Source: Alphaproteobacteria bacterium (GTDB lineage: Bacteria > Pseudomonadota > Alphaproteobacteria > UBA9219). Taken from it: a stretch of 64,000 nucleotides of DNA. The stretch's first letter is position 1; each line of letters starts with the position of its first letter. Shown here one piece after another: positions 1 through 64,000 of this stretch. The stretch covers positions 1-64,000 of the forward strand of contig JAMFSS010000009.1 in assembly GCA_026225415.1 (NCBI GenBank), written 5' to 3'. The notes beneath the pieces are model-generated. The model had not been told where the DNA came from and did no database searches. It worked only from the letters and a program-made list of their open reading frames with translations. Both the position numbers and the translations under genes were made by a program.

Positions 1-322
1 AAAGTGGTACGTGAGCTGGGTTTAGAACGTCGTGAGACAGTTCGGTCCCTATCTGCCGTGGGTGTTCGAAACTTGAGGAGACTTCTTCCTAGTACGAGAG
101 GACCGGAAGGAACGTATCTCTGGTGGATCGGTTGTCACGCCAGTGGCATAGCCGAGTAGCTAAAATACGGACTAGATAAACGCTGAAAGCATCTAAGCGT
201 GAAACTAACCTTGAAACTAGTATTCCCTGAGATTCGTGGTAGACCACCACGTTGATAGGCCGGATGTGGAAGCGCAGCAATGCGTGTAGCTTACCGGTAC
301 TAATAAATCGATAGGCTTGATC
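1..322 (+). rRNA. rrl: 23S ribosomal RNA, 3' end (partial)
   Basis: The window opens inside the last part of a 23S rRNA gene. The sarcin-ricin loop core (AGTACGAGAGGACC) lies near 93-106 and the usual 3' tail, ending near GATAGGCTTGATCC, follows. The 5' part lies outside the window. The exact 3' end is set by resemblance and may be off by a few bases. A 5S gene follows after about 75 bases in the same direction. Confidence 0.96.
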
Positions 323-397
323 CTTATCAGAGGGACGCGAGGGCCATACACCTCCTCGCCTTCCGACGAGCTTTCATTCTTCTTCATCCGTCTCGAT

Positions 398-515
398 GAC
401 CTGGTGGTTTTGGCGTAGGTTCTACACCCGATCCCATCCCGAACTCGGACGTGAAAGCCTACTGCGCTGATGGTACTGTGTCTTAAGACCCGGGAGAGTA
501 AGTCGCTGCCAGGTC
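398..515 (+). rRNA. rrf: 5S ribosomal RNA
   Basis: The length is about 118 bases. The ends GACCTGG and CCAGGTC form the closing helix I. The internal core CCGATCCCATCCCGAACTCG is the conserved loop B/C region of 5S rRNA. It sits just downstream of 23S in the same orientation, as the last rRNA of the operon. No tRNA follows it; the next element is a terminator. Confidence 0.95.
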
Positions 516-586
516 TTCCAGACGGATGGACTTCAATTTCTTTGGTTTCAGAACCAAAGACATCAAAAATTCACACACAATTCCAC

Positions 587-620
587 AAAACCCCGCTTGA
601 GCAATCAAGCGGGGTTTTTG
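587..620 (+). terminator. Rho-independent terminator of the rRNA operon
   Basis: An 11-bp stem (ACCCCGCTTGA with TCAAGCGGGGT) and a 4-base loop are followed by a T run. It lies about 70 bases after 5S and would end the rRNA operon. Confidence 0.85.
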
Positions 621-711
621 TTTGTTAACTATACAATTATATTGATAACTGCATATGTGCGCCGCTAATATTAGACTCACTGATGTTAGAAAAAATTTAG
701 CGAGGACAAAA

Positions 712-888
712 ATGAATAAACAGACAGAACATGCCATCATTTTGGCTTATCTTGCGGGCTGCGCGGCGATTTGCAGCACTGGAATAGCTCTGATAGAATA
801 TAATCATTATAGCATGCTAAAGTCGTCATGTGAGGCACCCAAAATGCCAAAGCAATCCATTTCTCTACAGACTCCAGGCAGCCGTTGA
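712..888 (+). CDS. Small hypothetical membrane protein (58 aa)
   Basis: This short ORF has an ATG preceded by GAGGAC at a workable spacing. An upstream in-frame ATG at 655 exists but has no ribosome binding site, so the shorter form is preferred. Residues from about 8 to 28 (AIILAYLAGCAAICSTGIAL) are hydrophobic enough for one membrane helix; the tail is polar. I recognise no family. It stands alone between the rRNA terminator and a helicase-tail fragment on the other strand, so it may be a chance ORF. Confidence 0.35.
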   Translation: MNKQTEHAIILAYLAGCAAICSTGIALIEYNHYSMLKSSCEAPKMPKQSISLQTPGSR

Positions 889-943
889 ATTCTCTTCAAA
901 ATATTTATGGATGCATAGTTAACGCATTAATAGTTGTGCTTCC

Positions 944-1070
944 TTAAATTTTATTTTTTGCAGCTATCTCCCAAATATTCCCGACATCGAACAGTAAATC
1001 CTTGCCGCTGTCGGGCGAGAAGGCGGTCATGCCGGTAAAGATATTGCCCTGATAGGTGTGGTCGCGCTGA
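944..1070 (-). pseudogene. Duplicated C-terminal fragment of the neighbouring helicase gene
   Basis: On the minus strand these bases read RDHTYQGNIFTGMTAFSPDS and then GKDLLFDVGNIWEIAAKNKI with a stop at 944-946. This matches the last 38 or so residues of the helicase encoded at 1638-3530, which ends GKDLLFDVGNILDMAVA. Differences are mostly third-position or conservative, and similarity stops abruptly near 1070. No start codon or upstream domain remains. I infer a leftover of a tandem duplication with the lipoprotein gene between the two copies. It could still be translated as part of something only if fused upstream, which is not seen. Confidence 0.75.
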
Positions 1071-1082
1071 TCACTGGTGAAT

Positions 1083-1116
1083 CCCCCGCCTGATCACTCA
1101 AGCAGGGGTTTTGTTT
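1083..1116 (+). terminator. Degenerate terminator-like hairpin
   Basis: CCCCGCCTGA and TCAAGCAGGGG can pair imperfectly and are followed by TTTTGTTT. The sequence resembles the rRNA terminator at 587-620, both in the right arm and in the tail, and may be a decayed copy of it. Whether it acts is unknown. Confidence 0.4.
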
Positions 1117-1125
1117 ATCAGTCGC

Positions 1126-1599
1126 TTAATGTAATTCTGGCCTACGTTGACCGCCGCGCTGGCTGGGGCGCAATTGCGGTTTGGTATTCCGCACATCGAT
1201 TTGAACGCTCAAACCCTTTTGCACATCGACGAATGAATATCCCGCATCGGCGCTCCATGTATCCGGCTTGACGGCCGCCGTTATATGCGGATATTGGCTG
1301 TTGCGGCTGCCGGGCACCCAAATGGCGTTGTTACTGCCCTCCACGCTGAGCACATAGCCTTCATCGGCGTCCCATTGGCCTTCGGCCAGCCCTGCATGGA
1401 TATGCGGATAATCCGGGTTTATCTTGCCCGGCTCCCAAACAACATCGCTACTGGTCTTATCATTGGGGTTTTGCCAATTATATCCCGCATCGGGTTTAAT
1501 GCCGTCTGCCGTTTTATGCGTATGCGCAGGCTCGCCGCATGCCACCAAAGATAACGGCGCAAGCATCGCAATCATCGCTTTATTAAATATAGTTTTCAT
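1126..1599 (-). CDS. Putative lipoprotein with internal W-PG/YPH repeats
   Basis: The product is 157 aa with a signal peptide and a lipobox (LVAC, cysteine at about residue 21), so it is probably a lipoprotein. The mature part carries a repeated unit built around aGY, then W-PG, then YPHI: VVWEPGKINPDYPHIHAG, then IWVPGSRNSQYPHITAA, with a third partial GYSF copy. I do not recognise the family. GGGGAG before the ATG is a good ribosome binding site. It lies 38 bases downstream of the helicase on the same strand and may be co-transcribed. Its end lies just inside the degenerate terminator and helicase-tail fragment, so its basic C-terminus may be rearranged. Confidence 0.7.
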   Translation of the reverse strand: MKTIFNKAMIAMLAPLSLVACGEPAHTHKTADGIKPDAGYNWQNPNDKTSSDVVWEPGKINPDYPHIHAGLAEGQWDADEGYVLSVEGSNNAIWVPGSRNSQYPHITAAVKPDTWSADAGYSFVDVQKGLSVQIDVRNTKPQLRPSQRGGQRRPELH

Positions 1600-1637
1600 A
1601 TTTCTCCCCTTTTTAAAATCCTATTTTACAATGCCAA

Positions 1638-3530
1638 TCACGCAACGGCCATATCCAAAATGTTACCAACATCGAACAATAAATCCTTGCCAGTGTCGGG
1701 GGAGAAGGCGGTCATGCCTGTAAAAATATTACCCTGATAAGTATGGTCGCGCAGATTATGGGGATAAACGACCAGGCGGATTTCGGTACCGTCAGCCTTG
1801 CGGTAATGCAACGACAAGGCGGTTTTGCCGCGTATGGCGGCCTCGATCATCGTAATTTTCGCGTCATAGCCCCCTGCCCTCGACTTATCCCCCATAAAGT
1901 TATCCACAGGCTCATCAAGCAAGACGGGCGCATAACGCTCCATAAATCCATGAATCCGCGCATCGCTTTTAATATGGCGGCGTTGGATGGGCGTTTGCAA
2001 CGTAATGCCTTCCAATGTCCGGCAACGGCTGAGTGCGACATAAACCTGCCCCGACGCAAAAGCCCCCTGCCCCAAATCGATCGCCACGCGGTCAAAAGTT
2101 TTACCCTGACTTTTATGGATGGTAACCGCCCACGCCAAACGAAATGGATATTGCGTAAAACTGCCGACCGATTGCGATTGAATTTCCTCACCCGCCAACG
2201 CAAAGGCATAGACATCCCATGTGTGGCGTGAAACGTCGATAACCTCGGTACTACCTTGCAACCGCACCGCGATGCTGTCATCGCCTTGGTCATTATAAAC
2301 GGTTACATCTTCAATGACGCCGATGCTGCCATTGACCCAGCGGCCTTCTTTATCGTTATTCAGCATCATAATCTGTGCGCCGATTTTGAATGATAGGTCG
2401 GTTGCCGCAGGAAAATATTCGCGGCCAAAGTCACCCTGCACCACCGCCGTGTAATTAAACTTACGGCTTGTCAGCGCCGACAAATGCCCGTCATTAATTT
2501 CATCGGCGCGGCGGTTGGTCGTGGTCAGGCTGATGGAAATACCGTCGCCGCTGTGGCCGTTGGCGGCATTCAGCCGCGCATTCAACACAGCCAGATCCCT
2601 ATCCGTCACACGGTTATCGCGTACGCGGTTCAGCAGCGCGATAAAATCACCGTCTTTCTGGCGATAAACTTTTTCCAACTCAATCACGCGAAAATCAAAA
2701 TCGCGCATCACCTGCGCGCTAAAAAAATAAGGCGTTTCGTAAAAATCGGCGAAAATTTCCCGCTCGCGGTCGCCCACCACCGGCGGCAATTGGTACAAAT
2801 CACCAATGAAAATCATCTGAACGCCGCCAAACGGCTCACCCACCTGCGGGCCGAAATGGCGCAAATACGTATCGATGCAATCCATAATATCGGCGCGCAC
2901 CATCGATATTTCATCGATCACAATCATTTCCAGCTTTTTATAAAGCTTGGCATTGCGCGGCTTGCTGCGGTCGCGCACTTTTTGCGGCGTGATGTCGATG
3001 GGAAAACGGAAAAAATTATGGATGGTTTGCCCGCCGACATTGAGCGCGGCGATGCCGGTCGGCGCCAAAACAACCATATTCTTTTTCGTTTCGCGCCGAA
3101 AATATTTTAGCAAGGTCGATTTTCCCGTCCCTGCCCTCCCCGTGATAAACAAAGATTGATTGCTGTTTTTCAAAACATCTATCGCTTCGGCAAAGCGTGG
3201 ATTGATTTCCGTCTTTACGGCGGCATCATCAAATTTTTTCGCGACACGCGCCACGCGGGGCGGCGCCACGGTCATACCTTTGGCGGCACGTTTTTGCGCG
3301 GCCGGCGTAGGCGCAAAATCGGGCGGCGGTTGCACGGGCGCACCCAACTCATCCAACACACCCAATTCGCGCAGATGCGACGCGACGCCACCGCGCGAGC
3401 GACCTTGTTTGGCGGCAATCGCGCTCATTTTCTCACCGGCCAGATACGCGTCATAAATCTCGCGTTCTTCCGCTTCCAGCCACACGATTCCGTGGCGTTC
3501 CGGTCTGGGTTTTTCGGCTGTTTCGGACAT
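1638..3530 (-). CDS. PIF1/RecD-like superfamily 1 helicase with HTH and WYL-like domains
   Basis: The product is 630 aa. Residues about 12-57 contain a helix-turn-helix-like stretch (AYLAGEKMSAIAAKQGRSRG). The helicase core follows: Walker A GRAGTGKST at about 131-139, Walker B VIDEISMV, a GDLYQLPPV motif, and the late motif VTIHKSQGKTFDRV, all typical of the PIF1/RecD group of ATP-dependent 5'-3' DNA helicases. The last 60 or so residues (from ALSLHYRKADGTEIRLVVYP) resemble a WYL-type ligand-sensing domain. The function is probably DNA repair or replication-fork processing; the sensing role is inference. A partial copy of its 3' end is found at 944-1070. Confidence 0.88.
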   Translation of the reverse strand: MSETAEKPRPERHGIVWLEAEEREIYDAYLAGEKMSAIAAKQGRSRGGVASHLRELGVLDELGAPVQPPPDFAPTPAAQKRAAKGMTVAPPRVARVAKKFDDAAVKTEINPRFAEAIDVLKNSNQSLFITGRAGTGKSTLLKYFRRETKKNMVVLAPTGIAALNVGGQTIHNFFRFPIDITPQKVRDRSKPRNAKLYKKLEMIVIDEISMVRADIMDCIDTYLRHFGPQVGEPFGGVQMIFIGDLYQLPPVVGDREREIFADFYETPYFFSAQVMRDFDFRVIELEKVYRQKDGDFIALLNRVRDNRVTDRDLAVLNARLNAANGHSGDGISISLTTTNRRADEINDGHLSALTSRKFNYTAVVQGDFGREYFPAATDLSFKIGAQIMMLNNDKEGRWVNGSIGVIEDVTVYNDQGDDSIAVRLQGSTEVIDVSRHTWDVYAFALAGEEIQSQSVGSFTQYPFRLAWAVTIHKSQGKTFDRVAIDLGQGAFASGQVYVALSRCRTLEGITLQTPIQRRHIKSDARIHGFMERYAPVLLDEPVDNFMGDKSRAGGYDAKITMIEAAIRGKTALSLHYRKADGTEIRLVVYPHNLRDHTYQGNIFTGMTAFSPDTGKDLLFDVGNILDMAVA

Positions 3531-3591
3531 GGCTCTTGGATAATAACGTTCTTGATATGTTCTAATCTCTAAAACCTAAAAGGACAAGCCC

Positions 3592-4110
3592 TTATTTCAG
3601 CTTACTAAATATAACCTCGGCATTATCCAACCCGCGCCCGCTAACGCCATGGATGAAATAATAATGGCTGACTAACGCGACATCCTGCCCTGCCCCTACC
3701 CATTTTGTGTGAAACCGCTTAACACGGTCGGACAAATGCGCGTTATTTTCATCATACGAAGGCCACCAGTTTTCATCTTCCAAAACAGAAAAATCCAACT
3801 GTGGCCAAGCCTGCTGCAACGCGCTGCGCGGCGTGCCGATATCGCAACTGTATAATTTTTTCTCGCCCGCCAAGGGTTCGATCTGCAACGGCACATTTAA
3901 AATTTCCGCGATCACCGATGCGGTTTGCAGGGCGCGCGTATAGGGGCTGCTGATAATCTGCCGGATATGTTTGTCGGCTAACTGCCCCGCGGCGCGACGC
4001 GCCTGTTCAAAACCTTTATCAGTCAAGGTAGCATCGGGCGTGTTTGGATCGCGCCCCGTTAATTCATAACCCAGATTAAATTGCGATTGGCCGTGGCGGA
4101 TAAAATACAC
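3592..4110 (-). CDS. Histidine phosphatase family protein (phosphoglycerate mutase-like)
   Basis: The N-terminus reads YFIRHGQSQFN, the RHG motif of the histidine phosphatase superfamily, where the histidine is phosphorylated during catalysis. TDKGFEQAR and SSPYTRALQTA are further family blocks, and VSHYYFIHG near the end supplies the second histidine. I chose the GTG at 4110, which shares one base with the TAG stop of the upstream methyltransferase-like gene and starts right at the RHG strand; an ATG further upstream would overlap that gene by 67 bases. The substrate cannot be told from sequence. The pair is clearly translationally coupled. Confidence 0.85.
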   Translation of the reverse strand: MYFIRHGQSQFNLGYELTGRDPNTPDATLTDKGFEQARRAAGQLADKHIRQIISSPYTRALQTASVIAEILNVPLQIEPLAGEKKLYSCDIGTPRSALQQAWPQLDFSVLEDENWWPSYDENNAHLSDRVKRFHTKWVGAGQDVALVSHYYFIHGVSGRGLDNAEVIFSKLK

Positions 4111-5063
4111 TATTTCATGCCATAGAAACGGTAGAATTTTAGACCGGATTCCAACGCCGCCATACGATGCGCCCACAACGCGATTTGTTTATTGATGGTC
4201 TTTTTCGTTTCCGCATCAGGCACAACACCAGACGCCAAAAACCGCGTCAACGAGATCAAACCGTTTTTGATTTCCTTCTTATAAAAATCGGTTTGGTCGT
4301 CATGCACCCGAATACTGATCCCCGCCTTGCCCCATAATGCCGCCATATCAACCAGGCTGGACGGATCCGCGCCTTGTTCAAACGCCCGCCACGCGACAAT
4401 GGCCGGTTGGTCGCGCATTTCGACATTAACGATGTAATCGGTGAACGAAACCTGCGCCTTGGGCTTGCAATATCCTGCTATGGATTGGATAAATTTTTCT
4501 TTATCCGCCACGCGGTAAATTATTTCACGCGCCAGAACACCATCATATTTCTGTGCCGGTTTTATCTCTGTGGGGTTATACGGCTCCAACGCGGCTTTTT
4601 TGCCCAACGCGCTGGCCACAGACAATTCCAACCCGCGCTTGGCGATATCGGCATCTTGCTCCATGCCCGTCAGGGCAACGCCATACTCTTTGTGGGCTTT
4701 GCGCATGCGTCCGCCAAGCCCGGCGGACAGATCGAGGATGTGCATATCCTTGGTGACCGCCAAAGGGGTCATCAATAAAGCCGTAACAGCATCATCGCCG
4801 GGCAAAATAAAATCCTGTCCCCACATTTTTTCGGAAACTTCGCCGGCTTTTGCCTGCCAGACAGCGGAGGCTTGCTCCATCGTCGGGTCAAAGGATTGTT
4901 CGGCGCGGGGTTTTTCGTCAAAATGGGATGGCGCCTGTTTTTCCCACTTGCCGTCTTTCCAATAATCATGGGCAAAGCCGACGATTTCACGCTGCCACTG
5001 AGCCAACAGGCGCGGCATAGCGGGTTTGATACGTTCGACGATAGAGGATAAAGGGTTAGGCAT
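4110..5063 (-). CDS. SAM-dependent methyltransferase-like protein
   Basis: The product is 317 aa. Residues around 125-160 contain HILDLSAGLGGRM, an acidic-glycine motif I of class I methyltransferases, followed by GMEQDADIAKRG as motif II, where the acidic residue would bind the SAM ribose. The N-terminal third (up to the MWGQDFILPG block) is outside the common fold and may hold the substrate site. VSFTDYIV fits a post-motif strand. The methyl acceptor is unknown. The gene is coupled to the histidine phosphatase downstream by a one-base stop/start overlap, which suggests a joint role. Confidence 0.75.
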   Translation of the reverse strand: MPNPLSSIVERIKPAMPRLLAQWQREIVGFAHDYWKDGKWEKQAPSHFDEKPRAEQSFDPTMEQASAVWQAKAGEVSEKMWGQDFILPGDDAVTALLMTPLAVTKDMHILDLSAGLGGRMRKAHKEYGVALTGMEQDADIAKRGLELSVASALGKKAALEPYNPTEIKPAQKYDGVLAREIIYRVADKEKFIQSIAGYCKPKAQVSFTDYIVNVEMRDQPAIVAWRAFEQGADPSSLVDMAALWGKAGISIRVHDDQTDFYKKEIKNGLISLTRFLASGVVPDAETKKTINKQIALWAHRMAALESGLKFYRFYGMK

Positions 5064-5122
5064 GGCGTCACCCGAAACAGATGCCGCATATTAACCAAAG
5101 AAACAGGCGAAAGGAAGCGGTT

Positions 5123-5743
5123 TTAAGCGTGTCCTACCGTATCCATCGACAACATGGCAGGGTTTACACCGATTTTGGCCATAGCGCGGTTCCATTTGGA
5201 TTCCAGATCGCCATCGAACAAAATATCTTCATCGGCTGCGACCGTAAGCCAGCCATTGCTTTTCAGCTCTTCTTCCAATTGCCCTGCGCCCCAACCGGCA
5301 TAGCCCAACGCCATCATCATCTGGTCGGGGCCCTTGCCCGCCACGATGTCCTGGATAATTTCGATTGTGGCGGTGACCGCAATGCTGTCATCGATGCGGG
5401 TGGTGCCTTCGCGCAGATAATCATTGGTGTGCAGCACAAAACCGCGCCCCATCTCCACCGGCCCTCCAAATTGAACGGCGATATCGGGTGTGGCCAATGA
5501 ATGATCGACATTCAGTTGGTCAAGCAGCATAGGGAAATCGGCATCGCCAAACAAGCGATTGATAACCAACCCCATAGCCCCGTTGGCATCATGCGAACAC
5601 AGATAAATGACAGCATGGGTAAAGCGCGGGTCGGCCATACCCGGCATGGCAACCAGCAATTGCCCCGTCAGCCAATGCGGTTGCAGGCGGAAATCATCAG
5701 CCAAAACGGGGGTTTTCTTTAAACGCGTCAGGATATCTTTCAT
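5123..5743 (-). CDS. YqgE/AlgH family protein
   Basis: The product is 206 aa, the usual length. The conserved start of the family is clear: GQLLVAMPGMADPRFTHAVI, followed by NGAMGLVINR, FGGPV, and the late block GYAGWGAGQLEEEL. AlgH is linked to alginate regulation in Pseudomonas, but the family has no settled biochemical role. It is divergent from the DsbD-type gene starting at 5833, with about 90 bases between them for both promoters. Confidence 0.92.
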   Translation of the reverse strand: MKDILTRLKKTPVLADDFRLQPHWLTGQLLVAMPGMADPRFTHAVIYLCSHDANGAMGLVINRLFGDADFPMLLDQLNVDHSLATPDIAVQFGGPVEMGRGFVLHTNDYLREGTTRIDDSIAVTATIEIIQDIVAGKGPDQMMMALGYAGWGAGQLEEELKSNGWLTVAADEDILFDGDLESKWNRAMAKIGVNPAMLSMDTVGHA

Positions 5744-5832
5744 GGGCGAGCCCTTTCATTCTTACCCTTATATTCTGACTCAATATGGGGTATTTTGATA
5801 GCCTAAATTACTGTTTCAACACAACGGGTTCC

Positions 5833-7920
5833 ATGCGTCATTTTCTGTTCGCCCTGTTTTTGACATTCTTTTCGTTGCCCGCTTTTGCCTTGTCCAGCGA
5901 TTGGGCCAAGGATGATGCGGTTGCGGTGCGGTTGATTTCGGGCAATGACGGCGTGGGAACGGCGGCGACTGTGCCGTTGGGTTTGGAAATCACCTTACAA
6001 AATGGCTGGCACACTTATTGGCGCTCACCTGGCGAAGCGGGTTTGCCGCCGCAACTGGATTGGACGCGCAGCCAAAGCGATGACGGCAATGTGCAAGACG
6101 CCACATTATTATACCCCGCACCGCGCCGTTACACCGCCTATGGTTTGGAAACGGTTGGATATCGCGACCACGTTATTTTTCCGATCGATGTCGTGTTGCG
6201 TTCGCCCGGCCACCCTCTGAATGCCGATGTGGCGATTGATTTATTGGTGTGCAGTTCCGTTTGCGTGCCCAAACATTTTGATCTGAAATTGAATGTACCG
6301 ACAGGCGATGCGAACCCCGGCGCGGAAAGTGACGCGCTAAAACAGGCGCGCGCAACCCTGCCGGTCGACCCCGACAGCGCGGGTCTCTTGCTTCAATCCA
6401 TCCATAATGACGGGCACAAAGTAGGTTTCGATATCACCTCGCGCGACAATCTGACCGCGCCGGATATTTTTGTGGAAGACGACCAGAATATCGGTTTCGG
6501 TGCGCCTGTTGTGGCGATGGATCCGCAAAATCACCGCGCGACATTGACGGTGCAGCCGGTCGACACATTGCCCCAAGGCGTCACATTGGCGGGCATGAAA
6601 ATTACCGCGACGATTATTGACGGTGATCGCGCAACCGAAATCAAAACCGTTATTTCGCCGGTTGCGGCTGCTATGCCTGCCGTTGCGTTGCCGCAGGCAA
6701 GTTTGGCGGTAGCGCTTATTTTCGCATTATTGGGCGGGTTTATTCTTAATTTGATGCCCTGCGTGTTGCCGGTGTTATCATTAAAAATCATCAGCGTTGC
6801 CAGCCATGGTGGCGGAAGCACCGGACGCGTGCGCAAAAGTTTTGTGATGACCGCCTTGGGGATATTGTTTTCTTTCCTTGTGTTGGCGGGGGTCATCGTC
6901 ACATTAAAAAATATGGGCATGGCGTTTGGTTGGGGCGTGCAATTCCAACAGCCCGTCTTTTTGATGTTCCTTATCGTGCTGTTGACTTTCTTTGCCGCCA
7001 ATTTGTGGGATTTGTTCGACATTCCCCTGCCGCGTTTTCTGGCGGATGCCAGTGACCGTTTGTATCACCCCAAACTGGCAGGCGATTTTGTCACCGGCGC
7101 GTTTGCCACCTTGCTGGCCACGCCTTGTTCCGCGCCGTTCCTTGGCACCGCCGTGGGTTTTGCGCTGGCTTCGGGAACGCCTGAAATTATGGGGGTTTTC
7201 GCCGCCCTGGGTTTGGGCATGGCTTTACCCTATCTGCTCATCGCCTTGTTTCCGCGCATTGCCACCTTGTTACCCAAACCCGGCGCTTGGATGATAAAAT
7301 TGCGGCATATTCTGGGTTATGCGCTGGCTGCTACCGCCGTATGGCTCATCTGGGTTTTGTCGGCACAAATCACGGTCGATAAAGCGATTTTGTTCGGCCT
7401 GTTTATGGCGGCGATTGTCATTTTGCTGGCATTAAAAAAATACGGCTGGCGCAAAAAACTCATCAGGCTTGGTATTGTCGAATTTTGTATCGCGGCACTC
7501 ATCATCGGCATTGCGGGATCGATGGCCCCAAAACCACCCGCGGAAACAGACAAAAAATGGATATCCTATAACCAGAACGCATTGGATGCCGATATCGCCG
7601 AAGGCAAAACCGTTTTTCTAGATGTCACCGCCGATTGGTGTTTGACCTGCAAAGCCAATATGCGTTTCACTTTGTCGAACCCCGACATTATGCAACGGCT
7701 GTTCCACACCGATATCATCGCGATGCAGGGCGATTGGACAAACCCCGATCCTGCCATTACCGATTTGCTGCACCGCTATGGCCGGTACGGCATTCCGTTC
7801 AACATCGTTTATGGCCCCAACGCGCCGCAAGGTATTTTGCTGCCCGAGCTTTTGACAAATAAGGATGTCATAAACGCGCTCGATAAAGCTATGCCAATAC
7901 AAGAGGATGCGCAGCCTTGA
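5833..7920 (+). CDS. Protein-disulfide reductase, DsbD/ScsB type
   Basis: The enzyme carries electrons from cytoplasmic thioredoxin across the inner membrane to periplasmic thiols. From the chosen ATG the protein is 695 aa and begins with a signal peptide (MRHFLFALFLTFFSLPAFA). A periplasmic domain of about 260 residues with CSSVC follows. Then comes the membrane domain with the two redox cysteines in LMPCVLP (about Cys310) and TPCSAP (about Cys432). The C-terminal thioredoxin-like domain has ADWCLTCKAN (Cys603 and Cys606). The long N-terminal domain is closer to ScsB than to E. coli DsbD. An in-frame ATG at 5785 exists but would place 16 residues before the signal peptide. Confidence 0.93.
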   Translation: MRHFLFALFLTFFSLPAFALSSDWAKDDAVAVRLISGNDGVGTAATVPLGLEITLQNGWHTYWRSPGEAGLPPQLDWTRSQSDDGNVQDATLLYPAPRRYTAYGLETVGYRDHVIFPIDVVLRSPGHPLNADVAIDLLVCSSVCVPKHFDLKLNVPTGDANPGAESDALKQARATLPVDPDSAGLLLQSIHNDGHKVGFDITSRDNLTAPDIFVEDDQNIGFGAPVVAMDPQNHRATLTVQPVDTLPQGVTLAGMKITATIIDGDRATEIKTVISPVAAAMPAVALPQASLAVALIFALLGGFILNLMPCVLPVLSLKIISVASHGGGSTGRVRKSFVMTALGILFSFLVLAGVIVTLKNMGMAFGWGVQFQQPVFLMFLIVLLTFFAANLWDLFDIPLPRFLADASDRLYHPKLAGDFVTGAFATLLATPCSAPFLGTAVGFALASGTPEIMGVFAALGLGMALPYLLIALFPRIATLLPKPGAWMIKLRHILGYALAATAVWLIWVLSAQITVDKAILFGLFMAAIVILLALKKYGWRKKLIRLGIVEFCIAALIIGIAGSMAPKPPAETDKKWISYNQNALDADIAEGKTVFLDVTADWCLTCKANMRFTLSNPDIMQRLFHTDIIAMQGDWTNPDPAITDLLHRYGRYGIPFNIVYGPNAPQGILLPELLTNKDVINALDKAMPIQEDAQP

Positions 7921-7922
7921 TT

Positions 7923-7960
7923 AAGGGGTGAAAGGGGCGTAATTTCTGTCTCCACCCCTT
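7923..7960. other. Inverted repeat between dsbD-like gene and peroxiredoxin
   Basis: AAGGGGTG at 7923-7930 pairs with CACCCCTT at 7953-7960 around a 22-base loop. No T run follows, so it is not a standard terminator; it could protect or divide the transcript between the two genes. Confidence 0.45.
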
Positions 7961-7975
7961 CACAAGGAAATTCCC

Positions 7976-8473
7976 ATGACCATCAAAATTGGCGATAAAA
8001 TCCCCACCGTTACCCTGAAACATTTAACCGCCGAAGGCATGCAGGATTTAAGCACCGACAGCATTTTTTCGGGCCGCAATGTCGTGTTGTTCGCCGTACC
8101 CGGCGCCTTCACCCCCACCTGTTCCGCCAAGCACTTACCTGGCTATGTTAAAGCTTTTTCGGAATTTAAATCGCATGGCGTGGCCGTTGCCTGCCTGTCG
8201 GTCAATGACCCGTTCGTGATGAAAGAGTGGATGGAAGGCGCCAAGGCCGACAGCATTACGGCTTTGCCAGACGGCAATGCGACCCTGACCAAGGCGTTGG
8301 GTCTGGAAATGGATGGCACAGCCTATGGGTTGGGCACACGATGCCAACGTTTCGCCCTCTATGCTGAAAACGGCGTGGTGAAGCATCTGGCTGTTGAGCA
8401 GCCCGGCGCATTTGAAGTTTCAAGCGCCGAAGCAATGTTGAAGGCAGTCGGCGGCATGAAGGCTGCGGCTTAA
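7976..8473 (+). CDS. Peroxiredoxin (Prx5 family)
   Basis: The product is 165 aa. It reduces hydrogen peroxide and organic peroxides with a cysteine thiol. The block VVLFAVPGAFTPTCSAKHLPGY holds the peroxidatic cysteine (Cys49) with the P-x3-T-x2-C pattern, and the arginine of GTRCQRFAL completes the active site. Prx5 proteins usually draw on glutathione/glutaredoxin or thioredoxin; other cysteines lie at VAVACLSVND and GTRCQ. AAGGAAA precedes the ATG. It follows the disulfide reductase by 55 bases, which makes a small thiol-redox cluster. Confidence 0.93.
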   Translation: MTIKIGDKIPTVTLKHLTAEGMQDLSTDSIFSGRNVVLFAVPGAFTPTCSAKHLPGYVKAFSEFKSHGVAVACLSVNDPFVMKEWMEGAKADSITALPDGNATLTKALGLEMDGTAYGLGTRCQRFALYAENGVVKHLAVEQPGAFEVSSAEAMLKAVGGMKAAA

Positions 8474-8490
8474 TCTTTTTTGCTGGATAA

Positions 8491-8522
8491 GAAAAAGGCG
8501 GGTTCATACCCGCCTTTTTTTA
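8491..8522. terminator. Bidirectional rho-independent terminator
   Basis: AAAAAGGCGGG, a short loop, then CCCGCCTTTTTTT. A-runs and T-runs on both sides let it end the peroxiredoxin transcript on the plus strand and the KamA-like transcript on the minus strand. Its right edge touches the KamA-like stop codon. Confidence 0.88.
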
Positions 8523-9572
8523 TTTGGGCTCGTCATAGGTGTGACTGCACCCGTGAAAATCCTCCACCAACCAACCTTCTTCGTTTTCCACGGCAAACAC
8601 CGGCGTCAAAGGCACCTTGCCATGCCCGCCGGGCAAATCGAGGATATAAGTCGGTTGGCACAGGCCGGACAGATTACCACGCATCTGGCGCAACAAGGCC
8701 TGTCCCACCGCAATCGGCACACGGAAATGACCGGTGCCGCGGGCAAGATCAAGGTGATGCAGATAATGCGGCTTGATACGATTTTCGACAAAGGCATGCA
8801 TCAATGCGCCAAGGCTTTCCGCCGTATCATTCACGCCCTTCAACAAAACACTTTGCGACAGCATCGGCATACCGGCATCGACCAGGCGGGCGCAGGCGAT
8901 ACGCGCCTCATCGGTCAATTCACGCGCATGATTGCAATGAAGAAGAATATAAACAGGTAAACGCCCGCGTAGAGCCGCAACCAATTCCGGCGTAATGCGG
9001 GCGGGGTCGACAACAGGCACGCGCGTATGGATGCGCAAAACTTTGACATGCGGTATATCATTCAATGCCGTAACAACTTCGGCCAAACGCCGGTCGGACA
9101 ACATCAAGGGATCGCCGCCCGACAGGATGACTTCCCAAATTTCCTCGTGCGTGCGGATATAATTCAACGCCGCGGCCAAAGCTTCGGATGACAGTAATTT
9201 CTCACCCCCCTTATTTCCTTTTTGGCCGATTTGTTCACGCCGGAAACAAAAACGACAATAAACAGGGCATGAATGCAAGAGTTTCAGCAAAACACGATCG
9301 GGATAACGATGCACGATTCCTTCAACCGGCGTGTGCGGCGCATCGCCAATCGGGTCGGCACGTTCGGCAGGATGCACCTGCAATTCATTTTCCGTAGGCA
9401 CGAATTGCGCGGCGATGGGGTCGTTCTTCGCGCCGTCAATCAACGTCAACATCGCAGGCGTGATAGAAACGGAAAATTGCGCCGCGACAGATTGCAACGC
9501 AGGCGTGGCGGACGGAATAACATCAGCCGCCACCAAATCCTGTAGCGTACGCGCGGTAGATGTCTTTGCCAT
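8520..9572 (-). CDS. KamA-family radical SAM aminomutase (lysine 2,3-aminomutase / EpmB-like)
   Basis: The product is 350 aa. SCPVYCRFCFRR contains the CxxxCxxC cluster that binds the [4Fe-4S] centre of radical SAM enzymes. The family's PLP-binding lysine sits in LDLPGGHGKVPL near the end. VILSGGDPLML is the GGDP SAM-binding motif. The length is that of EpmB, which makes (R)-beta-lysine for EF-P modification, rather than the longer clostridial lysine aminomutase. No EF-P or EpmA gene is in the window, so the exact substrate is open. The ATG shares one base with the rnhA stop (TAATG), so it is coupled to RNase HI. Confidence 0.88.
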   Translation of the reverse strand: MAKTSTARTLQDLVAADVIPSATPALQSVAAQFSVSITPAMLTLIDGAKNDPIAAQFVPTENELQVHPAERADPIGDAPHTPVEGIVHRYPDRVLLKLLHSCPVYCRFCFRREQIGQKGNKGGEKLLSSEALAAALNYIRTHEEIWEVILSGGDPLMLSDRRLAEVVTALNDIPHVKVLRIHTRVPVVDPARITPELVAALRGRLPVYILLHCNHARELTDEARIACARLVDAGMPMLSQSVLLKGVNDTAESLGALMHAFVENRIKPHYLHHLDLARGTGHFRVPIAVGQALLRQMRGNLSGLCQPTYILDLPGGHGKVPLTPVFAVENEEGWLVEDFHGCSHTYDEPK

Positions 9573-10021
9573 TACCGCCCTGCCCGTTTAATGGCGGCAA
9601 CAGCCAACGCATCAACCCGTTCATTTTCCGCATGACCGTTATGGCCGCGCACCCAAATAAATTCCACCTTGTGCGGTTTGCGCGCGGCATCCAGACGTTG
9701 CCATAAATCGGCGTTCTTCACCGGCTGTTTATCTGCCGTCTTCCATCCGCGCCGGATCCAGCCCGGCAACCATTCGGAAATGCCTTTTTGCACATATTGG
9801 CTGTCGGTATAAAGTTTAACCTGCGACGGATGCGTCAACGCTTCCAACGCGCAAATCGCCCCCATCATTTCCATGCGGTTATTGGTGGTGGGCGTTTCTC
9901 CCCCCGAGATTTCTTTTTCAACGCCATCCATGCGCAACAACGCGCCCCACCCGCCGGGCCCCGGATTGCCGGAACATGCGCCATCGGTGAAAATTTCGAC
10001 TATTTTGCCTGCATTACTCAT
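9572..10021 (-). CDS. rnhA: Ribonuclease HI
   Basis: The enzyme cuts the RNA strand of RNA:DNA hybrids. At 149 aa it is full length. The four catalytic carboxylates are present: Asp in [12 protein letters not shown], Glu in NNRMEMM, Asp in LYTDSQYV and Asp in NERVDALA. The histidine of VRGHNGH is also kept. It begins near a divergent kinase-like gene and overlaps the downstream KamA-family gene by one base. Confidence 0.96.
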
Positions 10022-10097
10022 TTTTACCCCTTAAACTTGGCTTGTCTTATAAGGGCTATGCTCTTAACAATGAAGCTCAAATTTCAGGAATCAAACC

Positions 10098-10724
10098 GTG
10101 AATCTCGCCTTTATCGGCATGTCCAATATCGGAAAATCCTTCTGGGCCAGGCAATTAGCCGCCGGTTCTGGCTGGACGCGCATGGATTGCGACGGGATGA
10201 TCGAGGCGCGCTTGGCACCAGAGCTGACCGCCGGCGGTTTTCATGGCGTTCAGGGCTTGGGCAAATGGATGGGTTTGCCGCATCAACCCGATTTCAAAGC
10301 CAAGGGTGAAATCTATCTGGCGCATGAACGCGCGGTGATGCGGCAGGTTTTGGATGAAGCACGCAACAGCAAAACACCGACCGTCATCGATACGACCGGC
10401 AGCGTAATTTATACCGGCGCGGCTATTTTGGCGGATTTGCGCAATATCGCACGCGTGATTTATCTGCAAGCATCCGATACGCATATCGATGATCTCTTCC
10501 GCCGTTACATTGCGCACCCCAAACCGACATTGTGGGATACCCATTACATGCCGCAAACCGGCGAGACATCGCGCGAGACATTGCAAAATTGTTACCCGCA
10601 TTTGCTGCATGACCGCGCCAAACGGTATAAAGAAATTGCGCATGTAACGATACCTTACGACATACATCACAATCATCGCGCCGATCTGGCCGCGATTATC
10701 AAAACGGAGTTAGAGAAAATATGA
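10098..10724 (+). CDS. Shikimate kinase-like P-loop protein
   Basis: The product is 208 aa. FIGMSNIGKSFWARQLA is a Walker A-type P-loop, and DTTGSVIYTG resembles the later nucleotide-binding part of shikimate/gluconate kinase folds. The Asp in RMDCDGMIE fits the substrate-side aspartate of shikimate kinases. The rest has drifted, so the phosphate acceptor is unknown. Translation starts at a GTG about 10 bases after AGGAA. The stop overlaps the start of the GT9 gene by four bases (ATGA), which suggests joint expression. Confidence 0.65.
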   Translation: MNLAFIGMSNIGKSFWARQLAAGSGWTRMDCDGMIEARLAPELTAGGFHGVQGLGKWMGLPHQPDFKAKGEIYLAHERAVMRQVLDEARNSKTPTVIDTTGSVIYTGAAILADLRNIARVIYLQASDTHIDDLFRRYIAHPKPTLWDTHYMPQTGETSRETLQNCYPHLLHDRAKRYKEIAHVTIPYDIHHNHRADLAAIIKTELEKI

Positions 10725-11665
10725 AGATCCTATTCATCAGCGCCAACCGTGTCGGTGATGCCGTCTTAACGACGGGATTGTTACGGCATTTGGTGGACAC
10801 TTACCCAACAGCGCAGTTCACAATCGCCTGCGGCCCTTACGGTGCCGATCTGTTCCGCGCGGTGCCGCGTTTGGAAAAACTGATTGTGATGCGCAAGAAA
10901 CCCTATAACGGCCATTGGCTGGATTTATGGAAACAAACCATCGGCACCAAATGGGATATCATCGTCGATTTGCGCAACAGCATCGTATCGCGATTATTGC
11001 GGGCAGGTACGCGTTATTACCATAAAGGAAGCACAGGCGCGCACAAAGTCGTCGATAATGGCGCGGTGATGGGGTTGAACCCGCCACCCGATCCATACAT
11101 TTGGCTGACACCCGAAGCGGTGACAGAGGCCGCGCGTTTGTTACCAACCGACAAACCCATCCTGGCCTTGGGACCTGCGGCAAACTGGGCGTTGAAACAA
11201 TGGCCGGTTTCGCATTTTATCGGATTGGTTGCAGCATTGACGGCACCCGACGGTGCATTGCCCGATGCCACCGTTTTGATTTTGGCCGACAAACATGAAC
11301 GTGAACAAATCGAACCGCTTTTGCGCACCATTCCCAATGCGCGGCGCGTGGAACTCATCGGCCGCGATTTACAAACCGCGGCGGCATGCTTGAAGCGTGC
11401 GCGTTTATATGTGGGAAATGATTCCGGTTTGATGCATTTGGCGGCAGCCTTGGGCACGCCGACTTTGGGTTTATTCGGGCCCGGATTTCCGTATATTTAT
11501 GGACCGTGGGGCAAAAATTGTGCCTTTGCCGTCACGCCCGAAACACGCGAGGAATTATTGGCGCATTACCACCACGGCGGCATGCGCGAAACCAGTTTGA
11601 TGGGAAGCCTGACTGTCGATAATGCTTTGATGTCCGCACAAGAGCTGTTAGCACGCACAGCCTAA
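10721..11665 (+). CDS. Glycosyltransferase family 9 (heptosyltransferase-like)
   Basis: The product is 314 aa. The start ILFISANRVGDAVLTTGLLR is the typical GT9 N-terminus of enzymes that add heptose to lipopolysaccharide core. ILALGPAANWALKQWP and YVGNDSGLMHLAAALGTPTLGLFGP are the conserved sugar-nucleotide-binding blocks. It probably acts on the cytoplasmic face of the inner membrane. The sugar cannot be assigned. The stop codon overlaps that of mutL on the opposite strand (11662-11665). Confidence 0.9.
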   Translation: MKILFISANRVGDAVLTTGLLRHLVDTYPTAQFTIACGPYGADLFRAVPRLEKLIVMRKKPYNGHWLDLWKQTIGTKWDIIVDLRNSIVSRLLRAGTRYYHKGSTGAHKVVDNGAVMGLNPPPDPYIWLTPEAVTEAARLLPTDKPILALGPAANWALKQWPVSHFIGLVAALTAPDGALPDATVLILADKHEREQIEPLLRTIPNARRVELIGRDLQTAAACLKRARLYVGNDSGLMHLAAALGTPTLGLFGPGFPYIYGPWGKNCAFAVTPETREELLAHYHHGGMRETSLMGSLTVDNALMSAQELLARTA

Positions 11666-13440
11666 CGCCGGTCAAAAAGCTTTTCCAAATCAGATTTTTT
11701 CAACTCCACATAAGTCGGGCGGCCATGATTACATTGGCCGCTGTTGGGTGTGGATTCCATTTGCCGTAATAGTGCGTTCATTTCATCGATGGTCAGCATG
11801 CGCCCGGCGCGAACGGAGCCGTGGCACGCCATGCTGGAACACACTTCTTCGATGCGGTCTTTCAATAAACGGCTATCATCGAATTCGGCAATTTCATCGG
11901 CCATGTCGCGTAACAACGCGCCGACATCTGTTTTGCCCAACATTGCGGGAATTTCGCGCACCAAAACCGCGCCGCCGAACATTTCAACCACCAAACCCAA
12001 TTCCGCCAGTTGATCGGCACGCGACATCACGCGTCCGGCCGAGGCTTCATCCATTTCAACCACTTCGGGCACCAGCAAAATCTGACGCTTCACGCCATTA
12101 TCGGCCAAAGCCTGTTTCATCTTCTCATAAACAATGCGTTCATGTGCGGCGTGTTGGTCGATAATAATCACGCCGTCCGTCGTTTGCGAAACGATGAATG
12201 TGCCGTGAACCTGTGCCACCGCCGCCCCCAATCGCCCCAACGACGGGATAGACGACACAGATGCCGCCGCGACATTCCGCGCCAGAGGCGAGGCATTATC
12301 AAACATCTCCATGCGCGGCGCGGTGTAACTGGGCGAAGAATAACCGACGGCTTGCGGGTAATAACTTTGTGGCTGCGCGGCGGCGTTGTCAGAAAAACCC
12401 GCCTGTTCCGGCCGCAACATATCCAACGCCTGTGGTGCTAATGTATTAGTGGTGAATTGCGCGACACCTTGCAACGCATGACGTATGCCCGAAATCATAA
12501 GGCCGCGAATACGCGCCGCATCGCGGAAACGCACTTCGGTTTTCGCGGGATGCACATTCACATCCACTTCGGCATTCGGCACCGTGATGAACAACACTGC
12601 CAAGGGATGCCGCCCCGACGGCAACACATCACCATAAGCCGCCCGCAGCGCAGACAATAATTGCTTGTCACGCACAGGCCGGCCATTCACAAACAAATAT
12701 TGCCCGCGCGTGGTCGCGGCATGAAATGTGGGGATAGATGCAAAACCCGTCACCCCTGCCCCTTCGCGCATAATATCCACCGATGCGGCATTTTGCATAA
12801 ATTCCGCGCCCATTACATCGGCAACGCGGTGTGTTATACTTCCCGCCGCATAACGCAACGGCTTTTTATCATCTTCCTGAAAGGTGAAATCAACCGCAGG
12901 ATTGGCCAACGCCAACCGTTCGACAACCTCTCGTGCATAATCATTTTCGGTGCGCGGCGTTTTAAGGAATTTCAACCGCGCCGGTGTTGCGTAAAACAAA
13001 TCGCGCACTTCAACGCGCGTACCTTGCGCCAACGCGGCCGGTTGAGGCACCCCGATATCACCGCCTTCGACATCAACCTGCCACGCTTCGCCGGCACCAT
13101 TAGCGCGGCTGATCAATGACAAACGAGACACAGACGCGATAGAGGGCAAAGCCTCGCCACGAAAACCGAAACTGTGGATGTTCCATAAATCTTCATCGGG
13201 CAGTTTCGATGTCGCATGCCGCTCTAATGCCAACAATAAATCATCGCGCGTCATCCCAAAACCGTCATCGCCAACGATGATCAGTGATTGGCCGCCTTCG
13301 CGCAGCGCGATATCTATTTTGGTGGCACCGGCATCCAACGCGTTTTCCACCAATTCCTTGACGGCAGCCGCAGGACGTTCGACCACTTCGCCGGCGGCAA
13401 TGCGGTTGACGAGTGAGGAGGGAAGGCGGCGGATGGGCAT
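11662..13440 (-). CDS. mutL: DNA mismatch repair protein MutL
   Basis: The product is 592 aa. The GHKL ATPase N-terminus is intact: IAAGEVVERPAAAVKELVEN, DAGAT, DDGFGM and GFRGEALPSI. The C-terminal domain has DQHAAHERIVYE, the metal-binding endonuclease motif found in MutL of bacteria that lack MutH, plus SMACHGSVR and QCNHGRP for zinc. It should therefore nick the strand to be repaired. The central linker is Gln/Ala/Pro rich. The start lies right after a purine/pyrimidine-biased stretch. Confidence 0.97.
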   Translation of the reverse strand: MPIRRLPSSLVNRIAAGEVVERPAAAVKELVENALDAGATKIDIALREGGQSLIIVGDDGFGMTRDDLLLALERHATSKLPDEDLWNIHSFGFRGEALPSIASVSRLSLISRANGAGEAWQVDVEGGDIGVPQPAALAQGTRVEVRDLFYATPARLKFLKTPRTENDYAREVVERLALANPAVDFTFQEDDKKPLRYAAGSITHRVADVMGAEFMQNAASVDIMREGAGVTGFASIPTFHAATTRGQYLFVNGRPVRDKQLLSALRAAYGDVLPSGRHPLAVLFITVPNAEVDVNVHPAKTEVRFRDAARIRGLMISGIRHALQGVAQFTTNTLAPQALDMLRPEQAGFSDNAAAQPQSYYPQAVGYSSPSYTAPRMEMFDNASPLARNVAAASVSSIPSLGRLGAAVAQVHGTFIVSQTTDGVIIIDQHAAHERIVYEKMKQALADNGVKRQILLVPEVVEMDEASAGRVMSRADQLAELGLVVEMFGGAVLVREIPAMLGKTDVGALLRDMADEIAEFDDSRLLKDRIEEVCSSMACHGSVRAGRMLTIDEMNALLRQMESTPNSGQCNHGRPTYVELKKSDLEKLFDRR

Positions 13441-13575
13441 GGGAATTGGGGAATGAAGAAAAGAGGAAAAGGACGAGAAAAGAGATTAGAGAGATGAAAG
13501 AGGAGAGAAAAGGATTATCTTTTTTCCTCTTTTCTCTCACTTTTCTCCTCTTTTCTCCTTTTTTCTCTACCCCGG
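13441..13575. repeat. Low-complexity purine run followed by pyrimidine run
   Basis: On the plus strand about 70 bases that are almost all A/G (from 13441) are followed by about 55 bases that are almost all T/C. The two halves can pair as a long imperfect hairpin centred near GATTATC at 13513-13519. It separates the pentapeptide-repeat gene from mutL and could act as a terminator-like or triplex-forming element. Confidence 0.7.
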
Positions 13576-13582
13576 CCTCGCC

Positions 13583-14854
13583 CTACTGCTTATTTATCAA
13601 AGCCTGCTGGCTGCTGTTAAGAAGAGCGCCCGTCAAAGTGGCATCGGTTAAATCGGCCCCTGTCAGATCGACCCCCAATAAATTGGCATAGGACAGATCG
13701 GCACCGGCCAAACGCGCCTGACGCAGGCTTGATCCCGTAAAATCGACATAGCGGAAATTGGCTTTGGTAAGGTTGGAAATAATAACGTGGCCTTGCGGCG
13801 ACACCAACGGTTCAAACCGCGCATGGCGGAAATCGGCATTGACCAATTGCGCGCCCGACAGATCGATGCCGCGCATATCGGCTTTGATCGCCTGCACATA
13901 ACGCAAATCGGCGTTGCGCAAATGGGCGGCCTGAAGCTGGACATCGGTCATGTTCAACCCATAAAGAATGGCGTTATCGGCCTTAAGCAGGGTCAGCAAA
14001 CCGCGATTAAAGAAAGTAACACCGCGCAGATCATACCCGCTGACATCCAACTGTTGACCCGTTGCGCCGTCGCTGTTCACCCATTGGGCGTGGCTGCGCA
14101 TCATGTCTTCGATGGGCAAAAATTTAATCGTCGGCCCCATCGGCTGGCTGGTCATCGCGCCCGCCAGATTATTCACATCCATTTTGGTCAAATCGATCGA
14201 CGCGTTGACAAGAACCGCGCCGCGCATATTGACCGACTTCAATTCGCACTGGCTAAGATCGGCGCCTTCCAGATTGGCGCCGGAAAAATTCGCGCTTGAA
14301 AGATTGGCGCGGATAATCCGGGCACCGCGCATCATCGCATCGCTGAAATTCGCGCCAGCGGCCACCGCGCCCGACAAACGCGCATCGGTCATGTTAACGC
14401 CGCTCAGATCTGCGCCATTGCCTTCGGTGATCGGCCATGAATTATGCAACGCGACATATTCGCCTTTTTCGCCGGTGCTGGCCAAATGCCCTTCGCGCAG
14501 ATCGACACTGGTCAGATCGGCGCCGACCAGACGCGCGCCGCGCAAACACACGCCACGCAAATCGGCGCGCTTTAAACTCGCACCCTGTAAATTCGTGAAA
14601 CGCAAATCGGCGCCAAAGAAATCGCAACAATCCAGATTGGCCCCCGCGGCATTGGCACCATTCAATGAAACGCCGGTCATATCGGCGTGTGACAAATCAT
14701 AATTTTGAAGATTGAGGCCGGACAGATCATGCTTGGCCAGCTGTGCCCGCGCACCGCCGACACGGGCGCGACGGAACATGCTATGCTTGCGCACGATTTC
14801 ATCCAGCTGCGCCTGCGTGATCTTTATCAATCGCGACGGTGTTTCGTCAGTCAT
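13583..14854 (-). CDS. Pentapeptide-repeat protein
   Basis: The product is 423 aa. After about 45 residues that may form a helical N-terminus, the chain is made of A(D/N)LXX repeats, such as ANLDCCDFFGADLRFTNLQG and ASLKRADLRGVCLRGARLVG, in two blocks. These fold as a right-handed quadrilateral beta-helix. A linker of about 70 residues around MGPTIKFLPIEDMMRSHAQW separates the blocks. Pentapeptide proteins range from gyrase-protecting factors (Qnr, MfpA) to structural roles; nothing here decides between them. Upstream of mutL in the same direction, separated by a long low-complexity stretch. Confidence 0.88.
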   Translation of the reverse strand: MTDETPSRLIKITQAQLDEIVRKHSMFRRARVGGARAQLAKHDLSGLNLQNYDLSHADMTGVSLNGANAAGANLDCCDFFGADLRFTNLQGASLKRADLRGVCLRGARLVGADLTSVDLREGHLASTGEKGEYVALHNSWPITEGNGADLSGVNMTDARLSGAVAAGANFSDAMMRGARIIRANLSSANFSGANLEGADLSQCELKSVNMRGAVLVNASIDLTKMDVNNLAGAMTSQPMGPTIKFLPIEDMMRSHAQWVNSDGATGQQLDVSGYDLRGVTFFNRGLLTLLKADNAILYGLNMTDVQLQAAHLRNADLRYVQAIKADMRGIDLSGAQLVNADFRHARFEPLVSPQGHVIISNLTKANFRYVDFTGSSLRQARLAGADLSYANLLGVDLTGADLTDATLTGALLNSSQQALINKQ

Positions 14855-14954
14855 CGGGTTCTATACCTTATTAAGGTGCCGATTCTGACAGCTATCCTTT
14901 AAAGAAAGATTACAACCAGATCATAATAACTTATTGATTTGTCTATGTTCTTGC

Positions 14955-16514
14955 TTATTTAGGTAAGATTTTTTGCAGCAAATGGCTTAAGAAATCGCCA
15001 TTTTCGCCTGCAGAAACGCTATTTGCCTCTAATCCCTTGGCCATGCGCTTGCCCAACTCTACCCCCGGTTGATCAAAAGAATTGATACCCCAAATGACCC
15101 CCTGAACAAAAGTTTTATGTTCATAGAGCGCCAGCAACAGGCCGAGATGATACGGATCAAGCCGGTCGAGCAGGATAAGATTGGAGGAACGATGCCCGGC
15201 ATAGATATCATGGGGAGAGGCCGCCTGTTTCTGGCCGAAGGCCAACGCGCCCATTTGCGCGACCATATTGGACAGCAAGGCGCGGTGATGTTCGGGTTTG
15301 TGCCTGTCGTCTTCACTCACACCGATAAAATCACAAGCGATGGGCGTTGTGCCCTGATGCAGCCATTGATGAAAACTATGTTGGCCAACGGTGCCGCATT
15401 CACCGAACAGGATCGGGCCGGTTTCATAATCCAAAGCCGCACCGTCACGCGTGACCGACTTGCCGTTGCTTTCCATTTCCAACTGTTGAAGAAAACGCGG
15501 AAAATCGCGCAGCCTTTCGCAATAGGATAAAATGGCCAAGGCCGGCGCGTCCAGGAAATTGCGGTTCCATACCGCCAGCAAAGCCAGCATGACGGGCATA
15601 TTCTGGTGAAGCGGTGCGGATTGAAAATGCGCATCCATAGCGGCAGCGCCGTTCCACAAAGCGCGGAAATTTTCATTGCCAATCGCCAGCGCAACGCTGA
15701 GCCCGACAGCAGACCACAGGCTGTAACGACCCCCCACCCAATCCCACATCGGGAAAATATTATCGGCATGGATGCCGAAGGCTTCCACAGCATCGCGGTT
15801 GGCGGAAACGGCCACGAAATGTTTGGCAACCGCATCAACGCCCAATGCGTCGGTCAGCCATTGCCGCGCCGTCCGCGCATTCATCAATGTTTCCTGGGTC
15901 GAAAAAGTCTTGGAAACCACCACAAAAAGCGTCTGCGCCGGATCGCATTTTGCCAAAACGCTGTCGATATCAAAAGCATCGGCATTGGCCACAAAATGCA
16001 TCGTGACGCCTTCGACGTAATCAATCAACGCCTGCGACGCCAAACGCGGCCCCAGATCGGAACCGCCGATGCCGATATTGACAATATGTTTAAATGTTTT
16101 GCCGGTGGCGCCGCGCCATGCCCCGCCACGCACATCATCGACAAAAGCCGCGATGCGGGTTTGCGTGGCGCGGATATCGGGCATGATATCGAGCCCATCG
16201 ACCAGAAGCGGCGTGTTATCGCCGCGACGCAAAGCCGTGTGCAGGGCCGCGCGATTTTCCGTGGTGTTTATTTTATCGCCGGCGAACATACGCGTGCGGT
16301 TTTCTTCAACCTGCTGTTGCGCGGCGAGTTCCAGCAACAGATCAACCGTTTCCTGTGTCGCGTTCTGGCACGCATAATTCAGATGCAACCCGTTGAGGCT
16401 GAGCGAGAAATCATCCAACCGCGCAATATCGGCGGGCGTAAAGGCAGACGCTCCGCGCAATGCCTCGCTGTGCGTTTTTAATTTCTGCCACGCGGGCGTC
16501 GAAGTCAGCGTCAT
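14955..16514 (-). CDS. pgi: Glucose-6-phosphate isomerase
   Basis: The enzyme interconverts glucose 6-phosphate and fructose 6-phosphate. At 519 aa it is near the usual length. The signature regions are present: NIGIGGSDLGP, the block around FGECGTVGQHSFHQWLHQG with the catalytic histidine, and VIWGINSFDQPGVELGK. The ATG overlaps the stop of the upstream M16 peptidase gene by four bases, so pgi appears to be the last gene of the lspA operon. Fructose 6-phosphate also feeds the GDP-mannose/fucose route encoded just upstream. Confidence 0.97.
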   Translation of the reverse strand: MTLTSTPAWQKLKTHSEALRGASAFTPADIARLDDFSLSLNGLHLNYACQNATQETVDLLLELAAQQQVEENRTRMFAGDKINTTENRAALHTALRRGDNTPLLVDGLDIMPDIRATQTRIAAFVDDVRGGAWRGATGKTFKHIVNIGIGGSDLGPRLASQALIDYVEGVTMHFVANADAFDIDSVLAKCDPAQTLFVVVSKTFSTQETLMNARTARQWLTDALGVDAVAKHFVAVSANRDAVEAFGIHADNIFPMWDWVGGRYSLWSAVGLSVALAIGNENFRALWNGAAAMDAHFQSAPLHQNMPVMLALLAVWNRNFLDAPALAILSYCERLRDFPRFLQQLEMESNGKSVTRDGAALDYETGPILFGECGTVGQHSFHQWLHQGTTPIACDFIGVSEDDRHKPEHHRALLSNMVAQMGALAFGQKQAASPHDIYAGHRSSNLILLDRLDPYHLGLLLALYEHKTFVQGVIWGINSFDQPGVELGKRMAKGLEANSVSAGENGDFLSHLLQKILPK

Positions 16515-17866
16515 TGTTTAACCGTGTCTTTTACTTGGCTGGGCACAACGCCTTCCGGCTTGCCAACAAATACCCAAGTGATTTTGTCAGGATTGAAAAA
16601 CCGGTCAATCGCGCGATCAATATCGCGGGCGGTGACAGCGCGGATAAGGTCGCCATAGCGATCCAGATAATCGCGCCCCAGATGTTCGCGTTGCATGTCG
16701 ACCAGAAAACCGGCGATTTTATCGGTGGAGGTCAACGCCAAAGGTTGCGAGCCGGTCAGATAATCCTTGGCTGCCGTAATTTCACGGCTGGTCGGGCCAT
16801 CATCATGGAAACGGCGCATCGTGTCACGCATCACATCCATTGCTTCGGCCATTTTGGGGTTATCGACCGCGGCCTGCCCCACAATCAACCCGCCATGCTG
16901 CGAGGGCGACAGGCCGGTGCTAACACCATAAGTCAGGCCTTTCTTGTCGCGCATATCTTGCATCAGGCGCGATGAAAAACCGCCGCCGCCCAAAATGTAA
17001 TTGGCGATTTCCGCCGCATACCAATCGCTGTCATCGCGTTTCGGCCCTGTGGATGCGAACAAAATATCGGTCTGCGTGCCTTCGCGTTTTACCAAGATCA
17101 TTGACGTGTCATTGCTTTCCGGCACATCCTGAATGTCTTTCAACTGCGCATGATGCGGCACATTCGCAAAAATTTTATCAAGCGCGGTTACAAGATCAGC
17201 CGGTGAAATATCGCCCGCAACAGCCACCGTGACATTATCCTGCGCCAAATGTTGGGCAGCAAAATTTTTAATATCGTCGCGGGTAATGACCTGCAAAGTA
17301 TGCATGGTACCCAAATGGCGATACCCATAAGGATGATCGCCATACAGATGCGACAACAACGCATAACGGGCCTGCCAATTCGGGTTGGCGAATTGCGCGC
17401 GCATGGCAGACAATTGTTGCGCCCGCAAACGCGCAATATCTTTGGCATCAAAACGCGGACGGACAAGCGCCAGATGCAGCATGTCGAAGGCTTGCTCCTT
17501 ATCGGCGCTCAGGCATTTGACACCACCGGTTAACGCATCGCGTTCGGCAGAAAAACCGATAGTAATGGAACGCGCCGCCAATTCGCGTTGAAAATCGCTC
17601 GCGCTGTAATCCCCCGCCCCTTCGGTCAGGGCGTTCATCGTGATTGTCGCCAGCCCTTGTTTATCGACAGGGTCTTGTTCGCTGCCGCCCTGCCACGCAA
17701 GACTGAGCGCGATAACGGGCAAATGATGATCTTCGACCAGCCACGCCTTGATGCCGGATTTCGGCGCGGTGACTTCCTGAATATCGACAGCATAGGCGGG
17801 CAAAGATACCAGTGCCGCAATCAAAGCCACAAAAACAAAAATCCGTTTCATCTGATCCCCACTCAC
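16511..17866 (-). CDS. M16 family peptidase-like subunit lacking the zinc motif
   Basis: The product is 451 aa with a signal peptide (MKRIFVFVALIAALVSLPAYA). The fold is that of M16 proteins, with VEDHHLPVIALSLAWQGGS at the start and LTYGVSTGLSP later. In the place of HxxEH it reads GLATITMNALTEG, so no zinc site is seen. In many proteobacteria such proteins pair with an active M16 partner, as in the mitochondrial processing peptidase. The active partner is the gene just upstream, overlapping by four bases. Confidence 0.9.
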   Translation of the reverse strand: MSGDQMKRIFVFVALIAALVSLPAYAVDIQEVTAPKSGIKAWLVEDHHLPVIALSLAWQGGSEQDPVDKQGLATITMNALTEGAGDYSASDFQRELAARSITIGFSAERDALTGGVKCLSADKEQAFDMLHLALVRPRFDAKDIARLRAQQLSAMRAQFANPNWQARYALLSHLYGDHPYGYRHLGTMHTLQVITRDDIKNFAAQHLAQDNVTVAVAGDISPADLVTALDKIFANVPHHAQLKDIQDVPESNDTSMILVKREGTQTDILFASTGPKRDDSDWYAAEIANYILGGGGFSSRLMQDMRDKKGLTYGVSTGLSPSQHGGLIVGQAAVDNPKMAEAMDVMRDTMRRFHDDGPTSREITAAKDYLTGSQPLALTSTDKIAGFLVDMQREHLGRDYLDRYGDLIRAVTARDIDRAIDRFFNPDKITWVFVGKPEGVVPSQVKDTVKQ

Positions 17867-19254
17867 CTTATCCCCACACTGTGGCCGAGAATAGGTTGCG
17901 CCGCCTCGCGTTGCGCCTGCGTCGCGCGACTATCGGGCAGTAACGCGCCCATCGTTTGGCGCGTGGTGGATGCCAACGCGCGCAAGGCCGCGTTGACCTG
18001 TTCGGTCGTAACCGCATTAATACGATCAGGCCACGCTTCGACATCTTCAACCTTATGCCCCGTCGTCAACGCCATACCAAACGCATAACCCGGCATCATC
18101 AATCCTTCGCGCGCAAAAATGGCCGAGCGTTGCAACCTTTGCTTGGCATCATCCACGGTTTTTTCATCCAATCCTTTTTGCGCCATATCCTTTAACGTTG
18201 CGCGCAATGCCTGTTGCAGTTTTTTATACCCCACCGTCGGGCGGGGAACGGCAGCAATCGTAAAACTGGTTTCGCCGCGCGCATCGGGGTCGTACCCGGT
18301 TTCAATGCCGCTGGCGATATTCTGGCCATCGACCAGTTTTTGGTACAACGCGCCCACTTCGCCGTCATCAAGGACGGAAACCAGAACTTCGTTCGCATAG
18401 GCTTCATTGGTTTTTTGCGTGGCATAGGAAGGCGCGGCGAAACGCCAAATAATTTGCGGCTGTTCGACACCCGCATCCTTCTGCGTGAAATCATGCGTTT
18501 TCGGTTCGGGCGCCGCCGCAAAAACATGGCGCGGCGCAATATCACCGCGTGGCACGCTGCCAAAAGTGGCGGCTGCCAAACGCATCACTTCTTCCGCTTT
18601 GACATCGCCCGATATAATCACCACCGCATTATTGGGCGCGTAATGGCTTTGGTAGAATTTCTGCGCGTCTACGGCGGACAGTTTTTCAATTTCGCGTTTC
18701 CACCCGATAACCGGGCGGCCATAGGCGTAATGCGGCATAAACTGGTTATCCAGCCTTTCAACAAACCGCCCGTCGGGTTCATTGTCGGTGCGTTGCTGGC
18801 GTTCATCCAGCACGACCTTTAATTCGGGGTCCGCCGTTTCGGGTGTAATAATCAGATTATGCATACGGTCGGCTTCCATCTGCATAATCATGGATAGATG
18901 GTCCGCCGACACCTCTTCGAAATAGGCGGTGTAATCATAGGCGGTAAAGGCATTGTCTTCGCCGCCCTGTGCCGCGATCTGGCGGCTGAATTCATCGGGG
19001 GGGATATTGGCGGTGCCACGAAACATTAAATGTTCCAAATAATGCGCGAGGCCGTTTTTGCCCGCCGCCTCATCCGCCGCGCCGACTTTGTACCAAACCA
19101 TCTGGCTGACCACCGGCGACAGATGGTTGGGCACCACCACGACTTCCAACCCGTTGGCGAGCGTGAAATCGGTCGGATAAAAAACGGCGGCATTCGCCTT
19201 TCCCGTTATCGCCGCGATCAATGCGAAGGCGCAGAAGGAAAGCCGCTTTTTCAT
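17863..19254 (-). CDS. M16 family zinc metallopeptidase (active subunit)
   Basis: The product is 463 aa with a signal peptide ending near KANA. GLAHYLEHLMFRGT carries the HxxEH zinc motif (His71, Glu74, His75), and the third ligand is expected in the MQMEADRMHNLII stretch. It is therefore the catalytic partner of the motif-less M16 protein encoded next. Export and gene order (after lspA and a BamF-like lipoprotein) point to a role in the cell envelope; the substrate is unknown. Its ATG shares one base with the stop of the upstream gene. Confidence 0.93.
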   Translation of the reverse strand: MKKRLSFCAFALIAAITGKANAAVFYPTDFTLANGLEVVVVPNHLSPVVSQMVWYKVGAADEAAGKNGLAHYLEHLMFRGTANIPPDEFSRQIAAQGGEDNAFTAYDYTAYFEEVSADHLSMIMQMEADRMHNLIITPETADPELKVVLDERQQRTDNEPDGRFVERLDNQFMPHYAYGRPVIGWKREIEKLSAVDAQKFYQSHYAPNNAVVIISGDVKAEEVMRLAAATFGSVPRGDIAPRHVFAAAPEPKTHDFTQKDAGVEQPQIIWRFAAPSYATQKTNEAYANEVLVSVLDDGEVGALYQKLVDGQNIASGIETGYDPDARGETSFTIAAVPRPTVGYKKLQQALRATLKDMAQKGLDEKTVDDAKQRLQRSAIFAREGLMMPGYAFGMALTTGHKVEDVEAWPDRINAVTTEQVNAALRALASTTRQTMGALLPDSRATQAQREAAQPILGHSVGIR

Positions 19255-19796
19255 TACAGCCCCAACCAGCCGCTTTCTTGTTTTTCAATAACCGGTGTCG
19301 AACCGCCGGTGACGGGTTTATTATTTTGCTGCGCGTCTTTGATGCGGGCGGCTTCGGCCGTGGCATCAACGGTCGTGGCAGGTTTTTCGTCCGTCGCGCT
19401 GCCCATCAACCGGTCGACCAGATGCGGCGATGCCACAACTTTTTGCGCGGTTTCGTGATCGACGGTATCGCGGATCGAATTATCGGCCTTGGTCGCCCCT
19501 GCTGCTTCCAGCAAAGCCTGCTCGCCTTGCGAAGGCGCTTTGGTCGCCGCTGGCGCATTGCCGTTAAACAAAGTTTCCTGTGCCTGCGCGGCAGTATCGA
19601 CCGTTTGCGGACGCGGCGCGCCGGGGCGCGGGGGGCGCAAAGCATAATCCGGCGGCATCGACAAAGGCGGACGTTCCATCACGGCAAATTCATCCGGCGG
19701 GGTGCGCCCCATGCCAAGATCCTGGCGTATATCGCCGCAAGCCGACAAGGCAATCGCCGCAACGCCGAGAAGGAAGAGAGACTTTGAGGAAATCAT
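19254..19796 (-). CDS. DUF3035 / BamF-like lipoprotein
   Basis: The product is 180 aa with a lipobox at ALSAC near residue 20. The conserved DUF3035 stretch DEFAVMERPPLSMPPDY is present. In alphaproteobacteria this family has been called BamF, an accessory lipoprotein of outer-membrane beta-barrel assembly; that role is known from few species. The remainder is rich in Ala, Gln and Thr and ends with VIEKQESGWLGL. It lies between lspA, which would process its signal peptide, and the M16 peptidases. Confidence 0.8.
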   Translation of the reverse strand: MISSKSLFLLGVAAIALSACGDIRQDLGMGRTPPDEFAVMERPPLSMPPDYALRPPRPGAPRPQTVDTAAQAQETLFNGNAPAATKAPSQGEQALLEAAGATKADNSIRDTVDHETAQKVVASPHLVDRLMGSATDEKPATTVDATAEAARIKDAQQNNKPVTGGSTPVIEKQESGWLGL

Positions 19797-19814
19797 GGGA
19801 ATCTCGCGGAAAAG

Positions 19815-20288
19815 TTATTTACCACGTACCATACCATCCAGCAGGAGAAGCGCAACGCCCGTGACAATGGCGGCATCGGCCAGATTAAAGGCATACCAAT
19901 GATAATTGCGATAGTAAAAATCAATAAAATCGGCAACGGCGCCATAATGAACGCGGTCGATAACATTGCCGACCGCCCCGCCCATAATGCCGCCCAGCGC
20001 AAGCGCCACCAACGTGGAATCGGTGCGGTACAGCCAGCGCCCCAATAACCCCAGAATCACCAGCGCCAACGCGATCAGGACATAAGGGATGTAATGTTGC
20101 TGTTCGTGGTTGAACATACCGAACGTCACCCCCTTGTTCCACACAAGGACAAAGTTCAGGAACGAGGTGACGGGGATGGTCTCCTGAACATCGCCCATGC
20201 GGTCCAGCAGCATCCATTTGCTGAGCTGATCCGCCAACGCGACGAAAGCGAGGGCATAAACACCAATGGAAAAATAACGACGACGCAT
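19815..20288 (-). CDS. lspA: Lipoprotein signal peptidase (signal peptidase II)
   Basis: This inner-membrane aspartic protease removes signal peptides from prolipoproteins. At 157 aa with four hydrophobic helices it has the usual size. VWNKGVTFGMF is the conserved N-(K/R)-G block. The catalytic aspartates are in GNVIDR and FNLADAAI. It is the first gene of an operon with the lipoprotein and peptidases downstream. In many alphaproteobacteria ileS lies next to lspA; here ileS is about 40 kb away. Confidence 0.96.
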   Translation of the reverse strand: MRRRYFSIGVYALAFVALADQLSKWMLLDRMGDVQETIPVTSFLNFVLVWNKGVTFGMFNHEQQHYIPYVLIALALVILGLLGRWLYRTDSTLVALALGGIMGGAVGNVIDRVHYGAVADFIDFYYRNYHWYAFNLADAAIVTGVALLLLDGMVRGK

Positions 20289-20326
20289 GGGGAACCCGAA
20301 GAAGGAGAAAGAAGAAAGAAAAGCAG

Positions 20327-21271
20327 TTACTTATTCGCGATGTTGTCCACATACCAATCATAGGCTTGCTGCATACCATTTTCAAATTCAGTCGGCGCAG
20401 ACCAACCGGCGGCACGAAGGCGGCCTACATCCATCACCTTACGCGGGGTGCCATCAGGTTTCGATGTGTTAAAGGTGAATTCGCCCTGCCAGCCAACAAT
20501 TTTGGCGACCGTTTGCGCCAATTCCAGAATGGTGATGTCGGTTCCGGTGCCGACATTCAAAAACGCTTCGTCGGAATAGTTCTTCATAACAAAGACGCAG
20601 GCATCGGCCAAATCTTCGGAAAACAGAAATTCGCGTTTCGGCGTGCCGGTGCCCCAAATTTCGACGGTGGGCGCATGGGCCTGTTTGGCGGCGTGCATTT
20701 TCATGATCATGGCCGCCACAACATGGCCGCCTTCGGCATCATAACGGTCGCCGGGGCCGAACAAATTGGTCGGCATCACCGAAACAAAGTCACAACCATA
20801 TTGGCGGCGATAAGCCTGACACAATTTGATGCCCGCAATTTTGGCGATGGCATACCATTCATTGGTCGGCTCCAACGCGCCGGTTAACAAAGACTCTTCC
20901 TTGATCGGTTGTTCCGCCATGCGTGGATAGATGCAGGACGAACCAAGGAACAGCAGTTTTTTCACGCCGGTTTTATAGGCGGCGTGAATAACATTGGTTT
21001 CGATCACCAGATTTTCATACAGAAATTCCGCCGGGCGCGTATTGTTGGCCTGGATACCGCCAACGGTGGCCGCAGCCAAAAACACGGCATCGATCTTATG
21101 GCTGGCCATCCAGTCATTAACGGCAGATTGGCTCAGCAAATCGACTTCATCGCGCGAGGCGGTAATAATCTCACAATTTTCGCCCGCCAAACGACGAACA
21201 ATGGCCGAACCCGCCATGCCGCGATGCCCTGCGACCCAAACGCGTTTATGGGAAAGGTCGAACCTAGTCAT
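20327..21271 (-). CDS. fcl: GDP-L-fucose synthase
   Basis: The enzyme turns GDP-4-keto-6-deoxymannose into GDP-L-fucose by epimerisation and NADPH reduction. [18 protein letters not shown] is the dinucleotide-binding site; FLGSSCIYP and the YAIAKIAG block give the Ser-Tyr-Lys triad of short-chain epimerases; [19 protein letters not shown] is typical of this enzyme. I chose ATG 21271 ([10 protein letters not shown]), which overlaps gmd by 8 bases; an ATG 18 bases further upstream is also possible. It works directly after gmd. Confidence 0.94.
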
Positions 21272-22334
21272 TGCCAATGCCGCGCACACGCGATTCTTCG
21301 GCGATAACCTTCAAATCGGACTTCATCATATCATCGACCAGTTCGGGGAATGTCACCGTGTGTTTCCACCCCAAAATGCGCTGGGCCTTCGACGGATCAC
21401 CCAACAGCAATTCAACTTCAGTCGGACGAAAATAACGCGGATCGACCTTAACAAGCTCCTGTCCAGTCGCGGCATCAAAGCCGACTTCGTCAACACCCTT
21501 GCCCTTCCATTCGATCTTGCGATCCACTTTGGAAAACGACAATTCGATAAATTCGCGCACCGAATGCATTTCGCCTGTCGCCAGAACAAAATCATCGGGC
21601 GTGTCATTTTGCAAAATGCGCCACATGCCTTCGACATAATCGCGGGCATGACCCCAATCGCGCAAGGAATCCAGATTGCCGATGAACAGTTGTTTTTGCA
21701 CGCCCAGATGAATACCGGCCACCGCGCGGGTAATTTTGCGGGTCACAAAAGTTTCGCCGCGGATAGGGCTTTCATGATTGAACAAAATGCCGTTGGACGC
21801 ATGCATGCCATAGGCTTCGCGGTAATTGACCGTTATCCAATAGGCATAAAGCTTTGCCGCCGCATAAGGGCTGCGCGGATAAAAGGGCGTGGTTTCTTTT
21901 TGCGGGGTTTCCTGAACCTTGCCATACAGTTCCGAAGTCGATGCCTGATAAAAACGCGTCTTCTTGACCAGACCCAGAATACGGATCGCTTCGAGCAGAC
22001 GCAACGCGCCGGTGGCATCGGCATTGGATGTGTATTCCGGCGTTTCAAAACTGACCTGCACATGGCTTTGCGCGGCGAGGTTATAAATTTCGTCCGGCTG
22101 CACCGTTTGGATAATGCGGATCAGGTTGGTGGAATCCGTCATATCGCCGTAATGCAAATGGAAACGGCTATTGGGAATATGGGGGTCTTGATAGATATGA
22201 TCGATACGCGCCGAGTTGAAAGATGACGAGCGGCGCTTGATGCCATGCACATCATAACCTTTGGCCAAAAGCAGATCGGCGAGATAGGCACCGTCCTGAC
22301 CGGTGATACCGGTGATAAGCGCAACTTTGGTCAT
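21264..22334 (-). CDS. gmd: GDP-mannose 4,6-dehydratase
   Basis: The first step of GDP-fucose synthesis: GDP-mannose is dehydrated to the 4-keto-6-deoxy sugar with [23 protein letters not shown] is the nucleotide-binding start, [11 protein letters not shown] gives the catalytic Thr/Ser region, and [15 protein letters not shown] the Tyr-Lys pair. From ATG 22332-22334 (preceded by GGAAAGAGGG) the protein is 356 aa. A longer reading frame upstream has no homology and is not used. GDP-fucose made here probably feeds the polysaccharide locus nearby. Confidence 0.95.
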
Positions 22335-22506
22335 AGCATCCCTCTTTCCAGGATTTGGAATTATGATTGAATGCAGTTGTTTAGAGCATTTTGTTGATAA
22401 AGGGGAAGAGATTTTTTGCGCAGTGCAATATAAGGTTAAAAACCTCTCTTTTAGCCCCCTTATAAGCCCCTGCCCACCCCTGCAAAGGGGGGGATAGCCG
22501 CTTCCC

Positions 22507-23043
22507 TTACGACAGGCCGAGTTCGACCTTATCCACACATTTCGGAAAGAAAGCCGGCCTTGTTGCCGACCAGCCGGGCGAGGTTGCCGCAGCCTGACTT
22601 ATGGATTGAAGCAAGTCTTTGCGCGCCTGTGACGGAATTTGGGGCAAAGCGGCCGCCGAAAGAAACGCGCCGGGCAGCCAGGGGCGGGATTCCGCGCCCA
22701 ACAAACGTTCATAAAGAAAGCGATAGGCGGCAAAGCTTTTGAGTTTCCCCTGCCCCAGATCGAACGCCGATACTTTAATCAGCTTGCCCATAAAAGCCTC
22801 GTCAACATAATGCTCGTCAATCTGCGGCAACATGTCGCGTAAAAATCTCAATTCCCGATAAGCCTGATATTGCTTGCTAATACCGATTTTTTCGGCATCA
22901 TCACGCGCCCAAAGTTCAAAAGCATCTCCCTGCCCAAGCCCCACTGCAAGAGATCGCGCGATATAACGTTCTTCGCCTTTGGAAAAACTCGCAAACTCGC
23001 GGAACTCAGAAACAAAAATTTTGGCAGAAGCATTCATGGACAC
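22507..23043 (-). CDS. Hypothetical protein (178 aa)
   Basis: I do not recognise this protein. It is soluble in appearance, with no signal peptide. The first two thirds look helical and charged ([38 protein letters not shown]); the last third is richer in Ala, Pro and Ser. Two start codons two residues apart are possible. It lies upstream of gmd on the same strand with a 172-base gap that contains C-rich and G-rich runs, so co-transcription is uncertain. Confidence 0.6.
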
Positions 23044-23370
23044 CCCGTTAAAATAAAATGACTAAATATTAGATCATAATCCTAAAACAGGAATCGCCCG
23101 CAAGGGAATGAAATTCTGCGCCTCATTTTTGTTTTTAAAAAACGATCAAAGCGACGCGGCACTGCGGAAATACCATTTGCCAATATGTGCCTTATGCGGC
23201 CACAGAACAAAGGATAAACATCACAGAAGCGCCCTCCGGCCTGCGTTGGTTATTTGTCGATCGCAAACCCATGCTAATGAGCTCTAAGAAGCCTATTTTT
23301 CGATATATAATATAGCCCCACACTGATAAGAGTCAGGCGTCACAACGCTTTATCATCGGGCCTGCCTAAT
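23044..23370. other. Intergenic region upstream of the PAP2 gene
   Basis: About 330 bases between divergent genes. TATAAT occurs at 23306-23311, within a run of alternating A and T, and could be the -10 box for the PAP2 gene; no convincing -35 box stands 16-18 bases before it. I see no tRNA, terminator or coding stretch here. Confidence 0.35.
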
Positions 23371-23979
23371 ATGATCGACGCCATGATCACGGATTTTGGG
23401 GACAGCGCCATCACGGGCGCGGTCGCCTGCGTCTTTGCGGCCTATATGTATTTCATCGCACAAAAACGCGCGGCGCTTGCGGTTATCATCGCTTTCACGG
23501 CAACGGCTTTGGCCATAGCCCTCTATAAAATAGCCGTTTACAGCCATTGCGCCATAGGGACAGGCTTTTACAATGTGCGATCCCCCAGCGGGCACACGGC
23601 CCTGTCCATCGCCACCTATGGCATTATCGCAAGCATCATTTCCACAGCGCTTCCCGCCAGACAAAAACCGATCCCCTATCTTATTCTCGCGCCAATCGTG
23701 TTTTTCATCGCCGTTTCCCGCGTCAGGATCGGCGCGCATACAACCGCCGAAGTGATAGCCGGCGCCATCTGCGGTGGCGGCATTGCGCTGGCTGTCTGGT
23801 ATTCCTTCATTCGCGGGCAGGATTTTCGCTTTCGCTGGCAAACGGCTCTTGGGATCGTGGCGCTCATCGCTGTCTTGCTCTATGGGCAACATTTACCCGC
23901 CGAAAATCTCATTCACAAACTGTCCGTGTATTTACAAAAAACAAGGGGCTGCAACATTGCCATTATTCCTTCTTCGTGA
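23371..23979 (+). CDS. PAP2 family membrane phosphatase
   Basis: The product is 202 aa with about five or six hydrophobic helices. RSPSGHTALSIATYG is phosphatase motif C2 (PSGH), and SRVRIGAHTTAEVIAG is motif C3 with its Arg and His; the final acidic residue is Glu instead of the usual Asp. The first motif (K-x6-RP) is weak, read as Lys of YKIAVYSH. Such enzymes dephosphorylate lipid phosphates, for example undecaprenyl pyrophosphate or lipid A. It opens the polysaccharide region, so lipid-carrier recycling is plausible but not shown. Confidence 0.82.
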   Translation: MIDAMITDFGDSAITGAVACVFAAYMYFIAQKRAALAVIIAFTATALAIALYKIAVYSHCAIGTGFYNVRSPSGHTALSIATYGIIASIISTALPARQKPIPYLILAPIVFFIAVSRVRIGAHTTAEVIAGAICGGGIALAVWYSFIRGQDFRFRWQTALGIVALIAVLLYGQHLPAENLIHKLSVYLQKTRGCNIAIIPSS

Positions 23980-24042
23980 TAAATCATATGCATAATGCTG
24001 ATGATCCTGGCATTTTTAACCAGCCACAAAATTATTATCCCT

Positions 24043-25175
24043 ATGAATAAGCTCGTTTCAAAACATGAAAATTTTCCGTCCGTCCAAATTCTACGCGCGC
24101 TCGCCGCTTTGCTTGTGGTTATCTGGCATTCGCATTTAGCCATTAAGATTTTCGCCAATAATTACTGGACATCCGATATTGCCGGGCATGGCCAATCCGC
24201 GTCAATTATCGGCTTTTTCCCGCTACATTACCTGTATATCGGCGTCGATATATTTTTCGTTATAAGCGGGTTTATTATGGCGATGCTTATCGAACGTGCC
24301 CCCCCCCCCATCACGGTTGGAAAAACTTCCTGATTGCCCGTTGCACAAGAATTTATCCGCCTTATTGGATATTTACGTTCTTCGTCGTCCTGGCCTACCT
24401 TATCAATCATAAATATAATCTGGGCCAATTCAGCGGTGCCCTAGATGTTGACGCAAAGAGGATCGGCATAGCGGTACTTTTATGGCCAGCCACCACAAGC
24501 CCTCCTCTCCTCGTCGCATGGACGCTCATTCACGAGATGATGTTTTACGGCGTATGCACATTGGCTCTTCTGACACGGCAAAAGAATGCGCTTGTCTGGA
24601 TGCTCTGCCTTCTGGTCGGCCTATCTTTTCTGCAATGGGACGCAGTCGCCACACCGGTAAAGGGGACGCTCTTTTCCATGTATGAAATTGAATTCCTGCT
24701 GGGGGTGCTTTCCTATCAATATCGGGCTTTCTTTTCCAAACTATTTCCGGGTCTGCAAATTATTTGCGCCATAGCACTATATCTTGTTATGGCCTGGGCA
24801 ATGGATCGATACGCCTATTCCGATGAATATCCCCTGCGGTTTATCGGCTTCGGCACCATAGCTTTTTTATTGATCAACGGCGCATTGGGAGTGGAAGAAA
24901 AATTTATCGCGCGGTTTGGTCGCACAGCATTCCTTCTCAAGAGATTAGGCGACGCATCCTATGTCCTCTATCTAAGCCACTGGCTCATCCTTTCCATCAT
25001 GGGAAAAATTGCCGCGCCAATGGCACAGGCGCCCCTCTTGTTTGTCATCGCATGGCATCTATTCAGCCTGTTCCTCTGCCTGGCTTTTGCCTTGGTATTT
25101 TCGGAACGCATAGAAATGCCTATGCATAGGCGTATAAAAAATGCCTTTTCGCCCTCACCCTTAAAGCCCACTTAA
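24043..25175 (+). pseudogene. Acyltransferase-3 family membrane protein, reading frame broken at an 11-C tract
   Basis: Frame one runs from ATG 24043 and reads VQILRALAALLVVIWHSHL and YIGVDIFFVISGFIMAML, the N-terminal helices and the active-site His of acyltransferase-3 (O-acetyltransferase) proteins. It crosses 11 Cs and stops at 24333. The homologous chain goes on in another frame from HGWKNFLIARCTRIYPPYWI to the end at 25175, with SYVLYLSHWLILSIMG near the C-terminus. Adding one C, or removing two, joins the frames into a protein of about 377 aa. Either the gene is phase-variable and switched off in this sequence, or it is a simple frameshift or sequencing error. Confidence 0.85.
24299..24309 (+). 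repeat. Homopolymer of 11 cytosines inside the acyltransferase gene
   Basis: Eleven consecutive Cs lie about 260 bases into the coding region. Tracts this long slip readily during replication. With 9 or 12 Cs the acyltransferase frame is open; with 10 or 11 it is closed. Confidence 0.95.
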
Positions 25176-25311
25176 AAAATAGAAAATTTAAAAATATAGG
25201 ATTTTTCCCTTGACAAGGAAAAGGGGATGGGCTATTGACAGTGGCAGGGGTGATTGCGTCCTTTTACCAGAGCGCCCAAATATCCCTGTCGCCCAACCCT
25301 CCACGCTTCGT

Positions 25312-25347
25312 TAAAAAAACCATGCCGTAAAAGGCATGGTTTTTTTG
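25312..25347. terminator. Bidirectional-looking rho-independent terminator
   Basis: AAAAAAACCATGCC, loop GTAAAA, then GGCATGGTTTTTTT. It follows the acyltransferase gene and would isolate it from the next pair of genes. A second perfect 7-bp hairpin, GTGGGAC-AA-GTCCCAC, follows at about 25351-25366. Confidence 0.85.
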
Positions 25348-25388
25348 TTCGTGGGACAAGTCCCACCATTTTCATGAAAGGAAACCTT

Positions 25389-25754
25389 ATGTCAGCCAAA
25401 GACAATTGTGAATCAGTCCTCGATATCTGGCCCGTCACCATAAGCAACGGCACATCCATCACCAACGGCGATAATCTGGGCGGGTTGCGCCTGTTCGGGC
25501 TTGTCATGCCCGCCCTATGGACTCCCGCCAATCTGACCTTTCAGGCCAGCTTTGACAGTGGCACCAGTTGGCACAACGTTAAAGATTCGACAGGCAACGA
25601 AATCACCGTCACCGCCTCCGCCGGTGATTGCGTCGTATGGGTGCCAACGGCTTTCGCCTCCATACCCATGATCAAAATACGCTCCGGCAGCGCCGCATCG
25701 CCCGTTACGCAAGCGGCAAGCAGCATCATCCAACTTATTCTAAGGAGTGTCTGA
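25389..25754 (+). CDS. Phage structural-like small beta protein
   Basis: The product is 121 aa, with AAAGGAAA before its ATG. The chain reads as a beta-sandwich: LFGLVMPALWTPANLTFQAS, then a TSWHNVKDSTGNEITV block, then IKIRSGSAASPVTQAASSII. I recall this pattern (a W-T-x-A-x-LTFQ-S strand and a closing RSG-s-x-x-PV-Q-A motif) from uncharacterised proteins of phage structural cassettes in alphaproteobacteria; this is recognition from memory, not a search. The gene ends one base before the SGNH hydrolase gene, so they form a pair. No other phage gene lies nearby. Confidence 0.6.
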   Translation: MSAKDNCESVLDIWPVTISNGTSITNGDNLGGLRLFGLVMPALWTPANLTFQASFDSGTSWHNVKDSTGNEITVTASAGDCVVWVPTAFASIPMIKIRSGSAASPVTQAASSIIQLILRSV

Positions 25755-25755
25755 A

Positions 25756-27276
25756 ATGAATAATCTTCTCTTTTCCAACAATCTGCTGACAGGTTCTTCG
25801 ACAGGGGCTGAGAGCAGCGTCGCCAAATTGCGCCGCGCGTCCGAAAAAGCCTTGATCAACAATCTATTGATCAATCCCGTTTATGCGGGCGCGGCAACCG
25901 TGACCCAGGCAGCCGCAGTTGACCCCAGCACCACCGTTTTTCAGCAAAACATCAATCGATGCTCTATCAAACGTGGCGGCGTTTCTGTGGGCACAACCAC
26001 ATGGAACACATCTGGCACAGGCGTTTATGCGTTTCAAAATCTTGTAGGCACACAGGATTTTGGTTTCGCGATCGACTTTTACACAGACAGCGCGACCGTC
26101 ACGTTGAAAATAAAACGACAAACCAGCTATGGATTTAAACTGGCGATTAATGATGCCTATATATCGGTATCAAGCTCTACCTTGGTTGCATGGTCAACCG
26201 TCGATCCCACCTATAATTATGTGGTTGTCGCCGGATTAACGGGCATCAATAAAATCCGTTTGGAAGTTGCGGTCGATCTGACAACATCCGCAAATCCGGT
26301 TCATTGCGGCCATTACACGACCGCTTTCACAAGCACTTGGCCAACGGATTATAAAACCTTTGGCGTTGTCGTCGGCGACAGCTTTACACACGGTTCCGGT
26401 TCTAATTACCAGGTCAATGACTATGTCAATCAACTCGGCATTTTGCTTGGGCTTGATGATCTGTGGGCTCTCGGTTATTCCGGCACAGGCTATGTCGCTT
26501 CCTTGTCCGGTCAAACATTCACAACCGGCGCTTTTGCGGCTGGCTCAACCGTCATTCCTGTCGCCAACACATCGGGGTTGGTTTTAAACGGCCCCGTTCT
26601 TTTAAACGGAACAGGCGATTTATCGCCTTATTTCTCCCGCCATACACAAATTACCACTATTGTTGCCAACACCAGCATTACGGTCAGCAAAGCAGCCCTT
26701 GCTGCCGGAAGCGCGGTTTCTCTTTATTCGCCCAACCAAATGCTAACGCCCACAGATTTGTGGAACACAAGCACCGGCCAGTCGCGGCTCGCCTTTGATT
26801 TAAGCCGAATGTCCTACACGCCTGATGTGTTCTTTTTTGCGTTGGGCTTGAACGACGATGCGAACGCAACGGGCTATCAGACGGAAATGATCAGCCAATG
26901 GGCGCTGGCCAGAAGCCTTGCCCCCAATGCTCTCATCATCGTCATTGGCGTTCCCTCCACGGCGGCCAACGGGTCAAATTCCGGTTCGCCCAATTATATT
27001 TCGGCGTTTTCACAGAACAACGAAAACAATATCAAGGGCGCATTCACGACATGGAACGACCCCAACTCCCTTTTCATTGCCGACTGCACCTCCCCTCTGG
27101 GTGGCCCCGGTGGTTCGCGTCAATGGGGAACCGGCAATACGGGCGCGACCAACACAACCGGCAACAATGACGTTTATTGCTATACAGACGGCACGCACCC
27201 ATCCACGGCTGGCCACGCCTACAGGGCATCATGGATCGCCAACAGCGTCAGGGCAGCTTTAAAAACTCTACCATAG
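25756..27276 (+). CDS. SGNH/GDSL hydrolase with N-terminal beta domain
   Basis: The product is 506 aa. The catalytic blocks are VVVGDSFTHG (block I, nucleophile Ser), ALGLNDDA (block III) and DGTHPSTAGH (block V, Asp and His). The first 200 residues are rich in Thr, Ser and Val and look like beta-sandwich modules that could bind carbohydrate. An insert of about 80 residues rich in beta strands separates blocks I and III. There is no clear signal peptide. Enzymes of this type often remove acetyl or other ester groups from polysaccharide. AAGGAG lies 9 bases before ATG 25756. It is coupled to the phage-like gene upstream. Confidence 0.82.
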   Translation: MNNLLFSNNLLTGSSTGAESSVAKLRRASEKALINNLLINPVYAGAATVTQAAAVDPSTTVFQQNINRCSIKRGGVSVGTTTWNTSGTGVYAFQNLVGTQDFGFAIDFYTDSATVTLKIKRQTSYGFKLAINDAYISVSSSTLVAWSTVDPTYNYVVVAGLTGINKIRLEVAVDLTTSANPVHCGHYTTAFTSTWPTDYKTFGVVVGDSFTHGSGSNYQVNDYVNQLGILLGLDDLWALGYSGTGYVASLSGQTFTTGAFAAGSTVIPVANTSGLVLNGPVLLNGTGDLSPYFSRHTQITTIVANTSITVSKAALAAGSAVSLYSPNQMLTPTDLWNTSTGQSRLAFDLSRMSYTPDVFFFALGLNDDANATGYQTEMISQWALARSLAPNALIIVIGVPSTAANGSNSGSPNYISAFSQNNENNIKGAFTTWNDPNSLFIADCTSPLGGPGGSRQWGTGNTGATNTTGNNDVYCYTDGTHPSTAGHAYRASWIANSVRAALKTLP

Positions 27277-27336
27277 AGTGCAATAAAAACGACAAAAAGG
27301 CTGGCGAAAGCATTGTTTTATATATATGGTGCGCCC

Positions 27337-28119
27337 ATGAAAAAATATTTATTTTCGCTAGGCCTTTGCGTCATATTTATAGTGTCTATTTTGCTTATAA
27401 AGATGGGGACAAATGCCGATCATCCTTTATGGGACATAAGCACCGTAACGCCACCGCCGCCTGTGCTGACCTGCGTACCATCCGATCAGGCGGCATCTTA
27501 TAATGTTCTTGTGGTCGGGGAATCCTGGGCTGCCGGAAGCGCCTATTTTCCGCAACTCGCGGATGAAGTCTCCAAAGCAAATCAGGGGCAATCCGTAAAA
27601 ATATGCAGCATCGGATATCCGCGCAGAAATGCCTTGCGTATAAAAAAAATTGTGACGGAAACCCTCTCCCCATCGCTGATAAGGGAAATGTTTAACGGGA
27701 ATGTGCCGAACAAAACCATATTGCTGTTAGGGGTGAACGACACCATAGAGCATGTTGGCGAGAAAAATTATGCTGAAAATGTGAACGCTATATATCGCTT
27801 CTTCTCGGGTTTTTCCGATGTTCGTCTTTCGACCATCCCCAATATCAATGAGGAGCATTTTGTTTCGCCAAATCTTTTAAGCAAAAGCAAACGCGTCATT
27901 CTGGAATGTGTTTTTGATGGCTGCCAAGCCTCTGTGGCCGAAAAATATCGACGCTATCTCCACACTCGCTATCCCGATATTAAATCGATCAATTATGATG
28001 ATTTCATTGCTTCCTATGAAGATTCCCCGCAAATGTATCAAGGCGACGGCATCCATTTGACGAAAGAGGCTCAAGATAAGTTTGGGGGCTTTCTGGGTAA
28101 AAATCTTATGTCTTATTGA
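27337..28119 (+). CDS. Membrane-anchored SGNH hydrolase-like protein
   Basis: From ATG 27337 the product is 260 aa. A hydrophobic helix (YLFSLGLCVIFIVSILLI) near the start anchors or exports it. The SGNH blocks are VLVVGESWAAG (Gly-Glu-Ser in place of Gly-Asp-Ser), LLLGVNDTI and GDGIHLTKEA with the catalytic Asp/His. The substrate is unknown, but in a polysaccharide locus an O-acetylesterase or acetyltransferase-like role is likely. An in-frame ATG 24 bases upstream has no better ribosome binding site. Confidence 0.78.
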   Translation: MKKYLFSLGLCVIFIVSILLIKMGTNADHPLWDISTVTPPPPVLTCVPSDQAASYNVLVVGESWAAGSAYFPQLADEVSKANQGQSVKICSIGYPRRNALRIKKIVTETLSPSLIREMFNGNVPNKTILLLGVNDTIEHVGEKNYAENVNAIYRFFSGFSDVRLSTIPNINEEHFVSPNLLSKSKRVILECVFDGCQASVAEKYRRYLHTRYPDIKSINYDDFIASYEDSPQMYQGDGIHLTKEAQDKFGGFLGKNLMSY

Positions 28120-28176
28120 TACAAAAAGACGATAGAAGACTGGCAAAGAGAATGTGTTTTCTATATGCTCTCTTGC

Positions 28177-29418
28177 ATGACAAAAAACATAATCACATCG
28201 CGCCATTTTCTTCTCTTGCTGTGCGGTACGCTGGCACTGGGGGCACCTTGTGCTGCTCAAGCCGCAACCGTTGGTCTTGGCTCCGCCGCGCAATGGCAAA
28301 AATACGCCGCAGCCGCATGCCTGACTATTTTGCCTAACAAGGCAACCTGCACCGCAATCTCCACAAGCACAGTACCCGATACGGGGTCTTACGCCGCCCC
28401 GCTCACCATTACACATGGCGGTACTTATACCGGCGAATGGAGATCCAACAGCTCCACAATCAACGCGGTAACGATCAACACTTCCGAACCTGTTACAATC
28501 ACGAACAGCAAAATTGCGGGCCCCGGCAATTTGATTTATGGCCGCAATGTCAATCTGACAGTCACCAACACAATTGGTTATGGCATCGGCAGCACCCCCG
28601 GCAAATTTGCCGATCTGACCGCGGATAAATCTATCGACATCGATCATTGCATCTTGACCAATGTATGGGGCATACGCGTCAGCGGGCAAGCCACCATACC
28701 AACGGTGAAGATCAATAATAATTTTGGCTATAATATGCATGATGGGTTGGAAAAGGCTGCGCATTTTGTCCAGCTGGCCGGCGGCACCTACACAAATTCC
28801 AGCATATCCAACAATATTTCCATCAACGCCCCGTATCAAAGCCATGTTGAAGATGTCATCAATATTTATGACGCGCGTGGCACAGCCGCGAGCCCCATCA
28901 CAATCAGCAGCAACAAAATTGTCGGCGCTTATGCGCTTCTTCCCGAAAGTCAGGGTTTTAGCGGTGGCGGCATTATTGTCGATGGCGCCGCCAATGCCAC
29001 GTCGGACACAGCCGCCGCTTATATCAATATCAGCACGAACACAGTGCTGGAAACGTCCAACTATGGACTTGCCATTGCTTATGGCCACAACAATCACATC
29101 TCTAACAATGTTGTTTTATCGACAGGCGTCATTGACGGCAGCATTGGGGTCGCGGCCCAGAATGTCGGCCTTTATGTATGGAACATGGGCAAGCAATCCC
29201 CCACTGTCTTTTTTAACAACACCGCCTATGCGAATAAAATAGTGTGGATGAAGCCCAAGCCCGGCGCCGTTAAAGGCACGAATGATTGGTGGTTGCCGGA
29301 TTGTGATAACAGCAATCTTCAAAATTGCAGCGACACCGTTTTGGCATCAACCCCCGATATCAATGCGGCCATAGCTTTAGAAAATTCTTATCTCTTCTCG
29401 ATGTTTGGAAATCCTTAA
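28177..29418 (+). CDS. Exported right-handed beta-helix protein
   Basis: The product is 413 aa with a signal peptide (HFLLLLCGTLALGAPCAAQA). The mature part is made of short Asn/Thr/Ile-rich strands such as NAVTINTSEPVTITNSKIAG and ISNNISINAP, YINISTNTVLE and NHISNNVVLS, the pattern of parallel beta-helices in pectate lyases and phage tailspikes. No lyase catalytic motif is evident to me. A polysaccharide lyase, epimerase or binding role is possible. Two ATGs four codons apart can start it. The stop lies 3 bases from the convergent polymerase gene. Confidence 0.75.
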   Translation: MTKNIITSRHFLLLLCGTLALGAPCAAQAATVGLGSAAQWQKYAAAACLTILPNKATCTAISTSTVPDTGSYAAPLTITHGGTYTGEWRSNSSTINAVTINTSEPVTITNSKIAGPGNLIYGRNVNLTVTNTIGYGIGSTPGKFADLTADKSIDIDHCILTNVWGIRVSGQATIPTVKINNNFGYNMHDGLEKAAHFVQLAGGTYTNSSISNNISINAPYQSHVEDVINIYDARGTAASPITISSNKIVGAYALLPESQGFSGGGIIVDGAANATSDTAAAYINISTNTVLETSNYGLAIAYGHNNHISNNVVLSTGVIDGSIGVAAQNVGLYVWNMGKQSPTVFFNNTAYANKIVWMKPKPGAVKGTNDWWLPDCDNSNLQNCSDTVLASTPDINAAIALENSYLFSMFGNP

Positions 29419-29421
29419 TCT

Positions 29422-30642
29422 TCAGTACAAAACCGGTTGGGGTTTTTCCGCTTTTTCTTTTGCCAGAAGATCATATTGGTATTGGCCTATCGCCAACATA
29501 ACGCCCAAGGCGAAACCAAAACCGGGGCCGGCACGCAAGCTTTCCATAACGACATTGGCGCCGGCGGCCAGAAGAAACACGCATGAATAAAGCACTTCCA
29601 TCAAACGGCCCCTTTGGGGCACAAGCCGAACAAGCATGTAGAAAAGAAATAAACTCAATAGGCCGTAACGCGTAAGCAGATAAATAAAGCTGTCGTGAAA
29701 CGAAAGATTGTAAATATTAAACGTTTCCGTATCCGTAAAATATTGCGTCCATCCCAGATTCTGAATCGTTTTGAAAGGCAAAATACCCCTGCCATAAGGG
29801 GTGCCCAGAACGGGTGTTTCCATAAATTGATTATAGCCGTCTTCGGCCAGCAAAGAGCGGGTATAGCCGTTGTTCCCTTCGCCGGTGGCGCGCGTGGCGC
29901 GCACATGCACAAGATAGGCAAAAGTCGAAGAAGCCATAAGAAAGCAGATGCAAACAATAGCGACCGGCCGCCAGGGAAGCGTTATATTGGCAACCCTGAA
30001 TTTGGATAAAAAGAAAAAAAGCACGAGGCTGAAAGAAGCGATGACGGTAAAGGAGCTCTGTCGGGGAATAAGCGCCGTCCCCAGAACAAGCATGAGGACG
30101 CTGAATTTAAGAACCCGACTGTAATTTCCCGTAAACGCGCAGTAAAATATCAGAAAAAGCAAAATATGCAGATTTGAAACGCCGCTAAGAATGAGGCTCT
30201 TTTCATAGATCGCCACGCAGGCATAGGCTATGACAAGAAGAATCCAAACGATTTTTGGTTTTAAATTGAGAAGCAAGCCGGGATCAACATGGCGTCGCCC
30301 AAACACAAGCCATGCGTAACATAAAATCAATGTTACCGGTTCGCGAAACATCCATGCATCATTTTGCAAATAGGTTGCATAATTTATGTCCGGATCCATG
30401 ACAAAGGTCAGGAAAATTTTTAAAAATGAAATAGCAATGACGGGAAGCAGATAAGTGAAATCCTTTAGATTAAAATAAAAAAGAGGAATGATAAGACCGG
30501 CCAATGTAAGCGTGGACCTATACGCCGTTGTGTCAAACACCAGGCCGATTACAACCAGAACGCCTACGCTTATCATCTTGGAATTCTTTTTGGCAAGGCT
30601 TATCAGCTGTTGCGCTTTGTCGCTGGCCATAGGCGTAATCAT
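29422..30642 (-). CDS. O-antigen/polysaccharide polymerase-like membrane protein (Wzy type)
   Basis: The product is 406 aa and is nearly all hydrophobic helices (about ten), with a large periplasmic-type loop containing RATGEGNNGYTRSLLAEDGY and GTPYGRGILPF. This layout is that of O-antigen ligase/polymerase (Wzy/WaaL) proteins, which vary too much for a closer call. It lies in the polysaccharide locus with a flippase (33048-34526), which favours a Wzx/Wzy-dependent pathway. Confidence 0.75.
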   Translation of the reverse strand: MITPMASDKAQQLISLAKKNSKMISVGVLVVIGLVFDTTAYRSTLTLAGLIIPLFYFNLKDFTYLLPVIAISFLKIFLTFVMDPDINYATYLQNDAWMFREPVTLILCYAWLVFGRRHVDPGLLLNLKPKIVWILLVIAYACVAIYEKSLILSGVSNLHILLFLIFYCAFTGNYSRVLKFSVLMLVLGTALIPRQSSFTVIASFSLVLFFFLSKFRVANITLPWRPVAIVCICFLMASSTFAYLVHVRATRATGEGNNGYTRSLLAEDGYNQFMETPVLGTPYGRGILPFKTIQNLGWTQYFTDTETFNIYNLSFHDSFIYLLTRYGLLSLFLFYMLVRLVPQRGRLMEVLYSCVFLLAAGANVVMESLRAGPGFGFALGVMLAIGQYQYDLLAKEKAEKPQPVLY

Positions 30643-30836
30643 TCAAAAGTTCCAAACAGGGGCAGAAGAAAGTGGTGGGTTTTATGCGCCCCTTCTATAT
30701 CAGATATTACCTGCGCCCTTCAACAAGATAGGCCAGAATGATGGCTGTAGCTATAAGGGGCATTTCTTGCTAACTACTGTTTCCAACAAGGAAAATCCGA
30801 TTAAGCAGGCTTTGCAGATTTCAACAAGGCATCTTA

Positions 30837-31132
30837 ATGAAAATCTTTCATTTAATTTCCCATTTTGCGCTGGGCGGCGCGGCGCCAATGTCCCTGTGCT
30901 GGTCAGCGATGCGCCGGGATTGAATGAGGTGACAGCCGCAAGCTGGCCGCTTACTTTCCCCAATGAAAATGTCCCTGCCCTTGCGGACAAGATTGATGAA
31001 ATCGCATCGGGCAAACATGATTTACCGGATTTGGCGGTGCGCGCCAGAGATTATATCGAATGTTTTAATATTGATGAGCAGGTGTCTTCCTATGATGCCG
31101 TCTATCAATCTTTGCTTCGGCATTCAGATTAA
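30837..31132 (+). pseudogene. Internally deleted glycosyltransferase family 4 gene
   Basis: The first codons read MKIFHLISHFALGGAA, the usual N-terminus of GT4 enzymes, after AAGG at a fair distance. Within about 50 bases the homology moves to another frame and to the far end of the family: VPVLVSDAPGLNEVTAASWP, then a helix and IECFNIDEQVSSYDAVYQSL. The middle of the enzyme (several hundred residues) is missing, so I infer a deletion between GC-rich short repeats near 30876-30890. The region 30643-30836 before it holds no gene that I can support. Confidence 0.75.
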
Positions 31133-31138
31133 AATATA

Positions 31139-32302
31139 TCAGGCGGTTTTCGCCCGACCGGTCGCTTCGCGGTAAATAACCAACAATTTTCCCAGCATGG
31201 CCGCATTGGTGCAATGCGTCAGGAAATGTTGCCGCGCCTGTTGCCCCACACGCGCCGCGCCTTCGGCGTCATTCATCACAACCGATAATTTCTGTTTCCA
31301 AGCATCGGGATCGAACGGATCAACCAGAAATCCGGTTTCGCCGTCCTGTATAATTTCTGCGAGTGACCCAATGCGCGACGCGATGACCGGCGTTGCCGAC
31401 GCCATTGCTTCCAATACAACCATGGGAAACCCTTCATACCAGCGCGACGGCATCACCACGGCGCGGGCGGTTTTTATTTTGTCCAAAACCTTATCCGGCG
31501 GCAACGCACCGGAAAAAACAACGCGCCCCTCCGCCTTTGTTTCCAACATTTGCCGGTCGGGGCCATCGCCGATAATTTCCACGATGCCGTCGATATCACG
31601 CGCGGCCTGAATAAGGGTTTCAACACCCTTTTCTGCGCTTAAACGCCCGACATAAATCAATTTGTTTTCGCGTTGCGGCGCGCCTGCCCCCACATCACCC
31701 ATGCCATTTCCGCGCACCACAATGTTTTGAGCGGGAAACCCATCGGCGACATAACGCGATTTGGCAAATTCCGTCAAAGCGATGAATGTAATTTTATTTG
31801 GATATTTTCTGATAATCTTTTTCAGATAACCGCCGATAAAACCCACGCAGGCCGAACCGATGACAGAATTGCGATAACAACGATACAGCACACCGCGCCA
31901 GCGCGATTTACCCACACAGGCTTCGCAAGGTTTGTTGTTACGCATCAATGTGGCCGCCGCGCAAAGAGGCCGGTAATTATGCAGTGTCACAACAACCGGC
32001 ACGCCCCGACGCGCCGCAACCGCAATCACCGCAGGCGATAACGTCGGAAAAAAATTATGGATATGCACGATATCGGGTTGGAAGGCGTCAAGCGCCGCTT
32101 TCATCTGGCCAACCGACCCTTTGTTGCACACAATGGATAAAGCGGCTTTTATCTTGGCGGTTATCCCGACGATATGATCGTTGCGCACCAGCAACCGCCG
32201 CACTTCATATCCATTTTGTTCAAGAAGAGCCGCTTCGCTATCAAAAACCGCATCTTCCCCACCGCGTTGTTGATACGCGGTGTGGGCCATCAAAATCTTC
32301 AT
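31139..32302 (-). CDS. Glycosyltransferase family 4
   Basis: The product is 387 aa. The N-terminal half has YQQRGGEDAVFDSEAALLEQ and VHIHNFFPTLSPAV, typical of capsule/EPS GT4 enzymes. The C-terminal Rossmann half has LIYVGRLSAEKGVETLI and the E-x7-E motif in EGFPMVVLEAMASATPVIAS, which holds the sugar nucleotide. A cysteine pair in CEACVGKSRW is common in this subgroup. It is the last gene of the xrtA operon and overlaps the WecG gene by four bases. Confidence 0.92.
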   Translation of the reverse strand: MKILMAHTAYQQRGGEDAVFDSEAALLEQNGYEVRRLLVRNDHIVGITAKIKAALSIVCNKGSVGQMKAALDAFQPDIVHIHNFFPTLSPAVIAVAARRGVPVVVTLHNYRPLCAAATLMRNNKPCEACVGKSRWRGVLYRCYRNSVIGSACVGFIGGYLKKIIRKYPNKITFIALTEFAKSRYVADGFPAQNIVVRGNGMGDVGAGAPQRENKLIYVGRLSAEKGVETLIQAARDIDGIVEIIGDGPDRQMLETKAEGRVVFSGALPPDKVLDKIKTARAVVMPSRWYEGFPMVVLEAMASATPVIASRIGSLAEIIQDGETGFLVDPFDPDAWKQKLSVVMNDAEGAARVGQQARQHFLTHCTNAAMLGKLLVIYREATGRAKTA

Positions 32303-33051
32303 GCGCCGGCAAGCCAGTTTTTAATGACAAGCCATACAAAACGGGGGTTATTCACAACATACCGTTTCCAAACACGTTTGGGTTCGGACATAAACCTGTG
32401 CACCCATTCCAATCCCGCGCGTTGCATCCATTGCGGCGCGCGCACTTTGGTTCCGGCATAAAAATCGAACACAGCGCCGATGGATGCCGTAAAGCCCACA
32501 TCCAGACGCGCGCGGTTTTCTTCGACCCATTTTTCCTGTTTCGGCGCGGTCATGCCCACCCATAACACACTGGGTTTTGCCGCGTTCACCGCCGCTATCA
32601 TGCGCGCATTGTCTTCTTCGGAAAAAACCGTTTTGAAGGGCGGCGATAAAACGCCTGCGATACGAATGTTCGGGTATTCCGCGGTAATCCGTTTGCTTAT
32701 CGCGTCCAGAACTTTGTCGCTGGATCCCAGAAAGAAATAGGAAACATCGCCCTGCACATCGGCAAGCGCGGAAAAAGCCGTAAAGAAATCATAGCCCGAA
32801 ACACGTTCCGCCAAAGGCTCGCCCAACAAACGGCTGGCCCACACAATGCTTGCGCCGTCGGGCACCAGCATATCGGATTTTTGCAGCGCCGCCCGGAATT
32901 CGCCATCTTCTTCGGCGACACAGGTTGAATGGGCGTTAATGGTCGCGACCGATTTTTGTTTTTCGCCGGATTCCAGCCATGTCAACGCCGTGCGCGTATC
33001 GGCTTGAATGCCCATCGCGCTAACATCATATTTTAAAAAGGCCTTGTTCAT
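32299..33051 (-). CDS. WecG/TagA/CpsF family glycosyltransferase
   Basis: The product is 250 aa. The family blocks are present: VATINAHSTCVAEEDGEFRA, LVPDGASIVWASRLLG, YFFLGSSDKVLDA and VLWVGMTAPKQEKWVEENR, with the final GAVFDFYAGTKVRAPQWMQR. These enzymes add a second sugar (ManNAc-type or other) to a lipid-linked first sugar on the inner face of the membrane. It overlaps both neighbours by four bases. Confidence 0.92.
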   Translation of the reverse strand: MNKAFLKYDVSAMGIQADTRTALTWLESGEKQKSVATINAHSTCVAEEDGEFRAALQKSDMLVPDGASIVWASRLLGEPLAERVSGYDFFTAFSALADVQGDVSYFFLGSSDKVLDAISKRITAEYPNIRIAGVLSPPFKTVFSEEDNARMIAAVNAAKPSVLWVGMTAPKQEKWVEENRARLDVGFTASIGAVFDFYAGTKVRAPQWMQRAGLEWVHRFMSEPKRVWKRYVVNNPRFVWLVIKNWLAGA

Positions 33052-34526
33052 GGCATTTCTCCATCTGCCTTCACGGCAAATCTTCTCTGTCGGGCAAATC
33101 TTTTTGCCTCGGCGACCAAAAACATCATTTTTTTCCGGAAAAAAACAATCAGGACGGAACTATAGATAGCACCTCCGGCCAAAACAAGGAACACTAGATT
33201 AACCCATTGTTTTTCATTAATTAATTGGTATTTTTGTAAAAAGATGATGCCGCCGGCCATCGTCAAAGCCGCCAAAAGCACCGGCCATAATTTCGCATAA
33301 TCGCGCCATAGGCTGAGCCGCAATTGGATTTTCAGCAATAAGGTATAAAGCGGTAACGACAGCAGGAGGAAAAAGACATAGCATGCCGTCATCGCGACCA
33401 CGCCTTGCGACACCGCAAACAGGCTAGCCAAAAGGCTGATGCAGACAAGCGACGCGTGCGCCTTGAAAAAACTGCCCATAGCATTATGGGCGCGGAAAAT
33501 GCTTTGCAAAATGGTCAGGAACGGGCTGACGGAAACGCTGAGCAGGAACAGCTGAAGGACCGGCGTGGCCTGCCGCCAGGACTCGCCAAAAAACAGCGGC
33601 ACATAAAGCGGGGCCAGGATGATCGCACCCGCCACGACAGGCAGCACAAGAATGCCAAGTATGAGGATAAGTTCGGAAAGAATTTTTTCCTGCTCGCCCT
33701 TATTTTCCTTGATCAACGAAAGCGCGGGGAAAACCACCGCCGATAAGGGCGCAAAGATGATTTCACGCAAGGCGCCGCCGACCCGATTGGCCAGCGCATA
33801 GAAACCGACATCAACGGGGGTCAGAAAAATACCCAGAAAAACCCGGGGCAATTGATCTTGCGCATAGGTGACAAGATTGACACCGGCGGATTTAAGCCCG
33901 GGCATCAGATATTTTCGCGCCTGCCCCCGATCAAAGAGCAGCCGGGGCTTCCAGGAAGAAGACAACCACAAAACAATATTGGCGACGAAACAAAGCGTTA
34001 TTTGTTGCGCCACCATAGCCATCGCCCCCATGCCGCGCAAAGCCAGGATGATGCCGACAATACCGCCGGCGATTGTGGCGACAAGGGTGCGGATCGCCGT
34101 GATGCGGAAATTCATCGCCGCGCCGAACAAAGCCGCAGGCAATGCAGAAAATCCCAGCAAAACCGGAACAATAGAAAACCACATCATGAATCCGGCCAAT
34201 CGCGGTTGATGGAACAACAACGCGATGGGATAGGCCAATAAATTCCCGGCCAGCGCAAAGAAAACCCCAAAACCAACGCATGACCAGAAGAGAGTGGACA
34301 GCCCCCTGTCATCGCTGATTTTCAGGCTGACAACGCCATCCGTAACGCAATAAAAAAACGTCGTCACCAATCCCGTATAGATATAGCAAAGCGAGATAAG
34401 CCCATATTCTTCGGGTCCCAAAAGGCGCGCAATAAAAGTGAAGACAATGAAAGACGCAAGCTGGTTCCCGCCTTTTTCAACAAAGGACCAAAACACGCCG
34501 CTCGCCATTTTCTTTCGGATGCTCAT
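33048..34526 (-). CDS. Polysaccharide flippase (Wzx/MATE-like)
   Basis: The product is 492 aa with about 12-14 hydrophobic helices. The start GVFWSFVEKGGNQLASFIVF and ARLLGPEEYGLISL is that of Wzx/PST family flippases, which move lipid-linked repeat units across the inner membrane. LPRVFLGIFLTPVDVGFYAL lies mid-protein. The gene sits in a chain of coupled glycan genes. Confidence 0.9.
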   Translation of the reverse strand: MSIRKKMASGVFWSFVEKGGNQLASFIVFTFIARLLGPEEYGLISLCYIYTGLVTTFFYCVTDGVVSLKISDDRGLSTLFWSCVGFGVFFALAGNLLAYPIALLFHQPRLAGFMMWFSIVPVLLGFSALPAALFGAAMNFRITAIRTLVATIAGGIVGIILALRGMGAMAMVAQQITLCFVANIVLWLSSSWKPRLLFDRGQARKYLMPGLKSAGVNLVTYAQDQLPRVFLGIFLTPVDVGFYALANRVGGALREIIFAPLSAVVFPALSLIKENKGEQEKILSELILILGILVLPVVAGAIILAPLYVPLFFGESWRQATPVLQLFLLSVSVSPFLTILQSIFRAHNAMGSFFKAHASLVCISLLASLFAVSQGVVAMTACYVFFLLLSLPLYTLLLKIQLRLSLWRDYAKLWPVLLAALTMAGGIIFLQKYQLINEKQWVNLVFLVLAGGAIYSSVLIVFFRKKMMFLVAEAKRFARQRRFAVKADGEMP

Positions 34527-34529
34527 GAT

Positions 34530-35537
34530 TTATTTCATCCGCGCAAGAGAGGTAGCCGTGGCGCGGACATACCCATAGCGACGCAACAGTTTTTCGCCAA
34601 TGAAAGAGGCGCGGATATGCGCATAGACATACAATATTTTATCGACGCGACGTAGCCCGAACAGAAAAGCCGCGATAGCCATGCGTGACTGAAACGGGTT
34701 TTGGCCATGCGCCAACAGGGAACAAAACACGGTGCGGAAAAGCCCGCGCCGCCCCAGGCTTGAAAGATGTTTAAGCATCATCTTCCGTACCAACGGTTTC
34801 ATGATCAGACGGTCATCCGCATTTTGCATTCTGTAAAGCCGGTAATAGGCCAGGATAATGCGGCGGTAACTTTTGGTATAGGTTGGCAACGAATTGGTTG
34901 AAGGCGAACGATACAAGGTTACAGGCGTTGTCAAGGAAATGACCTTGCCATAAGCCGCCAACCGCAACAGCAAACCCCAATCATGATTGCCGCGAATTTC
35001 GGGGTGCCCGCCGACCGCCATATAGGCGTCGCGGCGGAAGCTGAAAACACTGCTGCCCCCCGCTATATTACCCTGTGTCAATAGCGTGAAATGGGAAAGC
35101 GATGCGGGCGCGATTTGCACGCGGTAAGGGATAAGATCATCCGTGCACCAATAGAACCCACCGATAATGCATTGGGTTTCGGATGATGCGACTTGCCATG
35201 CTTCCGTGAATTTTTCGATGGAATCGGGCAGATAGCAATCATCGGAGTCAAGCAACGTCACACAGGGTTGTGACGTTTGGGCCACCGCGCGGTTCATTGA
35301 CGCCGCACCACCAAGATTGACCTCGTTACGCATGATCCTTAAAATAATCCCTTGGGGCGGCGCGGGAATATGTTCCAGCGCCAGCGGAACGGTCGAACAA
35401 TCATCGACAATAATAATTTCACGGGGCAGCACCGTTTGTTGATAAATACTAAACAAAGTCTGCCGCAATTCGGGCACACGATCCTTGACCGGTATCACCA
35501 CCGCAAAGAAGATTTCTTTTTTCTCTGTGTCATTCAT
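34530..35537 (-). CDS. Glycosyltransferase family 2
   Basis: The product is 335 aa. The GT-A start FFAVVIPVKDRVPELRQTLF, IIVDDCS and the metal-binding LLDSDDCYLPDSIEKF are clear. RGNHDWGLLLRLAAYG carries the catalytic-base region (ED-like HDW). The C-terminal 90 residues are basic and may contact the membrane. It lies 3 bases upstream of the flippase gene and overlaps the acetyltransferase gene by four bases. Confidence 0.92.
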   Translation of the reverse strand: MNDTEKKEIFFAVVIPVKDRVPELRQTLFSIYQQTVLPREIIIVDDCSTVPLALEHIPAPPQGIILRIMRNEVNLGGAASMNRAVAQTSQPCVTLLDSDDCYLPDSIEKFTEAWQVASSETQCIIGGFYWCTDDLIPYRVQIAPASLSHFTLLTQGNIAGGSSVFSFRRDAYMAVGGHPEIRGNHDWGLLLRLAAYGKVISLTTPVTLYRSPSTNSLPTYTKSYRRIILAYYRLYRMQNADDRLIMKPLVRKMMLKHLSSLGRRGLFRTVFCSLLAHGQNPFQSRMAIAAFLFGLRRVDKILYVYAHIRASFIGEKLLRRYGYVRATATSLARMK

Positions 35538-36031
35538 GAGTTAATAATTCTGGCCGGATTGCCGACAACCGTTGCGCCCGCGGGAATGTCTTTGACCACC
35601 ACCGCACCCGCGCCGATAACGGCGTGATCGCCGATTGTGATTTTACCCAACAGAATGGCCCCCACGCCAATATTGACATGATCGCCGAGAACCGGCGCAT
35701 AAAACACGCCGCCCACTTCCTTCTCGCCGATAGTGACACAATGACGGATCTGCACATCTTTGCCGATAACCGCGCCGCTGTTGATGACCGTGGCATAGCC
35801 GTGATACAGCCGCGCCCCCTCGCCTATCGTTGCCCGCCAATGAATTTCTGTGCCGATAAAAAGTTCCATCACAATTTTATAGAACACCAGATAAATGAGG
35901 CTGAACGGTTTGATAAAAACCGGCGCATTCAGATGCGCATGCGCAAACCGGTACAGCGCAAGCAACAGAAACCCTTTCCAATTGCGGGGGTTTGCCTTGT
36001 AATCGCTTGCTATCAATTTAAACAGGGTCAT
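35534..36031 (-). CDS. Serine acetyltransferase-like hexapeptide-repeat protein
   Basis: The product is 165 aa. The C-terminal half has the left-handed beta-helix repeats: TVINSGAVIGKDVQIRHCVT, VLGDHVNIGVGAILLGKITI, GDHAVIGAGAVVVKDIPAGA, ending VVGNPARI. The histidine of RHCVTIGEK is at the usual catalytic place. CysE-like proteins this short, inside EPS loci, usually O- or N-acetylate a sugar rather than serine. It is coupled by four-base overlaps to xrtA and to the GT2 gene. Confidence 0.9.
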   Translation of the reverse strand: MTLFKLIASDYKANPRNWKGFLLLALYRFAHAHLNAPVFIKPFSLIYLVFYKIVMELFIGTEIHWRATIGEGARLYHGYATVINSGAVIGKDVQIRHCVTIGEKEVGGVFYAPVLGDHVNIGVGAILLGKITIGDHAVIGAGAVVVKDIPAGATVVGNPARIINS

Positions 36032-37596
36032 GGCGCGTCCGTTTTGGCTGGCGAATAATCGGGGATAAATTTTTGCATAGCCTCTGACGACGCGCCCAGA
36101 AAATTTTGCAATCTTTTATCCGCATCATCTTCCTGTTCCGATATATCAATGGGTGTGGTCAGCCGGACAAGCGCGCCATCGGTGCGCCCTGTGGTGATCG
36201 AGTCCGCAATAATGCGCGCCTTGACGCGATAAAAATCGGGTTCGGAAACGCCGCGTTGTTCAAACCAGTAATAGACCAACAAGCGCGACATGCCCCGTTC
36301 GATAATCAACCGGTTAAGGTGAAGCGCATTCGTGGCGCGTGGTGATAGATTTATCTGCCGCACCGATTGGTTGATGGTTTTCCATCCACTGCCCGGCAAA
36401 CATATCATCGGCGAATGAAACGTGCGTTCGTTCCGCTGGCTGTCGTAATAGGCGACAAAAAAATTAACCGACTGTTTAGCATCGGGCGTTACAAAATCCC
36501 AATCCCTGACATCGGTTGCCTTGAGCAGATCGAGCGTATCGCTATCGATCAACTCTTCGTGCCCCGTCCAGCCTCCGATAGCCGTAGGGAAATTCGAAAA
36601 GCTTTCGCGCAAGGGGATTATTTCCGGTTTCGGCGAAAGAATGCCCGCGCCGTAAAGCGCCGATGCGGCCAACAAAAGAGCGAGCGTCAAAACAACGGCG
36701 GCATCTGTTTTCACCTGCCCCCCAACACGCGGTTTGGATGGCCAATTGAAATAATGATCGGACAAACGCCCTTGCGGCGGGATACGCGTCAGCATAACCG
36801 CTTCGCCATACAGCAATACTATACAGAGCGCGAAGGAGACCCAACCTTCGATATCATGCGTGATGGTGACCGCCTGTTCCGTTCCGAACAGGCTGGCGAC
36901 GATACCGATAACCGCGATGCGCAAGGCGTTAAACCCGATGGCGGCGGGAATGGCGGATAAAAATATCGTGACGCGTTTCCACAAAACATCATCCAGCAGG
37001 ACAGCGAACAGAAAGCTGAAACTGGTGAGGGGGAAGAGGTAACGCAATCCGCTGCAGGCCTCGACCACTTGCAGTTTATAGGTGCCGAGATCGATGATGT
37101 TGCCATCCTGAAAAACCGAAACGCCGATATGGTGGAGCAAAAAAACGCCGAGGCCGGACGACACAAGCTGCATTTTTGCCGACAGGCTCATATAGGCCGC
37201 CTGTGGCAAGGGAATGGCAAAAAATAAATAAGCCAGCGCTGGCCATGTTTTTTTGACTATGCCCCCTCCATAAAAGGCAAGGAACGCGCCATAAAACAGG
37301 CCAAGCAAAGCATATTGCGGCATCGTCATAATGCCTGATAATTCGCCCACCGCCCAGAAACACAGGCTGAGCGCGACCAGGGCGCACCCCACCCAGGATG
37401 ATTTTATGGCCACCGGTTTTTCGGCCAAACGATGCGCGCCAATCCACAACGCCAGAGGCAGAATGAAATAACCGTGGCTATATTCTTCCTGTTGCCATGA
37501 AGCATAAATGCCTTTGGCGGCGCCCCAGCAAATGAACAAGGGAAAGCCGATGGCGAACAGCGCCCACAAAAAAGCCGCGTTATTTTGTGATTTCAT
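36028..37596 (-). CDS. xrtA: Exosortase A fused to EpsI domain
   Basis: The product is 522 aa. The first 300 residues are a polytopic exosortase with the active-site cysteine in VVEACSGLRYLFPL, the arginine in FNALRIAVIG, and the histidine in ITHDIEGW. The last 220 residues are an EpsI-type domain (FPTAIGGWTG, then FVAYYDSQRNERTFHSP and ICLPGSGW). Exosortases process proteins with a C-terminal PEP-CTERM anchor; none of the proteins in this window shows such a tail, so substrates are elsewhere. It is the first gene of a six-gene coupled operon of polysaccharide genes. Confidence 0.93.
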   Translation of the reverse strand: MKSQNNAAFLWALFAIGFPLFICWGAAKGIYASWQQEEYSHGYFILPLALWIGAHRLAEKPVAIKSSWVGCALVALSLCFWAVGELSGIMTMPQYALLGLFYGAFLAFYGGGIVKKTWPALAYLFFAIPLPQAAYMSLSAKMQLVSSGLGVFLLHHIGVSVFQDGNIIDLGTYKLQVVEACSGLRYLFPLTSFSFLFAVLLDDVLWKRVTIFLSAIPAAIGFNALRIAVIGIVASLFGTEQAVTITHDIEGWVSFALCIVLLYGEAVMLTRIPPQGRLSDHYFNWPSKPRVGGQVKTDAAVVLTLALLLAASALYGAGILSPKPEIIPLRESFSNFPTAIGGWTGHEELIDSDTLDLLKATDVRDWDFVTPDAKQSVNFFVAYYDSQRNERTFHSPMICLPGSGWKTINQSVRQINLSPRATNALHLNRLIIERGMSRLLVYYWFEQRGVSEPDFYRVKARIIADSITTGRTDGALVRLTTPIDISEQEDDADKRLQNFLGASSEAMQKFIPDYSPAKTDAP

Positions 37597-37908
37597 GTCG
37601 ATCTTCCACTAGCCTATCGCGATAGCAATCACCGGCACGTCAAAAAAACAATTATTTACAGTAAGATAGCAATAATAAATACGATTTTTCCAGCCTTATA
37701 CCCTCTATTCCTGGTGATATACAGAATAAAGTGCAAAAGACAAGGAAGGATTGGCGGTGAAAGGGGCTGGGCTGGCATCCGTTTCATGATGATCTCTCTT
37801 ATTCCTTGCTTTTTTTCCGTTTTTGTATTGTGATATCCGCGAGATTAGAGACTCTTGACTTGTGCTTGATATACAAGCGGCTCCCACTGGGGGCTGTTTT
37901 GCTCTTCG
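37597..37908. other. Intergenic region between xrtA and cspA leader
   Basis: This region should hold the divergent promoters for xrtA and the cold-shock gene. CTTGACTTGTGCTTGATATACAAG near 37856-37878 contains a TTGAC box and a short inverted repeat (CTTGT/ACAAG), but no -10 box stands at the right distance. No convincing ORF is seen. Confidence 0.3.
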
Positions 37909-38022
37909 CAGCGCTTGGGAGTTGCCGGAATTATACTGAAGCCTGGCTTCGGGAATTTTGGCGCTGACTCGGCGCGGGCGTCATGGTGATGCCGGCCAAT
38001 ACTAGGTTAAAGGATTAAGACA
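37909..38022 (+). promoter_or_regulatory. Structured 5' leader of the cold-shock gene (candidate)
   Basis: CAGCGC at 37909-37914 pairs with GCGCTG at 37961-37966 and encloses a smaller hairpin, GAAGC-CTG-GCTTC. A third hairpin, GGCGTCA-TGG-TGATGCC, follows at about 37977-37993, then AAAGGA before the ATG. Long folded leaders control cspA-type genes by temperature in other bacteria; that this one does is inference. Confidence 0.45.
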
Positions 38023-38235
38023 ATGGCAACAGGTACAGTTAAGTGGTTCAACGGCACCAAGGGTTTCGGCTTCATTCAACCGGATGCAGGCGGCGCAGAC
38101 ATTTTTGTGCATATCAGCGCAGTTGAACGTGCCGGCTTGCGCGATCTTCGCGAAGGCCAGAAGCTCAGCTATGAATTGGCAACCGAAAAGGGTAAAACCT
38201 CGGCGGCTAACCTCAAAGTTTCTGACGCTGCTTAA
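38023..38235 (+). CDS. cspA: Cold-shock protein (CspA family)
   Basis: The product is 70 aa, a single cold-shock domain. The RNA-binding motifs RNP1 (KGFGFIQP) and RNP2 (IFVHISAVE) are intact, after the start GTVKWFNGTKG. It binds single-stranded nucleic acid and melts RNA structure at low temperature. AAAGGA precedes the ATG and a long folded leader lies upstream; a strong terminator follows. Confidence 0.96.
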   Translation: MATGTVKWFNGTKGFGFIQPDAGGADIFVHISAVERAGLRDLREGQKLSYELATEKGKTSAANLKVSDAA

Positions 38236-38266
38236 TAAGCATAAAAAAGCTTTATAGCTTTGGGAC

Positions 38267-38308
38267 GGGGTGCAAGTGGCTTAGGCCAGTTGCGCCCCTT
38301 CTTTTTTT
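38267..38308 (+). terminator. Rho-independent terminator of cspA
   Basis: GGGGTGCAAGTGGC, loop TTAG, then GCCAGTTGCGCCCC form a 14-bp stem with one mismatch and one wobble pair, followed by TTCTTTTTTT. It begins about 30 bases after the cspA stop. Confidence 0.9.
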
Positions 38309-38377
38309 GATGCTGGAGGTCGGAGGACTGTGGCAGGACTGTTTTGTCGAACCGGCGCTTCTTTCCAACTATCCGCA

Positions 38378-38424
38378 CAGCCAATAAAAAAACTCCCCAG
38401 ATTAGGGAGCTTTTTTATTGGCTG
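38378..38424 (-). terminator. Terminator of tRNA-Gln within a 20-bp inverted repeat
   Basis: On the minus strand GCTCCC, a short loop and GGGGAGTTTTTTT form a terminator right after the tRNA. The arms extend outward with one mismatch to a 20-bp inverted repeat (CAGCCAATAAAAAA and its complement) whose inner edge includes the tRNA's own 3' CAGCCA. Confidence 0.8.
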
Positions 38425-38492
38425 GGGGACGTGGACTCGAACCACGATAAACAGAGTCAGAGTCTGTTGTCCTACCATTAGACGATCCCCCA
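38419..38492 (-). tRNA. tRNA-Gln (anticodon CUG)
   Basis: On the minus strand a 74-base cloverleaf can be drawn: acceptor TGGGGGA with TCCCCCA, discriminator G and an encoded CCA; anticodon stem ACAGA/TCTGT around loop CTCTGAC, giving anticodon CTG; and T-loop GGTTCGAGTCC. Its terminator follows directly. Confidence 0.95.
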
Positions 38493-38608
38493 AGCAGGTG
38501 CCGCCTTGTATCACAGCCCGTGGGGCTTGTGTAGGGGGTCGATAAGCCCGCAACGGATTGATTATACTTGCCATATTCTTTTCCCCTTTTATGGCCTATA
38601 AAGCTTTT

Positions 38609-39343
38609 ATGACAGACTCCAAAAAAACAGGCGGCAAGAAAAGCAAATCGGGCGGGTTGGGCATCCTTGAATCCAAACGGCGCGTGGCTGTGCGGGTCAA
38701 GGCCAAGCATAACCGCACCGAATCCTCGCGCCAATGGTTGCAACGGCAATTAAACGACCCCTATGTGGCGGCGGCCAAGGAAGACGGGTATCGTTCGCGC
38801 GCGGCTTACAAGCTGTTGCAGCTGGACGAGAAATTTCAGATTTTAAGACCCGGTTTGCGGATTCTGGATTTGGGTGCGGCGCCCGGCGGTTGGACACAGG
38901 TGGCCGCCAAGGTTTTGGCGCAAAAAAGCGGCGAGCGGAAAAAGAGCAAGCTGGTCGCGTTGGATATCTTGCCGATGGACCCGATTGAATATGTCGATAT
39001 CCTGCACATGGATTTCACCGCCGAGGATGCGCCGGAAAAAGTGAAAGCCGCTATGGGCGGCACGATCGATCTGGTGTTAAGCGATATGGCGCCGTCGACC
39101 ACCGGCCACCCCGCGACAGACCATATCCGCATTATGGCATTGGCGGAAATGGCCGCGCATTTTGCCGTTGATGTGTTGGCGCCCGACGGCGCGTTTGTGT
39201 GCAAATTTTTTCAGGGCGGGGCGGAGCGCGATATTTTGAATCTGTTGAAAAAGCATTTCGCCAAAACGCGCCACGCCAAGCCCGCCGCCAGCCGCGCGGA
39301 ATCTTCCGAGACTTATTTGGTGGCGCAGGGGTTTCGGAAATAA
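38609..39343 (+). CDS. rlmE: 23S rRNA 2'-O-methyltransferase RlmE
   Basis: The enzyme (FtsJ/RrmJ) methylates the 2'-OH of U2552 in 23S rRNA. The SAM site ILDLGAAPGGWTQVA is clear and the K-D-K-E tetrad is visible: Lys in SRAAYKLLQL, Asp in VLSDMAPST, Lys in FVCKFFQGG and Glu in SSETYLVAQGF. The first 35 residues are lysine-rich, longer than in E. coli. I used the ATG at 38609 (MTDSKKTGG); ATGs at 38591 and 38558 are also in frame. Confidence 0.93.
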   Translation: MTDSKKTGGKKSKSGGLGILESKRRVAVRVKAKHNRTESSRQWLQRQLNDPYVAAAKEDGYRSRAAYKLLQLDEKFQILRPGLRILDLGAAPGGWTQVAAKVLAQKSGERKKSKLVALDILPMDPIEYVDILHMDFTAEDAPEKVKAAMGGTIDLVLSDMAPSTTGHPATDHIRIMALAEMAAHFAVDVLAPDGAFVCKFFQGGAERDILNLLKKHFAKTRHAKPAASRAESSETYLVAQGFRK

Positions 39344-39358
39344 CCAAAGGATAAAGGC

Positions 39359-40786
39359 ATGATGTCTGCATTGAAAAAAATCATCTGGCTGTGCGTTGTG
39401 GCTGTTATGGTTATGCAGACACCCTTATTAGCTGTGCATGCACAGGAAGCCGGGGGCAGCGTGCCTTCGTTTATTCGCGATGCGGAAATTGAAAATTATT
39501 TGCGGGCGTTGGCCACGCCTTTGTACCGCGCCGCCGATATCGACCCCAACAGCGTGACGATTGTGATTGTCGAAAGTAATGTGGTGAACGCCTTTGTCGC
39601 CGAAGGCATGAATGAATTTTTCTATACCGGATTGTTGCAATTGACCGACAGCCCCGAACAGTTGGCCGGCGTTATCGCGCATGAAACGGGGCATATCGCG
39701 GGCGGCCATTTGATACGCGGCAAGGAAGAAATGAAGAACGCGTCGGCAGAAGCCATATTGGGCATGTTGCTGGCGGTCGCCGCCGGTGTCGCCAGCGGCA
39801 GCGGCGGTGTGGCCGCAGGCGGTATGGCGGGCGGCGCATCAATGGCGGAACGCAGTTATCTGACATTCAGCCGTTCGGTCGAGGCATCGGCGGATTCCGC
39901 GGGCATGTCGTTTCTTGACCGCGCCGGTGTTTCCGCACGCGGCATGTTAGAGTTTTTTAACAAGCTGAAGGATCAGGAAATGTTGCCTGCCGACCGGCAG
40001 GATGAATATGTGCGCACCCATCCTTTGACACAGGACCGTATTGATGCCGTGCAGCTCCATCTGGATTCATCACCGCTTAAGGATGCCAAGCTGGCCGATA
40101 AATTCTACACGATGCATGAACGCATGAAGGCCAAGCTGTTGGGTTATTTGCAGCCCGAAACAGCCTTGTTGCGTTACACCGATAACGACCAACGGATTTC
40201 GGCGCGTTACGCCCGCGCCATCGCGTTGTACCGCACAGGCCAAGCCGATCATGCGATTACCGTAACCGATAGTTTGATCAAGCAGGAGCCGGCCAATCCG
40301 TTTTTCTATGAACTCAAAGCGCAAATTCAATTTGATAATGGCCGCGTGGAAGAGTCGATTGCCAATTACAAAAAGGCCAATGATTTGCTGCCGGATTCTT
40401 CGTTGCTGCGTCAGGCTTATGGGCATGCTTTGCTGGAAAGCAAAGATCAGGACAGGGCTTCGGCGAAATCGGGCGCGCGGTTGGATTTGGCGATTCAGCA
40501 ATTACTGGAATCCAACCGGCTGGAAGACCGCACGCCTTTGACATGGCGTTTTCTGGCTTCGGCATGGGGTCGCAAGGCGGAATTGACGCAAGACCCGCAT
40601 TTTGAGGCGATGGCGACTTATGCCTTGGCAGAGGAATCCGCGGCGGAAGGCAAAGACAAAACCGCCGGGCAATTGGCCGACCGCGCAATGAAGGGATTAA
40701 TCAAGGGGTCGGTTTATTGGGTGCGGGCGCAGGATATTAAATTATCGACCACGCCCGATGATGACGGCAAGAAAAAGAAAGATTAA
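39359..40786 (+). CDS. M48 metalloprotease with TPR-like domain (BepA-like)
   Basis: The product is 475 aa with a signal peptide ending near VHAQ. The zinc motif HETGH (His108, Glu109, His112) sits in LAGVIAHETGHIAGGH, and the third ligand is Glu175 in RSVEASADSAG. A glycine/alanine-rich membrane-seeking stretch (residues about 135-160) lies between them. The C-terminal 200 residues contain helical repeats (YARAIALYRTGQADHAITVT, PANPFFYELKAQIQFDNGRV). E. coli BepA with this layout helps assemble or degrade outer-membrane proteins such as LptD. Confidence 0.9.
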   Translation: MMSALKKIIWLCVVAVMVMQTPLLAVHAQEAGGSVPSFIRDAEIENYLRALATPLYRAADIDPNSVTIVIVESNVVNAFVAEGMNEFFYTGLLQLTDSPEQLAGVIAHETGHIAGGHLIRGKEEMKNASAEAILGMLLAVAAGVASGSGGVAAGGMAGGASMAERSYLTFSRSVEASADSAGMSFLDRAGVSARGMLEFFNKLKDQEMLPADRQDEYVRTHPLTQDRIDAVQLHLDSSPLKDAKLADKFYTMHERMKAKLLGYLQPETALLRYTDNDQRISARYARAIALYRTGQADHAITVTDSLIKQEPANPFFYELKAQIQFDNGRVEESIANYKKANDLLPDSSLLRQAYGHALLESKDQDRASAKSGARLDLAIQQLLESNRLEDRTPLTWRFLASAWGRKAELTQDPHFEAMATYALAEESAAEGKDKTAGQLADRAMKGLIKGSVYWVRAQDIKLSTTPDDDGKKKKD

Positions 40787-40897
40787 AGCGAAAAAACCCC
40801 ACAAATAACGAAACATAAGGCGCCTTAACTCTTCATTGACTTTGGCGTTAAGAATTGGTCTTCTCGTTAACCTTAATCCTTGTGAATCGGAGCCGTT

Positions 40898-41677
40898 ATG
40901 CGCAAATCAGCCCTTCTTCTGACCGTCGCCCTGTTGAGCCTATCCGTGGCCGCACGGGCTGCCGATGCGCCTTTGCCACAAACGACGACTGCGGCGACCT
41001 TTAACGATGCGCAAAAGGCCGAGATTGAAAACATCGTCAAAGAATATCTGGTCAACAAGCATCCCGAAGTGATGGCGCAAGGCTTACAAAACCTTCAACA
41101 AAAAGAACAGCAAAGCGCCGACGCCAAGAGCAAGGCCGAGATCACATCCGAAAAAGACAAAATTTTTAACGACCCGCGCACCCCCGTTGGCGGCAACCCC
41201 AAGGGCGATGTGACAATTGTCGAATTTTACGACTTCTCTTGTGGTTATTGCAAAATGTCGGAAGAGTCTTTGGAACGTCTTGTCAAAGAAGACAAGAATG
41301 TGAAAGTTGTTTACAAGGACTTCCCTATCCTTGGGCCAGCGTCAGCCGAAGCCGCCAAAGCCGCATTGGCCAGCATGAAGCAGGGCAAGTTCCAACCGTT
41401 GCATGACGCGTTGATGACCAAAAAAGACCATCTGACCAGCGATATGATTTATGCCACCGCCAAGGATGTGGGCATTGATGTCGATCGTTTGAAAAAAGAT
41501 ATGAATGACAGCGTTGTTGCCGACACGATTGCCGCCAATCTGAAACTGGGTCAGGATATCGGCGTGCGCGGCACACCGATGTTTATCGTCAACGACAATG
41601 TGTATCCCGGCGCTTTGCAATATGAGCAGTTGAAGCAGGCTGTGAGTGATGCGCGCGGAGCCGAAAAGAAATCGTAA
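40898..41677 (+). CDS. DsbA-family thiol oxidoreductase
   Basis: The product is 259 aa with a signal peptide ending near ARAA. A helical stretch (residues 38-90) precedes the thioredoxin fold. The catalytic pair is in FYDFSCGYCKMSEES (Cys115, Cys118) and the cis-proline loop in GVRGTPMFIVND. The N-terminal helical region and CGYC motif recall Com1/BdbD-type periplasmic oxidases. It probably forms or shuffles disulfides outside the cytoplasm. The aroQ gene follows after 2 bases. Confidence 0.92.
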   Translation: MRKSALLLTVALLSLSVAARAADAPLPQTTTAATFNDAQKAEIENIVKEYLVNKHPEVMAQGLQNLQQKEQQSADAKSKAEITSEKDKIFNDPRTPVGGNPKGDVTIVEFYDFSCGYCKMSEESLERLVKEDKNVKVVYKDFPILGPASAEAAKAALASMKQGKFQPLHDALMTKKDHLTSDMIYATAKDVGIDVDRLKKDMNDSVVADTIAANLKLGQDIGVRGTPMFIVNDNVYPGALQYEQLKQAVSDARGAEKKS

Positions 41678-41679
41678 CC

Positions 41680-42126
41680 GTGACGCAAGCAACAAAACCC
41701 GTTCTGGTTCTGAATGGCCCGAACCTCAATATGCTTGGGGTACGCGATGTCGCTATGTATGGATCGGCGAGCCTGAAAGATGTCGAAGCCCTATGCGTGA
41801 AAACGGCGCAGGATAATGGCATTACCGCCGAATGCCGCCAAAGCAACGATGAAGGCGAATTGATTTCGTGGATTCAGGGTGCGCGCCAGACCCATGCCGC
41901 CATCCTTATCAATGCGGGCGGGTACAGCCATACATCGGTCGCGATATTGGACGCGTTAACCTTAACGGAATTGCCCATTATCGAAGTGCATATCAGCAAT
42001 ATCCATGCGCGCGAGGAATTCCGCCAGCAATCCCTTATTTCGCGGGCTTCCAAAGCCGTTATTTGCGGGTGTGGCATTGATGGCTATGGCTATGCTATGC
42101 AGACCGTCGCAAAACTGCTTAAATAA
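41680..42126 (+). CDS. aroQ: 3-dehydroquinate dehydratase, type II
   Basis: This is the third step of the shikimate pathway. At 148 aa it has the type II length. LNGPNLNMLGVRDVAMYG has the catalytic tyrosine (Tyr27), NAGGYSHTSVA the conserved Asn and His84, and IEVHISNIHAREEFR His104 and the active-site arginine. The start is GTG at 41680, 2 bases after the DsbA-like stop. It precedes accB and accC, an order common in proteobacteria. Confidence 0.95.
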   Translation: MTQATKPVLVLNGPNLNMLGVRDVAMYGSASLKDVEALCVKTAQDNGITAECRQSNDEGELISWIQGARQTHAAILINAGGYSHTSVAILDALTLTELPIIEVHISNIHAREEFRQQSLISRASKAVICGCGIDGYGYAMQTVAKLLK

Positions 42127-42156
42127 CCGGATATACTGACCCCTATAGGAACAATC

Positions 42157-42603
42157 ATGCCTCCTTCCAAATTTGACCTTGATATCGAAGCAATCCGCAA
42201 GCTGGCAAAATTGCTGGATGAAACCGGCCTCAGCGAAATCGAATATGCCGAAGGCGACCGGAAAATCCGTTGCGTTGGCGCGCGCGCCGCTGTTCAGGTT
42301 GCTGCCCCCGCCGCCATTGCAGCATCACCCGTTGCCGCGGCTTCTGCCGCAGCCGCTCCCGTCGTGAACGGCACCGCTGTTCCTTCGCCGATGGTTGGCA
42401 CTGTTTACATGGCGGCCTCGCCCGGTTCCCCGGCTTTTGTCAAAGTCGGCGACCGCGTTAAACAAGGCGACACCTTGTTGATCATCGAAGCGATGAAGGT
42501 CATGAACCCGATCAAATCGCCCAAGGCCGGCACCATTACGCAAATTATGGTCGAAGACACGCATCCGGTCGAATTCGGCGAAACGCTTGTCGTGATTGAA
42601 TAA
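42157..42603 (+). CDS. accB: Biotin carboxyl carrier protein of acetyl-CoA carboxylase
   Basis: The product is 148 aa. It carries biotin between the carboxylase and transferase halves of acetyl-CoA carboxylase, the first step of fatty acid synthesis. EAMKVMN holds the biotinylated lysine (Lys114). An Ala/Pro-rich hinge (residues 44-70) links a helical N-terminal piece to the biotinyl domain, as usual. accC follows after 2 bases. Confidence 0.97.
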   Translation: MPPSKFDLDIEAIRKLAKLLDETGLSEIEYAEGDRKIRCVGARAAVQVAAPAAIAASPVAAASAAAAPVVNGTAVPSPMVGTVYMAASPGSPAFVKVGDRVKQGDTLLIIEAMKVMNPIKSPKAGTITQIMVEDTHPVEFGETLVVIE

Positions 42604-42605
42604 TC

Positions 42606-43946
42606 ATGTTTGAAAAAGTCCTTATCGCCAATCGCGGAGAAATTGCGCTGCGCATCCATCGCGCCTGCCGCGAAATGGGTATCCGCACCGTTGCCATCCA
42701 TTCGACCGCCGATGCCGACGCCATGCATGTGCGTTTGGCCGATGAGAGCGTTTGCGTCGGCCCGCCGGCATCCAAGGACAGCTATTTGAACATACCCGCC
42801 ATTTTGACCGCCGCTGCGATAACAGGCGCCGACGCCATTCATCCCGGCATTGGGTTCATGTCGGAAAACGCGAAATTCGCCGAAATGGTCGAACAACACG
42901 GTTTTGCGTTTATCGGCCCCACGCCCGACCATATCCGCATTATGGGCGACAAGGTTACCGCCAAGAAAACAGTCAAGGATTTGGGTTTGCCGACGGTGCC
43001 GGGTTCGGACGGCGCGTTGAAGGATTTGGACGATGCGCGCAAAGTCGGCGATGCCATTGGCTATCCGGTTCTGATCAAGGCGGCGGCGGGCGGCGGCGGC
43101 AAGGGTATGAAAGTGGCGCGGACGGCTGCCGACCTCGAAGATTCTTGGAATCTGGCGCGCGGCGAAGCGCGGGCGGCGTTCGGCAATGACGAAGTTTATA
43201 TGGAAAAATACCTGGAAAAGCCGCGCCATATCGAAGTGCAGTTGCTGGGCGACAGCCATGGCAATGCTGTGCATTTCGGCGAGCGCGATTGCTCCATCCA
43301 GCGACGCCACCAAAAAGTAATTGAAGAAGCGCCCTCGCCCGGTTTGAACGCCAGCGAACGCATGGAAATCGGCAATCTGGCAGCGGATGTCATCCGCAAG
43401 CTGGGTTATCGCGGCGTCGGTACAATTGAATTTTTGTATGAAGGCGGCAAGTTCTATTTCATTGAAATGAACACCCGTTTGCAGATCGAACATACGATTT
43501 CGGAAATGATCACCGGCATTGATCTGGTGCGCGAACAAATCCGCGTTGCCGCCGGTTTGCCGCTGAGTTACGCGCAAAAAGATATCGTGTTCAGCGGCCA
43601 TTCGATTGAATGCCGTATCAATGCCGAAAACCCGGAAACTTTTGCGCCTTCGCCCGGCGTGATTAAAGGTTATCACCCGCCCGGCGGGTTGGATGTGCGT
43701 GTCGATAGCGCGCTGTATGACGGTTATCGCGTGCCATCGAATTATGACAGCATGATTGCCAAGCTGATCGTGCATGGTAGCAACCGGAATGAATGCCTGT
43801 TGCGTCTGCGCCGCGCGTTGGAAGAATTTGTTATCGGCGGGATCGATACGACTTTGCCCCTGCATCGCCATTTGATCGCGCAAACCGATTTTATCAATGG
43901 CGATTACGATATCCATTGGCTGGAAAAATTTTTAGACAAGAAGTAA
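42606..43946 (+). CDS. accC: Biotin carboxylase
   Basis: The enzyme carboxylates biotin on AccB using ATP and bicarbonate. At 446 aa it is full length. Seen motifs: KVLIANRGEIALRIHRACRE, the ATP-grasp glycine loop AAAGGGGKGMKV, HIEVQLLGDSHGNAVHFGER with RDCSIQRRHQKVIEE, and FIEMNTRLQIEHTISEM. It is followed by an unrelated regulator-like gene where aat would otherwise come next. Confidence 0.97.
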   Translation: MFEKVLIANRGEIALRIHRACREMGIRTVAIHSTADADAMHVRLADESVCVGPPASKDSYLNIPAILTAAAITGADAIHPGIGFMSENAKFAEMVEQHGFAFIGPTPDHIRIMGDKVTAKKTVKDLGLPTVPGSDGALKDLDDARKVGDAIGYPVLIKAAAGGGGKGMKVARTAADLEDSWNLARGEARAAFGNDEVYMEKYLEKPRHIEVQLLGDSHGNAVHFGERDCSIQRRHQKVIEEAPSPGLNASERMEIGNLAADVIRKLGYRGVGTIEFLYEGGKFYFIEMNTRLQIEHTISEMITGIDLVREQIRVAAGLPLSYAQKDIVFSGHSIECRINAENPETFAPSPGVIKGYHPPGGLDVRVDSALYDGYRVPSNYDSMIAKLIVHGSNRNECLLRLRRALEEFVIGGIDTTLPLHRHLIAQTDFINGDYDIHWLEKFLDKK

Positions 43947-44013
43947 CTGATTGATATCGTTAAGAAAATAAATCACATTCTTGATGTTTCGTTGGTTTTT
44001 CTTTATGTTGCGC

Positions 44014-44030
44014 ATCATATTTAAATTGAT
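44014..44030. promoter_or_regulatory. Palindromic site upstream of the HTH gene (candidate operator)
   Basis: ATCATATTTAAATTGAT is a 17-base palindrome with one central-flank mismatch, set between two copies of TTGCGC (near 44009 and 44034). It lies just before a gene with helix-turn-helix regions, so autoregulation is a reasonable guess. Confidence 0.35.
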
Positions 44031-44047
44031 GAATTGCGCAGCACATT

Positions 44048-44887
44048 ATGGCGATTGCAACCACACCAGAAAAATTTGAGAAATTTGTCGAAGCCCTGAA
44101 AAGAACGGGGCATATCGGCAAAGCCTCAATCGCCGTGGATATAAGCCCAAGTACCGGCTGGCGTCTTGTAAAGAAAAACCCGGAATTGGAGCAATATATC
44201 CTTGATGGAAGAAAAATTTCACCCAAAAAACAAAATCTATTCGACAAAAAACTTAAAGAGCATAAAGGCCATATTGTCACCGCGGCGCATGAAGCAGGCA
44301 TTAGTTTTGTCACGGGATACAGCAGACAGAACAGAAAGGCCGAGGCAAAGAAAGGCAACGTGCCCCTAATCTTACTGCGCAGAATTACCGGCATGAAAAC
44401 GGTCGAAAAAATTGCCGAAGCCATCAAGCTGCCGGTTAATCGTCTTCATCACATTATATCAGAACCAGAGATTTATAAGGCCGGTTATTGTCTGGAGCTG
44501 ATTGAACAATTGGACAGGCTATACCCCAAAAAACAAGATTTAATCGACGAGCTTGTCGAACAGCTCTGCTTCCAACGCGTGAGCGCAGGCAAAATCCGAC
44601 CGGGCAATTCTCGTCCGGCCAACGAATATCGTAGAGCCGCCGGAAGTCTATTACGCGATTGCCGGGTCAAAACCGGCGTGACGCTGGCCGATGTCGCCCG
44701 CGAAATTACTTCGCGGCCAGCCCTTTGCAAAAACATCGAGCGTGTTGAAAATGGCGACAGAGCATTACCTTTGACTATTGTGTTTAATGCCGTCGCGATT
44801 TTGCCGCCGCTTTATGCGAAGGAAAACCCGAAAATAGCCCGTAGAACCGAATTATTGCTGAGCCTGCTGGCAAAGCCTACAATCTGA
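44048..44887 (+). CDS. Hypothetical DNA-binding protein with two HTH-like regions
   Basis: The product is 279 aa and I cannot name its family. Residues about 20-50 ([20 protein letters not shown]) look like the helix-turn-helix of phage small terminases or transposase-like proteins. Residues about 200-250 ([20 protein letters not shown], then [15 protein letters not shown]) look like an XRE-type helix-turn-helix. The middle is charged and helical. It stands 5 bases upstream of aat and 101 bases after accC, inside a block that is otherwise conserved, so it was probably inserted. Confidence 0.65.
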
Positions 44888-44891
44888 GATC

Positions 44892-45545
44892 ATGTCCAAC
44901 CGCCTCCTTCCCCGGCTTACGCCCGCCCTTTTGCTTCGCGCCTATGCGATGGGGGTTTTTCCTATGGCCGAGAGCGCGGAGGCCACCGAATTGTCATGGT
45001 ATGATCCGCCGGTGCGCGCGCTTATTCCTTTGGATGAACGGTTTCATGTTCCCCACAGATTGGCGCGGACTATACGACAAAAACCATTTCACGTCACAAT
45101 TGATACGGCGTTTGAAGCCACGATCCGCGCCTGCGCCGCGCCTGCGGAAGGCCGCGAAACCACATGGATCAATGAAGAGATTATTCGGTTGTATTGCGCC
45201 CTGCACCGCATGGGCAATGCCCATTCGATTGAGGTGTGGGATAGCGGCGAATTAGTTGGCGGGTTGTATGGTGTTTCGCTGGGCCGCGCGTTTTTTGGCG
45301 AGAGCATGTTCAGCCGCAAGACGGATGCCAGCAAGATCGCGTTGGTGCATTTGGTGAACAGTTTGCGCGAATGTGAATACACTTTGCTGGATACGCAATT
45401 TCAAACACCGCATCTGGCACGCTTCGGCACTTTTGAAATCGCGCGGTCGGCCTATCATTTATTGTTGGGCGCGGCGGTTGGAAAACTCGCTCAGCCTTTA
45501 CCCGCTACGGAAACTATTTCGCAGCCTTATCCCGGCAACCCGTGA
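44892..45545 (+). CDS. aat: Leucyl/phenylalanyl-tRNA-protein transferase
   Basis: The enzyme adds Leu or Phe to the N-terminus of proteins starting with Arg or Lys and so marks them for ClpAP degradation. At 217 aa it is full length. Family blocks: [70 protein letters not shown] and FFGESMFSR. Its end overlaps the DUF2155 gene on the opposite strand by 32 bases. Confidence 0.95.
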
Positions 45546-45903
45546 CCCAGATATCATATATCGGGTGTTCCATCGCCGATAAAGCGGGCGACGAGGCAAA
45601 CATCCAGCCATTAAAAACGGGGATATCCTGCGCGCCCGGTTTGAGTTCGGTGATTTCCAGATAGGCGGCGGATTCCGGCGGCGCTTCTTCGGGCAAGGTC
45701 ACGCGGCAGGTATGCGCGACGATGGTGAGCTTGCCAAACTGGACGGGTTGATTAAGCGGAAGCATGATTTCTTCCACCCGCGCAGTCATTTTATCCAGGG
45801 CGCGGATCACCGCGATGGGTTGTTCCTGTGTTGGCACCGTCGCATGGGCGGCGAATGGCAAGCATGCCGCCAACACCGCACATACAAAAAACCTCTTACG
45901 CAT
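45514..45903 (-). CDS. DUF2155 periplasmic protein
   Basis: The product is 129 aa with a signal peptide ([15 protein letters not shown]). The conserved DUF2155 features are ITARVEEI-type [14 protein letters not shown], the cysteine in [12 protein letters not shown], and [27 protein letters not shown]. The two cysteines could pair. The family's role is unknown; it is usual in alphaproteobacteria beside aat and complex I accessory genes. It shares one base with the mlaD stop/start junction. Confidence 0.9.
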
Positions 45904-46418
45904 CAGGGATGCGCCGGTTGTGCGCCAGAAGCCGGTTTGGCTGCGCTGGTGCTGTCGCCGCGTTTGCTGCTGTAGATCAACTGGCCGATCAGATCATCGA
46001 GGCGAAGCGGTGCCTGTGTGCGCGTGACTTTGCCTGAACCGTCGGTTTTGATCATGGTTTCGTCAACGCCGGGTTCAAGCGACATATATTTGCCGCCCAG
46101 CAAACTTTCGGTCGAGACAAGCGCAATGGTGTCGGTGGGCAATTGCACGCTGGGGTCGACGGTCATTGTCACCGTGACCAGATATTGGTTTTGGCCGGGG
46201 TCGGTGTTCAGAACCAACGAGGATACAGAACCGACTTTGACGCCGTTTATTTTCACATCGGTGCCTTCTTTCACACCATCGACCATGGGGAAATTCGCGC
46301 TGAGCTTGTACCCCTTCACCTTGTGCAAATCGGCGCTTGAATAAGCGAAGGTTAGAAACAACGCCGCAAGCGCAAGGACAACCGCGCCGAGGATAGTTTC
46401 GAAAACATTGTGTTTCAT
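45903..46418 (-). CDS. mlaD: MlaD-family lipid transport protein
   Basis: From ATG 46418 (AAGGAAG before it) the product is 171 aa. One N-terminal helix (ILGAVVLALAALFLTFAYSS) anchors it in the inner membrane. The MCE domain follows: FPMVDGVKEGTDVKINGVKV and GSVSSLVL, with LLGGKYMSLEPG near its end. MlaD forms the hexameric lipid channel of the Mla system that keeps the outer membrane asymmetric. The other mla genes are not here. A longer in-frame extension upstream lacks homology. Confidence 0.9.
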   Translation of the reverse strand: MKHNVFETILGAVVLALAALFLTFAYSSADLHKVKGYKLSANFPMVDGVKEGTDVKINGVKVGSVSSLVLNTDPGQNQYLVTVTMTVDPSVQLPTDTIALVSTESLLGGKYMSLEPGVDETMIKTDGSGKVTRTQAPLRLDDLIGQLIYSSKRGDSTSAAKPASGAQPAHP

Positions 46419-46437
46419 CGGTCTTCCTTTATCGGGT

Positions 46438-46809
46438 TTATTCAGGTTTCCATGCTTGGTAATCGCCGGTCGCATGGGGGCGCGCTTTGCCTTCCAACGC
46501 AGGCGGCATCCAGGCATCAATCGTGCCGGTTTTATTTTCGATCGGTGGTTTTTGCCAGGCATAACGCGCGCTCGCCGGTATCGGCGCATCTGCTGTGTGA
46601 TGCAACCAGATGTGCCATTCGGGCGGCACCTTGCTGGCTTCGGGTTCGCCGTCATAAATCACCCAGCGACGCTGGCGTACGCCTTTGGGCGTTTTGCGTT
46701 CGTGATAATAACGGTTGCCGCGGATATCGTGCCCGACTTCGACGCCGCAAAGAAGTGTTTGCAGCATGGTGCCAAGTTGCGAGGCGCGACGGATGAAAGA
46801 GAAGGACAT
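46438..46809 (-). CDS. NDUFA12-like subunit of NADH:ubiquinone oxidoreductase
   Basis: From ATG 46809 the product is 123 aa. GVEVGHDIRGNRYYHERK, RRWVIYDGEPEASKVPPEWH and WLHHTADAPIP are the landmarks of the 17.2-kDa complex I accessory subunit shared by mitochondria and alphaproteobacteria. It packs on the peripheral arm of complex I. The main nuo genes are not nearby, which is usual for this gene. mlaD follows after 19 bases. Confidence 0.94.
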   Translation of the reverse strand: MSFSFIRRASQLGTMLQTLLCGVEVGHDIRGNRYYHERKTPKGVRQRRWVIYDGEPEASKVPPEWHIWLHHTADAPIPASARYAWQKPPIENKTGTIDAWMPPALEGKARPHATGDYQAWKPE

Positions 46810-47017
46810 GGGAAGAATGGGGTTCGTGAGTCGGAGAGAAAAGAATCTCGCGCAGATGTTTTTATAAATAGAGTGTGGAAGAATAGAAACATCAAAATGA
46901 TTTTGTCTGTTGGCCATTGTCGTTTCTTGCCCCGCCTTCCCTGTGGGTGAAATGTTAACAAGTTTTGCTTTATAGCCACCATATTTTGTGTCATATATTA
47001 ATCATCCTACTTCATCT

Positions 47018-47026
47018 TGTGGATAA
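47018..47026 (-). promoter_or_regulatory. Consensus DnaA box upstream of the ribonucleotide reductase-like gene
   Basis: TGTGGATAA is the complement of TTATCCACA, a perfect DnaA box, about 40 bases before the start codon. Two more copies in the window lie inside genes, so one box here may be chance. In E. coli the nrd promoter has DnaA boxes, which makes this one worth noting. Confidence 0.35.
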
Positions 47027-47062
47027 CTCTTCTCTCCAGAGCCCAGCTTGCATGGTAATCCT

Positions 47063-49120
47063 ATGAAAAAACACGCTTTTCTTTCAACCTTTGCCCGCCT
47101 TTTCACACGCGGGGTTGAAGATGCCTATGCGGCCATTCCTTTTAAATCTGCCGAGTCGTTTGGCGATGAAGCGATGCCCGCATTGGCCGCACCTGCATTT
47201 TGGAGCCACGAAGCGATTGCAGTAATGGCAGAAGCCGCCTGCCCCGCTATTCCCGCCGCCCTGCGCGCAGTTGAAGAAAACACGGTGCCCAGCTGGTTAT
47301 GGCGTCATAAAGCCGCCGGTACGAATCATGTAACCGAAGGCGATCTGCGCGATATTTTTAATCGCGTTGTCGGATCGGCGGGCGCCAAGGCATGGAAACT
47401 GGGTCTGTTCAGCAACGAAAAAAATGCCCGCGCCTTTTATGACGAAGCGCGTTACGCTCTGATGCAACGCCACATTGCGATAACGCCCGAAATTATCGCG
47501 CCGATGGGTTTGGATTGGGTCTATGGCATTGACGCGAAACCTGCCGCCGCAAAACGCACCGGCAAAACCGTGCATAAAATTTCCAATGCCGAAATTGACG
47601 GCATGTTGGGCAAGACCAAACACAAAACCGACATTTGGAAAAAAATTTTTGCCGTTAAGGGCAAACAGGAAACTGCCGTTTCGGTTCGCCTGAGCGATAT
47701 TGCCGGTGATTGGCATTCAACATCGCCTGCGCCCGCACAGGCCGCGATTGATGTGATGCAGTTGCGCCATAATGACGGCAGCGTGAATAGCGATGCGTTG
47801 AAACAGGTTGTGCGTTTGTTGGTTATCATCTTGGATTTGCATGAACGCAATGATGTCACAATTGGCGTGGCGAACATTGCGCCCCTGTTAATGGCTTTGG
47901 GATTGGGTTATGACAGCGATGCCGGACGCGCGATGGCGGCGTCTATCGCTGCGCTTGTCACCGCAGAAGGCCTTGTGGCATCGGCGGAAATGGCGGCTTT
48001 GCGTGGTGCGGATGCGGTCTTTGCCGATGAACGCGATGCTATCATGCGCGGACTTCGCAATCATCGCCGCGCCGTTTATGGCGATGCCAATGATTATGAA
48101 AAATTATCCGTTCTGCCTGCGTCGCTGCCATTAAAAAATTGCCCCGATCTGGCTTTGGTCGCGGAAGCGCAACGGCAATGGGATGAAGCCTTGGTTCTTG
48201 CCCGCGTTTATGGGTTGCGCCGCCTGTCGGTGACCGATATGACACCGAACGCGGCATTGGCCATGACGATGGAAAGCGCATCGCAAGGTCTTGCGCCCCT
48301 GCATGGATTGACGATGATGCAGCAGAATGAAGATGATTGTTACGTTGCTGTTTTACATCCCGCGGTGGGCGAGGCTTTGGCGCGGTTGGATTATTCGCGC
48401 GACGGCATAAAAACTTTGGGCCAGCATATTGCGGGCACACATTCATTGCATGCTGCACCCGCGGTTAACCACCGCAGTTTACGCAACGCCGGATTAAGCG
48501 CATCGGTGATTGAAAACATCGAAGCCTATATCCCTTGCGTAAACTCCATTCGTTTGGCGATAACGCCTTGGGTTGTCGGCGTTGATTTCTGTAAAAACAC
48601 TTTGAAAATTTCCGCGAAAAAAATAGAATCGCCGCGTTTTGATTTGCTGGCGCATTTGGGTTTTGATGAAGATGCCGTGAAAGCGGCAGACGCATTTTGT
48701 TATGGGCATAATACCGCCCGTAATGCCAGGATTTTGAATATCCGGCATCGCGCTTTGTTTGCCTGTGGCGCGGAGATTTCGACCGAAGCGCGGTTGCGCA
48801 TGGCGGCATCGGTGCAAAGCTTTATTTCGTGCGATACCGGCGCGGATATCGCCTTGCCTGTGGCCGGAAGCGTGGCGCGTGGCACAGAAATGGTTTTGGC
48901 AGCATGGCAACGTGGGTTGAAGTCGTTGAAGATTGTTTTTGATCCCACCGTTGAAGCGCCCATTGCGCGCAGCGGTTTGGTGCGTCGCTTAACAGCCAAG
49001 GGACATGTCGCAGCCAAGACGTTTAAAACGCCGGTGCGTTTGTCACATGGCGGTAAATCGCACACGGCATTGTCGATCAAAAAATCAACCGGCGCACGCC
49101 GCGGCACGCAGAAACATTAA
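47063..49120 (+). CDS. Class II ribonucleotide reductase (NrdJ)-like protein lacking catalytic motifs
   Basis: The product is 685 aa. Blocks match B12-dependent reductases in order: KNARAFYDEARYALM then GLDWVYGID (residues 120-157), GDWHST (215-220), IGVANIAPLLMALGLGYDSD (267-286), ASAEMAALRG and IMRGLRNHRRAVYG (307-340), QWDEALVLARVYGLR (372-386), and later VNSIRLAITPWVVGVDFCKN and RMAASVQSFIS. The catalytic N-x-C-x-E loop that normally follows the DWH block is absent, and the phosphate-binding PTGTI is TPNAAL (394-399). It therefore should not reduce ribonucleotides. I chose ATG 47063; a TTG at 47048 is possible. The function is unknown: a regulator, a decoy subunit or a decaying copy. Confidence 0.75.
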   Translation: MKKHAFLSTFARLFTRGVEDAYAAIPFKSAESFGDEAMPALAAPAFWSHEAIAVMAEAACPAIPAALRAVEENTVPSWLWRHKAAGTNHVTEGDLRDIFNRVVGSAGAKAWKLGLFSNEKNARAFYDEARYALMQRHIAITPEIIAPMGLDWVYGIDAKPAAAKRTGKTVHKISNAEIDGMLGKTKHKTDIWKKIFAVKGKQETAVSVRLSDIAGDWHSTSPAPAQAAIDVMQLRHNDGSVNSDALKQVVRLLVIILDLHERNDVTIGVANIAPLLMALGLGYDSDAGRAMAASIAALVTAEGLVASAEMAALRGADAVFADERDAIMRGLRNHRRAVYGDANDYEKLSVLPASLPLKNCPDLALVAEAQRQWDEALVLARVYGLRRLSVTDMTPNAALAMTMESASQGLAPLHGLTMMQQNEDDCYVAVLHPAVGEALARLDYSRDGIKTLGQHIAGTHSLHAAPAVNHRSLRNAGLSASVIENIEAYIPCVNSIRLAITPWVVGVDFCKNTLKISAKKIESPRFDLLAHLGFDEDAVKAADAFCYGHNTARNARILNIRHRALFACGAEISTEARLRMAASVQSFISCDTGADIALPVAGSVARGTEMVLAAWQRGLKSLKIVFDPTVEAPIARSGLVRRLTAKGHVAAKTFKTPVRLSHGGKSHTALSIKKSTGARRGTQKH

Positions 49121-50529
49121 ATCGTTCGGATTCTGTTCAGGCTTTCGGTTTTGCCCAGCAAAGCCGCAACGCCAAAAATGGGGGGCGAAACGGTTGATCC
49201 TGTAAGCGCCGCGCGAAGCGGTTGCGCGATAGCGCCCAATTTAACGGCTTTTTCTTCAGATAATGCCCGGCATGTGGATTCAATGGCTTCGCCCGTGAAA
49301 TCGGGCAGGTTTTCCAAACGCGCGGCAAGGTCAGCCAGAATTTGTTTGGCTTCGGGCGTTAAAAGTTTTTGCGCCTTTTCATCAAACACCAAAGGCGTGG
49401 TACGGAAATAGAACGCCGCCATATCGGCGATTTCCACAAGCGTTTGCGCGCGGGTTTTCACATCCGGCATGGCGCGGATAAACAAATCCATTTGCGCGGC
49501 GGTTAAATCTGCGCCCAGAATTTTGGCGATAAAAGATGCGGCCAGTTTTGCCAGACGCGTATCATCGGCAATTTTTAGATAATGCGCATTGACGCTGCCT
49601 AGTTTCGCAAAGTCAAACCGCGCCGGTGATTTGCCGATGCCGTCCAGATCAAACCATTCAATCGCTTGTTCGGTGGAGATGATTTCGTCATCACCGTGTG
49701 ACCAGCACAGGCGCAGCAGATAATTGCGGATTGCTTCGGGCAGATAGCCGCGATCGCGATAATCGGAAACGGCAGGTGCCCCGTGGCGTTTTGACAATTT
49801 TGCGCCATCCGGCCCCAAAATCATTGGCAAATGGGCGAAAATGGGAATGTCCCAACCCATCGCTTTGTAAATTTGCACTTGGCGAAATGTATTGGTCATG
49901 TGGTCGTCGCCGCGGATGACATGGGTGATGCCCATATCATGATCATCGACCACAACGGCATGCATATAAGTCGGCGTGCCATCGGCACGAAGCAGAACCA
50001 TATCGTCAAGCTGGCTGTTTTGCACGGTGATGCTGCCCAACACCGCGTCGACGACTGTGGTTTCGCCTGTCAAAGGCGCCTTCATACGGATAACGGGTTT
50101 TGCATCCTTGGGCGCTTCGGATACATCGCGGTCGCGCCAGCGGCCATCATAACGTTGCGGCAGGCCTTTTTCTTTTTGCTCCGCCCGCATCGCATCCAGT
50201 TCTGCGGTTGTGGCATAACAATAATAGGCAGTACCGTTGGCAACCATTTGCCGCGCGACTTCGGCGTGGCGTTCGCGTTGTCCATATTGCGAGTAGAAAT
50301 TTTTATCACCGTAATTTTTGTTATCCCAATCGAGGCCAAGCCATGTCAGGCCATCAAGAATAGTTTCGATGGATTCAGGCGTTGAACGTGCGCGGTCGGT
50401 ATCCTCGACCCGCAACAAATTTTGGCCGCCATGATGCTTGGCGAACAGCCAGCAAAACAAAGCCGTACGCGCCCCGCCAATATGCAGATAGCCGGTGGGG
50501 GATGGGGCAAAGCGGGTAATAACGGGCAT
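49117..50529 (-). CDS. gltX: Glutamyl-tRNA synthetase
   Basis: The enzyme charges tRNA with glutamate. At 470 aa it is full length. The class I signatures are RFAPSPTGYLHIGGARTALF (HIGH) and GAKLSKRHGAPAV (KMSKS equivalent). RVEDTDRARSTPES is the glutamate/ATP region. Whether it also charges tRNA-Gln is open: the window contains a tRNA-Gln but no glnS or gatCAB. Its stop overlaps that of the convergent reductase-like gene; the start is divergent from the ComEC gene. Confidence 0.96.
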   Translation of the reverse strand: MPVITRFAPSPTGYLHIGGARTALFCWLFAKHHGGQNLLRVEDTDRARSTPESIETILDGLTWLGLDWDNKNYGDKNFYSQYGQRERHAEVARQMVANGTAYYCYATTAELDAMRAEQKEKGLPQRYDGRWRDRDVSEAPKDAKPVIRMKAPLTGETTVVDAVLGSITVQNSQLDDMVLLRADGTPTYMHAVVVDDHDMGITHVIRGDDHMTNTFRQVQIYKAMGWDIPIFAHLPMILGPDGAKLSKRHGAPAVSDYRDRGYLPEAIRNYLLRLCWSHGDDEIISTEQAIEWFDLDGIGKSPARFDFAKLGSVNAHYLKIADDTRLAKLAASFIAKILGADLTAAQMDLFIRAMPDVKTRAQTLVEIADMAAFYFRTTPLVFDEKAQKLLTPEAKQILADLAARLENLPDFTGEAIESTCRALSEEKAVKLGAIAQPLRAALTGSTVSPPIFGVAALLGKTESLNRIRTI

Positions 50530-50546
50530 AGCAACAACCTGATAAT

Positions 50547-52715
50547 ATGGTAAAAGAGATGGCCTGCACTCTAGTCGTTTCTTGTCCCGCCGTGAACCCC
50601 CTCCCCGCTCTTTCTGCCCTGTTTGAACGCGAAAGGCCGCGCTGGGCTTATTGGCTGCCTGTTATGCTGGCGGTCGGGATTGTGGCTTATTTCACTTTGC
50701 CGTTTGAGCCGTCTTTATGGGTTTTGGTGGCATTGCCGGTTTTGGCGGGCGCGGCATGGGCGGTGCGCCGCATTTGGGCTGCCGCTCTGTTTTTATTCGT
50801 GCTGTTTGTTATCGCACTGGGGTTTTGCGCCGCCTTGATTGAAACGCGTATCGATGAACGCCCGATGTTGAACCGCGATTATGGCCCGGTGCCGATTGCA
50901 GGGCGCGTGGTGATGACCGAAATTCTGCCGGATGGTATTCGCCTGACATTATCGCATCCGCGCATTGGGCCTTTGGCCCCCGAACAAACACCAGAAAAAA
51001 TCCGCATTAAATATCCCGATCTGGGTTTGGCCGATGCGCCACCCACGGGGGCGTATGTAAGTTTGTTTGGCCGTGTCGGCGCGTTTAGCGAACCGGTGGC
51101 ACCGGGCGCGACCGATTTCCGTTGGCAAGCCTATTTCAAACATCTGGGCGGTTTGGGGTGGGGCTATGGCAAAATTCGCGTGGAGGATGACGCGCCGCCT
51201 TCTGTGTCATGGCGCGAAGATTTTTCAATGGCGTTTGAACGCGCGCGCAAAACATTGGCGCGGCATGTTTATGAACATCTCGATGGTGATGTGGCCGCGA
51301 TGACCGCCACGCGGTTAAACGGCGAGCAGACCGCTATTTCCAAACCCGTTATCGAGGCAATGCGGATTGCGGGTTTGTCGCATTTACTGTCCACATCCGG
51401 CTTCCATGTCACCATTATGGGCTTATTGATTTATTTTCCTTTGCGGATGATTTTTGCCGCAATCCCATGGCTGGCATTACGCTATCCGATTAAAAAATGG
51501 GCGGCGGGCGCGGCAGTTTTTTCAGCGTTGGGCTATACTTTGTTGGTTGGGTCACAGGCCGCCACTTTACGGTCATTGATTATGACGGGTTTGGCGATGT
51601 TGGCCATCACCGTAGACCGGCGTTCGACTTCGTTGCGTCTGGTGATGTTGTCGGCGGGCATCGGCATGTTGATCGCGCCCGATGCCACAATGGGGCCGAG
51701 TTTTCAGATGTCGTTCGCGGCGGTGTTTTGTTTGATTGTTGCCAATCAAAAAGCATGGGATTGGGCGGCAGGTGATTTCACCGATTTTATGCCGGAATGG
51801 TTTAAGTCGATTACCGCGCATCTGTGGGGCATTGCGCGAACCTCATTGATTGCGACCGCAGCCACCACGCCATTCTCGATTTATCATTTTCAGACATTCA
51901 GCCTGTATGGGTTTATCGCCAATATAGCCGCCATTCCCATCACCAGTTTTTGGGTGATGCCGTCCATTCTTATGGCCTATATCACTGCGCCATTCGGATT
52001 GGATGGTTGGTTTATTGATGCCGCAGGTGCGGGGGTTGCCGTGACCATTCGCATTGCGACCACCATGGCATCCCTGCCCTACTCCATATTCTATTGGCCC
52101 GCTATGCCGGGATATGTTTTGGCGGTTATTGTTATGGGCGGGTTATGGATGTGCATTTGGAGACAGAAATGGCGGTGGTTGGGTGCGGTACCCGTTATCA
52201 TCAGCATGATGTATCCGCTTTATACCGCGCAGCCGGATTTTTTTGTGGCACCCGATGGACACGAATGGGCGGCGCGGTTGGATGACAGGCGGTTGGCGAT
52301 TTCTAACGTAGACCATGAAAAATTTGCGACCGATCAATGGCAACAAAGATTAGGGATGGCGGAAATTGTGGATGCCACCGATTTGCCCACGGATAACAAG
52401 CAAGTGCGGTGCGATGCGGATGGATGTGTGTATCGGCATGGAACACATATTCTGGCGATGGCATCATCGGAACCGGCGTTGTTGGAGGATTGCCAGCATG
52501 CGGATATTGTGATTGCGCCGGTGGTTGTGAAGGATTGCGCGGCGGCGCGCATTATTGATGAACCGGATTTATGGCATCATGGCGCACATGAAATTTATTT
52601 TAAAGACGATACGGCGCGTATTGTGGATGCGCGGGCACGACGCGGTGCACGGCCATGGAGCATCGGATGGCAAACCGCCGCCCAAAAACAGGAAAAAGAA
52701 GAAGGCGGGGAGTAG
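50547..52715 (+). CDS. ComEC/Rec2-family membrane protein
   Basis: The product is up to 722 aa. Several N-terminal helices and a DUF4131-like domain (residues about 30-200) are followed by the competence domain, with ISKPVIEAMRIAGLSHLLST and SGFHVTIMGLL, then further helices. ComEC forms the inner-membrane channel for incoming DNA during transformation. The C-terminal part (after residue about 570) is short and does not show the full metallo-beta-lactamase motif set. No other competence gene is in the window. The precise start among several near 50547 is uncertain. Confidence 0.88.
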   Translation: MVKEMACTLVVSCPAVNPLPALSALFERERPRWAYWLPVMLAVGIVAYFTLPFEPSLWVLVALPVLAGAAWAVRRIWAAALFLFVLFVIALGFCAALIETRIDERPMLNRDYGPVPIAGRVVMTEILPDGIRLTLSHPRIGPLAPEQTPEKIRIKYPDLGLADAPPTGAYVSLFGRVGAFSEPVAPGATDFRWQAYFKHLGGLGWGYGKIRVEDDAPPSVSWREDFSMAFERARKTLARHVYEHLDGDVAAMTATRLNGEQTAISKPVIEAMRIAGLSHLLSTSGFHVTIMGLLIYFPLRMIFAAIPWLALRYPIKKWAAGAAVFSALGYTLLVGSQAATLRSLIMTGLAMLAITVDRRSTSLRLVMLSAGIGMLIAPDATMGPSFQMSFAAVFCLIVANQKAWDWAAGDFTDFMPEWFKSITAHLWGIARTSLIATAATTPFSIYHFQTFSLYGFIANIAAIPITSFWVMPSILMAYITAPFGLDGWFIDAAGAGVAVTIRIATTMASLPYSIFYWPAMPGYVLAVIVMGGLWMCIWRQKWRWLGAVPVIISMMYPLYTAQPDFFVAPDGHEWAARLDDRRLAISNVDHEKFATDQWQQRLGMAEIVDATDLPTDNKQVRCDADGCVYRHGTHILAMASSEPALLEDCQHADIVIAPVVVKDCAAARIIDEPDLWHHGAHEIYFKDDTARIVDARARRGARPWSIGWQTAAQKQEKEEGGE

Positions 52716-52723
52716 CCCGCCTT
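52702..52723. other. Hairpin at the end of the ComEC gene
   Basis: AAGGCGGG, a six-base loop containing the stop codon, then CCCGCCTT. No T run follows on the plus strand, so it is only terminator-like. Confidence 0.4.
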
Positions 52724-52729
52724 CCTGGG

Positions 52730-53425
52730 TTATCGATCAAGTTTGTGTGAAATTCTTAAATAGTAAGTTTCCGTGCGGTATGGCGTTGGGCTATCTGCGA
52801 AATATTCTTCTCTTGTGACTTCATCACCCACAGCATTAAACAATAGCCTTGTGTTGATATATCCTTCGGGAATGGCCTCTTCGTTGCTACGAGAGGCAAA
52901 TTCGCCATGCACATGGCAGCGAAAGGCTCCTACCTTTTCTTTTTCCGCTGTGTAGAGAACATATCTGTTATGCGCATCTTGGATGGAGGAAATGGCCAAG
53001 GCATCCACGATATGCCATTTATCTCTGGCGCTATTCCATTCATCCCAAGCGCCGATTTTACCCGTTGCGCTGCCCAATATGTCACCGATAATTCGGCCAT
53101 TATGCGCAATGCCATCTTTCACAAATTGATAATGGTGCTCGCTGAACCATATGCGGTCTTGATATAATTCTGCGTGAAGAAAATCACGTTCTTTCTTAGT
53201 GGGTTGATGCCCCTCTCTAAATCCTATCTCTGAAACTTTTATGCCATTGATGCCACGGATTTGGGGTAATTCGGTAAGGTGAACGGGGCTTATAATTTGC
53301 AGCCCACACTCCTCTTTTCTGTTTGGGTCTCTTTCTGTCGCAAAAAAGGGGAAATTTTTGTAAAGAGAATCTCTGTGTTTAATAAAGTAGCCCAAATAAG
53401 CGTTTTGATTTTGTGGGTTTGTCAT
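52730..53425 (-). CDS. Hypothetical protein (231 aa), AT-rich
   Basis: I do not recognise this protein. I used ATG 53425, which has GGAG six bases before it; the frame is open further upstream without a good start. It is soluble, aromatic-rich and charged (NPQNQNAYLGYFIKHRDSLY, DRIWFSEHHYQFVKDG, CHVHGEFASRSNEE). Base composition is more AT-rich than gltX or comEC next to it, which suggests later acquisition. It stands alone, ending 14 bases from the ComEC stop. Confidence 0.65.
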   Translation of the reverse strand: MTNPQNQNAYLGYFIKHRDSLYKNFPFFATERDPNRKEECGLQIISPVHLTELPQIRGINGIKVSEIGFREGHQPTKKERDFLHAELYQDRIWFSEHHYQFVKDGIAHNGRIIGDILGSATGKIGAWDEWNSARDKWHIVDALAISSIQDAHNRYVLYTAEKEKVGAFRCHVHGEFASRSNEEAIPEGYINTRLLFNAVGDEVTREEYFADSPTPYRTETYYLRISHKLDR

Positions 53426-53598
53426 AAGTTTCTCCATCTGTTCAAAGGTTACAGAATCAAGAGAAACAAGCCCGGTTATGACCGATGCTATCCGTATTAT
53501 TGCCCTTGCGAGCCCTATCTTCCTTGCGGAAAGCCACCTTGCCCGGATAGGCAGGTTGGCGAACAACCGAGATTGTTCTCTTGATATCTGATGATATT

Positions 53599-53622
53599 AA
53601 AACGCAAATGACGGCGTTTTGT
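53599..53622. terminator. Short terminator-like hairpin
   Basis: AAAACGC, eight-base loop, GCGTTTT. On the minus strand it follows the small membrane protein gene and ends in TTTT; on the plus strand it also ends in TTTT. The stem is short. Confidence 0.45.
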
Positions 53623-53630
53623 CAACGCAA

Positions 53631-53843
53631 TTAATCGAGGCCGCTGCCTTTATGGATTTTTTCGGTTTGTTTGTTTTCCTTGATAAGGAAAACGAATACC
53701 AAACTGACAACAAACAAGGCGCCATTGGTGACGATGATTTTAAAAAATAAATCCACCGGCCAGATAAAGAACCAGAGTTGCGCAAGGCTGATGATTACGC
53801 CTGCGAGAAACAGCGCAAAACAAATAAGGGTTGACGGCTTCAT
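53631..53843 (-). CDS. Small two-helix membrane protein
   Basis: From ATG 53843 the product is 70 aa with two hydrophobic helices (TLICFALFLAGVIISLAQL and KIIVTNGALFVVSLVFVFLI) and a polar C-terminus with KENKQTEKIHKG. The start overlaps the stop of the YbjQ-family gene by four bases, so it is coupled to it. The family is not recognised; the pairing with YbjQ suggests a membrane partner. Confidence 0.65.
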   Translation of the reverse strand: MKPSTLICFALFLAGVIISLAQLWFFIWPVDLFFKIIVTNGALFVVSLVFVFLIKENKQTEKIHKGSGLD

Positions 53844-54178
53844 GCGGCATCCTTTTCGACAAACACGGCTGTGCCATAGCACAACACTTCGGTGACGCCG
53901 CGCATGATTTCGGTTGTGTCGTAACGGATGGAAATTACCGCGTTGGCGCCGTGCCGTTCGGCGTGGGCGCACATCAATTCATACGCATCTTCACGCGCCC
54001 GTTCGCACATGTTGGTGTAGACAGTGATATTGCCGCCGAAAATGGTTTGCACGCCCGCCATAAACTGGCCGACAACCGAGCGTGAACGCACGACAATGCC
54101 GCGCACGATGCCAATATTGCGGGTGATTTTATAACCGGTGATATCGAAGCCTGTGGTGACGAGTGCGGGGGGAATCAT
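53840..54178 (-). CDS. YbjQ/UPF0145 family protein
   Basis: From ATG 54178 the product is 112 aa. TGFDITGYKITRNIGIVRGI, VVRSRSVVGQFMAGVQTIFG, and HAERHGANAVISIRYDTTEI are the conserved blocks of the YbjQ family, which forms pentamers of unknown role, sometimes listed as heavy-metal binding. A longer frame upstream has no family match. It is translated together with the small membrane protein that follows. Confidence 0.92.
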   Translation of the reverse strand: MIPPALVTTGFDITGYKITRNIGIVRGIVVRSRSVVGQFMAGVQTIFGGNITVYTNMCERAREDAYELMCAHAERHGANAVISIRYDTTEIMRGVTEVLCYGTAVFVEKDAA

Positions 54179-54237
54179 GGGTGCCTCCTGTTGTTTCAAA
54201 CAGGCTAAGGGAGAAAAAGGGGGTCGGCAAGGGACAT

Positions 54238-54273
54238 GAAAAAACCCGCCCTTCTTGCGAAGGACGGGGTTTC
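54238..54273 (-). terminator. Rho-independent terminator of the S6-S18-L9 operon
   Basis: On the minus strand AAACCCCGTCCTTC, loop GCAA, GAAGGGCGGGTTTTTTC: a stem of about 13 bp with one mismatch, then a T run, about 20 bases after the rplI stop. Confidence 0.88.
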
Positions 54274-54292
54274 TTGTGGGCAACAGCAAAAC

Positions 54293-54970
54293 TTAGGCTG
54301 CTGCGTCTTTCTTGGCGCGGGGCTTCTTGGCCTTTGGCGCTTCATCTTCGCCTTCAACCGCTTCGGCCTTCTTGGCTTTCTTAGCGGGTTTCTTTTCGGC
54401 AGTTTCGCCTTCTTCGGGAGCCGCTTCTTCGACAGGGGCGCCGAATGCCGCTTCGACTTCAGCCTTTTCAGCCGCAGCCTTCAACACAGCCGCGCCCTTT
54501 TCAGCCTGAACGCGCGCTTCGTCGATCGAACGGGCGACATTGACGGTGACCTTGGCGATGACTTCGGGATGCAGCTTGATCTTGACCGGGAACAGACCGA
54601 GCATTTTGATCGGCGTGTCGATATGCACCTGATTGCGGTGGATGTCGTGACCGGCTTCCTTGGCCGATTCCGCAACGTCGCGCGAAGAAACAGAACCGAA
54701 CAATTGCGCCATTTCGCTGGCCTGACGGATGATGACGAACTTCTTGCCTTCCATCTTGGTGGCGATGGCTTCGGCCTTGGCGCGTTCTGCCGCGTTCTTG
54801 GCTTCGAGTTGCGTGCGTTGCGTTTCAAACACTTCCATATTCGCCTTGGTGGCGCGAAGCGCTTTGGCCTTTGGCAACAGGAAGTTGCGGGCGAAACCGG
54901 GGCGAACCTTGACGGTTTGACCCATTGCGCCCAGACCATCAATACGTTCCAACAAAATTACTTCGATCAT
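54293..54970 (-). CDS. rplI: 50S ribosomal protein L9 with long C-terminal extension
   Basis: The first 150 residues are a normal L9: MIEVILLERIDGLGAMGQTV, RPGFARNFLLPKAKALRATK, and the second domain ending around VNVARSIDEARVQ. The product is 225 aa, so some 70 residues are added: an Ala/Glu-rich helix, then Lys/Ala-rich sequence (EKKPAKKAKKAEAVEG, PKAKKPRAKKDAAA). Similar basic tails occur in alphaproteobacterial ribosomal proteins. It is the last gene of the operon with DUF2232, rpsR and rpsF. Confidence 0.95.
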   Translation of the reverse strand: MIEVILLERIDGLGAMGQTVKVRPGFARNFLLPKAKALRATKANMEVFETQRTQLEAKNAAERAKAEAIATKMEGKKFVIIRQASEMAQLFGSVSSRDVAESAKEAGHDIHRNQVHIDTPIKMLGLFPVKIKLHPEVIAKVTVNVARSIDEARVQAEKGAAVLKAAAEKAEVEAAFGAPVEEAAPEEGETAEKKPAKKAKKAEAVEGEDEAPKAKKPRAKKDAAA

Positions 54971-54995
54971 TTCTCTCTCCTTTAGTGTTTGTAGG

Positions 54996-55991
54996 TTAGT
55001 TGTTTTTAGAAGCCGTTTTTCCCGTCAACCTTTTACGGAAATCGGCTATTTCATCCACCGCGCCCAGCAAGGCCACGAAAGGCACAAGCGTGATCGCGAC
55101 GCTGATCAAAATATAGAAGACAACAAGAATGGCGGTGGCATAACGCGAACGCGCCGCCAGCGCATGGATAACAGCAAGACCGATAAGGAAAAACGGAATG
55201 CTGAGCACAAGCGATAAATTTAGCCCGACATAATTATAAGGTTCGGGCGCAAATGCAGCCGCGCCGATGCTGGCTGCGGCCAGCACAAGCAACCAGACCG
55301 GCACGCGCAATTCGGACAAAGAAAAGGCGGGACGAAGATTCCATTGTTTTTGGCACAGGAAGCTTTGCGCGGCGACCAGCGCGATAAGCGTCGAGAAAAA
55401 CCACGCGCACATGCCCAGTGCAGGCGCCATACGCGCGACCATATCCAGATATTGCGTGAGCTTGAGCGTCATTTCCGGCGTGACTTGCTGGCCGTTATCC
55501 GACAACATTTTTGTGGCTTGCGTGCTGATACCCGCAAACGCGTCCTGGGTCATTTTCAGCAAGCCGCCATCGGTATTCATTGTCGCGGCATAGGCGGCAA
55601 TGAAAATGAGGCAAGGATAGATGACCAGCGCCGACAAAATGGCGCCTTCGGAAAGATAGAATCTGCCGATAGATGTTACGCGCTGGCGCGTGGCGATAAA
55701 GACCAATACAAGCGCGGGGAATGAGTCGGCGATGGCATAAAATGTCGCGACTTCGGGTGGTGCGGTCGCAAAAAGACCTGCTGTGCCACAGACAACCGCG
55801 ACAAGGCCGGACGCAAAACCGGCACCAAGACCAGCGAGAAACAGCGGAACGGTCGCCAGATAAGCAAGCAGGATAAGAACGGAACCGGCATGCGATATGG
55901 CAAAGCCAAGGATGAAGGCGCTGAGGACACCCGCAAGGGCATCAAGGCCATATCCAAAAAATCCACGCGATTGCGATTTGTTGTCGGTCAC
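54996..55991 (-). CDS. DUF2232 membrane protein
   Basis: The product is 331 aa with about eight hydrophobic helices. Its place between rpsR and rplI is standard for DUF2232 proteins in alphaproteobacteria. The first helices read VLSAFILGFAISHAGSVLIL and LATVPLFLAGLGAGFASGLV. The role is unknown. A 270-base gap with strong inverted repeats separates it from rpsR. Confidence 0.85.
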   Translation of the reverse strand: MTDNKSQSRGFFGYGLDALAGVLSAFILGFAISHAGSVLILLAYLATVPLFLAGLGAGFASGLVAVVCGTAGLFATAPPEVATFYAIADSFPALVLVFIATRQRVTSIGRFYLSEGAILSALVIYPCLIFIAAYAATMNTDGGLLKMTQDAFAGISTQATKMLSDNGQQVTPEMTLKLTQYLDMVARMAPALGMCAWFFSTLIALVAAQSFLCQKQWNLRPAFSLSELRVPVWLLVLAAASIGAAAFAPEPYNYVGLNLSLVLSIPFFLIGLAVIHALAARSRYATAILVVFYILISVAITLVPFVALLGAVDEIADFRKRLTGKTASKNN

Positions 55992-56141
55992 TTCGGCTCC
56001 CCTTTCAGGGCTTACTTGTTCCCACCCGGCTTATGCCGGAAGGGTTAGAGAAGGTTTTTACTTCCCAAGTCTCTCTCGTAAAGAAAGAGGAATATTTTGT
56101 GTGGAGAGAGTTTCCATAAACGGATGGTCGCCCCCTCACCT

Positions 56142-56220
56142 GCAAAAACTAAGACTTACGCAAAAGTACGTAAGCCTAAGTTTTTGCTTCCCGCGGAGCT
56201 GCAACTGCCGCTCCACGGGA
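56142..56220. repeat. Two adjacent inverted repeats between rpsR and DUF2232
   Basis: First, 56142-56160 pairs with 56169-56187 (17 of 19 bases; arms GCAAAAACT...CTTACG). Second, TCCCGCGGAGC at 56189 pairs with GCTCCACGGGA ending at 56220 (10 of 11). A third short one, CCCC-TCGC-GGGG, follows near 56236. They may attenuate or process the ribosomal operon transcript, or be a mobile repeat. The rest of 55992-56264 holds no gene. Confidence 0.65.
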
Positions 56221-56264
56221 TAGCTGTGTTCCGCGCCCCTCGCGGGGGAGAGGAAAACAAAAAG

Positions 56265-56591
56265 TTAGTTCGCGTTGCCGCGCTTATCAGCATAAGGCAG
56301 TAAGGCCAGGAAACGCGCGCGCTTGATGGCTTGCGCCAATTCGCGTTGCTTCTTTGCCGAAACGGCTGTGATACGGCTTGGCATAATTTTGCCGCGTTCC
56401 GAAATGAAACGCTTCAGCTGTACGGGATCTTTGTAATCAATCGCGGGGGCATTTTTGCCCGTGAAGGGGCAAGATTTGCGGCCACGACGGAAACCGCCGA
56501 AACCACCTGCGCCTGCGCCACGTTCGCCGCCGCGTTCGCTGCGTTCACCACCACGTTCGCCCCGAGGGCTGCGTTGTTCTGTCATGCTCAT
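56265..56591 (-). CDS. rpsR: 30S ribosomal protein S18
   Basis: The S18 core is clear: [40 protein letters not shown] and the end [14 protein letters not shown]. The product is 108 aa because about 35 residues rich in Gly, Arg and Glu precede the core ([16 protein letters not shown]). S18 pairs with S6 on the ribosome platform. Its ATG overlaps the rpsF stop by four bases; a second ATG two codons later is also possible. Confidence 0.96.
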
Positions 56592-57022
56592 ACTGCGTCT
56601 CCTTCAGAAGCGGTTTCGCTGCGCGGTGCGCGGCGGGGGCGGTCGGAACGGTCGCCACCACGATCGGGGCGGTCGCCAAACGCAGGGCGTTCAGCGCGTT
56701 CGTCTTTGCGCAAGATAGCGGATGGCGCTTCTTCATGCGCTTCGACGCGAACGGTCATGAAACGCAGAACGTCTTCATGCAGCTTCATGTTACGTTCCAT
56801 TTCGGCGATGGCCGCGGACGGCGCATCGAAATTGAACATCACATAGTGACCTTTTTTGTTCTTGCTGATGCGGTATGCGAGGTTGCGCAAACCCCATTGT
56901 TCGGTTTTTTTAACCGAACCACCGTCTTTGACGATGATGTCTGAAAATTCTTTGGTCAGGGCTTCGACCTGTGTGGTCGGCACGTCCTGACGCGCGATAA
57001 AGATAGACTCATAGAGTGGCAT
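56588..57022 (-). CDS. rpsF: 30S ribosomal protein S6
   Basis: The product is 144 aa. [40 protein letters not shown] and [17 protein letters not shown] are the S6 core. After residue about 110 an Arg/Asp-rich tail follows ([20 protein letters not shown]), longer than in most bacteria. First gene of the operon rpsF-rpsR-DUF2232-rplI, behind a good promoter at 57140-57167. Confidence 0.96.
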
Positions 57023-57139
57023 TTGACTTCCTTATGGTTCTTGCGACCCACCGCTGGTCTGGGACAACCCCAAAGCATCAGCCGCATGGATCTCAGCCCA
57101 CCCTCAAAGGAGCGAGCAAGGTGCTGTTAAGCTGGGGGT

Positions 57140-57167
57140 TTTATAGCGATTTGTTCCGGGATTGCAA
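57140..57167 (-). promoter_or_regulatory. Promoter of the rpsF operon
   Basis: On the minus strand TTGCAA, a 16-base spacer, then TATAAA. This gives a leader of about 110 bases before the rpsF ATG. The leader could hold the S6:S18 autoregulatory site known in other bacteria, but I cannot draw it with confidence. The rest of 57168-57341 is AT-rich and holds no gene that I can support. Confidence 0.6.
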
Positions 57168-57341
57168 GAAAGAAGCGTGATATTTAATATCCGAACATAA
57201 ATTAGTTAATCCATTTACAAAAAACGCCTTGTGAATAAACACCCTTAATACTTGTTCTTTTTTTGTTCTACATTTATCTAATTGAAATATATAAATATAT
57301 TTTCTAAATGTGCAATAAAAAAACCAGTCACAACCATTCAC

Positions 57342-57369
57342 TTGACGTGATTACAATAAATGCTATTAA
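57342..57369 (+). promoter_or_regulatory. Promoter of the coiled-coil hypothetical gene
   Basis: TTGACG, a 16-base spacer, then TATTAA. It lies 27 bases before the start codon at 57397, with AAGGAA as ribosome binding site between. Confidence 0.6.
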
Positions 57370-57396
57370 TGGCATGACTACTTTTAAGGAAACACC

Positions 57397-57792
57397 ATGC
57401 CAATCCGCGATATTCGATCTGATTTAGTGTCTCGGTTAACCAGCGCCGAAAGAAGAAAAGACGTATTAAACGAACAATTGAATGATATTGCCAAAGAAGT
57501 CAGCGCACTGAAACAAATGCTTGAAATTGAAAATGACCGTCTTGGCAACCAACAAGATTTCTTTTCAATTAAGGCTCATGAAGAACCAGCCATGGATTTA
57601 CCCAAATTTATCAGATCAATTACACAGAGAAAGCCGCTAACAAAAAATGAAATGGTAGAATACGCGACTCCTAAGGGCTATTTTTATGGGAAAAATGTTA
57701 GCCCAGGTAGAGTTGTGCACTTCACAGTAGTGAACATGGTTCATCGGGAAGAATTAAAAGTGGTGGGCGAAGGAAAATATCTCGCCACTTAA
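57397..57792 (+). CDS. Hypothetical protein with N-terminal coiled coil (131 aa)
   Basis: I do not recognise this family. Residues about 10-55 are a heptad-like coiled coil (LVSRLTSAERRKDVLNEQLN, then DIAKEVSALKQMLEIENDRL). Residues about 68-131 (DLPKFIRSITQRKPLTKNEM, then VEYATPKGYFYGKNVSPGRV) look like a small winged-helix or similar fold, ending with VHREELKVVGEGKYLAT, which resembles the wing of a winged helix. The gene is AT-rich compared with its neighbours, has its own promoter, and is followed by a chain of hairpins. A small DNA-binding dimer is possible. Confidence 0.6.
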   Translation: MPIRDIRSDLVSRLTSAERRKDVLNEQLNDIAKEVSALKQMLEIENDRLGNQQDFFSIKAHEEPAMDLPKFIRSITQRKPLTKNEMVEYATPKGYFYGKNVSPGRVVHFTVVNMVHREELKVVGEGKYLAT

Positions 57793-57907
57793 AAAGTTTA
57801 GGGGAAGCCATGGTGGCTCCCCCGTCAACCCCAGTGTGGTGCTGGCTCACTTGAGGGAGTTACCTCAAGCGCAGGTGGGGGCTGTTGTCCCCATCAAGGA
57901 GGTTACG

Positions 57908-57955
57908 ATGATGCGAAAGTATCATCTGGGTTTTAAACCCACCCTCTCATCATAG
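57908..57955 (+). CDS. Mini-ORF of 15 codons with strong ribosome binding site
   Basis: AAGGAGG at 57896-57902 lies 5 bases before ATG-ATG. The frame reads MMRKYHLGFKPTLSSS and stops at TAG 57953-57955, before the terminator. The peptide is basic and polar. The codons overlap two of the hairpins, so translation would change the RNA fold. It might be a leader-type peptide, but no gene follows on this strand; it may also be chance. Confidence 0.35.
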   Translation: MMRKYHLGFKPTLSS

Positions 57956-57965
57956 AGGGCTAACC

Positions 57966-58000
57966 AACGGCGGATAGCGCAAGCTACCCGCCGTTTTTTT
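57966..58000 (+). terminator. Rho-independent terminator with GCAA tetraloop
   Basis: ACGGCGG-A-TAGC, loop GCAA, GCTA-C-CCGCCGT, then seven Ts. The stem is 11 bp with one internal mismatch. Confidence 0.9.
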
Positions 58001-58089
58001 ATGGTACATTGATAGTATGAAAGCAATATTGTTAATGAACCATTTAAATTAACAAGTTAAAACAAGGGCTAATTTTTAAAAATCGACAA

Positions 58090-60615
58090 TTAAGCTTTCA
58101 CAATCGTCGCCAGCTCGCCCGCCGTATCGCTTGCGCCCAACGCAACACGTGCCGCCAGCATACGTTTGACCAGATCGCGCATCGCGTCGGCATCACCGGA
58201 CGGAATGATGGTTTCACCTTCTTTCAACAGCGCCGCATATTCGCCCGCATCGGGGAACAGATAGGGTTCGCCTGCCAGACGTTTGAACCAGGTATGCACA
58301 TAATCGCGGTCGCGCCAGGCGACGGCAAAGAACAGATCGCGCATTTCCGACAAATGCATTTCGGCATCGTCAAACGCATCCGCATTGGCCGCATCGATAA
58401 TCTGTTGCACCTTGCCAGCGTGATTATCGAAACGGTCGCTTTCGGTTTTTTCGGCATGACGGCGGGCGATGCGGTTAAACACAGCCGCCATTTTGCCAAG
58501 GCGACGTTGCAATAAAGCCGCACGATATTTTTTGCCCAGACGCGCGATATCTTGGCGGCAGAAACGCGCTTCTTCGGCGATGCGGCGTATGGTTTCGGGA
58601 TCGTTGGCGGATTCGGCGAGGGTTTCGCCTTGTTCCTGCAAACGCATTTTCAACAATTGAACTTCGGGGCCGCCTTCGGGGCCCACGGCGGCTGCCAGAT
58701 CGCCCCATTCTTCTTCGCCTTGTTTGACAATCGCGCTGGCGAATTGCACGCCGTCATTACCGGCGAAGGAAACCTGCCCCGCTTGCGGGGCATAGAAACG
58801 CGGCGCCTTTAATTCCAGCGGTTTGCCGTCGTTGGATATCGTCACTGTCGCTTGGAGAATGCCGCTGTCGCTGATCTGCCAATCGAAAGTGATCGGCGTG
58901 TTTTCCGGCATTTCAAAGTTTTCGGGCAGATCTTCGCCGCCCACGCGGAACACGCCGACGCACAGATTAAGGTCGATGCGTTCCGGATATTCGACCTGAA
59001 AAACTTCGAAGCTGACATAGCCGGATTGGCGCGCCTTGAGGCCGCGCGCGCTGGTAAATTTGACGGTGCCATGTGCGGGCAAAGTTTCGTTTTTTTGCAC
59101 CAAAGGCATCAGGATATTTTCCTGCGCATGCATATGGCCCAGAACTTTGACCGCGATTGTTTGCGCGGCGGGGATGCTGCCCGTTGATGCGATAAGGCGC
59201 GTGATAGCCAGCATTTGGTCATGTTGCGGCAGAACATTGGCGTTGGCATCCAACACATGCGCGGCAAAACGATGTTCGCCCGCATTGGCCAGAGGAACGG
59301 CAATGGTAAGCCCGTCCAGCAATGGCAGCGCGCCGGAATCCCAATCCTTGCCAGTTAGTTTGATCTGGCGGTCTGCCGGCACTTCGCCTTTGACATTGAC
59401 GGTCACAACGGTTTTGTCGTTTGGCGTGCGGGCGGCGTATCCAAAACTGATGCTTGGTTCTTGCGGAACTTCGACCACCGCGGCGATAGGCTTGGGCGTG
59501 CTGATATTCTTATCGTCCCATTGGCGGCTTTCGCAATAATAGGCGGCGCCCACGGCAACGGCTGTCATCGGGTCAGTCTTTAAATCCGCCGCGATACCCA
59601 ATTCGTTCGACACCATTTGGCGGACAAGCGGGATACGGCTGGGGCCGCCAATGAAAACGATGCGGTCGATTTCATCATTATTGGTGTTGTTTTCGGTCAA
59701 TACGGTGCGGATCAACTGAATCGTTTGCATGACCGGTTCGCGGATCATGTCTTCAAATTGTTTGCGGGTAAACGGCACGTCCAGATAGATTTCCATTTCA
59801 TTCTGGTCAGTCATGCGGAGTTCTTCATCCGACGCGAAGATGGAAACGGATTCTTGCGACGATAAATCAATCTTGGCTTTTTCAGCGGCCAGTTGCGCGA
59901 TACGGATAAGGCGACGATAGGCCGGGTCGCGTTGGAAATTTTCGGGCAGGTCGAAAGTTTGCGCCAACCATGGGCGCACCACTTCATTGACGATCATGCG
60001 GTCGAAATCGCGGCCGCCCAGCATATTGATGCCTTGATGCGCGATAATTTTGACTTCGCCATTGATGGCTTGTGCCAGTGCGACGTCGAATGTGCCGCCG
60101 CCCAAATCATAAATCAGGAAACGGCCAGAACGTTTCGCGCCTTCCATCGCCGCCAATGCCGCCGCGATGGGTTCTTGCAGTAAATCGACACGTTCCAACC
60201 CCGCCAGTTTGGCGGCGCGAAGCGTGGCTTCGGATTGCATCTGATTAAACGAGGCCGGAATGGTGATGACAGCGCCCACGATACGGTCGCCGCCGGTTTC
60301 GGTCGCCGCTTGGCTTATCAGCTGGCGGATGATTTCGGCGGAACATTCTTCAGGGCTGAGTTTCTGGTCGACACCTTTGACTTCGATGGGGGTCGATGAC
60401 CCCATAAGCCGTTTAAAACCAGCCGCGACATTTTCGGGGGCGACCAAGGCCTGATCATGGGCGCGGCGGCCATAAAGCCGGTGGCCGCGTTTATCAAAAT
60501 AGATGATCGACGGCAAAACCTCGCCACCATCAGCGGGGCGGAATACACGCGCCTGTCCATCGACGATACCCGCGATGACGCTGTTGGAGGTGCCAAGATC
60601 GATGCCGAGATACAT
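58090..60615 (-). CDS. Hsp70-family chaperone with long C-terminal extension
   Basis: The product is 841 aa. The actin-like ATPase is intact: GIDLGTSNSVIAGIVDG (phosphate 1), LIYDLGGGTFDVALAQ (phosphate 2), and VFIGGPSRIPLVRQMV (adenosine). A substrate-binding-like beta domain follows from about residue 380 to 560 (KGEVPADRQIKLTG). The last 280 residues form a helical extension longer than the DnaK lid, with MRLQEQGETLAESANDPETI and QQIIDAANADAFDDAEMHLS. There is no DnaJ or GrpE gene nearby. It may be a specialised chaperone rather than the main DnaK. Confidence 0.9.
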   Translation of the reverse strand: MYLGIDLGTSNSVIAGIVDGQARVFRPADGGEVLPSIIYFDKRGHRLYGRRAHDQALVAPENVAAGFKRLMGSSTPIEVKGVDQKLSPEECSAEIIRQLISQAATETGGDRIVGAVITIPASFNQMQSEATLRAAKLAGLERVDLLQEPIAAALAAMEGAKRSGRFLIYDLGGGTFDVALAQAINGEVKIIAHQGINMLGGRDFDRMIVNEVVRPWLAQTFDLPENFQRDPAYRRLIRIAQLAAEKAKIDLSSQESVSIFASDEELRMTDQNEMEIYLDVPFTRKQFEDMIREPVMQTIQLIRTVLTENNTNNDEIDRIVFIGGPSRIPLVRQMVSNELGIAADLKTDPMTAVAVGAAYYCESRQWDDKNISTPKPIAAVVEVPQEPSISFGYAARTPNDKTVVTVNVKGEVPADRQIKLTGKDWDSGALPLLDGLTIAVPLANAGEHRFAAHVLDANANVLPQHDQMLAITRLIASTGSIPAAQTIAVKVLGHMHAQENILMPLVQKNETLPAHGTVKFTSARGLKARQSGYVSFEVFQVEYPERIDLNLCVGVFRVGGEDLPENFEMPENTPITFDWQISDSGILQATVTISNDGKPLELKAPRFYAPQAGQVSFAGNDGVQFASAIVKQGEEEWGDLAAAVGPEGGPEVQLLKMRLQEQGETLAESANDPETIRRIAEEARFCRQDIARLGKKYRAALLQRRLGKMAAVFNRIARRHAEKTESDRFDNHAGKVQQIIDAANADAFDDAEMHLSEMRDLFFAVAWRDRDYVHTWFKRLAGEPYLFPDAGEYAALLKEGETIIPSGDADAMRDLVKRMLAARVALGASDTAGELATIVKA

Positions 60616-60813
60616 TATAAACTAACCAATCAGGTGAGGAACCTATCCTATGTATAGGAAATAACTTAAAAAATCCCTTGCGTTTGGTTAAAGAACTATT
60701 GCCAAAGCGCGAGGCATCATTGCAAGTGATTATGGTTAATGCAATGGTTTCATTGCCGAAATTGGTTATTTAGTTGCCGGTGTTGCAAGGGGCAAAAAGA
60801 AAAGCGGGGCGGG

Positions 60814-63702
60814 TTACGCCACCGCTTTATCACTATGCGTCACCGCATCATGGCAACGGTTGCACAGATCGGGATGGTCGGCATGGCCCCCGACTTCGGG
60901 CAAAACCTGCCAGCAACGGTCACATTTTTTGCCCTCGGCGAGATCAATAATAAAATCTCCCTCCACAAAAGCCGCACCCGTAAGATTTTCCACAAGCTCA
61001 AAACTAATTTCTGAGCAGATACAAATCTCAGCAAAATTAACACTTTCCAATAAATTTTTATCATCTTTATTATAACACTTTATATGCACCTTTGTTTGCA
61101 AACTTGATCCAAATTTGCCGTTACGTCTTTGAAGCTCCATACTGGCAGTAACGTCGCGACGTATTTCACGCAGTCTTTCCCATTTCTTCGCCAGCGCATC
61201 ATTACGCCATGTGGCCGGAACGGTCGGGAAGCTTTGTAGATGCACGCTTGCGGTATTACCGCGTGCCAGCCATGCTTCTTCGGCAGTGAAAGACAAAATC
61301 GGTGCAAGCCATACAACCAGATGGTTGAAAATCTGTTCCATCAGTGTTCGCGCGGCACGGCGGCGCGGCGCATCATGCCGGTCGCAATACAGGCTGTCTT
61401 TGCGAATATCGAGATAGAACGCCGACAGATCGGTGTTACAGAAATTATGCAAGGCCGTGAGCGCATGGGCGATATCGAAATTATCCATGGCATTGCGCAT
61501 CACCGCATCCATTTCATGCAAACGATGCAAAACCCATTGTTCAAGTTCGGGCAGTTGGGCATCGAGCGGCACGCGTTCGCCGTCCGACATGCCGTTCAGT
61601 GCGCCAAGCAGATAACGCAGCGTATTGCGGAAGCGACGATACAAATCACCCGTTTGTTTCAGAATATCGGGGCCGATACGCAGATCCTGGCTGGTATCGG
61701 AAGATGCCACCCACAGGCGCAAAATATCCGCGCCCATTTTTTCATATACTTCTTGCGGTGCCGTGACATTGCCCAGCGATTTGGACATTTTACGCCCCTG
61801 CTCATCGAGCGTGAAGCCGTGGGTGAGCACTTGTTTAAATGGCGCATGGCCGTTGGTGCCACAGGATTCCAGCAAGGATGAATGGAACCAACCGCGATGT
61901 TGGTCGGAACCTTCCAGATACAAATCGGCAGGCGCGCGCAAATTCGGCCATTCGGTTTTATCATCCAAAACAAACGCATGCGTTGAACCGGATTCAAACC
62001 AGACATCAACCACATCGAAAACCTGGTGGAAATCTTCGGCCTTGTATTTATCGCCCAAAAATTCTTGTGCGGGACGCGCATACCACGCGTCTGCGCCATC
62101 GACGTCAAACGCCTTGGCGATATTTTCCATCACTGTTTTGTCGCGCAAGAGTTCGCCGGTCGTTTTGTTAAGGAACAAGGCAATCGGCACGCCCCAGGCG
62201 CGTTGGCGGCTGATGCACCAATCGGGGCGGCTTTCAATCATGCCGCGGATACGGTTTTCGCCGATGGCGGGCAACCATTTGGTTTCGGTGATCGCTTGCA
62301 GCGCCGTTTCGCGCAAAGTTTTTTGGCTGTCTTTGATTTTCACATCCATCGCAATAAACCATTGCGGCGTGGTGCGGAAAATCAACGGCGCTTTGGAACG
62401 CCATGAATGGGGATAGGAATGTTTGATGTTGCGTTTGGCCAGCATCGCATTTGCTTCCAGCAATGCCTTGATAACCACGCCGTTGGCCTCGCCCACTTTA
62501 CCGTCGGGTTTATAAACGTACAAACCGACAAAACCTTTGACGTTGGGCAGATAACGGCCATCATCGCCGACGGTATCCGTGAATGCGATTTTATATTGTT
62601 TGCCGAGATTGAAATCATCCTCGCCGTGACCCGGCGCGATATGCACAAAGCCGGTACCGGCATCGGTTGTGACAAATTCGCCGAAATACAGCGGCACATC
62701 ATAATCGAAGGCGCCTTCGCTGCCTTCGCGGCCACGGAACGGATGTTGGCTGATAGTGCCGGCCAGATCAGCCGGCTTTAACACCGCCAGTTTCGTCGCG
62801 CGGGCGATTTTTGAATCTGCCAAGAAAGTTTCATAGAGACTGTCAGCGATAACAAGCGTTTCGCCGATTTTCGCCAAACCGCCTTCGGCATTTTCTTCGA
62901 CGCGCAAAATGGCATAATCAAAATCGCCATAAGCAATCGCGCGGTTCGCGGGAATGGTCCAAGGCGTGGTGGTCCAGATGGCAACGCTTGCGCCTTCCAA
63001 TTCTTTACGCGTGGTTTTCACAACCGGAAACTTCACCCACAAAGTCGTGGAGGTGTGATCCGCATATTCAATTTCCGCTTCGGCCAAGGCGGTTTTTTCG
63101 ACCACCGACCACATCACTGGCTTCACGCCCTTATACAACAATCCGTTTTCGACAAATTTATACATCTCGCGCAAAATGCGCGCTTCGGCCTTTGCCGTCA
63201 GCGTCATATAGGGATGATCCCAATCGCCGACCACGCCAAGGCGTTTGAACTCCCTGACCTGTTCTTCTTTCCAATGTTGGGCAAAGGCGCGGCATTCGGC
63301 GCGAAATTGCAAGACCGGCACTTCGTCCTTGTCCAAACCTTTGGCGCGATATTGTTCTTCGATCTTCCATTCGATCGGCAACCCGTGACAATCCCACCCC
63401 GGCACATAGGGCGCGTCGAAACCGCGCATTTGTTGGCCGCGATTGATGATGTCCTTCAAAATTTTGTTCAGCGCATGACCGATATGGATATTGCCGTTCG
63501 CATAAGGAGGGCCATCATGCAGAATGAACTGTTCGCGGCCTTTGGATTGGGTACGGAGTTGGCCGTGAAGGTCGATTTTTTCCCAATAAGACAACAGTTC
63601 GGGCTCTTTCTTGGGCAACCCGCCTTGCATCGGGAAATCCGTCTGCGGCAGGAACACGGTGTTTTTATAGTCTTTTTTGGCGTCGGCCTTGGTGTCGGTC
63701 AT
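60814..63702 (-). CDS. ileS: Isoleucyl-tRNA synthetase
   Basis: From ATG 63702 (AAAGGGA before it) the product is 962 aa. DGPPYANGNIHIGHALNKIL is the HIGH motif and GRKMSKSLGNV the KMSKS motif. The editing domain lies between them (TTTPWTIPANRAIAYGDF). The C-terminal zinc finger has CDRCWQVLPEVGG and LCNRCHDAV. In many alphaproteobacteria ileS stands next to lspA; here it does not. Confidence 0.97.
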   Translation of the reverse strand: MTDTKADAKKDYKNTVFLPQTDFPMQGGLPKKEPELLSYWEKIDLHGQLRTQSKGREQFILHDGPPYANGNIHIGHALNKILKDIINRGQQMRGFDAPYVPGWDCHGLPIEWKIEEQYRAKGLDKDEVPVLQFRAECRAFAQHWKEEQVREFKRLGVVGDWDHPYMTLTAKAEARILREMYKFVENGLLYKGVKPVMWSVVEKTALAEAEIEYADHTSTTLWVKFPVVKTTRKELEGASVAIWTTTPWTIPANRAIAYGDFDYAILRVEENAEGGLAKIGETLVIADSLYETFLADSKIARATKLAVLKPADLAGTISQHPFRGREGSEGAFDYDVPLYFGEFVTTDAGTGFVHIAPGHGEDDFNLGKQYKIAFTDTVGDDGRYLPNVKGFVGLYVYKPDGKVGEANGVVIKALLEANAMLAKRNIKHSYPHSWRSKAPLIFRTTPQWFIAMDVKIKDSQKTLRETALQAITETKWLPAIGENRIRGMIESRPDWCISRQRAWGVPIALFLNKTTGELLRDKTVMENIAKAFDVDGADAWYARPAQEFLGDKYKAEDFHQVFDVVDVWFESGSTHAFVLDDKTEWPNLRAPADLYLEGSDQHRGWFHSSLLESCGTNGHAPFKQVLTHGFTLDEQGRKMSKSLGNVTAPQEVYEKMGADILRLWVASSDTSQDLRIGPDILKQTGDLYRRFRNTLRYLLGALNGMSDGERVPLDAQLPELEQWVLHRLHEMDAVMRNAMDNFDIAHALTALHNFCNTDLSAFYLDIRKDSLYCDRHDAPRRRAARTLMEQIFNHLVVWLAPILSFTAEEAWLARGNTASVHLQSFPTVPATWRNDALAKKWERLREIRRDVTASMELQRRNGKFGSSLQTKVHIKCYNKDDKNLLESVNFAEICICSEISFELVENLTGAAFVEGDFIIDLAEGKKCDRCWQVLPEVGGHADHPDLCNRCHDAVTHSDKAVA

Positions 63703-63793
63703 TGCTATCCCTTTGTTTGACCGTAACAATATCACCGCTTGGCAGGGGGACAAAGCACGAAATGATTCTTTTTAAAATGCGCCCGGCCAGTCA

Positions 63794-63822
63794 TTGCGCA
63801 ACTAAAAACACTGGCCTATAGT
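63794..63822 (+). promoter_or_regulatory. Promoter upstream of the terminal exported-protein gene
   Basis: TTGCGC at 63794-63799, a 17-base spacer, and TATAGT at 63817-63822. Transcription would begin near 63829, about 28 bases before the GTG at 63857. Confidence 0.6.
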
Positions 63823-63856
63823 CAAAACATGTTGCAGCGCAATATTTGAGGAAAAA

Positions 63857-64000
63857 GTGCCCAGTGCACGAATGATACGCGGTTTTTTTGCCGCATCGGC
63901 TTTTTTATCCCCCAGCGTGGCTTGTGCCGCAACGGACGACCGCACTGCCCCCATCGTCACCGCGCAAAAGCCGTTCATTGCGCCCAAAAAACCCGATACC
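63857..64000 (+). CDS. Exported protein, N-terminal part (runs off the window)
   Basis: GAGGAAAAA precedes a GTG at 63857; an ATG five codons later (MIRGFFAASAFLSPSVACAA) would also serve. The open frame continues to the end of the window without a stop. The first 25 residues look like a signal peptide, followed by a Pro/Lys-rich stretch (TAQKPFIAPKKPDT). The protein cannot be identified from 48 codons. A promoter lies just upstream. Confidence 0.6.
   Translation, partial: MPSARMIRGFFAASAFLSPSVACAATDDRTAPIVTAQKPFIAPKKPDT

Follow-up and report, generated by a model that had tools for sequence, protein, structure and literature searches.

Is an acyltransferase gene that changes reading frame at a run of 11 Cs a switchable gene caught in its OFF state, a gene recently lost, or an artefact of assembly? 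The best-known cases of surface chemistry switched by C tracts are in Neisseria, Haemophilus and Campylobacter; the gene considered here belongs to an alphaproteobacterium, and lies in a 64-kb stretch of its genome (the window), to which coordinates refer unless a contig or locus is named.

An acyltransferase gene divided between two frames

Window positions 24043-25175 encode an acyltransferase-3 protein (AT3, PF01757) that is split over two frames, with the change-over at an exact run of 11 Cs (24299-24309). The first half (24043-24333, + strand) extends from an ATG at 24043 to a TGA at 24331-24333, which closes the frame seven codons past the C run and leaves a product of 96 amino acids; another in-frame ATG is found further upstream, at 23995. 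The second half (24300-25175, + strand) occupies the -1/+2 frame, which is open from before the C tract through to the stop at 25175. The sequence around the tract reads ...ATC GAA CGT G, then the 11 Cs, then ATCACGGTTGGAAA, and the tract itself codes for prolines of the TM2-TM3 loop. On the Pfam Acyl_transf_3 profile the first half matches positions 3-65 (E = 7e-8) and the second positions 65-325 of 326 (E = 1e-16), both above the gathering cut-off; since the two matches are contiguous, no part of the protein is missing and the frame change falls at the C tract. By codon-use scores each half is coding-like in its own expected frame and not in the other frames, and apart from the C tract no second stop or frame change was seen in the gene (about 375 codons). 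The first-pass annotation had described two AT3 halves in different frames meeting at 11 Cs, and had read this as an OFF allele with a single lesion in an otherwise intact gene; both descriptions hold.

The motif set reported for AT3 proteins (R-X10-H in TM1, V-x-x-F-F-x-(I/V/L)-S-G-(F/W/Y), and RXXR at TM3; PMC9833829, PMC9558356) was looked for and found complete, as R18-X10-H29 in TM1, VDIFFVISGF, and RCTR at the cytoplasmic end of TM3. The tract divides this set, with R-X10-H and VDIFFVISGF before it and the RXXR motif after it in the other frame, together with the remainder of the domain. R-X10-H and RXXR are both essential in experimentally studied AT3 proteins (PMC9833829, PMC9558356), and because they sit here in different halves, the 96-residue product of the 11-C allele cannot be a working enzyme. 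Six AT3 homologs, of about 27-41% identity, align with both halves; the TM2-TM3 loop that bears the tract is longer than in these homologs, and judging from this greater length it probably tolerates length change. No solved AT3 structure was matched by sequence. The product of a full-length gene would be an integral-membrane AT3 acyltransferase, probably an O-acetyltransferase acting on an envelope glycan.

Length and chance occurrence of the tract

Other C or G runs in the window reach 7 at most, and Markov models of order 1-5 predict 0.0005-0.03 runs of at least 11 per window; under an order-3 simulation a run of 11 arose in 7 of 300 windows. The whole 2.02-Mb genome has three distinct 11-C tracts (4 hits) and five distinct runs of at least 9, namely the AT3 tract (11), the ends of contigs C3 and C6 (11), C6:325374 (11), C3:32353 (9) and C9:264568 (9). 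We counted the C3 and C6 ends once, as they have both the tract and a hairpin in common; the tract there is intergenic, between a stop codon and the terminator hairpin. Also intergenic is the 11-C tract at C6:325374-325384 (L235:1505-1515), which has a ribosomal-protein-like gene and its terminator on one side and the following gene on the other, while the 9-mer at C3:32353 is inside a long open frame. Runs of 11 are somewhat commoner in the genome than composition predicts, and only the AT3 run shifts the frame of a gene. An 11-C run is unusual, then, for a single window and less so genome-wide; what adds weight is that the frame of a gene with no other lesion changes exactly at the run.

Of 387 alphaproteobacterial genomes sampled, 182 have a run of at least 11, and about one in eight of the 387 has four or more such runs (counted from the table of runs). 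An exceptional richness of this genome in C tracts was not upheld, its place being only roughly in the top eighth of the class. Nor is the tract the mark of a mismatch-repair mutant, since mutS (879 bits) and mutL (557 bits, inside the window) are both full length; a hypermutator arising through mismatch-repair loss was rejected.

Two side observations concern the intergenic tracts. The same stretch, an 11-C tract with a terminator-like hairpin, stands at the start of contigs C3 (L296:6-16) and C6 (L295:23-33), which probably either adjoin, broken at the tract, or share a repeated element. The tract at C6:325374-325384 is so positioned that it could affect a promoter.

Gene neighbourhood and origin

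Directly upstream of the AT3 gene, on the same strand, is a gene for a PAP2-superfamily phosphatase (23371-23979, + strand; PF01569, E = 8e-12), which ends 63 bases before the AT3 ATG. Downstream we read directly in the sequence a hairpin, CCATGCC-GTAAAA-GGCATGG, followed by seven Ts (25320-25346, + strand; absent from the pattern-scan list), which is probably the terminator of a PAP2-AT3 unit. With the two genes on one strand and a hairpin with a T-run behind them, they probably form a small operon; a promoter scan returned nothing scoring above shuffles.

Genes for GDP-mannose 4,6-dehydratase and GDP-fucose synthase (20327-22538) are about 1.5 kb away on the strand opposite AT3, and a cluster of glycosyltransferases, a MOP-family flippase and an XrtD exosortase (31139-37596) is 6-12 kb away. 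The XrtD-type exosortase scores 486.7 bits, above cut-off, and the cluster also includes a hexapeptide transferase and a WecG-type transferase. It had been proposed that switching would vary the polysaccharide made by this locus; the GDP-fucose genes and the glycosyltransferase/exosortase cluster are indeed nearby, but what links them to AT3 is proximity only; a role of AT3 in decorating the glycan of the neighbouring cluster is possible.

The G+C content of the AT3 gene is 47.7%, compared with 54.4% for the PAP2 gene, and no close AT3 counterpart was found in nine other species of the genus, though six of these have the PAP2 gene. A wider search for a close AT3 homolog, covering relatives, 385 genomes of the class, plasmids, phages, viral contigs and genome contigs, likewise returned none. 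The low G+C together with the absence from sister species suggests that the AT3 gene was acquired horizontally. A C tract at the same AT3 position was not found in related genomes, the gene being missing from the sister species and the six distant homologs being without the tract.

Probable phase variation and its alternatives

We consider phase variation of the AT3 gene via its C tract to be the best explanation and a plausible one at this locus, with a probability of about 0.6. The locus combines several features of a contingency locus: a repeat long enough to slip, located within coding sequence, with ON and OFF set by frame, in a gene that is otherwise intact. We count C11 as long enough to slip because most homopolymers of at least 8 varied in re-sequenced meningococci (PMC5084427); half of the strong candidates for phase variation in that species were G/C tracts (PMC5084427). 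Slipped-strand mispairing at replication would alter the number of Cs in a minority of cells, and one of the three length classes (modulo 3) would join the AT3 halves, giving random ON or OFF states in a clonal population, of which the 11-C copy in the assembly would be an OFF allele. The rate and reversibility of slippage we infer, as we do the acyl donor, the glycan acceptor and any selective value of AT3 switching. Telling against phase variation are the absence of the AT3 gene from sister species, the intergenic position of the other two 11-C tracts, the commonness of long C tracts in Alphaproteobacteria, and those tracts in relatives that fall within ordinary metabolic genes or resemble contig-end artefacts.

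The first-pass annotation had appealed to known contingency switching in O-acetyltransferase genes, and such precedents exist in meningococcal pglI and H. influenzae oafA. The Neisseria meningitidis gene pglI, for the pilin-glycan O-acetyltransferase, is like ours an AT3 gene (its domain is PF01757; PMC1976384), and its system switches at homopolymeric tracts (PMC5445459, PMC3566031); in 41% of paired meningococcal carriage isolates pglI had undergone phase variation (PMC5445459). Variation was thus observed between isolates in that case, whereas ours is a single allele in another lineage. In Haemophilus influenzae, oafA (LOS O-acetyltransferase) is an AT3 gene with ON and OFF set by a repeat, and the first sequenced genome had a frameshifted copy (PMC9558356); the repeat, to go by the title of a reference cited in PMC9558356, is a tetranucleotide, in contrast to the mononucleotide tract here. 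Salmonella oafB is a phase-variable AT3 acetyltransferase that acts on O-antigen (PMC9558356), but it switches through DNA methylation; the signature sequences are found ahead of the gene, and no coding tract of the kind seen here takes part. The phase variation that had been proposed for this gene is plausible, and probably the best explanation in view of the precedents in the AT3 family and the tracts in sister species; as a whole the first-pass interpretation is supported in part.

One alternative, which we think unlikely, is an ordinary recent pseudogene, in which a single slip occurred in a dispensable, horizontally acquired gene with no selection for switching. The low G+C of the gene, its absence from sister species and the mostly intergenic position of the other long C tracts in the genome all suit such a history; the lack of a second lesion, the coding-type codon use and the retention of every key motif tell against it, except that a recent loss would look identical.

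We also judge improbable a consensus or assembly error, by which the dominant tract length would differ from 11 and the gene would be intact in the organism. Two more runs in the genome were likewise called as 11 and the AT3 tract bears no positive sign of error, to be set against the facts that long homopolymers are a common site of such errors, that C tracts are break points in the assemblies of this genome and its relatives, and that the AT3 gene is without any other lesion. Even were the consensus wrong, there is still a slippery tract in the AT3 gene.

Very improbable is recoding, in which slippage during translation or transcription of the C tract would let the 11-C allele still give some full-length enzyme: the tract is a proline-coding homopolymer, and a shift of -1 on it would lead into the second frame, but none of the six aligned AT3 homologs has a comparable tract there, which rules out a conserved recoding site and is compatible with recoding at a low background level.

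C tracts in related genomes

Our sample of the family comprised 24 genomes from 9 genera, and in our tree the family forms its own clade within Alphaproteobacteria, near Micavibrio and Acetobacteraceae. Runs of at least 11 numbered 27 in genome G006, 25 in G003, 20 in G010, 14 in G005, 12 in G004, 4 hits (3 distinct) in the genome under study (G000), and 0-6 in the others. Several of the tracts in G005 and G006 are at contig ends in low-complexity sequence (L193, L194, L061 and L182, with very long C/G runs); these contig-end runs are probably sequencing or assembly artefacts that inflate the tract counts. Some tracts in relatives fall within ordinary metabolic genes.

In G007, of the same genus as our genome, a WecA-like (Glycos_transf_4) gene (L062:725-1756) contains an in-frame 11-G run and adjoins genes for a UDP-GlcNAc 2-epimerase and an AT3-SGNH protein (AT3 with a further C-terminal part). 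It resembles our locus in having an 11-bp C/G tract inside a polysaccharide gene with an AT3 gene adjoining, and differs in that the tract is in another enzyme, is G on the coding strand and is in frame (ON), whereas ours is C and out of frame.

Two further genomes have tracts toward the front of genes. In G003, again of the same genus, 6 of the 15 internal tracts lie at the beginning of a frame at least 100 codons long, behind its start codon and a ribosome-binding site, compared with 6.9% at random positions (P = 3e-4); two of the six are in frame and four shifted. Tracts of C11-C21 within about 40 bases of a start codon were seen at G003 loci L048, L049, L054, L056-L059, L176-L179 and L277-L284, where several of the genes encode exported proteins without a Pfam family, and the frame puts some genes ON and others OFF. 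In G010, of a sister genus, secreted proteins form a paralogous family, one member of which has 29 matching stretches; they have in common a short leader, ATG-...-TTA, followed by C9-C21 of varying length and by a conserved core of the signal peptide, for example ITNCCIIxFCL. The paralogs are at loci L215, L285-L293 and L355-L365, some with an Lcl_C domain, and contigs often end at their tracts.

Such sequence patterns hint that C/G tracts in surface genes may be retained in the lineage. That C tracts make a set of genes phase-variable in the family, comprising surface-polysaccharide genes (AT3 and the WecA-like gene of G007) and the G003 and G010 secreted-protein paralogs with the tract at the N-terminal end of the signal peptide, we advance tentatively, as a proposal that may well prove wrong. 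A literature search gave no report of such C-tract switching in this family.

Implications for the family

Phase-variable AT3 genes are already known, and of greater interest as a lead is the wider tract pattern across the family; the specific tracts named here can be checked directly in existing reads. If AT3 is indeed phase-variable, a little-known alphaproteobacterial family switches its surface chemistry by C tracts in the manner of Neisseria, Haemophilus and Campylobacter, which would point to fluctuating pressure on the cell surface from phage, predators or a host. If the family-wide set is also real, frame slippage would switch many surface components independently.
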